Positions 1 through 28,682 of a stretch of 28,682 nt of DNA are shown in pieces (position 1 is the stretch's first letter; the number at the start of each line of letters is the position of its first letter). A program made the position numbers and the translations under genes. The stretch comes from a virus: the IMG/VR virus record IMGVR_UViG_3300047994_000175, positions 1-28,682 of that record; one strand, given 5' to 3'. A model generated the notes under the pieces. The model made no database searches. It had not been told where the DNA came from and worked only from the letters and a program-made list of their open reading frames with translations.

Positions 1-673
1 GATCGTAGATCTCGGGCACTTCCTGGGCGAAGAGCTTCTTCATGAATTCGGGATGGGCGCGGCTGAGGAAGATCTGCGGCCCGCGGTTCTGCCGCTCGAC
101 CTTCATGATCCAGGCGCGAACGCGCTCGCCGACGCGGGCGGCTTCGCGCGGGATCTGCTGGTCGCGGCGGATCACGCCCTCGGCGCGGCCGAGGTTGACG
201 ATGACATGGCCGAATTCGACCGACTTGATCACGCCGGTGATGATCTCGCCGGCGCGGTCCTTGAATTCCTCATACTGGCGCTCGCGCTCGGCATCGCGGA
301 CCTTCTGGAAGATCACCTGCTTGGCCGATTGCGCGTCGATCCGCCCCAGATCCACCGGCGGCAGCGGGTCGACGATGAAATCGCCGAGCTTGGCGTCCTT
401 CTGCAGCTTGCCGGCCTGAACCAGATCGACCTGCTTGAAATAGTCCTCGACCACCTCGACCACTTCGACGACGCGCCACAGGCGCAGGTCGCCGGTGCGC
501 GGATCGAGCTTGGCGCGGATGTCGTTCTCGGCGCCGTAGCGGTTGCGCGCGCTCTTCTGGATCGCCTCTTCCATCGCCTCGATGACGATGGCCTTGTCGA
601 TCATCTTCTCGGTCGCGACCGAGGTGGCGATCGCGAGCAGTTCGGCGCGGTTGGCGGAAATCGCACTGGCCAT
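1..673 (-). CDS. nusA: Transcription termination/antitermination factor NusA, N-terminal part (cut by window edge)
   Basis: Host gene. NusA binds RNA polymerase and nascent RNA and modulates pausing, termination and antitermination. About 224 codons are visible, starting at ATG 673 (MASAISANRAELL). They cover the N-terminal RNAP-binding domain and the S1 domain (ITGVIKSVEFGHVIVNLG, then EGVIRRDQQIP) and end just after FLSRAHPEFMKKLF, which leads into the KH domains; the rest lies left of the window. It follows rimP by 3 bases, the usual rimP-nusA-infB operon order. This pair shows that the window begins in host chromosome rather than phage. Identification rests on family recognition and is secure. 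Confidence 0.96.
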   Translation of the reverse strand, partial: MASAISANRAELLAIATSVATEKMIDKAIVIEAMEEAIQKSARNRYGAENDIRAKLDPRTGDLRLWRVVEVVEVVEDYFKQVDLVQAGKLQKDAKLGDFIVDPLPPVDLGRIDAQSAKQVIFQKVRDAERERQYEEFKDRAGEIITGVIKSVEFGHVIVNLGRAEGVIRRDQQIPREAARVGERVRAWIMKVERQNRGPQIFLSRAHPEFMKKLFAQEVPEIYD

Positions 674-676
674 GGG

Positions 677-1234
677 TCAGTTGTCCTCGATGTCTTCGAA
701 TTCGGCACCGCTCGTATCGAGCGGGCGACTGGCGGCAATCAGCCTGTCGGTGAGGACAAGCTTGGCGGAATTTACATGGGCGAGCGGAATGCGCAGATCG
801 CCCGATTTGCGATCGGTGAAGAGGAGGTCATCGCCGTCCACTCCGGTCAGATCGCCCTGCAGTTGCTTGCGGTTGCCGTCGACCGGAACCGAAAGCTGCA
901 GCCGCGCCTCATGCCCGGCCCAGGTCGTATAGTCCTGCAGGCGGGTCAGCGGCCGGTCGATGCCGGGCGAGGAGACTTCGAGGCGATAGGCCTCATGAAG
1001 CAGCACTTCGCCGGCGTCTTCGAGCGCATCGATCCGATCGGAGATGCGGTGCGAGAGCGCGGCGCATTGATCGAGCACCAGCTGGCCGGTGGCGGGATCC
1101 TCGGCCATGATCTGGAGCGTATGCTCCTCGTCACCGACCTCGGACTTGCCGAACAGCCGCACACGCACGAGTTCGAAGCCGAGGGCCTTGACCTCGGGCT
1201 CGATGATCTGGGTGATGCGGGCGATATCGGCCAT
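677..1234 (-). CDS. rimP: Ribosome maturation factor RimP
   Basis: Host 185-residue protein needed for maturation of the 30S subunit. The N-terminus (MADIARITQIIEPEVKALGFELVRVRL) and the segment RLEVSSPGIDRPLTR are RimP hallmarks; the C-terminal half forms the SH3-like domain (LQGDLTGVDGDDLLF) and ends in an acidic tail (EFEDIEDN). Its length is slightly above the usual 150-180 residues. The start ATG at 1234 is the only sensible start before the RimP core. It is the first gene of the host rimP-nusA unit, transcribed leftward, the same direction as the prophage early operon to its right. Confidence 0.96.
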   Translation of the reverse strand: MADIARITQIIEPEVKALGFELVRVRLFGKSEVGDEEHTLQIMAEDPATGQLVLDQCAALSHRISDRIDALEDAGEVLLHEAYRLEVSSPGIDRPLTRLQDYTTWAGHEARLQLSVPVDGNRKQLQGDLTGVDGDDLLFTDRKSGDLRIPLAHVNSAKLVLTDRLIAASRPLDTSGAEFEDIEDN

Positions 1235-1334
1235 GACTTACGTGCGATGCTCCAGAGCCGCCAAGCCAAACCCCGTCGCGCCGGCCCCTCGCGGCGCCAG
1301 CCCTCCGTTGCAGTGACAATGTCGGGATGAAGGG

Positions 1335-1363
1335 GACTTAGGCGCATCGGCGGGAAATTGCAA
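1335..1363 (-). promoter_or_regulatory. Candidate sigma70-type promoter for rimP-nusA
   Basis: On the minus strand TTGCAA (1363-1358) is separated by exactly 17 bases from TAAGTC (1340-1335), giving a start about 95 bases upstream of rimP. It is a pattern match only. If right, the host operon kept its own promoter after integration. The rest of 1235-1501 shows no gene, no tRNA and no GC-rich stem followed by a T-run. Confidence 0.35.
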
Positions 1364-1467
1364 GCGCTGGATGGAAGGCTTTCGATGCGATCCGAGGCGC
1401 GCCGGCAAGCAGACAGCGGCAGGGCGGATTTCGAAAGATGGATGCCCCGCGAGGATTGGGATATCAT

Positions 1468-1500
1468 CGATAAACGCCTGTTTTATCGTCTATTTTATCG
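1468..1500. repeat. TTTATCG repeat cluster near the left prophage end (candidate attL-arm sites)
   Basis: Three copies of a 7-mer lie within 33 bases: CGATAAA at 1468-1474 (inverted), then TTTATCG at 1482-1488 and 1494-1500 (direct; the two direct copies share TTTTATCG). The first two form an inverted repeat with a 7-base spacer. The patch is AT-rich inside GC-rich DNA and lies between the last phage gene and the host rimP leader, where integrase or excisionase arm-type sites are expected. The role is inferred from position. Confidence 0.35.
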
Positions 1501-1501
1501 T

Positions 1502-1567
1502 TCACGTTTTGTTTGATGCCCCGTTTTCGTGCCCCTTCCGGCGCCCCTTCAAAGCGAGTCCGGACAT
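1502..1567 (-). CDS. Possible 21-residue ORF coupled to the AlpA-like gene (remnant or small peptide)
   Basis: A short reading frame starts with an ATG that overlaps the TGA of the AlpA-like gene (TGATG), the junction type used throughout this operon. It encodes a basic peptide (MSGLALKGRRKGHENG, then ASNKT) and stops at 1502, beside the TTTATCG cluster. In many related prophages the integrase follows the AlpA/Xis gene, so this could be a truncated N-terminus left at the attachment site, but I cannot recognise an integrase in it. It may also be chance. Confidence 0.25.
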   Translation of the reverse strand: MSGLALKGRRKGHENGASNKT

Positions 1568-1782
1568 CACGTTTCGGCTAGTGTTGCCTCGATCCAGGCG
1601 GTGACATCGGCTTCTGGCCAAGCCACGCGGCCGCCACCGATCGGACGGCCGGGGGGGAAGCTGCCGTCAGCAATTCGACGGTAGATCGTCGCGCGATGGA
1701 GCGAGGTTTCACGGACAACGTCGCTCATCTTCAGCAAGCGGCCGGGCGCGCGAGGCTGGCCAGATGGGTTCATGTCGGACAC
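1567..1782 (-). CDS. AlpA-like / excisionase-type winged-helix regulator
   Basis: 71 residues. The central region, LLKMSDVVRETSLHRATIY followed by RRIADGSFPPGRPIGGGRVAW, is the classic AlpA/MerR-type winged helix: recognition helix RATIYRRI (about residues 30-37), wing PIGGGRVAW, and a C-terminal helix PEADVTAWIEATL. In prophages such proteins act as excisionases or activate integrase/excision genes. It is the last sizeable gene of the early operon next to the host junction, the usual place for Xis. Its start overlaps the end of the methyltransferase gene by 13 bases. The family call is firm; the excisionase role is inferred. Confidence 0.85.
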   Translation of the reverse strand: MSDMNPSGQPRAPGRLLKMSDVVRETSLHRATIYRRIADGSFPPGRPIGGGRVAWPEADVTAWIEATLAET

Positions 1783-2408
1783 GGGTCATGCTCTCCCAGC
1801 GATATTGCCTCGGCGGCGTTGACGGATGGCTCGAATTTGCCGACCTCGTTCCCCCAGGCTTCCCAACCCGGCTGGCGCTGGCGCGCGAAGAGTTCGGCGA
1901 AGCGGATGGCGCGCGGCGCGAGGCGGCGGCAGAAGTCGTATTGATCGTCGGGCTTGCGGCTATGGCCGCGGGCCTCGGCATCGATCACCGTCAGATCCTC
2001 GGTCTCGATGATGTTGCGGACGTTGTTCGCTGTGAGCGGGCTGCCTAGCGTGCCGATCAGGAAAGGCTCGCTTGCGCTGCGCAGGACATAGCCAGTGCCG
2101 AAGGCGGTCTTCCCGTGCTTCGTTCGCTTGTGCCAGGCGCCGCCGGTGACGTAGCGGAAGCCCCATTGTTGCATGAGCGTCAGGGATCGCTGTAGCGTCG
2201 GCCAGCATGCCCAGAGCATGAGAATGGCATCGCCGCGGCCGAGCTGCGCGACATCGAGCTCGGCGAGCTCGTCCCAGGACATCGTCGCATATTGCGCCTG
2301 GGGACTCTTGCCGGCGCCGGCGGCCGAATAGGTTTCGAAGCGCGTGGCCGGATCGGCGATGATGACGTCGTAAGACAGCGGGCATAGAGGGTCGAAGCGC
2401 CAGGTCAT
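1770..2408 (-). CDS. MT-A70-family adenine methyltransferase-like protein with altered catalytic motif
   Basis: 212 residues. The fold signature is clear: YDVIIADP near residue 13, KSPQAQYATMSWDEL, LMLWACWP, WGFRYVTGGAWHKRT, FGTGYVLRSASEPFLIG, a late HSRKPDDQYDF segment and RPGWEAWGNE at the C-terminus. Family members transfer methyl from SAM to adenine N6 in DNA or RNA, and phage versions usually protect phage DNA. The expected DPPW (residues 19-22) reads D-P-A-T, coded GATCCGGCCACG, so the second Pro and the aromatic are gone. It may be an inactive or divergent enzyme. Its start overlaps the upstream gene by ATGA. Confidence 0.85.
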   Translation of the reverse strand: MTWRFDPLCPLSYDVIIADPATRFETYSAAGAGKSPQAQYATMSWDELAELDVAQLGRGDAILMLWACWPTLQRSLTLMQQWGFRYVTGGAWHKRTKHGKTAFGTGYVLRSASEPFLIGTLGSPLTANNVRNIIETEDLTVIDAEARGHSRKPDDQYDFCRRLAPRAIRFAELFARQRQPGWEAWGNEVGKFEPSVNAAEAISLGEHDPCPT

Positions 2409-2875
2409 GTGCCGCGACCAGAATAATCCGGCAGCAGCGGCTGCAGCTTTCCCGTTTCATATGCCCGCGCGATCATCGGCCGCGCTTCCTCGCTGACCGT
2501 TCGGCCGCCTGGCAGAACGATGTTCGCCATGAACTCGTCCTCGAAAATGCTGATGCCGCTTTCGACAGCCTCGAGCTTCGCCTTGATTACCAGCGCCAGG
2601 GCACGCCAGCGTTGTCGGCACGCCTGCTCCCATTCCTTGAGCGCGGCCTCGGGGGGACGAGGGCCCTTGCTATGGTGAGTGAAACGGCGCTCTTCCTTAG
2701 CCGGCATCGGCAGAACGAACCGCACCTGACGCTCCTTCATGGCGAAGGCGATCACCGCGCGATCGGCGGACCAGCCCGACATGAACTGGGCGGCGCCGTA
2801 GCGCTCAACGATGCGCTCGATCTCTGCCTTGCTGGAAGAGACGGAGACGGAAGTATCGGCGGCGTAGCGCGTCAT
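2405..2875 (-). CDS. Conserved phage protein of unknown function
   Basis: 156 residues. I recognise the general type from other proteobacterial phages but know no function. Visible segments: AAQFMSGWSADRAVIAFAM, then ERQVRFVLPMP, a helical stretch EWEQACRQRWRALALVIKAK and a C-terminal FEDEFMANIVLPGGRTV. No signal peptide, membrane segment or metal motif is visible. It starts with an ATGA overlap with the 64-residue gene upstream and ends with an ATGA overlap with the methyltransferase, so the three are probably translated together. It could be an accessory replication or modification factor, but that is only its position speaking. Confidence 0.8.
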   Translation of the reverse strand: MTRYAADTSVSVSSSKAEIERIVERYGAAQFMSGWSADRAVIAFAMKERQVRFVLPMPAKEERRFTHHSKGPRPPEAALKEWEQACRQRWRALALVIKAKLEAVESGISIFEDEFMANIVLPGGRTVSEEARPMIARAYETGKLQPLLPDYSGRGT

Positions 2876-3066
2876 GCCGGCACCTCGCCGCCGATCGTCT
2901 GGCCGCGCGAGAAATCACCGTAGGCGACGGTGCGAGGGCCGACGGACTTGCCGGACGCCCATTGCAGCCGGCCGGCAGAGTCACGCATGATGAACTCTCC
3001 GGCCCGCACCCGCGCGAGATAGCGCGCTGCGGTCTTGCGCAGCGTTTGCGAGACGGAGTGGGTCAT
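2872..3066 (-). CDS. Small hypothetical protein
   Basis: 64 residues, basic N-terminus (MTHSVSQTLRKTAARYLARV) followed by a short beta-rich part (EFIMRDSAGRLQWASG). No known domain recognised. It begins 3 bases after the parB-like stop codon, and the run of G at the end of parB (10 G on the coding strand) lies 6 bases before the ATG, so it may double as ribosome-binding site. It overlaps the next gene by ATGA. Its first 28 codons are also covered by the -1 frame of parB, see findings. Confidence 0.7.
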   Translation of the reverse strand: MTHSVSQTLRKTAARYLARVRAGEFIMRDSAGRLQWASGKSVGPRTVAYGDFSRGQTIGGEVPA

Positions 3067-3069
3067 TCG

Positions 3070-5040
3070 CTACCCCCCCCCCGCGACTGGCTGGTCTGCC
3101 GGCGCCGCAGCGCCGAAGCTGAGCAACGGGTGGACCCAGGCGGCGGTATCGCCGCGGTGGGCGGCCGCGCATTCCATCGACTCGGTGAAGAGCGCCGATG
3201 TGGCGCGGGACAGGGTACTGCTGTCGAGCTTGGCCCAGTTCCGAAACACTTCCGGGTCGACGTAGGGCTCGGCGATCGCGAGGCGGCCGTTCTTGGGAAA
3301 CATCGCCATGAATTCGGGGGTCGGCTGCCAGAGGCTGCGCAAGTGCGCGTCGTGCCCGCCGGCCATGGCGGCGAGCCCGTCGTGGATCGGAATGCGGAAG
3401 CCGGGGACATTCGCAGAGCGGAGCAACGCCAGCCCGGCGCAAACGGCGCCAGCGAAAGACTTGAGGCGCCGATCGGCGGCAACGAACTCCGCGAAGGCGG
3501 CGATCGGGTCCTTCAATCCGATGAAGGGCTGCTTCCGGATGCTTTCGATCAGCGAGGTCCAGATCGCGTGCGCCGTGTTGGCATCGAGGTGCGAGACCGC
3601 CACGTCGGGAGTGCGCATATCCTCGGCCGATTGCCAGGAAGACGTCAGATCGCGCACGCCGATCGTCCTGGGCGTATCGCGGTCGGTGCCCTTGTCGTTC
3701 AACTCCATGCGGAGCTGCGCCCAGATGAAGTAATCCGCTCCGAGCGAGCCGCCTTGAGCCGCGTCGTCGACGAGCAGCGCACGCAGCATCTCGGTTCGCA
3801 GCGAGCGCACGACCTGGACGCCGTCGGCGGTGAGACCATGCTCTTCGCGCAACGCGGCGCGGGCCTGCTGGGCATCGCCGCTGTAGCGATCGGCGAAGCC
3901 GAGATCCTGACGCACCGTGGCCTTCGGCGGCTCGGACCCGTTGGCCTGTCGCTCGGCCTCGGCCTTGGCCTTGCGGCTGGCCCACCACCAGCGAACCTGC
4001 GGCTGGCCATCATCGTCGACAGCGATCGTTGCGGCGACGTCGCCGGCGGGCAGCAGGATCTTGCGCCCTTCCTTTCCGGGGTGGATCTCGATCGACGTAT
4101 CGACGCCACCGACATAGCGCGGCGGCTCGGCGAGAAAGCGCAGCTCGGGCCGGCCTGCGCGGGCGCGATAGAGATCGCGCGCGGCGCCAAGCTTCTTTTC
4201 CGATAAGCGGCGCAGCAATTCCTCGTTCGCGACCCGGACGCCGGTGAGCTCCGGCCCCTGATGGAAGAGATCCCGATCTAGAGTGCCGCCGGCCGCCAAG
4301 TAGGCTTCCTCGCCGACATAGCGGAGCAACCGCAGCGCCTCGCGATCGCCGATTTTCAGCCAGGACCGAACCGCGCTTGGCGTCCGGTTCCATTCTTGGG
4401 CCTGCTGCCAAAAGCGGAAGGCCGCGCGCTGGAGATCCTGGTCCTCGGTAGCGGCGTAGGCCTCTGCCATGTCGATGCCGATTTCGCCGCGGGCGTAAAC
4501 TTGGAAGATTTCGGGCGCGAGCGCGGCCAAGCGCAGCTGCTGCCGCACCCAGGTCAGTCGCTGGCCGCAGCGCGCCGCGATCTCCTCCGGTGTGGCGCCT
4601 TGCTCGTGCGCCTGGCGCACGGCGGCATGAACCTCATAGGAGCGCAGATCGCGGCGAAGTAGGTTCTCCGACAGCGATAGCTCGGTGATCTCGCTCTCGT
4701 TGAGGTCGCCGATGACCCGCACCAGGACTGGCCAATCGGATGGCAGGTCGCCTCGATCGACCAAGCGCCGTATCGCCCGTAGGCGCCGGCCGCCGGCGAG
4801 CACTCCCCAAGGCGCCGCGCCATCAGCGCTGAGGGGGTGAACCAACAGCGGGTTGAACAGGCCCGTCTTCAGGATCGAGGCTTCGAGGGCGTCGGTCGCC
4901 TCTGTGTCCTCCTGGTTGGTCCGGACGTTCAGCGGCGAAACGCAAAGGTCGGCGAGGGTGAATACCTTCGGGAGCTTCGGGAGCTTCGGGAGCTTCGGCT
5001 GCGCGGGCGCAGCGCGCAGCAAGGCGGCAGATCTACGCAT
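3070..5040 (-). CDS. Large ParB/Spo0J-family DNA-binding protein
   Basis: 656 residues, about twice a chromosomal ParB. After a PKL tripeptide repeat (residues 15-25) the ParB N domain is plain: SPLNVR (35-40), GLFNPLLVHPL, the GGRRLRA nucleotide motif (83-89) and ENLLRRD (125-131), then an HTH (about 150-172, TPEEIAARCGQRLTWVRQQL). The remaining 450 residues have no domain I know. Family proteins bind parS-like sites and CTP, or act as nicking nucleases. No ParA is nearby, so the role may be replication or transcription rather than partition. Start ATG 5040 is preferred because GAAAGG lies 7 bases upstream; it overlaps the DUF4326 gene by 8 bases. Ten G end the gene. Confidence 0.88.
   Translation of the reverse strand: MRRSAALLRAAPAQPKLPKLPKLPKVFTLADLCVSPLNVRTNQEDTEATDALEASILKTGLFNPLLVHPLSADGAAPWGVLAGGRRLRAIRRLVDRGDLPSDWPVLVRVIGDLNESEITELSLSENLLRRDLRSYEVHAAVRQAHEQGATPEEIAARCGQRLTWVRQQLRLAALAPEIFQVYARGEIGIDMAEAYAATEDQDLQRAAFRFWQQAQEWNRTPSAVRSWLKIGDREALRLLRYVGEEAYLAAGGTLDRDLFHQGPELTGVRVANEELLRRLSEKKLGAARDLYRARAGRPELRFLAEPPRYVGGVDTSIEIHPGKEGRKILLPAGDVAATIAVDDDGQPQVRWWWASRKAKAEAERQANGSEPPKATVRQDLGFADRYSGDAQQARAALREEHGLTADGVQVVRSLRTEMLRALLVDDAAQGGSLGADYFIWAQLRMELNDKGTDRDTPRTIGVRDLTSSWQSAEDMRTPDVAVSHLDANTAHAIWTSLIESIRKQPFIGLKDPIAAFAEFVAADRRLKSFAGAVCAGLALLRSANVPGFRIPIHDGLAAMAGGHDAHLRSLWQPTPEFMAMFPKNGRLAIAEPYVDPEVFRNWAKLDSSTLSRATSALFTESMECAAAHRGDTAAWVHPLLSFGAAAPADQPVAGGG
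4966..4998 (-). repeat. 9-bp tandem repeat coding Pro-Lys-Leu in the parB-like gene
   Basis: CTTCGGGAG (plus strand) occurs three times in perfect tandem plus a partial fourth copy. It codes the PKL units at residues 15-25 of the ParB-like protein, just before the ParB N domain. Short in-frame 9-mers like this can change copy number without a frameshift and would lengthen or shorten a flexible N-terminal linker. Confidence 0.85.
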
Positions 5041-5494
5041 GAGAGCACCTTTCCAAGATCGCGGTTGAAGCGAGGTGAGGCATGTTCGCCACGCGCAGCA
5101 GCACGTCGGCATGGCACCAAGGCGAGGTCGTCGGGCACCAGCACTGCAGGTCTTTGCCGCGTAGCTTCGGCAGCTTCTCGATGAGCTGTTTGCGCCACCG
5201 ATTGAGAGTGAGAATTTCAGCGTCGCTGAAGCGGGCAGCCCGAAGCACGCGGGGCGAGCAGTCGCCTCGAATCCATGCGGCGTACAGGATTATGCTGCGA
5301 GCATGACCAATACCCTGCCGGCCTGAGAATGGGTTCGACCACCGGGTCGGTCGGCCGACGTAAACCGCACCGGCCGGCGTCGTCCGATTACGCTTGCGGG
5401 TGCGATGCAACCGCTGCGGTAAAGCCGATTTGGTCGCCGCGAAGCGGCCTTTGATCGGCTGGGCAAAGCCCAGCCGATCCGAAGCGCCGATCAT
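5033..5494 (-). CDS. DUF4326 domain protein
   Basis: 153 residues. The C-terminal two thirds match the DUF4326 pattern: VYVGRPTRWSNPF (residues 44-56), a central helix, then KDLQCWCPTTSPWCHADVLL (115-133). The conserved CWC...CH residues (C118, C120, C127, H128) could bind a metal or form an active site. DUF4326 proteins occur in many phages and plasmids; their function is not established. The first 40 residues are basic and probably flexible. ATGA overlap with the gene upstream and 8-base overlap with parB downstream place it firmly in the operon. Confidence 0.85.
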   Translation of the reverse strand: MIGASDRLGFAQPIKGRFAATKSALPQRLHRTRKRNRTTPAGAVYVGRPTRWSNPFSGRQGIGHARSIILYAAWIRGDCSPRVLRAARFSDAEILTLNRWRKQLIEKLPKLRGKDLQCWCPTTSPWCHADVLLRVANMPHLASTAILERCSHA

Positions 5495-6165
5495 GATAGG
5501 GCCAGCTCGCGCAAGGCGTCGCGACGAGCAGCGAGATCCACTGCCAGCGAAAAGCCTTCATGCGGCCCGATCAGGATCGCCTGGCGTAGGCCCTCGACCA
5601 TAAGCGGGTAGATCTGATCACGGGCCCGAGCGGCCAGATCGGCCCGAGCGGCCCGAGCGGCCAGATCGGCCAGATCGGCCCGAGCGGCCCGAGCGGCCAG
5701 AGCGGCCCGAGCGGCCAGAACGGCCAGATCGGCCCGAGCGGCCAGATCGGCCAGAGCAATATTCTGGAGCTCGGCGTCGCTTCGCGCCGCCTCGCATTGC
5801 GATGCCAAGGCATCGAGGACGGGATGACGATAGGCGCGCAGCCACACCGGCACGATCTTGTTGATCGTCCACATGGCGAGGAATTTGGCGCGGTTCAGTT
5901 CATCCTGCGGGGAACCGCGAGTGCCGGCGATCATCGGGATCAGGGGCTTCAGCAATCGATCCCGGATTTCGTCGTCCATATTGTCGTTAAGCGAGATCCC
6001 GAAGCTGCCAAGGATCGGGCAGGCGCAATGCGGCTTGTCGCTGTGGCCCTCGCCGGCGAACCAGGCCGTCATCTCCATGAAGCACATGCCGTCTTGCGGC
6101 GTCTTGTGGGCGCCCTTGGAGAGGCGCACCTCCGGGATCTGAGCGAAATCAAACGGCTTGTTCAT
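5491..6165 (-). CDS. Conserved phage protein with an inserted Ala-rich tripeptide-repeat region
   Basis: 224 residues. The N-terminal half (LSKGAHKTPQDGMCFMEMTAW, CPILGSFGISLND, then DRLLKPLIPMIAGTRGSP) matches a conserved protein seen in phages and actinobacteria, function unknown, with conserved Cys and His. Residues 137-181 are [D/A/V]-[L/R]-A tripeptides coded by the 9-bp minisatellite, an uninterrupted alanine-rich helix. The family sequence resumes with IYPLMVEGLRQA. Start ATG 6165 is chosen over ATG 6171 because AAAGGT lies 8 bases upstream. It overlaps the previous gene by 17 bases and the DUF4326 gene by ATGA. Confidence 0.85.
   Translation of the reverse strand: MNKPFDFAQIPEVRLSKGAHKTPQDGMCFMEMTAWFAGEGHSDKPHCACPILGSFGISLNDNMDDEIRDRLLKPLIPMIAGTRGSPQDELNRAKFLAMWTINKIVPVWLRAYRHPVLDALASQCEAARSDAELQNIALADLAARADLAVLAARAALAARAARADLADLAARAARADLAARARDQIYPLMVEGLRQAILIGPHEGFSLAVDLAARRDALRELALS
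5623..5757 (-). repeat. 15-unit 9-bp minisatellite inside a coding region
   Basis: Fifteen contiguous 9-mers on the plus strand follow GGCC[A/C]GA[G/T/A]C. Seven units are GGCCCGAGC (coding A-R-A), five GGCCAGATC (D-L-A), two GGCCAGAGC (A-L-A) and one GGCCAGAAC (V-L-A). All differences lie at two or three positions, and the mixed order of unit types points to repeated unequal exchange or slippage. Copy-number change stays in frame. The unit spacing is far too short for a CRISPR array. Confidence 0.95.
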
Positions 6166-6598
6166 GAGCATTACCTTTCGGTGTGCCGGAAGCCGCCGGC
6201 GCGGATGAGATTGAAGGATGAGTCGGTCGCTGGTGGCGACAGCCGATGTCGCCGCGCGTGCCGCACAGAAAGCAGGGGTCTCGGGAGACCGGCGCTGGGT
6301 GGGTTTCCACCCTCGGCGTCTTGGCCACGACGATCCGCGCGGGAGCGCGCGGGCTCGCCTGGAAATTGTTCGCCGGCGGGGCGGGTACGGCATCGCCGGC
6401 CAGGAGAGCCCGCACCCGGGCGATGGTGTGCGGCTTTGGGCGAAGCGCCTGCCGGGTCTGGCTCAGCCAGCGCTCGGGCGATGGCGAAAGCTGCAACGCA
6501 AGGTCGCGCACGGGGACGCCGGATGCCCAGGCACGATCCCGCAGAGCTTTGACGAGATCTTCGCCGGTGGACTGATCCGAGAGGGTGCCCCGGGTCAT
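6149..6598 (-). CDS. Phage protein with C-terminal Cys-rich motif
   Basis: 149 residues. The N-terminal part is helical (SDQSTGEDLVKALRDRAW, SPSPERWLSQTRQALRP) and may be a small DNA-binding helix bundle; the middle is a Pro/Ala linker; the C-terminus has CFLCGTRGDIGCRHQ, which holds three Cys and one His in 14 residues and could bind zinc. I have seen similar proteins in sphingomonad prophages without a function. ATGA overlap upstream, 17-base overlap with the repeat-containing gene downstream. Confidence 0.75.
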   Translation of the reverse strand: MTRGTLSDQSTGEDLVKALRDRAWASGVPVRDLALQLSPSPERWLSQTRQALRPKPHTIARVRALLAGDAVPAPPANNFQASPRAPARIVVAKTPRVETHPAPVSRDPCFLCGTRGDIGCRHQRPTHPSISSAPAASGTPKGNAHEQAV

Positions 6599-6816
6599 TG
6601 CAGCCGCTCGTATAGGCGGATCTGGAAGGGGTGGGGCGGGTTGCTCTTGCGCCAGTCGCAGCCGGACATGCCGGCGGCTGGCCAGCCGAGCGGCTCGGTC
6701 ACGGCGGAGTCGTAGCCGTTGTGGAGTTTGACCCGGACGCGGTAGATCTTGCCTTCGGCGCGGCCGTCGCAGTCGGACGGCAGGCGACCGGGGTTCTGGG
6801 ACAGGCGCTCACCCAT
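6595..6816 (-). CDS. Small hypothetical protein
   Basis: 73 residues with a beta-rich centre (GKIYRVRVKLHNGYDSAVTEP) and two Cys. No family recognised. It starts at ATG 6816 inside the last 8 bases of the small membrane-protein gene upstream and ends with ATGA into the next gene. The composition is unlike a shadow frame, and the coupling on both sides supports it. Confidence 0.65.
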   Translation of the reverse strand: MGERLSQNPGRLPSDCDGRAEGKIYRVRVKLHNGYDSAVTEPLGWPAAGMSGCDWRKSNPPHPFQIRLYERLQ

Positions 6817-6913
6817 GGGGTAGCGCTCCGAAATGGACGAGCACCCAATGGATCAGGGCAACCAGGAGGATGCCGGCGAGCAGCAACTCGACTGTGGTGA
6901 ACTGCAGCTTCAC
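6809..6913 (-). CDS. 34-residue single-span membrane protein
   Basis: GTG start at 6913 overlaps the upstream TGA (GTGA). The peptide is VKLQFTTVELLLAGILLVAL, then IHWVLVHFGALPHG: one hydrophobic span of about 19 residues with few charges. It stops 8 bases inside the next gene. It is below usual gene-calling limits, but it fills the only gap between two coupled genes exactly, and the hydrophobic composition is not expected by chance. It could be a small inner-membrane protein of the exclusion or regulatory kind; the function is unknown. Confidence 0.6.
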   Translation of the reverse strand: MKLQFTTVELLLAGILLVALIHWVLVHFGALPHG

Positions 6914-7149
6914 GGCACGAACTCGATCGGCTCGAAGTCTGCGGGGCGGCCGGCGGTACCCGGGAATACCCAGCGCTCGTTGCGCCAGGCCAGCACGCCG
7001 CAGATGGTGCCGTCGCTCGCGAGGTGCGGACCGCCGCTATGCGCGCGATCGTCCAGCGGTACAAAGCCGAGCAGCGCGCGGCGCTTGGGCGTCAAGGGCG
7101 CCGGCGCCCCGCGGCGCCGGCGCCGGCGGCTGGAGAGCGGCCGGTCCAT
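6910..7149 (-). CDS. Small hypothetical protein
   Basis: 79 residues: a strongly basic N-terminus (RPLSSRRRRRRGAPAP), then LLGFVPLDDRAHSGGPHLAS and a C-terminal WVFPGTAGRPADFEP. No recognised domain. It starts with TGATG from the GapR-like gene and ends with GTGA into the small membrane protein. The Arg tract suggests nucleic-acid contact, but GC-rich DNA also makes such tracts by itself, so confidence is moderate. Confidence 0.55.
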   Translation of the reverse strand: MDRPLSSRRRRRRGAPAPLTPKRRALLGFVPLDDRAHSGGPHLASDGTICGVLAWRNERWVFPGTAGRPADFEPIEFVP

Positions 7150-7385
7150 CAGCCCAGCCCCAGCGCCGCCTTATAGAGGTCGAGGATCGCCTCCATTTCC
7201 TTGCGGTCGTCGGGCGGCATTTTCCGCAGCCGGAAGATCTGGCGCATGATCTTCGGGTCGTATCCGACCGCCTTGCCCTCTAGGTAGACATCGCTGATGT
7301 CGTCGCTCATGCCCTTCTTCTCTTCCTCGAGGCGCTCGATGCGCTCGATCAGTTGGCGCAGGCGGTCGTCGGTTTCTTCGGCCAT
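7149..7385 (-). CDS. GapR-like (DUF2312) DNA-binding protein
   Basis: 78 residues matching the GapR/DUF2312 family over nearly the full length: RLRQLIERIERLEEEKKGM, then YLEGKAVGYDPKIMRQI and a C-terminal AILDLYKAALG. Caulobacter GapR is a nucleoid protein that clamps overtwisted DNA ahead of moving polymerases and stimulates topoisomerases. A phage copy could help phage replication or transcription, or compete with the host protein. Start ATG 7385 has GAAGGA 7 bases upstream; 11 bases separate it from the previous small membrane gene, one of the few gaps in this operon. Confidence 0.9.
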   Translation of the reverse strand: MAEETDDRLRQLIERIERLEEEKKGMSDDISDVYLEGKAVGYDPKIMRQIFRLRKMPPDDRKEMEAILDLYKAALGLG

Positions 7386-7396
7386 GGCAGGATCCT

Positions 7397-7534
7397 TCAG
7401 GCGGGCGGGTTCGGCTGGCGGCCGGTGAGGACGCGCCAGACGGTTTCGAGGGTGATGAAGACGAGGAGCATCGCGACGTGCGCGACGGTGCCGAGTGCGC
7501 CAATCCAGGCGCGGATGGGCGCGCCGCGGCTCAC
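7397..7534 (-). CDS. 45-residue single-span membrane protein
   Basis: GTG start at 7534 overlaps the TGA of the upstream gene (GTGA). The peptide has a short basic head (VSRGAPIRAWIG), a hydrophobic span (LGTVAHVAMLLVFITLETVW) and a basic tail (RVLTGRQPNPPA). It would insert once in the inner membrane. No homologue recognised. The coupling and the membrane-like composition support it. Confidence 0.6.
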   Translation of the reverse strand: MSRGAPIRAWIGALGTVAHVAMLLVFITLETVWRVLTGRQPNPPA

Positions 7535-7836
7535 GAACTGGCACCCAGGGTGATCTCGGCGGAAGTGATCGGGAGCCCCATCGACTTTCCGTATTCGTGC
7601 GTCCGCTCGAAAATGTTCCGCATCAGGCTGGCCGAAAGCTGGCTCCCGATCTCCATTGCAGCCAAGCCGGTTAGACCATCGCCAGCGGCGGTAATGACCG
7701 TGGTGAAAGCCTCTTGGGCGCGGTCGGCCGCTTGGCACGCGAGATCCACGATGACGGCTGCCTGATCGGCGGGCACACCGTTGCTCGCGATAGATCGCCG
7801 CAGCTGACGGCGCGCTGCTTCATCAAACGCGCTCAT
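7531..7836 (-). CDS. Hypothetical helical protein
   Basis: 101 residues, Ala-rich and predicted helical (FDEAARRQLRRSIASNG, QAAVIVDLACQAADRAQEAF), with a C-terminal segment FERTHEYGKSMGLPI. No domain recognised. Start ATG 7836 is preferred over an upstream ATG because GGGAGG lies 8 bases before it. It overlaps the end of the Cys-cluster gene by 14 bases. Confidence 0.7.
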   Translation of the reverse strand: MSAFDEAARRQLRRSIASNGVPADQAAVIVDLACQAADRAQEAFTTVITAAGDGLTGLAAMEIGSQLSASLMRNIFERTHEYGKSMGLPITSAEITLGASS

Positions 7837-8368
7837 GCTGCGAGCCTCCCGGGCAGGCCGCAGCCGACAAAGAGACAAACCCGGGTTTCGGGGTCGTCGG
7901 CCGAGCGGTCACAAACTCCGCAGAAGGCGACGCGCTGCGGGGGGGGGTCTGCTCCGCGCGCTGGCAGGCGGTGCAAAGGGTGCGATCGCCGGGCACCCAG
8001 GCACAAGGGCCGCCGAAGCCCCTGCAGGCATCATGCTCGGTGCAGCCGCAGCCGCGGCAAATCTGCGGCGCCTCAATATGCTCGAAGGCCAGCCCGGGCC
8101 CGACCATCTTGGCGAGCGCGAGCTGGGAATAGACGAAGGGATCGAAGCGGAAGGCGGCCAGAAAGACGGACATTTGATGCGTGGTCAGCACCGTCGTATC
8201 TGCCTCGATCGCGGTCAGGCAGGCGCGCAGCAGGCGCAGATCCCACAGGCTGACCGAGCGCTGCGCATAGTCCGATTGGACCATGCGCTCTGCCGCCTCG
8301 CCGATGGTGAGGCCGGCGGCCTCGCGGCGCATGCGCAGATAGGCGCCCGGCTGGAGCAGCGGCGCCAT
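7823..8368 (-). CDS. HTH-like phage regulator with C-terminal cysteine cluster
   Basis: 181 residues. Residues 7-25 (PGAYLRMRREAAGLTIGEA) look like the start of an HTH domain and match residues 18-36 of the neighbouring upstream protein. Residues 104-135 carry seven Cys (CRGCGC, C115, C122, then CTAC); this cluster with the intervening PCAWV is familiar from phage proteins and probably binds zinc. The C-terminus is Pro/Ser/Thr-rich linker. TGATG overlap with the upstream gene. A DNA-binding role is inferred; the target is unknown. Confidence 0.75.
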   Translation of the reverse strand: MAPLLQPGAYLRMRREAAGLTIGEAAERMVQSDYAQRSVSLWDLRLLRACLTAIEADTTVLTTHQMSVFLAAFRFDPFVYSQLALAKMVGPGLAFEHIEAPQICRGCGCTEHDACRGFGGPCAWVPGDRTLCTACQRAEQTPPRSASPSAEFVTARPTTPKPGFVSLSAAACPGGSQHERV

Positions 8369-8973
8369 CAGCGCGGGCTCTCGGCGGCGGCGATCGCCGC
8401 GGCGAGCTTGGCCTTGGCCTCGGTGACGATAGGCGCATCCTCGACCTGGGCGAGGACGTCCTGGGCGGCGCGAGCGGCATCGAGCAGATCGGGCGCGGCG
8501 GCGAAGAGATCGGGACCGTGCGCGCCGAAGTAGCCGGTGAAATGAACGAAGCGCCCCCGGCCGGTGTAGATTTCGCTCTCGACGGTCGCGCTGCCATCGC
8601 TGCCGCCGCGGCGCACCTTGAGCGCGGCCGCGGGCGTAGCTGCCGCATCGGTGGCAGCCTCGGCCATTTCCTCGGGAGTGGGCAGCGCTTCGCTGCAGGT
8701 GCCGGCGGCGAGGCTGAGGAAGACGTGATAGTTGAAGGGGAAGACTTGCAGGTCGCGCAGGCACCGGACCAGATGGCCGTAATCGCCGGGCGTGTCGGAT
8801 TCCATGGCGTGCAGATCGCGGCGCGTCCGTGGCCGATCGGCGGTCTTCGGCGAGAGCGCACGCACGGCAGAGTCGAAGGTGACGCCCGCGTTCAGGCGGC
8901 ATTTGCGCATGAACGCGCCCGGCGTCATGCGGGTGGTGCTGGGCACGGCAGGCGGGAAGCTCATGGCGTTCAT
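8368..8973 (-). CDS. HTH-like phage protein, paralogue of its downstream neighbour
   Basis: 201 residues from ATG 8973, chosen because GAGGAA lies 6 bases upstream; an earlier ATG at 9039 has no such site. Residues 18-40 (PGAFMRKCRLNAGVTFDSAV) align with the N-terminus of the next gene. The middle holds YGHLVRCLRDLQVFPFNYHV, and the C-terminal part, VESEIYTGRGRFVHFTGYFG then Ala-rich helices, is not shared. The 102 bases upstream (8974-9075) hold no further gene I can support. Confidence 0.7.
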   Translation of the reverse strand: MNAMSFPPAVPSTTRMTPGAFMRKCRLNAGVTFDSAVRALSPKTADRPRTRRDLHAMESDTPGDYGHLVRCLRDLQVFPFNYHVFLSLAAGTCSEALPTPEEMAEAATDAAATPAAALKVRRGGSDGSATVESEIYTGRGRFVHFTGYFGAHGPDLFAAAPDLLDAARAAQDVLAQVEDAPIVTEAKAKLAAAIAAAESPR

Positions 8974-9075
8974 GGCGATTTCCTCGGGCAGCAGAAAACC
9001 GCTCCCGGAAGCGCGTCGGCGCCGGGGCGGCTGGGTCATCGATTGGGTTGGGGTTTCAGCGCGTGGCGGGGCGGA

Positions 9076-9549
9076 TCAGGGCGGCTGGTGCTCCGGATCG
9101 ACGCCGGCAAGCGCGAGGCGCGCGGCCGAGAGCTTGAGGATCGCTTCCTCAACTTCGTGCAGCGCCTTGGCGCGGGCGCCGGCGGGCGCACCAGGCTGCG
9201 AGGCGAGCGCGATGGCGACCTCGGCCTCGGCGCATTCGTGGATCAGGTCGGGAAGCAAGGCGCCCAGCGCGATCGTCTGAGCGAAGCGCGCGGCGCCGGC
9301 GGCGTCGATCGCCGCGGAATAGTATTCGTAGATCGGCAGGCCCTGGCCGCCATGATCCACATAGGCGAGATCGAGCGCGATCGCCGCCTTGGTCGGGATC
9401 TCGCCGTCGGCGTCGGTGTCGCCCCATTTGCGCACGGTGCGCTCCTGGTAGCCGGTGATCTTGCCCATCTGCGGCCAGCCCTGGGGAAGGTGGCCAGCGA
9501 TGCGGGCGAGAGCCGTGTCGATGGTGAGGGGCGCGCGCAGCTTGGTCAT
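9076..9549 (-). CDS. CII-like phage DNA-binding protein (tentative)
   Basis: 157 residues. The N-terminal half (MGKITGYQERTVRKWGDTDA, then GEIPTKAAIALDLAY) has the layout of phage CII/CP76-type regulators, in which a helix-turn-helix is followed by a helix that senses the next repeat; the C-terminal half is helical. Such proteins activate lysogenic promoters. No conserved cofactor motif is visible. ATGA overlap with the 85-residue gene upstream. The family assignment is by pattern and may be wrong; a general HTH protein is the alternative. Confidence 0.6.
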   Translation of the reverse strand: MTKLRAPLTIDTALARIAGHLPQGWPQMGKITGYQERTVRKWGDTDADGEIPTKAAIALDLAYVDHGGQGLPIYEYYSAAIDAAGAARFAQTIALGALLPDLIHECAEAEVAIALASQPGAPAGARAKALHEVEEAILKLSAARLALAGVDPEHQPP

Positions 9550-9803
9550 GCCGTCACGTCCTTCGCCAGAAGCTGGTCACAGCGTCGAAGAAGGTCCGCC
9601 CGCGATGCATCGAAGCGGGTCTTGAGCCGGTCGTGCAGCGCCTGCGTGCGTTCGAGCATGGCCTGGACCAGAGCGATATCTGCTGAACCCAGGCGCGCCA
9701 TGACCCGGCGCAAGCGCTCGCACTCCGAATCCAGAGCCGAGATCGTGTCCGCGGTTTCCTGCAGATCGAGCGTGACGAAGGGTTTGCGTCGAGCCTTGCT
9801 CAT
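9546..9803 (-). CDS. Small coiled-coil hypothetical protein
   Basis: 85 residues from ATG 9803. Basic start (MSKARRKPF) then two helices with heptad-like spacing (ETADTISALDSECERLRRVM and QAMLERTQALHDRLKTRFD). No family recognised. It starts by ATGA overlap with the preceding minus-strand frame and ends by ATGA overlap with the CII-like gene. Confidence 0.7.
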   Translation of the reverse strand: MSKARRKPFVTLDLQETADTISALDSECERLRRVMARLGSADIALVQAMLERTQALHDRLKTRFDASRADLLRRCDQLLAKDVTA

Positions 9804-10081
9804 AGTGCCGACTCTCGGCGGCGTGCAGAAAAGGTGCCGGCCCCGCGGCGGGGGGTCAATCTCACGCGGTTCGCCCGGGGGCGCGGCCACGCCTCGCCTG
9901 GTGCACGCCCGCCGGCTGGCGCAGTCGGAGAAAGGACCCGCGCCGCGGTGACGCGCGGCGCGGGCAGTGATCCAGCCCGGGTCGTCGCGGGACCAGCTGG
10001 AATGGGGGCAAAAGCGAGCGCCGATTGCCGGAGACGGCTTGCGGGCGCGCTGATAGCCACGCGGTCCATGAGAGTAATCAT
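9800..10081 (-). CDS. Possible hypothetical protein, Pro/Arg-rich
   Basis: 93 residues from ATG 10081 (MITLMDRVAISAPASRLRQ), with GGAGGG about 10 bases upstream. It ends with ATGA into the next gene, like the rest of the operon. The protein is otherwise low complexity (Ala, Pro, Arg), and an 11-bp GC hairpin (9937-9964, loop GTGACG) lies inside it, so it may be non-coding leader or attenuator instead. I keep it because of the coupling. Confidence 0.4.
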   Translation of the reverse strand: MITLMDRVAISAPASRLRQSALAFAPIPAGPATTRAGSLPAPRVTAARVLSPTAPAGGRAPGEAWPRPRANRVRLTPRRGAGTFSARRRESAL

Positions 10082-10168
10082 GCGCGCCAGCCCTCCGCCC
10101 CGAGCGCCGTTGCCAGCGCCCGAGGCTTCGGCCATCCTGTGGTTGTCGAGACCTACAGGAAGAGCAGC

Positions 10169-10429
10169 ATGGACAATATCGAAGACGGGCTGCGCCTCGT
10201 GATGCTCCAGCACGTCATGAGCTTTCTTTGGTCGAACGTGATTGCGCAGGGACGGAGCGGCGAGGCAGCACTTGCTGAAGCGCGGCGCGTAGCCGAAGCC
10301 AGCTTGGCCAGCATTGCCCGCGTGGGTGGGGAGCACGGGGATATCAGCCATCGTCTCGTCCAGATCGAGGCAGACTTCTGGGAGTCCGTGATGGAGCGCG
10401 TTCGCGCGATGACGTCAGACCGTGCCTGA
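10169..10429 (+). CDS. Antisense-oriented small helical protein in the early operon
   Basis: 86 residues on the opposite strand to all its neighbours. Start ATG 10169 has AGGAAGAG 5-12 bases upstream. The protein is helical and amphipathic (MDNIEDGLRLVMLQHVMSF, then EARRVAEASLASIARV and IEADFWESVMERVRAM). No family recognised. Its 3' end overlaps the 3' end of the convergent gene 10344-10556 by 86 bases. Good codon-like composition argues it is real. It could be expressed in the lysogen or from a late antisense transcript that dampens the early operon. Confidence 0.65.
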   Translation: MDNIEDGLRLVMLQHVMSFLWSNVIAQGRSGEAALAEARRVAEASLASIARVGGEHGDISHRLVQIEADFWESVMERVRAMTSDRA

Positions 10430-10556
10430 GAGTCTCTATTTCCTTCGGCCCGGCACAGTCACCGCCATTGATGGGCCGCTGCTGCATCCGAACCAGCGCC
10501 TCGATCGCGATATCGAAAATCCGCTTTTCCTGCTCCGGGGTGAAGGGCGCGCTCAT
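10344..10556 (-). CDS. Small hypothetical early protein
   Basis: 70 residues. The first 46 (MSAPFTPEQEKRIFDIAIEA, LVRMQQRPINGGDCAG, then EIETLRHG) look like genuine protein; the Arg/Ser-rich tail reads through the 3' end of the convergent plus-strand gene. It starts by ATGA overlap with the Cro/YdaS-like gene, so it is the second gene of the early transcript. No function recognised. Genes in this position are sometimes anti-repressors or anti-defence proteins, but nothing here proves it. Confidence 0.6.
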   Translation of the reverse strand: MSAPFTPEQEKRIFDIAIEALVRMQQRPINGGDCAGPKEIETLRHGLTSSRERAPSRTPRSLPRSGRDDG

Positions 10557-10843
10557 GACTGATGCCTTTCGGCCGCGGATGCGCCGCCAGCGCCGTCAAG
10601 CATCGACGCTGGCGGCGAACCGGCGCCCTGTGCGCCGGATTCGAGAGGGTAGATGTCGGGGCGGATTTCGCCCCGAGGAATACCGGTCAGGCTTTCAGCT
10701 CGCAGGACGTGCTCGGCCGGGAGTTCCAGCCATCGCGATACGGTCGGCTGCGAGACGCCAAATCTTGCCGCCGCGGCGACTTGGCCGCCGAGCGCCTTCA
10801 CGACGTCGCGCAGCGCTTTGCGATTCGGGGTGTCCTGTGACAT
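10553..10843 (-). CDS. Cro/YdaS-family helix-turn-helix regulator
   Basis: 96 residues from ATG 10843; an upstream in-frame ATG at 10927 would run across both operators and is rejected. The HTH is clear: LRDVVKALGGQVAAAARFG, then VSQPTVSRWLELPAEHVLR, followed by the YdaS-typical ESLTGIPRGEIRPDIYP; the C-terminal 30 residues are low complexity. It is the first gene of the minus-strand early operon, divergent from the CI-like repressor, so it is the likely Cro of this phage. Its promoter overlaps operator 1, and the transcript would start about at the ATG. Confidence 0.88.
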   Translation of the reverse strand: MSQDTPNRKALRDVVKALGGQVAAAARFGVSQPTVSRWLELPAEHVLRAESLTGIPRGEIRPDIYPLESGAQGAGSPPASMLDGAGGASAAERHQS

Positions 10844-10851
10844 GCCGCATA

Positions 10852-10879
10852 CTGATATGCGAAAATGCATATACGTCAA
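10852..10879 (-). promoter_or_regulatory. Early (PR-like) promoter
   Basis: On the minus strand TTGACG (10879-10874) and TATCAG (10857-10852) are 16 bases apart. The 22-bp operator 1 fills the spacer, so a bound repressor would block RNA polymerase. The expected start is about 10845, 1-3 bases before the ATG of the Cro-like gene, making a leaderless or nearly leaderless mRNA. The whole early operon to 1.5 kb would be read from here. Confidence 0.65.
10853..10874 (-). promoter_or_regulatory. Operator 1 (CI/Cro binding site)
   Basis: 22-bp site read on the minus strand as GTATATGCATTTTCGCATAT plus CA. It contains the near-palindrome ATATGC-N6-GCATAT and matches operator 2, on the other strand, at 18 of 22 positions. 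It lies in the spacer of the early promoter. Confidence 0.8.
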
Positions 10880-10897
10880 CGGTAAAGTTGGGTGAAC

Positions 10898-10919
10898 GCA
10901 TATACATTTTTGCATATCG
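10898..10919 (+). promoter_or_regulatory. Operator 2 (CI/Cro binding site) at the repressor promoter
   Basis: 22-bp site on the plus strand, GCATATACATTTTTGCATAT plus CG, an inverted copy of operator 1 whose centre is 45 bases away. It ends 8 bases before the repressor ATG. A weak TTGGGT at 10888-10893 and the AT-rich part of the site could serve as -35 and -10. With no good Shine-Dalgarno sequence before ATG 10928, the repressor mRNA may also be leaderless, as for lambda cI from PRM. Confidence 0.75.
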
Positions 10920-10927
10920 GTGAACAA

Positions 10928-11593
10928 ATGGAGATCGTTCCCGAAAATCTAGATACAGCGATGCGCCGGGCGGGCGTCAATCAGTCCGAGCTGGCCGATC
11001 GCGTCGGGGTGACACAGCCCTCGATCGGGAGGCTATTGAGTGGCGAAACCAAGACAAGCCGGGTTATCGTCCTGATTGCCGAAGCGCTTCAGACTACGGT
11101 TGATTTCCTTACTGGTCGATCCAGCGAAGTGGCGCCTCCACCTGCACTCATCGGCAATGACCCTGAGATCGACGCTAGCGTCGATGTAGAAATTCTGGAA
11201 ATTGACCTCGCCTACGGAATGGGCGGCGGCATCTTTGTGAACGACGGCGCGGTGCGCGAGAATACCCTTACCTTCTCACGAAGCTGGTTGCGTAACTTCT
11301 CCAACGCTCCACCGGATTACCTGTTCTTCTGCCGCGGAGCCGGCGATTCGATGACGCCGACGATCCACGACAACGATATCGTGCTGATCGACCGCAGCCA
11401 GAACACGGTACGCATGCGCGACCAGATCTGGGCGGTGACCATCGGTGATTTCGGGATGATCAAGCGTCTTCGGCCGCAGGCTGATGGAACCGTACTCATC
11501 CTGTCCGACAATCCAAATGTACCGCCGGACACGGCCAGCGACGGCGAGATGTTTATCATCGGCCGCGTCGTAGCGATCGTGCGCAAGGTCTGA
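10928..11593 (+). CDS. CI-like phage repressor (XRE HTH plus S24 peptidase fold)
   Basis: 221 residues from ATG 10928; an upstream ATG at 10892 would add residues coded by the operator and is rejected. Residues 6-60 form the HTH (RAGVNQSELADRVGVTQPSI, then GRLLSGETKTSR). After a linker, the S24/LexA-type domain starts at EIDLAYGMGGG; the catalytic Ser is in GDSM (S141) and the Lys in MIKRL (K179). These repressors hold the prophage silent and cleave themselves with RecA. The linker has no Ala-Gly or Cys-Gly bond, so the cleavage site is unclear. It is divergent from the Cro-like gene. Confidence 0.92.
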   Translation: MEIVPENLDTAMRRAGVNQSELADRVGVTQPSIGRLLSGETKTSRVIVLIAEALQTTVDFLTGRSSEVAPPPALIGNDPEIDASVDVEILEIDLAYGMGGGIFVNDGAVRENTLTFSRSWLRNFSNAPPDYLFFCRGAGDSMTPTIHDNDIVLIDRSQNTVRMRDQIWAVTIGDFGMIKRLRPQADGTVLILSDNPNVPPDTASDGEMFIIGRVVAIVRKV

Positions 11594-11603
11594 GGGGCCG
11601 ACA

Positions 11604-12023
11604 TTGTCGCGCCCGCTCTCTTCGATGTCCCTGGCCGTTGTCGGAGCACAGTTCGACAACAAGCGAGGCCCCACCCGGATATTCGAGATCAACCTATGCA
11701 GGCCCGGCGAGCCGATCGAGCTCCGGCCGGAGCCGTCGAACCCGGCGGATCCTCGAGCGGTCGCCGTCTACAGCTGCAGGGGCGTGCAAATGGGCTATCT
11801 CAGCGCCGAGCGCTGTGGCCGGATCGGCGCGCTGATCTGCGAGGGGCGCGAGCTGCAGGCCGTGTTCCAGGAGCAAACGCACTATGGTGCGGTGATCAGG
11901 GTCGCCTTCGATGGTGAGGTCCCGGCGGTCTCGCTGGAAGACAAACCGCGCCCGGCCATTCGCACAGGCAGACAGCGGCTGGAGCCTGATTTCTATCCGG
12001 ACGAGGTGTGGCCTGATGATTGA
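11604..12023 (+). CDS. HIRAN-domain protein
   Basis: 139 residues. SLAVVGAQFDNKRG, then ELRPEPSNPADPRAVAVY and VQMGYLSAE follow the HIRAN pattern (a beta-barrel that binds single-stranded or damaged DNA ends, best known from HLTF/Rad5). No helicase is attached; it is a stand-alone HIRAN. TTG 11604 is taken as start because GAGGGG lies 6 bases upstream, whereas ATG 11625 has none. It follows the repressor by 10 bases and overlaps the lipoprotein gene by 8, so it is probably expressed with the repressor in lysogens. Confidence 0.82.
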   Translation: MSRPLSSMSLAVVGAQFDNKRGPTRIFEINLCRPGEPIELRPEPSNPADPRAVAVYSCRGVQMGYLSAERCGRIGALICEGRELQAVFQEQTHYGAVIRVAFDGEVPAVSLEDKPRPAIRTGRQRLEPDFYPDEVWPDD

Positions 12024-12597
12024 TCGATTTGCCCGCCTTGGCGCCGCCGGAGTCCTGATGATCTCGATCGCCGGCTGTGGACCTTCGACCGAGGATGCCG
12101 AGCAAATGCTGGCTTCGATGAAGCCGCAATGGCGGAAGCTTGATGATGGTAGCCTTTTCGCATCGGTTGCCGTGTCTGAACGGAGGTACTCGGCAGCCGT
12201 CAGATGTTGGATCGAGACGAAGGATTACCTTTGTTTGGATGCTGGCTCTTACGAGAACACGGGTATCACTCAAGTTGACATCGAACGGCGACCAGATTTG
12301 CCCACGCTGTTGTATGGCGGGCCCGCCCAAAAATCGGGATACAGCTGTGGCAGCTATTCGGGCTATCAGGAAGAAATCAGCCGTGATGGAAACACGCTGA
12401 TCTCCAACACGGTTGACGGTGAAACGCCGCGATGGAGCCGGCGCTTCGTCGCGAAATATATGGCGGCCAATGGCGTGAAGGGGATTAGCTGGTATCGGTG
12501 CCTGGAGATCCTCCAGGCGATCAAACAGGGCAGTTTCGAGACGCTCACCACGACTTCGATAACAAAGCCGATGATCACCGAGGGCTTAGAAAAATAG
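12016..12597 (+). CDS. Putative lipoprotein co-transcribed with the repressor
   Basis: 193 residues. Short signal peptide MIDRFARLGAAGVLMISIAGC with lipobox I-A-G-C21 and Gly at +2; the mature part has five or so Cys and Ser/Tyr-rich segments (SGYSCGSYSGYQEE) but no domain I know. GAGGTG lies 7 bases before ATG 12016. GC in sampled lines is about 52 percent against 60-plus percent around, which suggests separate acquisition. Its place behind cI fits lysogenic-conversion genes; phage lipoproteins in this place often block receptors or superinfection, a role inferred here only. Confidence 0.75.
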   Translation: MIDRFARLGAAGVLMISIAGCGPSTEDAEQMLASMKPQWRKLDDGSLFASVAVSERRYSAAVRCWIETKDYLCLDAGSYENTGITQVDIERRPDLPTLLYGGPAQKSGYSCGSYSGYQEEISRDGNTLISNTVDGETPRWSRRFVAKYMAANGVKGISWYRCLEILQAIKQGSFETLTTTSITKPMITEGLEK

Positions 12598-12648
12598 TCA
12601 GGGCCAGATGCTGCGCCCGTTTCCGATCCCGTTTGCGTCCATTAATTG

Positions 12649-12665
12649 TGCCTGATATTTAGGCA
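12649..12665. promoter_or_regulatory. Inverted repeat upstream of the winged-helix gene (candidate operator)
   Basis: TGCCT-N7-AGGCA lies 21 bases before ATG 12687. A TATGTT at 12675-12680 could be the -10 of a promoter whose transcript starts almost at the ATG, but no good -35 at the right distance is visible. An activator or the gene's own product may bind the repeat. Confidence 0.4.
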
Positions 12666-12686
12666 AAGTCCTGCTATGTTCTGCCG

Positions 12687-13163
12687 ATGGACGGGGAACG
12701 GGGCCCGGTCGGGGAGCCGCCCCGGCTGCGACCAGACATGGCAAGCCTGCGATTGCTCGTGCTCAACTTCGTGCGCGGGTACATCGGCCATTGGAACGAC
12801 AGCCCGAGCTATGGCGAGATCGCCGAGGCGCTCGGCACCAATCGCGAGCGCATCCGGCAGGCGGTGCGCAGCCTAGTCGAGGACGAGCTGCTGCTGCGCA
12901 CGCCAGGCCCGCGCGGGCTGGCGCTGCCATCCGACCGCGATCATGCGATCCGGGTGCTACATGCGCTGGGTTACACGGTCTTTCCCAGCGGTCAGATCTT
13001 GCCGATGCCGCCGCTGACAAATCCTACCCTGCCGATGATCCCGATGCTCGATTACCTCCCGACCCGCGACAGCGGAGGCGAGAATGGCGAAGGCAGGACG
13101 GCGAAAGAAAGGGATGACGGCGGTCGAGGCGGCAATCGTCGCGCAGCGGGCGCTCGCCGATAG
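12687..13163 (+). CDS. Winged-helix (LexA-type) DNA-binding protein
   Basis: 158 residues. DSPSYGEIAEALGTNRERI followed by RQAVRSLVEDELLLRTPG is a winged helix like the LexA or MarR N-terminus; then ALGYTVFPSGQILPMPPLT, a short Pro-rich part and a charged tail. ATG 12687 is next to the presumed promoter; ATG 12738 is the alternative. Its last 80 bases overlap the next gene, so the tail may have little function. It opens the late region and could be its activator. Confidence 0.75.
   Translation: MDGERGPVGEPPRLRPDMASLRLLVLNFVRGYIGHWNDSPSYGEIAEALGTNRERIRQAVRSLVEDELLLRTPGPRGLALPSDRDHAIRVLHALGYTVFPSGQILPMPPLTNPTLPMIPMLDYLPTRDSGGENGEGRTAKERDDGGRGGNRRAAGARR
13014..13034 (+). repeat. 21-bp repeat, copy A
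   Basis: CTGACAAATCCTACCCTGCCG, inside the 3' end of the winged-helix gene. Copy B at 13753-13773 differs at 2 of 21 positions. The pair brackets gene 13084-13743 from outside. Confidence 0.6.
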
Positions 13164-13743
13164 CGCCTGGCGGGCGCGCCATCCCGCGAAAGCCAAGGAC
13201 GAGCGCGCGCTGCGCAAGGGCATGGATCTGCGGCAGCGCGAATGGGGCCATAAGGCGCATGGCACGATCGCGACGCATGCGCATGCCAGCGCGATCCGGC
13301 ATGGCGCGCTGGCGCGGCTCTATCAGAGCGGGGCGCTCAGCGCCGACCAACTGGCCTGGGCGCTGGAGATCGCCGAAGAATTCGAGCGGATCGGCGCCGA
13401 GGTCTCGGTGCGCACGGCGAGCCTGGAGACGCGGATCGACCGCAGCCGCGTCGGCGATGCGCAGATTCTCGAAAGCCTCGGCCGGGTGCGGCGCTCGGTA
13501 GCCTATTCGCGCTGGCGGGCGCAGCTGCCGCGGATCTGCAGGCGGACCTCGCCGGCCGCAGTGCTGGAGATGATCGTGCACGACGTCGGCATCGTCGAAG
13601 CGGCAGCGCGCTTCGGCATGCATCACCGCACCGCTCGCCGCGTGCTGCTCGAGGCGATCGATCTTTGGCCGACTACGCTGGAGGCCGCATTCCGGGATGT
13701 CGACGATCGCGATCTGGTGCTGGTGGAGCGCCGGCTGCACTAA
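13084..13743 (+). CDS. Phage DNA-binding-like protein, DUF6456-like architecture (tentative)
   Basis: 219 residues from ATG 13084 with GGAGGCGAGA just upstream. Basic N-terminus (MAKAGRRKKGM), then helices (ARLYQSGALSADQLAWALEI) and a C-terminal HTH-like segment (IVEAAARFGMHHRTARRVLL). The layout resembles the C-terminal DUF6456 domain of alphaproteobacterial regulators, but that match is from memory. It precedes the HNH/terminase block, and a strong terminator follows it. It might be a late regulator or antiterminator. Confidence 0.65.
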   Translation: MAKAGRRKKGMTAVEAAIVAQRALADSAWRARHPAKAKDERALRKGMDLRQREWGHKAHGTIATHAHASAIRHGALARLYQSGALSADQLAWALEIAEEFERIGAEVSVRTASLETRIDRSRVGDAQILESLGRVRRSVAYSRWRAQLPRICRRTSPAAVLEMIVHDVGIVEAAARFGMHHRTARRVLLEAIDLWPTTLEAAFRDVDDRDLVLVERRLH

Positions 13744-13752
13744 AATCGCATC

Positions 13753-13773
13753 CTGACAAATTCTACACTGCCG
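13753..13773 (+). repeat. 21-bp repeat, copy B
   Basis: CTGACAAATTCTACACTGCCG, 10 bases after the stop of gene 13084-13743, 19 of 21 identical to copy A. Its intergenic location allows a binding-site role; no promoter spacing fits it. Confidence 0.6.
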
Positions 13774-13841
13774 AAACGGCCACCGATCGGCCAAATCGAC
13801 AGCGGCGACAGGTCCGCCTCCCTCGCAGTCGACCCGTCTGA

Positions 13842-13876
13842 AGCCCGCGTTGCCGCTCCGGCAGCGCGGGCTTTTT
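13842..13876 (+). terminator. Rho-independent terminator
   Basis: AGCCCGCGTTGCCG pairs with CGGCAGCGCGGGCT across a 3-base CTC loop (14 bp with one T.G wobble), followed by TTTTT. It sits between gene 13084-13743 and ATG 13892, so late transcription must either pass it with antitermination or restart downstream. Confidence 0.88.
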
Positions 13877-13891
13877 GTTGGAGCATCGATC

Positions 13892-14095
13892 ATGGTTCGA
13901 CCCAATACACAGCCCCGCGCGGTCAGCCTCGCGACGCTGCTCGATCGCGAGGTCGATGCGCTCGATCAGCTGGTCGGTGCGGTGCGCCATGGGATCTGCG
14001 GCGCGCGGCAGTTCGACGAGTTCGAAGAGCAGGCGCAGAGGATCGCGCGCAACCTGGTTGGCGCGTTTCGCTCAGCCGCGGATGCTCGCCGGTGA
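13892..14095 (+). CDS. Small hypothetical protein
   Basis: 67 residues from ATG 13892 with TTGGAG 8 bases upstream. Helical (LATLLDREVDALDQLVGAV, FDEFEEQAQRIARNLVGAF). No family recognised. It directly follows the terminator hairpin and overlaps the next gene by GTGA. Confidence 0.7.
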   Translation: MVRPNTQPRAVSLATLLDREVDALDQLVGAVRHGICGARQFDEFEEQAQRIARNLVGAFRSAADARR

Positions 14096-14265
14096 TCAAC
14101 ATTGAGGAGGCACGCCGCTGCGCCAGCCAAGGCGCGGTAATCACCGTCAGCCCCAGCTGGCTCGCGCAGGCCGTCCGCGAGATCGAGGCTGGTCGCAAGG
14201 CCCGGCTCAAATACGTCCGCATGCAGAAGGAGCGCCGCGATGCTCGCAGACCTCGAAGCCGATAG
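14092..14265 (+). CDS. Small basic hypothetical protein
   Basis: 57 residues, GTG start overlapping the previous TGA (GTGA). VINIEEARRCASQGAVITVS, then PSWLAQAVREIEAGRKARL and a very basic tail (KERRDARRPRSR). It ends 26 bases inside the next gene. It is below usual size limits, but the coupling and the well-formed helix support it. Function unknown. Confidence 0.6.
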   Translation: MINIEEARRCASQGAVITVSPSWLAQAVREIEAGRKARLKYVRMQKERRDARRPRSR

Positions 14266-14569
14266 CCGCGAGGTTGCGCCGCTGCGCGCGGTGCTCGAGC
14301 TCGCCGGCAGATCCGCCCAGTTGGTGCAGCACGAAGCTCGGGCCTGGGCGTCCGGCCGCTTCCGCGGCAACCGACACCTGGTTGCCATGACATTCCGCGG
14401 GCGGCCGGCGATCGAAGCCGCGACGTCGTTCATGGCGATCCTGCCCAGCCATCGCTTTGCGTTGAATGGCCTGTCGGTGATCGAGGCGTGCATTGCCTAT
14501 TCTCGCTTCACTCCCAATCCGCCGAGCGAGATGCTGGTGATCGCGGACCTACTCGTCCTGGACGACTGA
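14240..14569 (+). CDS. Hypothetical phage protein
   Basis: 109 residues from ATG 14240 with AAGGAG 8 bases upstream. Segments: VLELAGRSAQLVQHEARAWA, then GRPAIEAATSFMAILPSHRF and a hydrophobic C-terminus (MLVIADLLVL). No family recognised. It joins the HNH gene by TGATG. Confidence 0.7.
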   Translation: MLADLEADSREVAPLRAVLELAGRSAQLVQHEARAWASGRFRGNRHLVAMTFRGRPAIEAATSFMAILPSHRFALNGLSVIEACIAYSRFTPNPPSEMLVIADLLVLDD

Positions 14570-14874
14570 TGCCGACGCAGCCACCGGCGTTCCGCGCGCC
14601 TGGTGCCCGGGCACACAAGCCCTGGCAGGCCCAGGCAGCGTTCGTCGACAAGCGCAAGCGCGGCCGTGCCGGGATGCGTGAGCGGGCCGCGGTGTTGCTC
14701 GAGGAGCCGTTCTGCCGCATGTGTCTGAAACAGGGCCGCGAGGTCCGGTCAGAGCAGGTCGACCACGTCAAGCCGCTCGCATGGGGCGGCACGGACGCGA
14801 GGTCGAACAAGCAGGCGCTCTGCAGGCCGTGCCATGAGGCGAAGTCGAAGGCCGAGCGCGCCGCCGGCGGCTGA
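14569..14874 (+). CDS. HNH endonuclease
   Basis: 101 residues with the full HNH/zinc layout: C49-x2-C52, VDHVKPLAWGG (D65, H66), N80 and C85-x2-C88-H89. In HK97-type cos phages an HNH protein encoded directly before the terminases works with TerL in cutting at cos. It stands alone upstream of terS by 164 bases, the usual place. ATG 14569 overlaps the previous stop (TGATG); an earlier in-frame ATG would run deep into the previous gene. Confidence 0.92.
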   Translation: MPTQPPAFRAPGARAHKPWQAQAAFVDKRKRGRAGMRERAAVLLEEPFCRMCLKQGREVRSEQVDHVKPLAWGGTDARSNKQALCRPCHEAKSKAERAAGG

Positions 14875-15038
14875 TCTCCCGCCGGCCGCTGCGCGGGCGG
14901 AACGGACCAGGAACACCCCGGGGGGTGGGGTCGAAGCTCGGGCGATCGATCGCCGGACACCGACCGCCAGGAAAATTTTCGGGCGGGCATATTCAAAGGT
15001 AAAAAGTTGCAGCCCTCCGGGGCCGCCGGGGAGGGCCG
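14875..15038. other. Palindrome-rich intergenic region, candidate cos site
   Basis: A 164-base gap between HNH and terS, long for this packed block. It holds CCCCGGGG (14916-14923), a perfect 14-bp palindrome GGCGATCGATCGCC (14941-14954), a perfect 10-bp palindrome GAAAATTTTC (14971-14980), and a further hairpin over the terS ribosome-binding site. HK97-like phages keep cos here. That it is cos is inferred from position and symmetry. Confidence 0.4.
15012..15036 (+). promoter_or_regulatory. Hairpin that hides the terS ribosome-binding site
   Basis: GCCCTCC (15012-15018) pairs perfectly with GGAGGGC (15030-15036), which is the Shine-Dalgarno sequence of terS, 2 bases before ATG 15039. Folding would block ribosome entry, so small-terminase translation may need ribosomes or a protein to open it. 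There is no T-run, so it is not a terminator. Confidence 0.5.
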
Positions 15039-15542
15039 ATGTCGCGAGGTGGACCGCGCCCCGGCGCTGGCCGGCGCCCCAAATCGCCGGCGTTGAAAGC
15101 CCTCGCCGGCACCGACCGCGCCGATCGCGAGGTGGCGATCGCCGACACCACCGGCAGCGCGCCGATGATCGCTCCGCTTCATCTCAGCGACCTGGCGCAG
15201 CTGCACTTCCGCTCGATCGCTTCGATGCTGGAGGCGGAAAAGCGCTCCAATCCGCACCATTCCGAGCATGTCGCTCTCCTCGCACTCCGTCTCGAGCAAA
15301 TCCAGCGCTACCAGGCCGTGCTGGAGATGGAGGGTGACACCTTCACGTCGGAGTCCGCCAGGAAGGTGGGCGGCCTCACGGTCGTAACCCGCATGGTCCG
15401 CGCCCGGCCCGAAGTCGCCATGCTGTCGGAAGCCATGCGCCATGCGCAGTCGCTGATCAGCGAGCTCATGCTCAACCCGGCCGCGGCCCTCCGCATCGCC
15501 GAAGGCCACAAGCCCGCCGAGGGCGCGTTTGATGATTTCTAG
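15039..15542 (+). CDS. terS: Terminase small subunit, P27 family
   Basis: 167 residues. It starts with the typical P27 N-terminus MSRGGPRPGAGRRPKSPALK and has the helical core (LHFRSIASMLEAEKRSNP, HVALLALRLEQIQRYQAVLE, VRARPEVAMLSEAMRHAQSL). The small terminase recognises phage DNA at the packaging site and recruits the large subunit. It is followed after 3 bases by terL. The GGAGGG site is within a hairpin. Confidence 0.9.
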   Translation: MSRGGPRPGAGRRPKSPALKALAGTDRADREVAIADTTGSAPMIAPLHLSDLAQLHFRSIASMLEAEKRSNPHHSEHVALLALRLEQIQRYQAVLEMEGDTFTSESARKVGGLTVVTRMVRARPEVAMLSEAMRHAQSLISELMLNPAAALRIAEGHKPAEGAFDDF

Positions 15543-15545
15543 CCG

Positions 15546-17303
15546 GTGGAGCAGCGAGATTACGCCGCGATCGCCCGCAGCTACGCGGCCGACGTCGGCC
15601 GCGGCAAGATCCCGGCGTGCAAATCGATCCGTCTGCAGTGCACGAGGTTCCTCGACGAGCTGAAGGCGCAGCGGGGGAAAGACTTCCCCCACCGCTTTGA
15701 TCCGGAGAAGGCGGCCCGGGTCTGCAGATTCATCGAGCGGCTGCCGCACTCGAAAGGCAAGTGGGCTCGCTCGAAGGAGACCATCCGCCTCGAGCCGTGG
15801 CAGATCTGGATCCTCGCTTGCACCTTCGGGTGGCTGCGCAAGGCCGACGGGCTGCGCCGCTTCCGCGTCCTGTTCGTGGTGGTGCCGCGCAAGAACGGCA
15901 AGTCGGCGCTCTCGGCCGGCATCGGCCTCTACATGCTCTGCGCCGACGGCGAGTTCGGCGCCGAGGTCTATTCGGGGGCCACCAACGAGAAGCAGGCCTG
16001 GGAGGTTTTCCAGCCAGCCCGGTTGATGGCGAACCGGACGCCGGCGCTGCTCCGCAAGTTCGGGGTCGAGGTCAACGCCAAGTCGCTGGTGCGGGTCGGC
16101 GACAACAGCAAGTTCGAGACGATCGTCGGGGATCCGGGCGATGGGCAATCGCCCAGCTGCGCGATCCACGACGAATATCACGAGCACGCCGACGACAGCC
16201 AGGTCGACACGATGCAAACCGGCATGGGCGCCCGCGATCAGCCCCTGCAGGTCCTAATCACCACCGCCGGCGATAATCTCGCCGGCCCCTGCTACACCGC
16301 GATCCAGGACGAGCGGAAGAAGCTCGCCGGCATCGGCCACAACGGCGGGCCGCCGCTCGACGACCAGACCTTCTTCGTCGAATACACGATCGACGACGAC
16401 GACGACTGGAAGTCGGAGGCGTCGCTCCGCAAGGCCAATCCGAATTACGATATCTCGGTCTCGGCCGACTTCCTGAAGGCTCGCCAGCGCGACGCGATCG
16501 CCACGCCGCGCAAGGCCGGCGTCTTCAAGACGAAGCATCTCAACCTGTGGGTCGCGGCCAAGGCGGCCTATTTCGATATCGAAGCCTGGCGCCGATGCCG
16601 CGACCCCAATATCCCGATCCGTGCGGTGGACGCGATCTTGCTCGAGCACTTGCTCGGCCGCCGCTGCGTCGCCAGCCTCGATCTCGCCTCGAAGGTCGAT
16701 ATCGCCGCGCTGGAGCTACTGTTCTTCCCGATCGGCGCGAAACCGACGATCGACGATCCCTATATCCGGATCGGCTTCTACTTCCTTCCGTCGGAGACCG
16801 TGCTCAACGTCCCAGCCTACCAGGCCTGGGACGCTCAGGGCCTGCTCAACGTCACCGACGGCAACATCATCGACTATGACGAGATCCTGGAAGTGCTGCG
16901 CCAGGTGCGCGATTCCTTCCAGCTCGAGCAGGTCGCCTACGACCCCCATCAGGCCACCTACATGGTGACGACGATGGCCAAGGAAGGCTTCCCGGTCGTC
17001 GAGTACCGGCCGATCGTCATCAACTTCAGCGAGCCGATGAAGGAGCTCGATGCGCTCACCCGGGCGCAAACCATCGCCCACGGCGGCTGCCCGGTGATGG
17101 AGTGGGAAGTCAGCAACGTCGTCGCCCAGCTCGACGCCAAGGACAACGTCTATCCGCGCAAGCCGCGGGTCGAAGCGAAGATCGACAACCCGGTGGCGCT
17201 GATCGCGGCGCTGGGCGTGGCCATGGCCAAGGAGGAAGAACCGATGGCGACTTCCCCGTGGGATGATCCGAGCTTCAGCCTAACCGGGGATGCGGCTGCC
17301 TGA
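15546..17303 (+). CDS. terL: Terminase large subunit
   Basis: 585 residues from GTG 15546. Packaging ATPase and nuclease. Walker A-type PRKNGKS (114-120), Walker B AIHDEYH (206-212, D209 E210), coupling motif ITTAGD (239-243); RNase H-like nuclease domain begins near SLDLASKVDIAAL (D379) with a further YDPHQA. This is the HK97/P27-associated TerL type. Odd feature: residues 264-273 read GHNGGPPLDD, the same ten residues as in the portal N-terminus. The TGA overlaps the portal ATG (TGATG). Confidence 0.95.
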   Translation: MEQRDYAAIARSYAADVGRGKIPACKSIRLQCTRFLDELKAQRGKDFPHRFDPEKAARVCRFIERLPHSKGKWARSKETIRLEPWQIWILACTFGWLRKADGLRRFRVLFVVVPRKNGKSALSAGIGLYMLCADGEFGAEVYSGATNEKQAWEVFQPARLMANRTPALLRKFGVEVNAKSLVRVGDNSKFETIVGDPGDGQSPSCAIHDEYHEHADDSQVDTMQTGMGARDQPLQVLITTAGDNLAGPCYTAIQDERKKLAGIGHNGGPPLDDQTFFVEYTIDDDDDWKSEASLRKANPNYDISVSADFLKARQRDAIATPRKAGVFKTKHLNLWVAAKAAYFDIEAWRRCRDPNIPIRAVDAILLEHLLGRRCVASLDLASKVDIAALELLFFPIGAKPTIDDPYIRIGFYFLPSETVLNVPAYQAWDAQGLLNVTDGNIIDYDEILEVLRQVRDSFQLEQVAYDPHQATYMVTTMAKEGFPVVEYRPIVINFSEPMKELDALTRAQTIAHGGCPVMEWEVSNVVAQLDAKDNVYPRKPRVEAKIDNPVALIAALGVAMAKEEEPMATSPWDDPSFSLTGDAAA

Positions 17304-18661
17304 TGTCGCCCGACGATTACAAGCGGCAGTCGGCCGAGCGCCGGGCCGAGCGCCAATCGATGGGCCACAATGGCGGCCCGCCCCTCGACGATTCTGAGAC
17401 GCGCGCGAGCAACCCGTTCGAAAGCCCGTTGGTTTCGATCAGCGCCAATACCGAGGATTTTCTCGCGTTCTTCGGCCTGCTCGACAGCCGCGGCTTGATG
17501 CCGACCGTGACGATCGAGGCCGCGCTGATGGTGCCGGCGGTGCTCGACGCGGTCGGCTTCCTCTCGCGCACCCTCGCGAGCTTGCCGCTCCATGCCTACC
17601 GCACCGGCAACGCCGGCGACAAGCTCGATGGCGACCTCGCCATGTTGCTCAATGAGGCGCCCAACGCCGAGTGGAGCAGCTTCTCCTGGCGCGCCTATCA
17701 CTGGCAGCAGGTTTTCACCGGCGGCCGCGGGATGAGCTGGATCGAGCGCGACGGCATCAAGCCGGTCGGGATCTGGCCCATGGATCCGACGATGACCACG
17801 GTGCATCGCCAGGGTGGCCGCCGCTTCTATCGCTTCCTTGGTCAGGAATATCCGGCCAGCGACGTGATCGACGTGCCGTTCATGCTGCGCGTCGACCAGC
17901 TCGGCGTCTACAGCCCGATCTACATGGGGCGAAAGGCGATCGCGCTGGCGATCGCCATGAACGATTTCGCCGGCAGCTTCTTCTCGAGCGGCGGCGTCCC
18001 GCCCATGTCCCTCGAGGGCCCGATGCCGCAGGGTATCGAGTCCTTCAAGCGCGCCCAGGCTGATATCCAGCGCGCGATCGACATGGCCAAGAAGGCGGGG
18101 ATGCCGTTCTTCGGCATGCCGCCGGGCCACTCGCTGAAGCCGGTCGGCATCGATCCGTCCAAGGGCCAGATGACCGAGGCGCGGCTGTTCCAGATCCAGG
18201 AGATCGGCCGCGTCTACGGGCTTCCACCGGTCTTCCTGCAGGATCTGTCGAAAGGCACCTTCGCTAACACCGAGCAGCAGGATCTGCAGCTGGTGAAACA
18301 CAATATCGGCCAGTGGGCGAAAGCCTTCGAGGACGAGCTCAATCTCAAGCTGTTCGGCCAACGCCGCCGCGCCCGCGCGGTGAAGCATAACCTCGACGGC
18401 CTGCAACGCGGTGACTTCCTCAGCCGCATCAACGGGCTCGGCCGAGCGATCCAGACCGCCCAGATGACCCCGAACGAAGCGCGCGCGCTCGAGGAGCGGC
18501 CGCCGCTTCCCAACGGTGACAAACTCTACGTCCAGGGCGCCACCGTTCCGCTCGGAACGGTCCTCACCGGCGCCGCAGCAAAAGCTGCAGGCGAAGACGC
18601 TGCCGATGCCGGGGCCAACGACAACCAGAAGGAGCCTGCCGATGCCGGCACCGAAGACTGA
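17303..18661 (+). CDS. Portal protein, HK97 family
   Basis: 452 residues. The dodecameric portal is the DNA channel at the capsid vertex. Recognisable portal segments: AVGFLSRTLASLPLHAYR, GRGMSWIERDG, then DVIDVPFMLRVDQLGVYSP and the C-terminal PPVFLQDLSKGTFANTEQQD, LKLFGQRRRARAVKHNLDG. Length agrees with the family. An N-terminal tail of about 30 residues carries SMGHNGGPPLDD (20-30) not needed for the portal fold. The 3' end overlaps the protease gene by 20 bases. Confidence 0.94.
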   Translation: MSPDDYKRQSAERRAERQSMGHNGGPPLDDSETRASNPFESPLVSISANTEDFLAFFGLLDSRGLMPTVTIEAALMVPAVLDAVGFLSRTLASLPLHAYRTGNAGDKLDGDLAMLLNEAPNAEWSSFSWRAYHWQQVFTGGRGMSWIERDGIKPVGIWPMDPTMTTVHRQGGRRFYRFLGQEYPASDVIDVPFMLRVDQLGVYSPIYMGRKAIALAIAMNDFAGSFFSSGGVPPMSLEGPMPQGIESFKRAQADIQRAIDMAKKAGMPFFGMPPGHSLKPVGIDPSKGQMTEARLFQIQEIGRVYGLPPVFLQDLSKGTFANTEQQDLQLVKHNIGQWAKAFEDELNLKLFGQRRRARAVKHNLDGLQRGDFLSRINGLGRAIQTAQMTPNEARALEERPPLPNGDKLYVQGATVPLGTVLTGAAAKAAGEDAADAGANDNQKEPADAGTED

Positions 18662-19256
18662 CGGCCGCGAGGCGCGTGCGATCACGCGCGGACTCGAGAT
18701 CCGCACTGCCGCGGCCGATGGCTCCGGCCGCACTGCCGCCGGCTACGCGGCGCTGTTCAATGTCGAGACCGACATTGGAGGATGGTGGATCGAAACGATC
18801 GCGCCGGGCGCTTTCACCCGCTCGCTGCAGGGGGACGATGTCGTCGCGCTGCACAGCCACGATAGCGGCCGCGTCATGGGCCGCACCGGCGCCGGCACCT
18901 TGTCGCTTCGCGAGGATGCCACCGGACTCGCCTTCGAAAACCAGCTGCCGCCGACCACCGATGGCAACGACCTCGCGATCCAGATCGATCGGGGCGATAT
19001 CGCGGGCATGTCCTTCGGCTTCGTCACCCGCAAGCAGGAATGGGACGAGACCGTAGATCCGCCCCACCGGACCATCATCGAGGCGGATCTGATCGAGATC
19101 ACCTACACCGCTTTTCCGGCCTACCCCGACACGTCCGTGGGCATGCGCTCACTCGAGCATGCCCGCGAGGAGCGCCGCGGCCACAACCGCGCCGCGGCGC
19201 GCTCGCGCATCGCCGCCCGACGCGCGCGCCTCGCCCAGGCCGAACGCCGGATCTGA
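18642..19256 (+). CDS. Prohead maturation protease, HK97 (U35/S78) family
   Basis: 204 residues from ATG 18642, which has GAAGGAG 7 bases upstream. Core segments AGYAALFNVETDIGGWW, IAPGAFTRSL, the catalytic His in VALHSHDSGRVMGR (H71 or H73) and Ser in AGMSFGF (S124), then IEITYTAFPAYPDTSV. It cleaves the capsid delta domain during maturation. The C-terminus is an Arg/Ala-rich tail. It starts inside the portal 3' end. Confidence 0.94.
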   Translation: MPAPKTDGREARAITRGLEIRTAAADGSGRTAAGYAALFNVETDIGGWWIETIAPGAFTRSLQGDDVVALHSHDSGRVMGRTGAGTLSLREDATGLAFENQLPPTTDGNDLAIQIDRGDIAGMSFGFVTRKQEWDETVDPPHRTIIEADLIEITYTAFPAYPDTSVGMRSLEHAREERRGHNRAAARSRIAARRARLAQAERRI

Positions 19257-19263
19257 CCTTCAC

Positions 19264-19327
19264 CCGGCGCACGCCGGAGGCTGCGGGGCTTTTCCCGCGC
19301 TCACAGCCCGCCGCCGGCGGGCTTTTT
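19264..19327 (+). terminator. Hairpin cluster with terminator upstream of the capsid gene
   Basis: Three hairpins in a row: CCGGCG/CGCCGG at 19264-19277, GCGGG/CCCGC at 19283-19298, and AGCCCGCC/GGCGGGCT at 19305-19323 followed by TTTTT to 19327. The last is a good rho-independent terminator. It lies 21 bases before the capsid ATG. Confidence 0.75.
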
Positions 19328-19347
19328 CATGCCCAGGAGATTCCCTG

Positions 19348-20628
19348 ATGCCCACCCTGACCGAACTGCATGAGAAGCGCGGGACGCTGGTGACCACCGC
19401 CCGCGCCGCCCTCGACGAGATCACCGCCAACACCGACGACAGCCGCGCCGCCGAGCTGGAGGCGCGCCACGATGCGATCATGGTCGATCTCGACAAGCTC
19501 GACGCCAACATCAAGCGCGAGGAGCGCCTGGCCGAAGTCGAGGCTCAGCTCGACGAGCGCCGCGAACGCCGCCGCCCGAAGGGTCAGGACGGCTCCGCCG
19601 GCGGCCAGGACGGGGGCGAGGAAGAGCGCACCCAGGAGCAGGCGCAGACCGAATACCGCGGTGCCTTCAACGCCTGGCTGCGCAGCGGCTGCGATGTCGG
19701 CGACATGACCAGCGAGCAGCGCACTCTGCTCCGCCGCGGCCACCAGGAACTGCGCGTCCAGGTCGCCGGGACCGCCGCCTCCGGCGGCTACACCGTGCCG
19801 ATCACCCTCGCCAACGAGATCGTCTCGACGATGAAGGACTGGGGCCCGATGTACGACGGCACCATCGTCCAGGAGATCCTCACAGGTTCGGGCAACGAGT
19901 TCGACATCCCGACCAACGATGACACCGGCAACTCGGCCTCGGCGCTCAACGAGGGCGCCGACCTGACCGACGACAACAGCGGCGACGCCGTGTTCGGCAA
20001 GACGCGGCTCGACGCCTATGTCGATGCCACGCCCTGGGTGAAGATCAGCTTCGAGCTGATGCAGGACTCGATTTTCAATCTCGAGAGTTTCCTATCCGAC
20101 GCGCTCGGCCAGCGCCTCGGCCGCCGCGCCAACGCCCGGCTGACCGTCGGCAGCGGCGCCAGCCAGCCCAACGGCATCGTCACCGCGGCCGCCGCCGGCG
20201 TCAACGCCGCGAGCGCCACCGCGATCGCTGCCGATGAGGTGATCAACCTGCAGCATTCGGTCAACCAGGCCTATCGCCGCAGCCCGAAGTGCCGCTGGAT
20301 GTTCGCCGACACCACGCTGCTCGCGCTGCGCAAGCTGAAGGACGGGATGGGCAATTACCTGTGGCAGATGGGCGATATCCGCGTCGGCGCGCCGGACATC
20401 CTCCTGCAGAAGCCCTATTCGATCAACGACGACGTGCCGGCGATAGCCACCGGCAACAAGACGATCCTGTTCGGCGATTTCAGCCGGTATTGGGTCCGCA
20501 AGGTCGGCTCGCCGATCATCGGCACCGTGCGCGAGCGCTTCTGGCCGAAGGTCGGCCTGGCCGGCCTCATCCGCTACGACGGCGAGCTCGTCGACCTCGC
20601 GGCGATCAAGGCGCTCAAGCAGGCCTGA
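19348..20628 (+). CDS. Major capsid protein, HK97 fold
   Basis: 426 residues from ATG 19348 with CAGGAG 8 bases upstream. The first 120 residues form the coiled-coil delta domain (scaffold, removed by the protease) with an Arg/Lys-rich and Gly-rich hinge. The shell part begins near the AGTAASGGYTVPITLANEI segment and carries HK97-type stretches: DAYVDATPWVKISFELMQDS, QRLGRRANARLTVGSG, AYRRSPKCRWMFADTTL and FGDFSRYWVRKV. The gene is bracketed by two terminator hairpins. Confidence 0.95.
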   Translation: MPTLTELHEKRGTLVTTARAALDEITANTDDSRAAELEARHDAIMVDLDKLDANIKREERLAEVEAQLDERRERRRPKGQDGSAGGQDGGEEERTQEQAQTEYRGAFNAWLRSGCDVGDMTSEQRTLLRRGHQELRVQVAGTAASGGYTVPITLANEIVSTMKDWGPMYDGTIVQEILTGSGNEFDIPTNDDTGNSASALNEGADLTDDNSGDAVFGKTRLDAYVDATPWVKISFELMQDSIFNLESFLSDALGQRLGRRANARLTVGSGASQPNGIVTAAAAGVNAASATAIAADEVINLQHSVNQAYRRSPKCRWMFADTTLLALRKLKDGMGNYLWQMGDIRVGAPDILLQKPYSINDDVPAIATGNKTILFGDFSRYWVRKVGSPIIGTVRERFWPKVGLAGLIRYDGELVDLAAIKALKQA

Positions 20629-20651
20629 TCGCCGCCGCCTCCATCGCGAAC

Positions 20652-20684
20652 CCGGGCGGGGCATGTGCCCCGCCCGGCTCTTTT
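20652..20684 (+). terminator. Rho-independent terminator after the capsid gene
   Basis: CCGGGCGGGGC pairs perfectly with GCCCCGCCCGG (11 bp, loop ATGT), followed by CTCTTTT. It starts 24 bases after the capsid stop. A second shorter stem (CGCCG/CGGCG) follows near 20690-20705. Transcription of the tail genes must pass or restart after it. Confidence 0.88.
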
Positions 20685-20744
20685 CCGAGCGCCGTCCGCG
20701 CGGCGTTCCGAAAAGCGATTCCGCATCCACGAAAGGATCCACCG

Positions 20745-20978
20745 ATGCCGACCATCACCATGAAGCTGAAGACCTCGCTCGCCGGGCCCAACGTCTCGCT
20801 GCATCGTGGCGACGAGTATGCTTTCGACGTGGCCGAGGCGCTGCGTCTCGGCCGCGCTGGTTTCGCCGGCCCGACGACCGCCTCGAAGAAGGACTACGAG
20901 GACGCCCTCGCCGAGGACGACAAGGCCATCGCCACCGCCGAGGCCGCGGCCGCGAAGGCGTCCGAACCCAAGGCCTGA
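20745..20978 (+). CDS. Small head-region protein
   Basis: 77 residues from ATG 20745 with AAAGGA 7 bases upstream. The N-terminal half is beta-rich (TITMKLKTSLAGPNVSLHRG), then a helix (FDVAEALRLGRAGFAG), ending in an Ala-rich acidic tail. Proteins of this size and place between capsid and connector occur in many HK97-like phages, with no assigned function; a head-decoration or assembly role is a guess. Confidence 0.65.
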   Translation: MPTITMKLKTSLAGPNVSLHRGDEYAFDVAEALRLGRAGFAGPTTASKKDYEDALAEDDKAIATAEAAAAKASEPKA

Positions 20979-20989
20979 TCGCACGCGCC

Positions 20990-21580
20990 ATGTGGCTCCC
21001 CGCTGAAACCACCGTTGCGCCGACGGGCAGCTGGATCTCGCGCGATGCCGCGAAGATCTATCTGCGCGCCGACGGCGACGAGACCGAGGACGATGTGATC
21101 GACGATCTCATCGCCACGGCCGCCGACCATGTCGAGCGCTACACGGGGACGCGGTTGTTCCGGCAGATGGTCAAGCTGCGCGCCGGCAGCTTCGACGACC
21201 TGGCCACGCTGCCGATCGGCCCGGTCGTCGAGGTCAGCGCTGTCGAATACCTCTCCGCGGTCGATGGCTCGGTCACAGCCTGGGGCGGTTGGGAGGCGTT
21301 CGGCGCGGGGCTGGCGCAGGGCATTCGGCCCGCGTTCGGCGCCAGCTGGCCCTCGATCCGCCCGGTCGACGATGCGATCCGCGTGACGCTGTCGGTCGGC
21401 TATGCCGCCGATGGCGAGGATCTCGCCGCGATTCCGCCGGCGTTGCGCCGCGCCTGCTATCTGCTGCTGGGCGACTATTACATGAACCGCGAGGACACGA
21501 TCGCCGAGCGCAGCGTCGTGCCGGCGACCATGCCCAACGGCGTCGATACGCTGCTGGCAAATCTGCGGATCTACGGGTGA
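20990..21580 (+). CDS. Head-tail connector protein, HK97 gp6-like
   Basis: 196 residues from ATG 20990. SWISRDAAKIYLRAD, DDVIDDLIATAADHVERYTG, then the C-terminal ALRRACYLLLGDYYMNRED is the helical gp6/YqbG pattern; gp6 forms a ring under the portal. It ends with GTGA into the head-closure gene. The order capsid, gp6-like, head-closure, gp10-like, tail completion is standard. Confidence 0.88.
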   Translation: MWLPAETTVAPTGSWISRDAAKIYLRADGDETEDDVIDDLIATAADHVERYTGTRLFRQMVKLRAGSFDDLATLPIGPVVEVSAVEYLSAVDGSVTAWGGWEAFGAGLAQGIRPAFGASWPSIRPVDDAIRVTLSVGYAADGEDLAAIPPALRRACYLLLGDYYMNREDTIAERSVVPATMPNGVDTLLANLRIYG

Positions 21581-21918
21581 GGGCCGGCAAGTACCGCGAC
21601 CGGGTGACGATCCGGCGCGAGATCCGGGTCCGCGCGGCCAATGGCGATTACGACACGACCTGGTCGACGATCGCGACCGGCGCCGCCCAGGTAGAAGGGC
21701 TGGGCGGCCGCGAGAGCCTGATCGGCCAGGCCCTGCAGTCGATCTCGATCTTCCGCATCACCATGCGGTACCGCGCCGGCGTGCTGGCGCGCGACCAGGT
21801 CGTCCTGCCCGATGGGCGCGAGCTCAACATCCGCTCGGCCGAAGATGCCGACGGCCAGCGCAAGGACCTGGTGATCGTCGCCGACACCGGCTCCGTCCTG
21901 GGCGAGGGCCGACCATGA
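21577..21918 (+). CDS. Phage head closure (head-tail joining) protein
   Basis: 113 residues from GTG 21577 (GTGA). The start RAGKYRDRVTIRR and the beta-barrel core (TIATGAAQVEGLGGRESL, FRITMRYRAGV) match head-tail joining / gp16-SPP1-like proteins, which seal the connector before tail addition. Length is typical (105-120). ATGA overlap into the next gene. Confidence 0.88.
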   Translation: MRAGKYRDRVTIRREIRVRAANGDYDTTWSTIATGAAQVEGLGGRESLIGQALQSISIFRITMRYRAGVLARDQVVLPDGRELNIRSAEDADGQRKDLVIVADTGSVLGEGRP

Positions 21919-22385
21919 TCCCGGGGCTGGCCGAAGGGATCGCGCTCCTCGACGCGCTGGAACCCGAAGCGCGCGCCCAGCTGGAGCTCGATCTGGAATG
22001 GCTCGCCGATGAGACGCTGGCCATCCAGCAGTCGCTTTCGCCGTTCCGCACCGGCAATCTCTACCGCAACCTCACCAAGGACCTCGCGCTCGAGCAGCTG
22101 CGCATCGCGGTCGGCTATCCCCAGCTGAAGGGCGGCCGCAGCCCCCTGTTCTACGCGATCGTCGCCGAATTCGGCCGCCGTGCCGGCCAGAAGCTGGTCA
22201 CCGTGCGCCGGCGCGGCGCGCGCAACAAGAAGAAGCCTGGCGCCACCTTCACCCGCCTGCAGCGCTGGACCGCGCTCGCCGGCCGCCATTTCGTCCATGT
22301 CGAGGACCGCATCGCGACCCTCGCCGACAATCTCCTCGATCATTTCTGGGACGACGTGCTCGCCCGGGCCGGAGCCAGCAAATGA
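21915..22385 (+). CDS. HK97 gp10-like head-tail/tail terminator protein
   Basis: 156 residues. SLSPFRTGNLYRNLTKD, then YAIVAEFGRRAGQKLV and a C-terminal helix (VEDRIATLADNLLDHFWDDV) match the gp10-like minor tail family (the pattern TGxLxxS/N and EFG is typical). ATGA overlaps on both sides. Confidence 0.82.
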   Translation: MIPGLAEGIALLDALEPEARAQLELDLEWLADETLAIQQSLSPFRTGNLYRNLTKDLALEQLRIAVGYPQLKGGRSPLFYAIVAEFGRRAGQKLVTVRRRGARNKKKPGATFTRLQRWTALAGRHFVHVEDRIATLADNLLDHFWDDVLARAGASK

Positions 22386-22801
22386 GCGCAGTCGATCTGC
22401 AGACCCCGGCATCCGCCGCGATCTTCGCCGCACTCGTCGACATGGAGACCGACCCGACCATGCCCGCCGGCACCGGCGTCTATACCCAGGTGCCCGAGGA
22501 TACGGTGCCGCCGATGGTCGTGATCGATGCGATCGGTAGCAAGGCCTATAAGCCCGGCGCGACCTATCAGCTCGATCGCATCACCGTCGGTATCCGCACC
22601 GAGATCCGCAGCGGCCGCCGCAGCGACATCGTCGCGCTCCAGCATGGTGTCCGCACCCGCCTCGATGGTCAGACCCTCGAGGCCGACGGCGTCGCCTTCG
22701 GTGAGATCACCTTCCTCCAGTCCGAGACCAGCGGCGCCATCGAGGATGGCGTGACCTACCTCGGGCTGAGCCTCTTCGAATTCCTCGCACAACCCGCCTG
22801 A
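22382..22801 (+). CDS. Tail completion protein, DUF3168 family (gp17-like)
   Basis: 139 residues. ASAAIFAALVDMETDP, TVPPMVVIDAIG, then LDRITVGIRTEIRSGRRSD and EDGVTYLGLSLFEF form the DUF3168 pattern. Such proteins form the hexameric ring ending the tail tube. ATGA overlap upstream; 13 bases to the tail-tube gene. Confidence 0.86.
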   Translation: MSAVDLQTPASAAIFAALVDMETDPTMPAGTGVYTQVPEDTVPPMVVIDAIGSKAYKPGATYQLDRITVGIRTEIRSGRRSDIVALQHGVRTRLDGQTLEADGVAFGEITFLQSETSGAIEDGVTYLGLSLFEFLAQPA

Positions 22802-22814
22802 AGGAGGCAAACCT

Positions 22815-23246
22815 ATGACTTTCACCGTCCAACTCGGCTCCGATTACCGGCTCAAGGCAGGTGACGGGGCCTCTGGTACCGAAGGCTTCGCCACCGTCGG
22901 CGGCGAGGGTACCCTCGCCATCAACGGCACGTCGAAGTCGATCGATGCTTCGTCGAAGGACGACACCAACACCGATGCCACGGCCCAGGGCAAGAGCGCC
23001 ACGTCGATCGATATCGCCGGCGTGGTCAAGACGCCCGACCCGGGCCTCGCCGCGATCGACGGCGCGTACAAGTCGCGCCTCCCGATCGACATCGAGGTGG
23101 TGAAGGCATCGACGGTGAAATACGCGGCCAGCGTCTTCGTCGGCAACCGCAAGCTCAGCCTCGATAACAACGATGCGGTCAAATACAGCTACACGCTGAC
23201 GCTCGCCGGTGATCCCACCGTCGACAGCTTCATCGCCGCCTCGTGA
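22815..23246 (+). CDS. Major tail tube protein
   Basis: 143 residues, GGAGG about 8 bases before ATG 22815. TFTVQLGSDYRLKAGDG, GTLAINGTSKSIDASSKDD, then SRLPIDIEVVKASTV and KLSLDNNDAVKYSYTLTLAG match the TP901-1-type tail tube family. Rings of it build the flexible tail. It overlaps the next gene by GTGA. Confidence 0.87.
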   Translation: MTFTVQLGSDYRLKAGDGASGTEGFATVGGEGTLAINGTSKSIDASSKDDTNTDATAQGKSATSIDIAGVVKTPDPGLAAIDGAYKSRLPIDIEVVKASTVKYAASVFVGNRKLSLDNNDAVKYSYTLTLAGDPTVDSFIAAS

Positions 23247-23632
23247 CCGCGCTGGCCAACGCCGCGCGGGGTGAGCACAGCCTCACCCTCGCCGGCATCC
23301 CCTATCGCCTGCGCCCCAGCTTCACCGCCGCGCAGGCGATCGAGGCCGAGCTGGGCGAATCGCTCACCGCTCTCGCGCGCCGCGCCAATGCCATGGGCCT
23401 CAATTACACCGAGCTCGGCATCATCGTCGCCGAATGCATCCGCGCCGGCGCCGACGAGGACGATCGCCTGACCCGCAAGGTCAGCGCCGAGCGCATCGCC
23501 GAGCTGATCTACGAGGAGGGCGCGGCGCCCGTCTTCGGCGTGCTCACCGTGCTCCTGGCCGACGCGGTGCTGGGCGGGCGCACCCTGTCGGGGGAAGCCA
23601 AGGCGTCGGCGGCCGGGACAGCGAACCGCTGA
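23243..23632 (+). CDS. Tail assembly chaperone, GTA gp10-like (first frame)
   Basis: 129 residues from GTG 23243 (GTGA). HSLTLAGIPYRLRPSFTAAQ, AIEAELGESLTALARRA, then YTELGIIVAECIRAGAD and RIAELIYEEGAAPVFGVLTV match the GTA TAC / gp10 family, counterpart of lambda gpG. It acts with the tape measure during tail assembly and is not in the virion. The next reading frame is -1 relative to it and open through its whole 3' part, see findings. Confidence 0.85.
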   Translation: MTALANAARGEHSLTLAGIPYRLRPSFTAAQAIEAELGESLTALARRANAMGLNYTELGIIVAECIRAGADEDDRLTRKVSAERIAELIYEEGAAPVFGVLTVLLADAVLGGRTLSGEAKASAAGTANR

Positions 23633-23649
23633 CCTATCGTCGGCGCCTG

Positions 23650-23763
23650 ATGGGCGTCGCCTGCGATGCTTTCGGATGGTCGCCCGAGCAGTTCTGGAAA
23701 TCCACGCCCCACGAGTTCTGGGCGATGGTCGAGGCGCGCCGCAAGGCGACCGAGCAGCGATAG
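23650..23763 (+). CDS. Tail assembly chaperone, second frame (gpT-like part)
   Basis: 37 residues from ATG 23650, MGVACDAFGWSPEQFWKSTP then HEFWAMVEARRKATEQR, a pattern known from the small phage tail chaperone (GWSPxxFWxxTPxE). No ribosome-binding site is visible before the ATG. The frame is open back to about 23434 and includes SEPLTYRRRL just upstream of the ATG, so it is probably made as a -1 frameshift extension of the preceding gene, or starts at the CTG overlapping the stop (CTGA, 23629). Confidence 0.75.
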   Translation: MGVACDAFGWSPEQFWKSTPHEFWAMVEARRKATEQR

Positions 23764-23774
23764 GGGAGGGGTGA

Positions 23775-26438
23775 TTGGTCAAGCCGCTCGTCCTACCCGT
23801 CGATGCCACCACCGAGCCGCTCAAGCGCTCGCTCCGCGACGGCAAGGCCACCCTTGCCGATTTCGGCAAGGATGCTGAAGCTTCGCTCAAGGATCTGCGC
23901 GACAACTTCTCGCGCGAAGGTGCCAGTGCCGGCGCCGAGTTGGCGGCAGCCATGTCGAAGGGTCTCACCGCTAACCTTCGCACCATGAAGGCGCAGGCCC
24001 AGGCCGCGCTGGATATGGGCAAGGATTTCGACCCGCTCGGCGGGATGAGCTCGACATCGTCGCTCCAGGCTGCCGCCGCGCAAACCAAGCTGGCTGCGAC
24101 CTACCGCGAGCGGGCCGACGCCGCGTCGCGCGCCACTGCGGCCGACGAGCAGCAGGCACTCGGCCTGAAGCAGCTCGCCGTCGCCATGGAGCTCGCCGCC
24201 CAGCGCGCCGATGTCGAGTCCGCGGCGCTGCGCACCCAAGCTCAGGTCTTCGCCGCACTCGAGGCGGAGATGGGTGAAACCGTCCCGGCCGCCGACGCAG
24301 TGGCGGGCGCCCATGGCCGCGTAGGCGCAAGCGGCATGCTGATGATGCACTCGATACGCTCGGCATCCGACAGCTTCGCTGCAGGACTGCCACTTTCGAT
24401 GATCTTCGCCGAGCAGATGGGTCGGCTTGGCGAGGCCGCGGCGATGTCCGAGGGTGCCCTGGGCAGCGTCGGCGCGATCATGAGCGGCCCTTGGGGCATT
24501 GCGATCCTGGGCGGGATCTCGGTCCTCTCCGTCATCATCGGTAAGTCGGACCTCTTCACCAGCGAGCTCGATCAGAACAAGAAAGCACTCCAGGACGTGA
24601 AGCTCGCGAGCGACGGGCTGAAGGATGTCCAGTCGATCCTCGGCGAGGTTTTCGATCTCACCACCGGAAAGATCAAGCATCAGAGCGAGGCCCTGATGGA
24701 GCTGGCTCACGCTCAGCTGCTGGTCGCGAAAGCCAAGGCCGAAACCGACAAGGCGGAGGCGGCGAAGACGCTGAACGATCTGAAGGCGCCCCACACCGTC
24801 GTCGGTGGCGGCTTCGGCGGCGGGCTCTATCTTGGTCGTCAGCAGGGGCCGGAAGCGGATTTCATCACCAACTTCCAGGCCGGCAAATATGCCACCGGGA
24901 AGCCGGGCGACAAGAATTATGACTCCGGCGCAAATGCTACGATGGACGCGCTGGCGGCCCTTCAGAAGTCCGGCAAGATCAGCATGGAGACGTATCTGTC
25001 GGGAATCAGCGCGATTTCCAGCTACGATATGAATTCCGGCACGATCAAGCTTGCTGACGACGGTTTGGACTCCCTCAAGACTGGCAGCCTCGACCCATCT
25101 TTGCGCAATCCCAAGACGCCGCGAACCCGCCATCCCGCGGATCATTCATTCCAGGATGCCAACTCCTACGCGAAGGAGATGGACACCCTTGCCGATGAGC
25201 TCGCCAAGGCGAAGCGCGCCAACGTCACCGATGTCGAGCAGCTGGCCGCTCTCGACAAGGCCGAGGTCGACGCGGCTCTGAAGCGCCAGAAGGACACCAT
25301 CGCCGCCGACGCCCACCAGCACAAGTGGACGGACGCGCAGAAGGATGCCGCAGACCAGGCCGCTGACGAAGTCGCTGCCGCAAAGAAAGAAGCGATCGAT
25401 CGAAAGACGATCGCCGAGCTCGTAGCTCATTACGCTGAGATCGAGCGTGACACGCTGTCGGTTCAGAACGACCTATTACAGGCGCAGGGCCAGCTCGCTA
25501 CCACCACGAAAGAGCGGCTCGCGATTGCTCTTCAGATCCTTGCAAACGAGAAAAAATCGTCGGTGATCGGCAACGATAGTGATCTTGCCACCGGCAAGAT
25601 TGATGAGGGCCAGTACCAGCAGCGCGCTCTTGATATCAACAATAAGACTGCAGCGCAGGCCAAGGTCATCCAGCACCAGAATGCTGGCCCGCTCGACCAA
25701 TTCGGTCAGCAGCTCCACCAAAATACCGACGACATGAATTCCTCGCTGCAGTCGGTCGAGGTTGATGGCTTGAAGGGCCTTGAGGACGGTTTGACCGGGC
25801 TGATCTCGGGCACCGAAAGCGTCGCCTCCGCCTTCAAGAAGATGGCGGCCAGCATCATCGCCGATCTCGCCCGCATCGCGATCGAGAAGGCGCTGGTGAG
25901 CTTTCTGGGGCTCTCGACCGGGGGCACCGTTGAAGGCCGGGCCACCGGCGGCCTGCTGGGTTTCGCCACCGGCGGCCTGCCAGGCTATGCCGATGGCGTT
26001 CGCCTGGCCAACGGCATGATCAAGGGGCCCGGTACTGGCACGTCCGACAGTGTCCTGGCGCTGGTCAACGGCCGGCGCCCGATCCGCGTCTCCAATGACG
26101 AGGGCATCGTCAACGCGCGCGCCGTGCGCAATTACTGGCCGCTCATCGATGCCATGAATAAGGGGACCTTCCCGCGCTTCGCCAGCGGCGGCGCGCTCGG
26201 TGACGTTCCCCAACTCGCCTATCCCAAGGCGCCCAGCGTGGAATCGTTGCGGACCGGCTCCGGCCAGGTGCTCACCTTCGATCTGCGCGGCGCCGTCGTC
26301 ACCGAGCAGCTGCTCCGCCAGATGCAGGACATCGCCAATGCCAGCGCGGCGCGGATGGGCACGGCCGTGCTGGCCGCGGCGCCGGCGCTCAGCCAGAATG
26401 AGATCACGGAAACGGCCATGCAGCGGATCCCATCGTGA
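23775..26438 (+). CDS. Tail tape measure protein
   Basis: 887 residues from TTG 23775, with GGGGAGGGG 3-11 bases upstream. It sets tail length (on the usual 0.15 nm per residue about 130 nm). Residues 10-170 are long helices; 229-257 is a hydrophobic segment (GSVGAIMSGPWGIAILGGIS, VLSVIIG) expected to cross the host membrane; more coiled coil to 660; the C-terminus has Gly-rich repeats (ATGGLLGFATGGLPGYADG) and the motif GPGTGTSDSVLALVNGR typical of tape measures. It ends with GTGA into the distal tail gene. Confidence 0.93.
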   Translation: MVKPLVLPVDATTEPLKRSLRDGKATLADFGKDAEASLKDLRDNFSREGASAGAELAAAMSKGLTANLRTMKAQAQAALDMGKDFDPLGGMSSTSSLQAAAAQTKLAATYRERADAASRATAADEQQALGLKQLAVAMELAAQRADVESAALRTQAQVFAALEAEMGETVPAADAVAGAHGRVGASGMLMMHSIRSASDSFAAGLPLSMIFAEQMGRLGEAAAMSEGALGSVGAIMSGPWGIAILGGISVLSVIIGKSDLFTSELDQNKKALQDVKLASDGLKDVQSILGEVFDLTTGKIKHQSEALMELAHAQLLVAKAKAETDKAEAAKTLNDLKAPHTVVGGGFGGGLYLGRQQGPEADFITNFQAGKYATGKPGDKNYDSGANATMDALAALQKSGKISMETYLSGISAISSYDMNSGTIKLADDGLDSLKTGSLDPSLRNPKTPRTRHPADHSFQDANSYAKEMDTLADELAKAKRANVTDVEQLAALDKAEVDAALKRQKDTIAADAHQHKWTDAQKDAADQAADEVAAAKKEAIDRKTIAELVAHYAEIERDTLSVQNDLLQAQGQLATTTKERLAIALQILANEKKSSVIGNDSDLATGKIDEGQYQQRALDINNKTAAQAKVIQHQNAGPLDQFGQQLHQNTDDMNSSLQSVEVDGLKGLEDGLTGLISGTESVASAFKKMAASIIADLARIAIEKALVSFLGLSTGGTVEGRATGGLLGFATGGLPGYADGVRLANGMIKGPGTGTSDSVLALVNGRRPIRVSNDEGIVNARAVRNYWPLIDAMNKGTFPRFASGGALGDVPQLAYPKAPSVESLRTGSGQVLTFDLRGAVVTEQLLRQMQDIANASAARMGTAVLAAAPALSQNEITETAMQRIPS

Positions 26439-27037
26439 CCGGCCCGATCGCGCTGCCCACCGTCCGCTCGGTGAAGGACGACAAGCCGCATCTGATCGAT
26501 TGGGGCGGCCAGCTGCGGCCGCCGCTCGGGGGGCCGGTTCAGACCATCGATCGCCTCGGCACCCGCTTCGCGCTCGATGTCACCGTGCCGCTGCAGTACG
26601 CCGAGCCCGACGGCCGCATCTGGTCGGCGCGGCTGATGCAGGCCAAGCTCTACGGCGCGCTCTTCGCCTTCGGCCAGGACGGCCTCGATATTGGCGCGCC
26701 AGGCTCGCCGGTCGTCAATGGCGATACCTCCGGCGGGACCACGCTATATCTGCGCAGCGCCACGCCGGGCTACGTCTTCCGCGAGGGCCAGTTCTTGAGC
26801 CTGGTCCAGGGCCGGCGCTATCTGCACAACGTCACCGCTGACACGGTCGTCGCCGGCGACGGCACAGTGACGCTGCCGATCCTGCCGATGCTCCGGATCG
26901 GCTTCAGCGATGGCAATCTCGCCGAGGTCGCTGCGCCGAAGATCCAGGGCAGCCTCTCCGGCAACGACCTCTCCTGGTCGCGCCCCGACGGCGGCTGGTT
27001 CGACTTCGGCACGATAACCATCACCGAAGACGAATGA
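26435..27037 (+). CDS. Distal tail-type protein (position of GTA gp12)
   Basis: 200 residues from GTG 26435 (GTGA overlap). Beta-rich: PIALPTVRSVKDDKPHLIDW, LDVTVPLQYAEPDGRIWSA, then GTTLYLRSATPGYVFREGQF and GRRYLHNVTADTVVAGDG. The place directly after the tape measure is that of the Dit/DUF2460-type ring. I do not recognise the sequence family with certainty. A 200-base gap follows. Confidence 0.7.
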   Translation: MTGPIALPTVRSVKDDKPHLIDWGGQLRPPLGGPVQTIDRLGTRFALDVTVPLQYAEPDGRIWSARLMQAKLYGALFAFGQDGLDIGAPGSPVVNGDTSGGTTLYLRSATPGYVFREGQFLSLVQGRRYLHNVTADTVVAGDGTVTLPILPMLRIGFSDGNLAEVAAPKIQGSLSGNDLSWSRPDGGWFDFGTITITEDE

Positions 27038-27238
27038 TGTTGGCAGGTTTCCCGACCCGATAGGTTTGCTGTCGGCGCCGGAATCGATTCGAACGATCGG
27101 TGGCCGGAGTATCGGATCTCGCGCTCCACTCCGATCAACTAGCGCGTCCCGCCCTTACTTGTTCGGGTTCAGCTTTAGACCTGGCTCAGCAACGTTGCCG
27201 ACAGCGACCGCCCCCTACCACAGCTAAAGAGGACTGCC
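27038..27238 (+). other. 201-base gap in the tail operon
   Basis: Every other junction in the tail block overlaps or lies within 20 bases. No terminator and no clear promoter are seen. The frame of the preceding gene stays open for 34 codons beyond its TGA (to TAG 27140), reading CWQVSRPDRFAVGAG, then IDSNDRWPEYRISRS. This may be a gene remnant, a recoded extension or chance. A TTCGAAC near 27093 resembles a tRNA T-loop but no cloverleaf forms. Confidence 0.5.
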
Positions 27239-27877
27239 ATGTCCGAACTCACGCCTGCCCAGCAGACGGCGATGGCGGCCGACCGCATCATTCTGTTCGG
27301 TGCCGTCGAGATCAACCTGCCCGGCTATGACCTCTGCCTCTGCGACGGCAGCGCCGTGTTCAGCTTCGGCGGGAAGACCTTTCGCGGCCGCGATCCGATC
27401 TACGGCGTCCTCGATACGATCAAGGGCCTTAGCGACAAGAAGGACGAGCAGGCGCCAGCCTTCACGCTCGGCCTGATCCCCGCCGGCGATGCGGCGCTTT
27501 CGGACCTGGTCGATCCTGCGGTGCAGGGGTCCCAGGTGGTGATCAGCGTCGGCACGATCAACCCGGCCACCGGCCAGCCCACGCCCGACCCCTATGCGGT
27601 GCTCTACGGCGAGCTCGACGTGCCCACGGTGAAGTGGGGCGCGAACGATCGCCGCCTCGAATACCGCGGCGGCACCGTCGCCGATCGGCTGTTCAACATC
27701 GAGGAAGGCCGGCGTCTCAGCTCCGCCTTTCACACCAAGGTTTGGCCGGGCGAGCTAGGCATGGACTTCGTCACCGACATCGAGACCGTCGTCCCCTGGG
27801 GCGAAAGCTACACCACGTCCGGCCTCGAGGTTCGCAGCAACCTCACCGGCTACATCGAGACCTTCAACCGCACATGA
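27239..27877 (+). CDS. Tail-tip protein (position of GTA gp13 / hub N-part)
   Basis: 212 residues from ATG 27239, AGAGGA 6 bases upstream. ADRIILFGAVEINLPGYDLC, FGGKTFRGRDPIYGVLDTIK, then AVLYGELDVPTVKWGANDRR and LEYRGGTVADRLFNIEEGRR. I know such proteins from sphingomonad prophages but not by a firm family name; a DUF2163-like baseplate hub part is suggested by its order. ATGA overlap into the next gene. Confidence 0.72.
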   Translation: MSELTPAQQTAMAADRIILFGAVEINLPGYDLCLCDGSAVFSFGGKTFRGRDPIYGVLDTIKGLSDKKDEQAPAFTLGLIPAGDAALSDLVDPAVQGSQVVISVGTINPATGQPTPDPYAVLYGELDVPTVKWGANDRRLEYRGGTVADRLFNIEEGRRLSSAFHTKVWPGELGMDFVTDIETVVPWGESYTTSGLEVRSNLTGYIETFNRT

Positions 27878-28332
27878 GCGACCATGAACTGATCCGACGC
27901 GCGCGCGCGGCCCAGGCCACGCTCGACGCCTGGGAGAGGCGTGGCTGGCGTCTGGGCACCGCCGATTGCGTGCGCATGATCGCCAGCCACCTCAGGCGCC
28001 TCGGCTATCACGTCCGCCTCCCACCCGCCGGCGCTTATCGCACGGTCCGCGCCGCCGAGGATGCTCTCGATCGTCGCGGCTTCCGCCGCGTGACTGATGC
28101 GCTCGACGCGCTGGGCATGATCCGTATCCCGCCGGCGGCCGCGCTGGCAGCCGACATTATCGAGCTGCCATCGGACGACGCCGATCCGCGCCTGGTCAGC
28201 GACCGGCTGCCGACGCTCGCGATCGCGCTCGGGAACGGCCGCGTTTTCGGCTGGCATGACGATGCGCCCCAGGGCGCCGTCGTGATGCAGCCGCTGCAGA
28301 TGGTTGCGGCCTGGCGGGTGACGCTGCGATGA
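27874..28332 (+). CDS. DUF6950 protein (NlpC/P60-like position, GTA gp14)
   Basis: 152 residues. WERRGWRLGTADCVRMIASH (Cys32), a central region with PPAGAYRTVRAAEDALDRRG, and a C-terminal VFGWHDD then AWRV match DUF6950, a reduced NlpC/P60-related fold. In GTAs and siphophages this place holds the cell-wall peptidase at the tail tip. Whether the Cys-His pair is catalytic is uncertain, since DUF6950 proteins are divergent. ATGA overlaps on both sides. Confidence 0.78.
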   Translation: MSDHELIRRARAAQATLDAWERRGWRLGTADCVRMIASHLRRLGYHVRLPPAGAYRTVRAAEDALDRRGFRRVTDALDALGMIRIPPAAALAADIIELPSDDADPRLVSDRLPTLAIALGNGRVFGWHDDAPQGAVVMQPLQMVAAWRVTLR

Positions 28333-28682
28333 AGGTCCTCAAGATCGCGGCGATCGTCGTCACCGCCGTATTTCTGGCGCCTGTCGCCGTTGGCGTCGCC
28401 GCGGGCGCGAGCATCGGCGCGGCGATCGGCGCAGTGGCGACGACGCTCGCCGGCGTCGTGGGCGCCTCGGTCGCCACCGGCCTGCTCGTCGCGGCGGCCG
28501 CGGTGGATCTGTCGATGATCGCCGGCGCGCTCCTGCCCAAGCCATCGGTGGGCGGCTCCCAGACCAAATGGAAAGCCGATCCTTACGCCGGCATCCCATA
28601 TGTCATGGGTCGGACCCTGGTTGGCGGCAACATCGTTTACCGACGCGCCCACGGGTCGAACAACAAGTTCCAGACCTTCGTC
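28329..28682 (+). CDS. Tail hub / host-specificity protein, N-terminal part (cut by window edge)
   Basis: 118 codons visible from ATG 28329 (ATGA overlap), open to the window end. The N-terminus is hydrophobic, rich in Ala/Gly/Val (VLKIAAIVVTAVFLAPVAVG, VAAGASIGAAIGAVATTLAG), followed by a non-hydrophobic start of the body (KWKADPYAGIPYVMGRTLVG, then GNIVYRRAHGSNNKF). That is the usual beginning of large central tail-tip proteins of sphingomonad siphophages (GTA gp15-like), which contact the cell surface. Confidence 0.75.
   Translation, partial: MKVLKIAAIVVTAVFLAPVAVGVAAGASIGAAIGAVATTLAGVVGASVATGLLVAAAAVDLSMIAGALLPKPSVGGSQTKWKADPYAGIPYVMGRTLVGGNIVYRRAHGSNNKFQTFV

Follow-up and report, generated by a model that had tools for sequence, protein, structure and literature searches.

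Why should two neighbouring phage genes, one for the packaging motor and one for the portal, encode the same ten residues? We addressed this question in the window, the whole stretch of 28,682 nucleotides of viral DNA analysed here. An earlier note had reported the peptide GHNGGPPLDD, hereafter the tag, in both proteins, and we confirmed it at residues 264-273 of the large terminase subunit (TerL) and at residues 21-30 of the portal protein, encoded at positions 16335-16364 and 17363-17392 of the plus strand and preceded by Ile and Met, respectively. TerL (15546-17303, plus strand) belongs to phrog_9 and matches PF03354 and PF20441, and the portal protein (17303-18661, plus strand) belongs to phrog_12 and matches PF04860. 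The small terminase subunit (15039-15542, plus strand; phrog_83) has no tag. The window also encodes a 680-residue protein with a ParB-like N-terminal half (3070-5112, minus strand; phrog_3264 and phrog_7783) and a repressor (10892-11593; phrog_4), which together suggest a temperate phage. A sphingomonad host would be plausible, because Novosphingobium and Sphingomonas genomes hold tagged TerL of the window type.

Among the 25 likely genes of the window, GHNGGPPLDD is the sole peptide of at least six residues common to two genes; in 500 composition-preserving shuffles the longest shared peptide had 8 residues, and a length of 10 was never reached. At the DNA level the two stretches of 30 bases show four differences, every one of them silent, from which the earlier note had deduced selection on the peptide. 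This deduction fails as an argument from the four differences alone, because independent encodings give as many: two of them drawn with the codon usage of the window are expected to differ at a mean of 5.7 positions, with a probability of 0.24 of four or fewer differences. Selection on the peptide is nevertheless borne out by the comparison of 57 TerLs described below. The earlier note had also placed the TerL copy in an ATPase loop; its actual position is the linker between the ATPase (84-251) and nuclease (272-563) domains defined by Pfam, and an AlphaFold2 model of TerL shows it as a coil that follows helix 248-261 and precedes strand 275-279. In the portal the copy belongs to the N-terminal tail, upstream of the Pfam portal domain (78-397). 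The view that both copies occupy parts not conserved across these folds is supported.

A pattern search showed that the GHNGGPP string recurs, as the earlier note had stated, in many phage and host proteins of Alphaproteobacteria, and that it is not a peculiarity of TerL and portal. The consensus is [ILMV]-G-H-N, followed by GG or by one of N, Q or R, and then P-P; in the GG version [LMI] and often [DE] come next. GHNGGPP occurs at approximately 1,000-1,080 sites in IMG/VR, an estimate with a wide error, extrapolated from the full scan of one codon subset (80 stretches) whose share was 9 of 121 in a sample. The scramble GGNHGPP, with equal residues and degeneracy, is found 23 times in all of IMG/VR, mostly in short or implausible frames. 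By comparison, when the 70 newly fetched GHNGGPP sites of the codon subset were screened simply by the length of the frame and the residue before the tag, 68 passed, nearly all of them with [LMI] after the tag. IGHNNPP and IGHNQPP each have at least 120 matches in IMG/VR, against 12 for the scrambled IGNHNPP. The versions can replace each other: at one site of a small family, L517 carries GHNQPP and L058 and L087 carry GHNGGPP, and both kinds of version are present in the phrog_10477 'exonuclease' family and in the phrog_21 portal family. The core comprises 6-8 residues with weak flanks and conservation ends after about 10 residues; codons are mixed among the copies. Alignments of 43 and of 35 unrelated carriers have only the selecting motif in common.

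Clustering of the 340 viral carriers with the motif masked gave 79 clusters, which together with the scramble controls places the recurrence in unrelated proteins beyond chance. Tagged TerLs belong to phrog_9, 2, 38, 979 and 3717 and tagged portals to phrog_12, 12082, 1216, 156, 21 and 2662; the other viral carriers include exonucleases, a DNA polymerase, integrases, an HNH nuclease, a major head protein, a late sigma factor and a NifU-like protein. In bacterial genomes the tag is found in a MuA-like transposase, an ATP-dependent DNA ligase and PlsY, and also in a small-protein family. The sites are exposed or disordered, as judged from the many N- and C-terminal positions and from models of two carriers. 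TerL or portal make up 91 of 119 carriers (76%) of the GG version and 4 of 221 carriers (2%) of the N and Q versions; within the codon subset the GG count is 52 of 69. The reference set for this count was drawn mostly from GG matches, and the count was repeated by PHROGs annotation of one or two representatives from each cluster: about two TerLs and one portal were found among 43 representatives with the N or Q version, whereas the 35 with GG covered many families of both proteins. The GG version is therefore used mainly on the packaging machine, be it TerL, portal or both, a concentration that counts in favour of the earlier note.

Several carriers have the tag in an appended segment. NifU/IscU-like Fe-S scaffold proteins from AT-rich IMG/VR contigs end in a short C-terminal extension with IGHNNPP, and a T4-type late sigma factor (L323, L369 and relatives) ends in SEMIGHNNPPPEFQ, past the stretch common to the untagged relatives of this sigma factor in named phages. 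The membrane acyltransferase PlsY has GHNGGPP in its C-terminal tail in some genomes. The small alphaproteobacterial host proteins, of which we found four and about 30 more, combine the tag with W..AH..AWK...EYTLEILERG and have no Pfam match. An AlphaFold2 model shows a three-helix domain, ending in EYTLEILERGR, and the tag in a low-confidence disordered tail; we accordingly rejected docking of the tag in cis. A Foldseek search with this model gave no match in the PDB, and a search for conserved gene neighbours found none that was convincing. In one order, 7 of the 101 genomes have the small protein, and some members of the family have worn tags (RHNGGPP, DNGGPP, SHNGGPP). Of 31 DNA ligases from a single bacterial order, two contain GHNNPP or GHNRPP within a hypervariable linker; the remaining 29 have no tag, and we rejected the host ligase as an ancestral carrier on this ground. 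In one ATP-dependent DNA ligase, L728, the linker holds long repetitive insertions (PLPPRSGGEGGPSASGGP repeats) beside IGHNRPP. Most contigs hold a single tag, which we dropped as a sign of an arbitrary carrier; the observation is uninformative because the frequency of tagged named phages (2 of 17) already predicts single copies.

In TerL the tag behaves as a unit that is gained and lost. Untagged TerLs of Caulobacter, Moraxella, Pseudomonas and Paraburkholderia phages are without 6-8 residues at the tag site, and three members of a second TerL subfamily have the tag at a different site. Among 72 relatives with both TerL and portal, collected through TerL patterns, the TerL tag is intact in 47; the other TerLs exhibit a stepwise decay (GQNGGPP, GHDGGPP, GHKGGPP, GHGGGPP, GTGGGPP) or unrelated loops. 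Across 57 distinct TerLs the pN/pS ratio is 0.13 in the tag, compared to 0.39 upstream and 0.24 downstream, a set that took in tag-like sequences only and so describes constraint where the tag exists. Selection on the peptide maintains the tag in TerL.

The consensus flanks, [ILMV] before and [LMI] after, were present in 36 of 54 alphaproteobacterial genome matches and in 0 of 22 from other phyla, among 80 matches listed, four of which had unclear titles and in which the frames from other phyla were often short. In named genomes the consensus-flanked tag is thus essentially alphaproteobacterial, in samples that include many incomplete assemblies. AT-rich phage contigs are among the carriers of the N version. 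Two of 17 named phages of alphaproteobacterial hosts are tagged, namely Rhizobium phage 16-3 in p091 (VKGHNQPPPSPF) and Paracoccus phage vB_PmaS-R3 in TerL (MGHNGGPPLEDD). The tag is an optional feature.

The strings GHNGGPP, GHNNPP, GHNQPP, IGHNGG and GHNxPP did not occur in any open-access full text that we searched, and a PDB search with a profile of 26 tag sequences returned just chance HNGPPP tails (E>3). The nearest general class is that of short linear motifs, including those with which viruses mimic host motifs (PMC10132805). Like the tag, such motifs consist of few residues, sit in tails, linkers and loops of unrelated proteins of virus and host, and are gained and lost. The viral motifs described there are eukaryotic and read by known domains, whereas the tag belongs to phages and bacteria and its reading domain is putative. 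By profile, the TerL (phrog_9, PF03354/PF20441) and portal (phrog_12, PF04860) of the window are ordinary HK97-type members, to which the tag is added as an insertion or tail that most of the named relatives examined do not have. In bacteria, peptides of the sliding-clamp-binding and SSB-tail type are likewise short, appended to unrelated DNA-handling proteins, and bind one hub; the likeness is one of analogy only, as the sequence of the tag is unrelated to them and its carriers include the NifU-like protein and PlsY, which do not handle DNA. Rickettsia palindromic elements are in-frame coding insertions that place the same peptide in unrelated genes at tolerant sites. The tag differs from them in being far shorter, with scrambled codons, DNA that is not conserved and a peptide under purifying selection.

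Based on these comparisons, we propose with about even confidence that the tag is a short linear motif and a probable docking site for one protein found across Alphaproteobacteria. Its recurrence, its position, its presence or absence as a unit, its constraint and its near-restriction to Alphaproteobacteria all point to docking, with one widespread partner reading the motif. Sitting on the tails, linkers and loops of unrelated phage proteins, and occasionally of host proteins, the tag would bring its carrier to this partner or, alternatively, might compete with the partner's own ligand. The partner is likely encoded by the host, since unrelated phages and host proteins bear the same tag. As the GG version is concentrated on TerL and portal, contact with the partner may often be important during packaging or when DNA enters and leaves, but the other carriers show that the motif is not in itself a device for packaging. 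More tentatively, it is possible that a so far undescribed hub protein of Alphaproteobacteria reads GHN-x-PP / GHNGGPP as the ligand borne by host proteins, and that phages have repeatedly grafted this ligand onto their own proteins to recruit or capture the hub; the grafts would then fall most often on the packaging motor or the portal, across many phage lineages. Against docking, we know of no partner for the tag, which is optional among named phages, decays in some TerL lineages and is missing from most of the ligases. Its carriers also have no obvious common place or time of action, which would be unusual for a single partner.

The narrower proposal of the earlier note, that the tag docks TerL and portal onto each other, was assessed in the 72 relatives: 21 are tagged in both proteins, 26 solely in TerL and 5 solely in the portal, and 20 have no tag in either protein. 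A packaging-specific docking, between TerL and portal or with a third phage protein of packaging such as the small terminase or the HNH nuclease, draws on the many unrelated TerL and portal families that carry GG and on the doubly tagged relatives, whose number is above chance (odds ratio 3.2, Fisher p=0.043, without correction for ancestry). However, most tagged relatives (31, against 21 with two tags) have the tag in just one of the two proteins, and the 26 portal tags are mostly near the C-terminus, with the N-terminal site found in the window and in one further relative, L554. Together with the tags in integrase, NifU-like protein, late sigma factor, DNA ligase, PlsY and host chromosomal proteins, this disfavours direct docking between TerL and portal, and we regard a packaging-specific signal in either form as quite unlikely. 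The note's other suggestion, a putative common partner, agrees well with the recurrence of the peptide on dozens of unrelated proteins.

The main rival to docking is a substrate tag, through which a host or phage enzyme (a protease or its adaptor, or a modifier of His, Asn or Pro) would trim, destroy or modify the carrier. The carriers are of every functional class, as a processing or modification signal would give, the tag is often near a protein end or in a linker, and its His, Asn-Gly and Pro are open to chemical attack or modification; yet cleavage at the internal copies in the TerL linker would cut or inactivate an essential motor, and no such enzyme is known, so that we consider this explanation rather unlikely. 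A dispersed micro-element, that is, short coding DNA inserted in frame at tolerant sites and merely tolerated, in the manner of the Rickettsia elements, would account for the discrete presence and absence of the tag in TerL and in the hypervariable ligase linker, which in L728 also contains repetitive insertions, and for the decay seen in some TerLs. This reading, already weakened, appears very improbable to us: the peptide is constrained, its conservation stops after about ten residues and codons are scrambled among copies, whose DNA is no more alike within a genome (identity of 0.862 for own pairs) than when pairs are shuffled between genomes (0.853, p=0.22). The same comparison gives no support to the idea that, within a genome, one copy has been converted by the other. 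Finally, the Gly/Pro-rich, low-complexity tails of GC-rich genomes might yield the string by chance, and some carriers are indeed Pro-rich around the tag, for example the phrog_1216 and phrog_12082 portals. The scrambles of equal composition, which are rarer than the tag by factors of about 45 and more than 10 and are mostly in short or implausible frames, refute coincidence as the sole explanation; His and Asn are moreover fixed and AT-rich phage contigs are tagged as well, so that this account retains hardly any probability.

A docking motif would explain why the same residues are found within or at the end of several unrelated terminases and portals. Within the open-access texts and solved structures searched, the tag suggests a docking signal new to the literature, and public sequence suffices for checking the motif, its versions and the controls. 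The same peptide on dozens of unrelated phage proteins would point to a common target in rhizobia, roseobacters and sphingomonads, members of a class of ecological and agricultural importance, and the tag peptide itself is a ready bait for finding this target.
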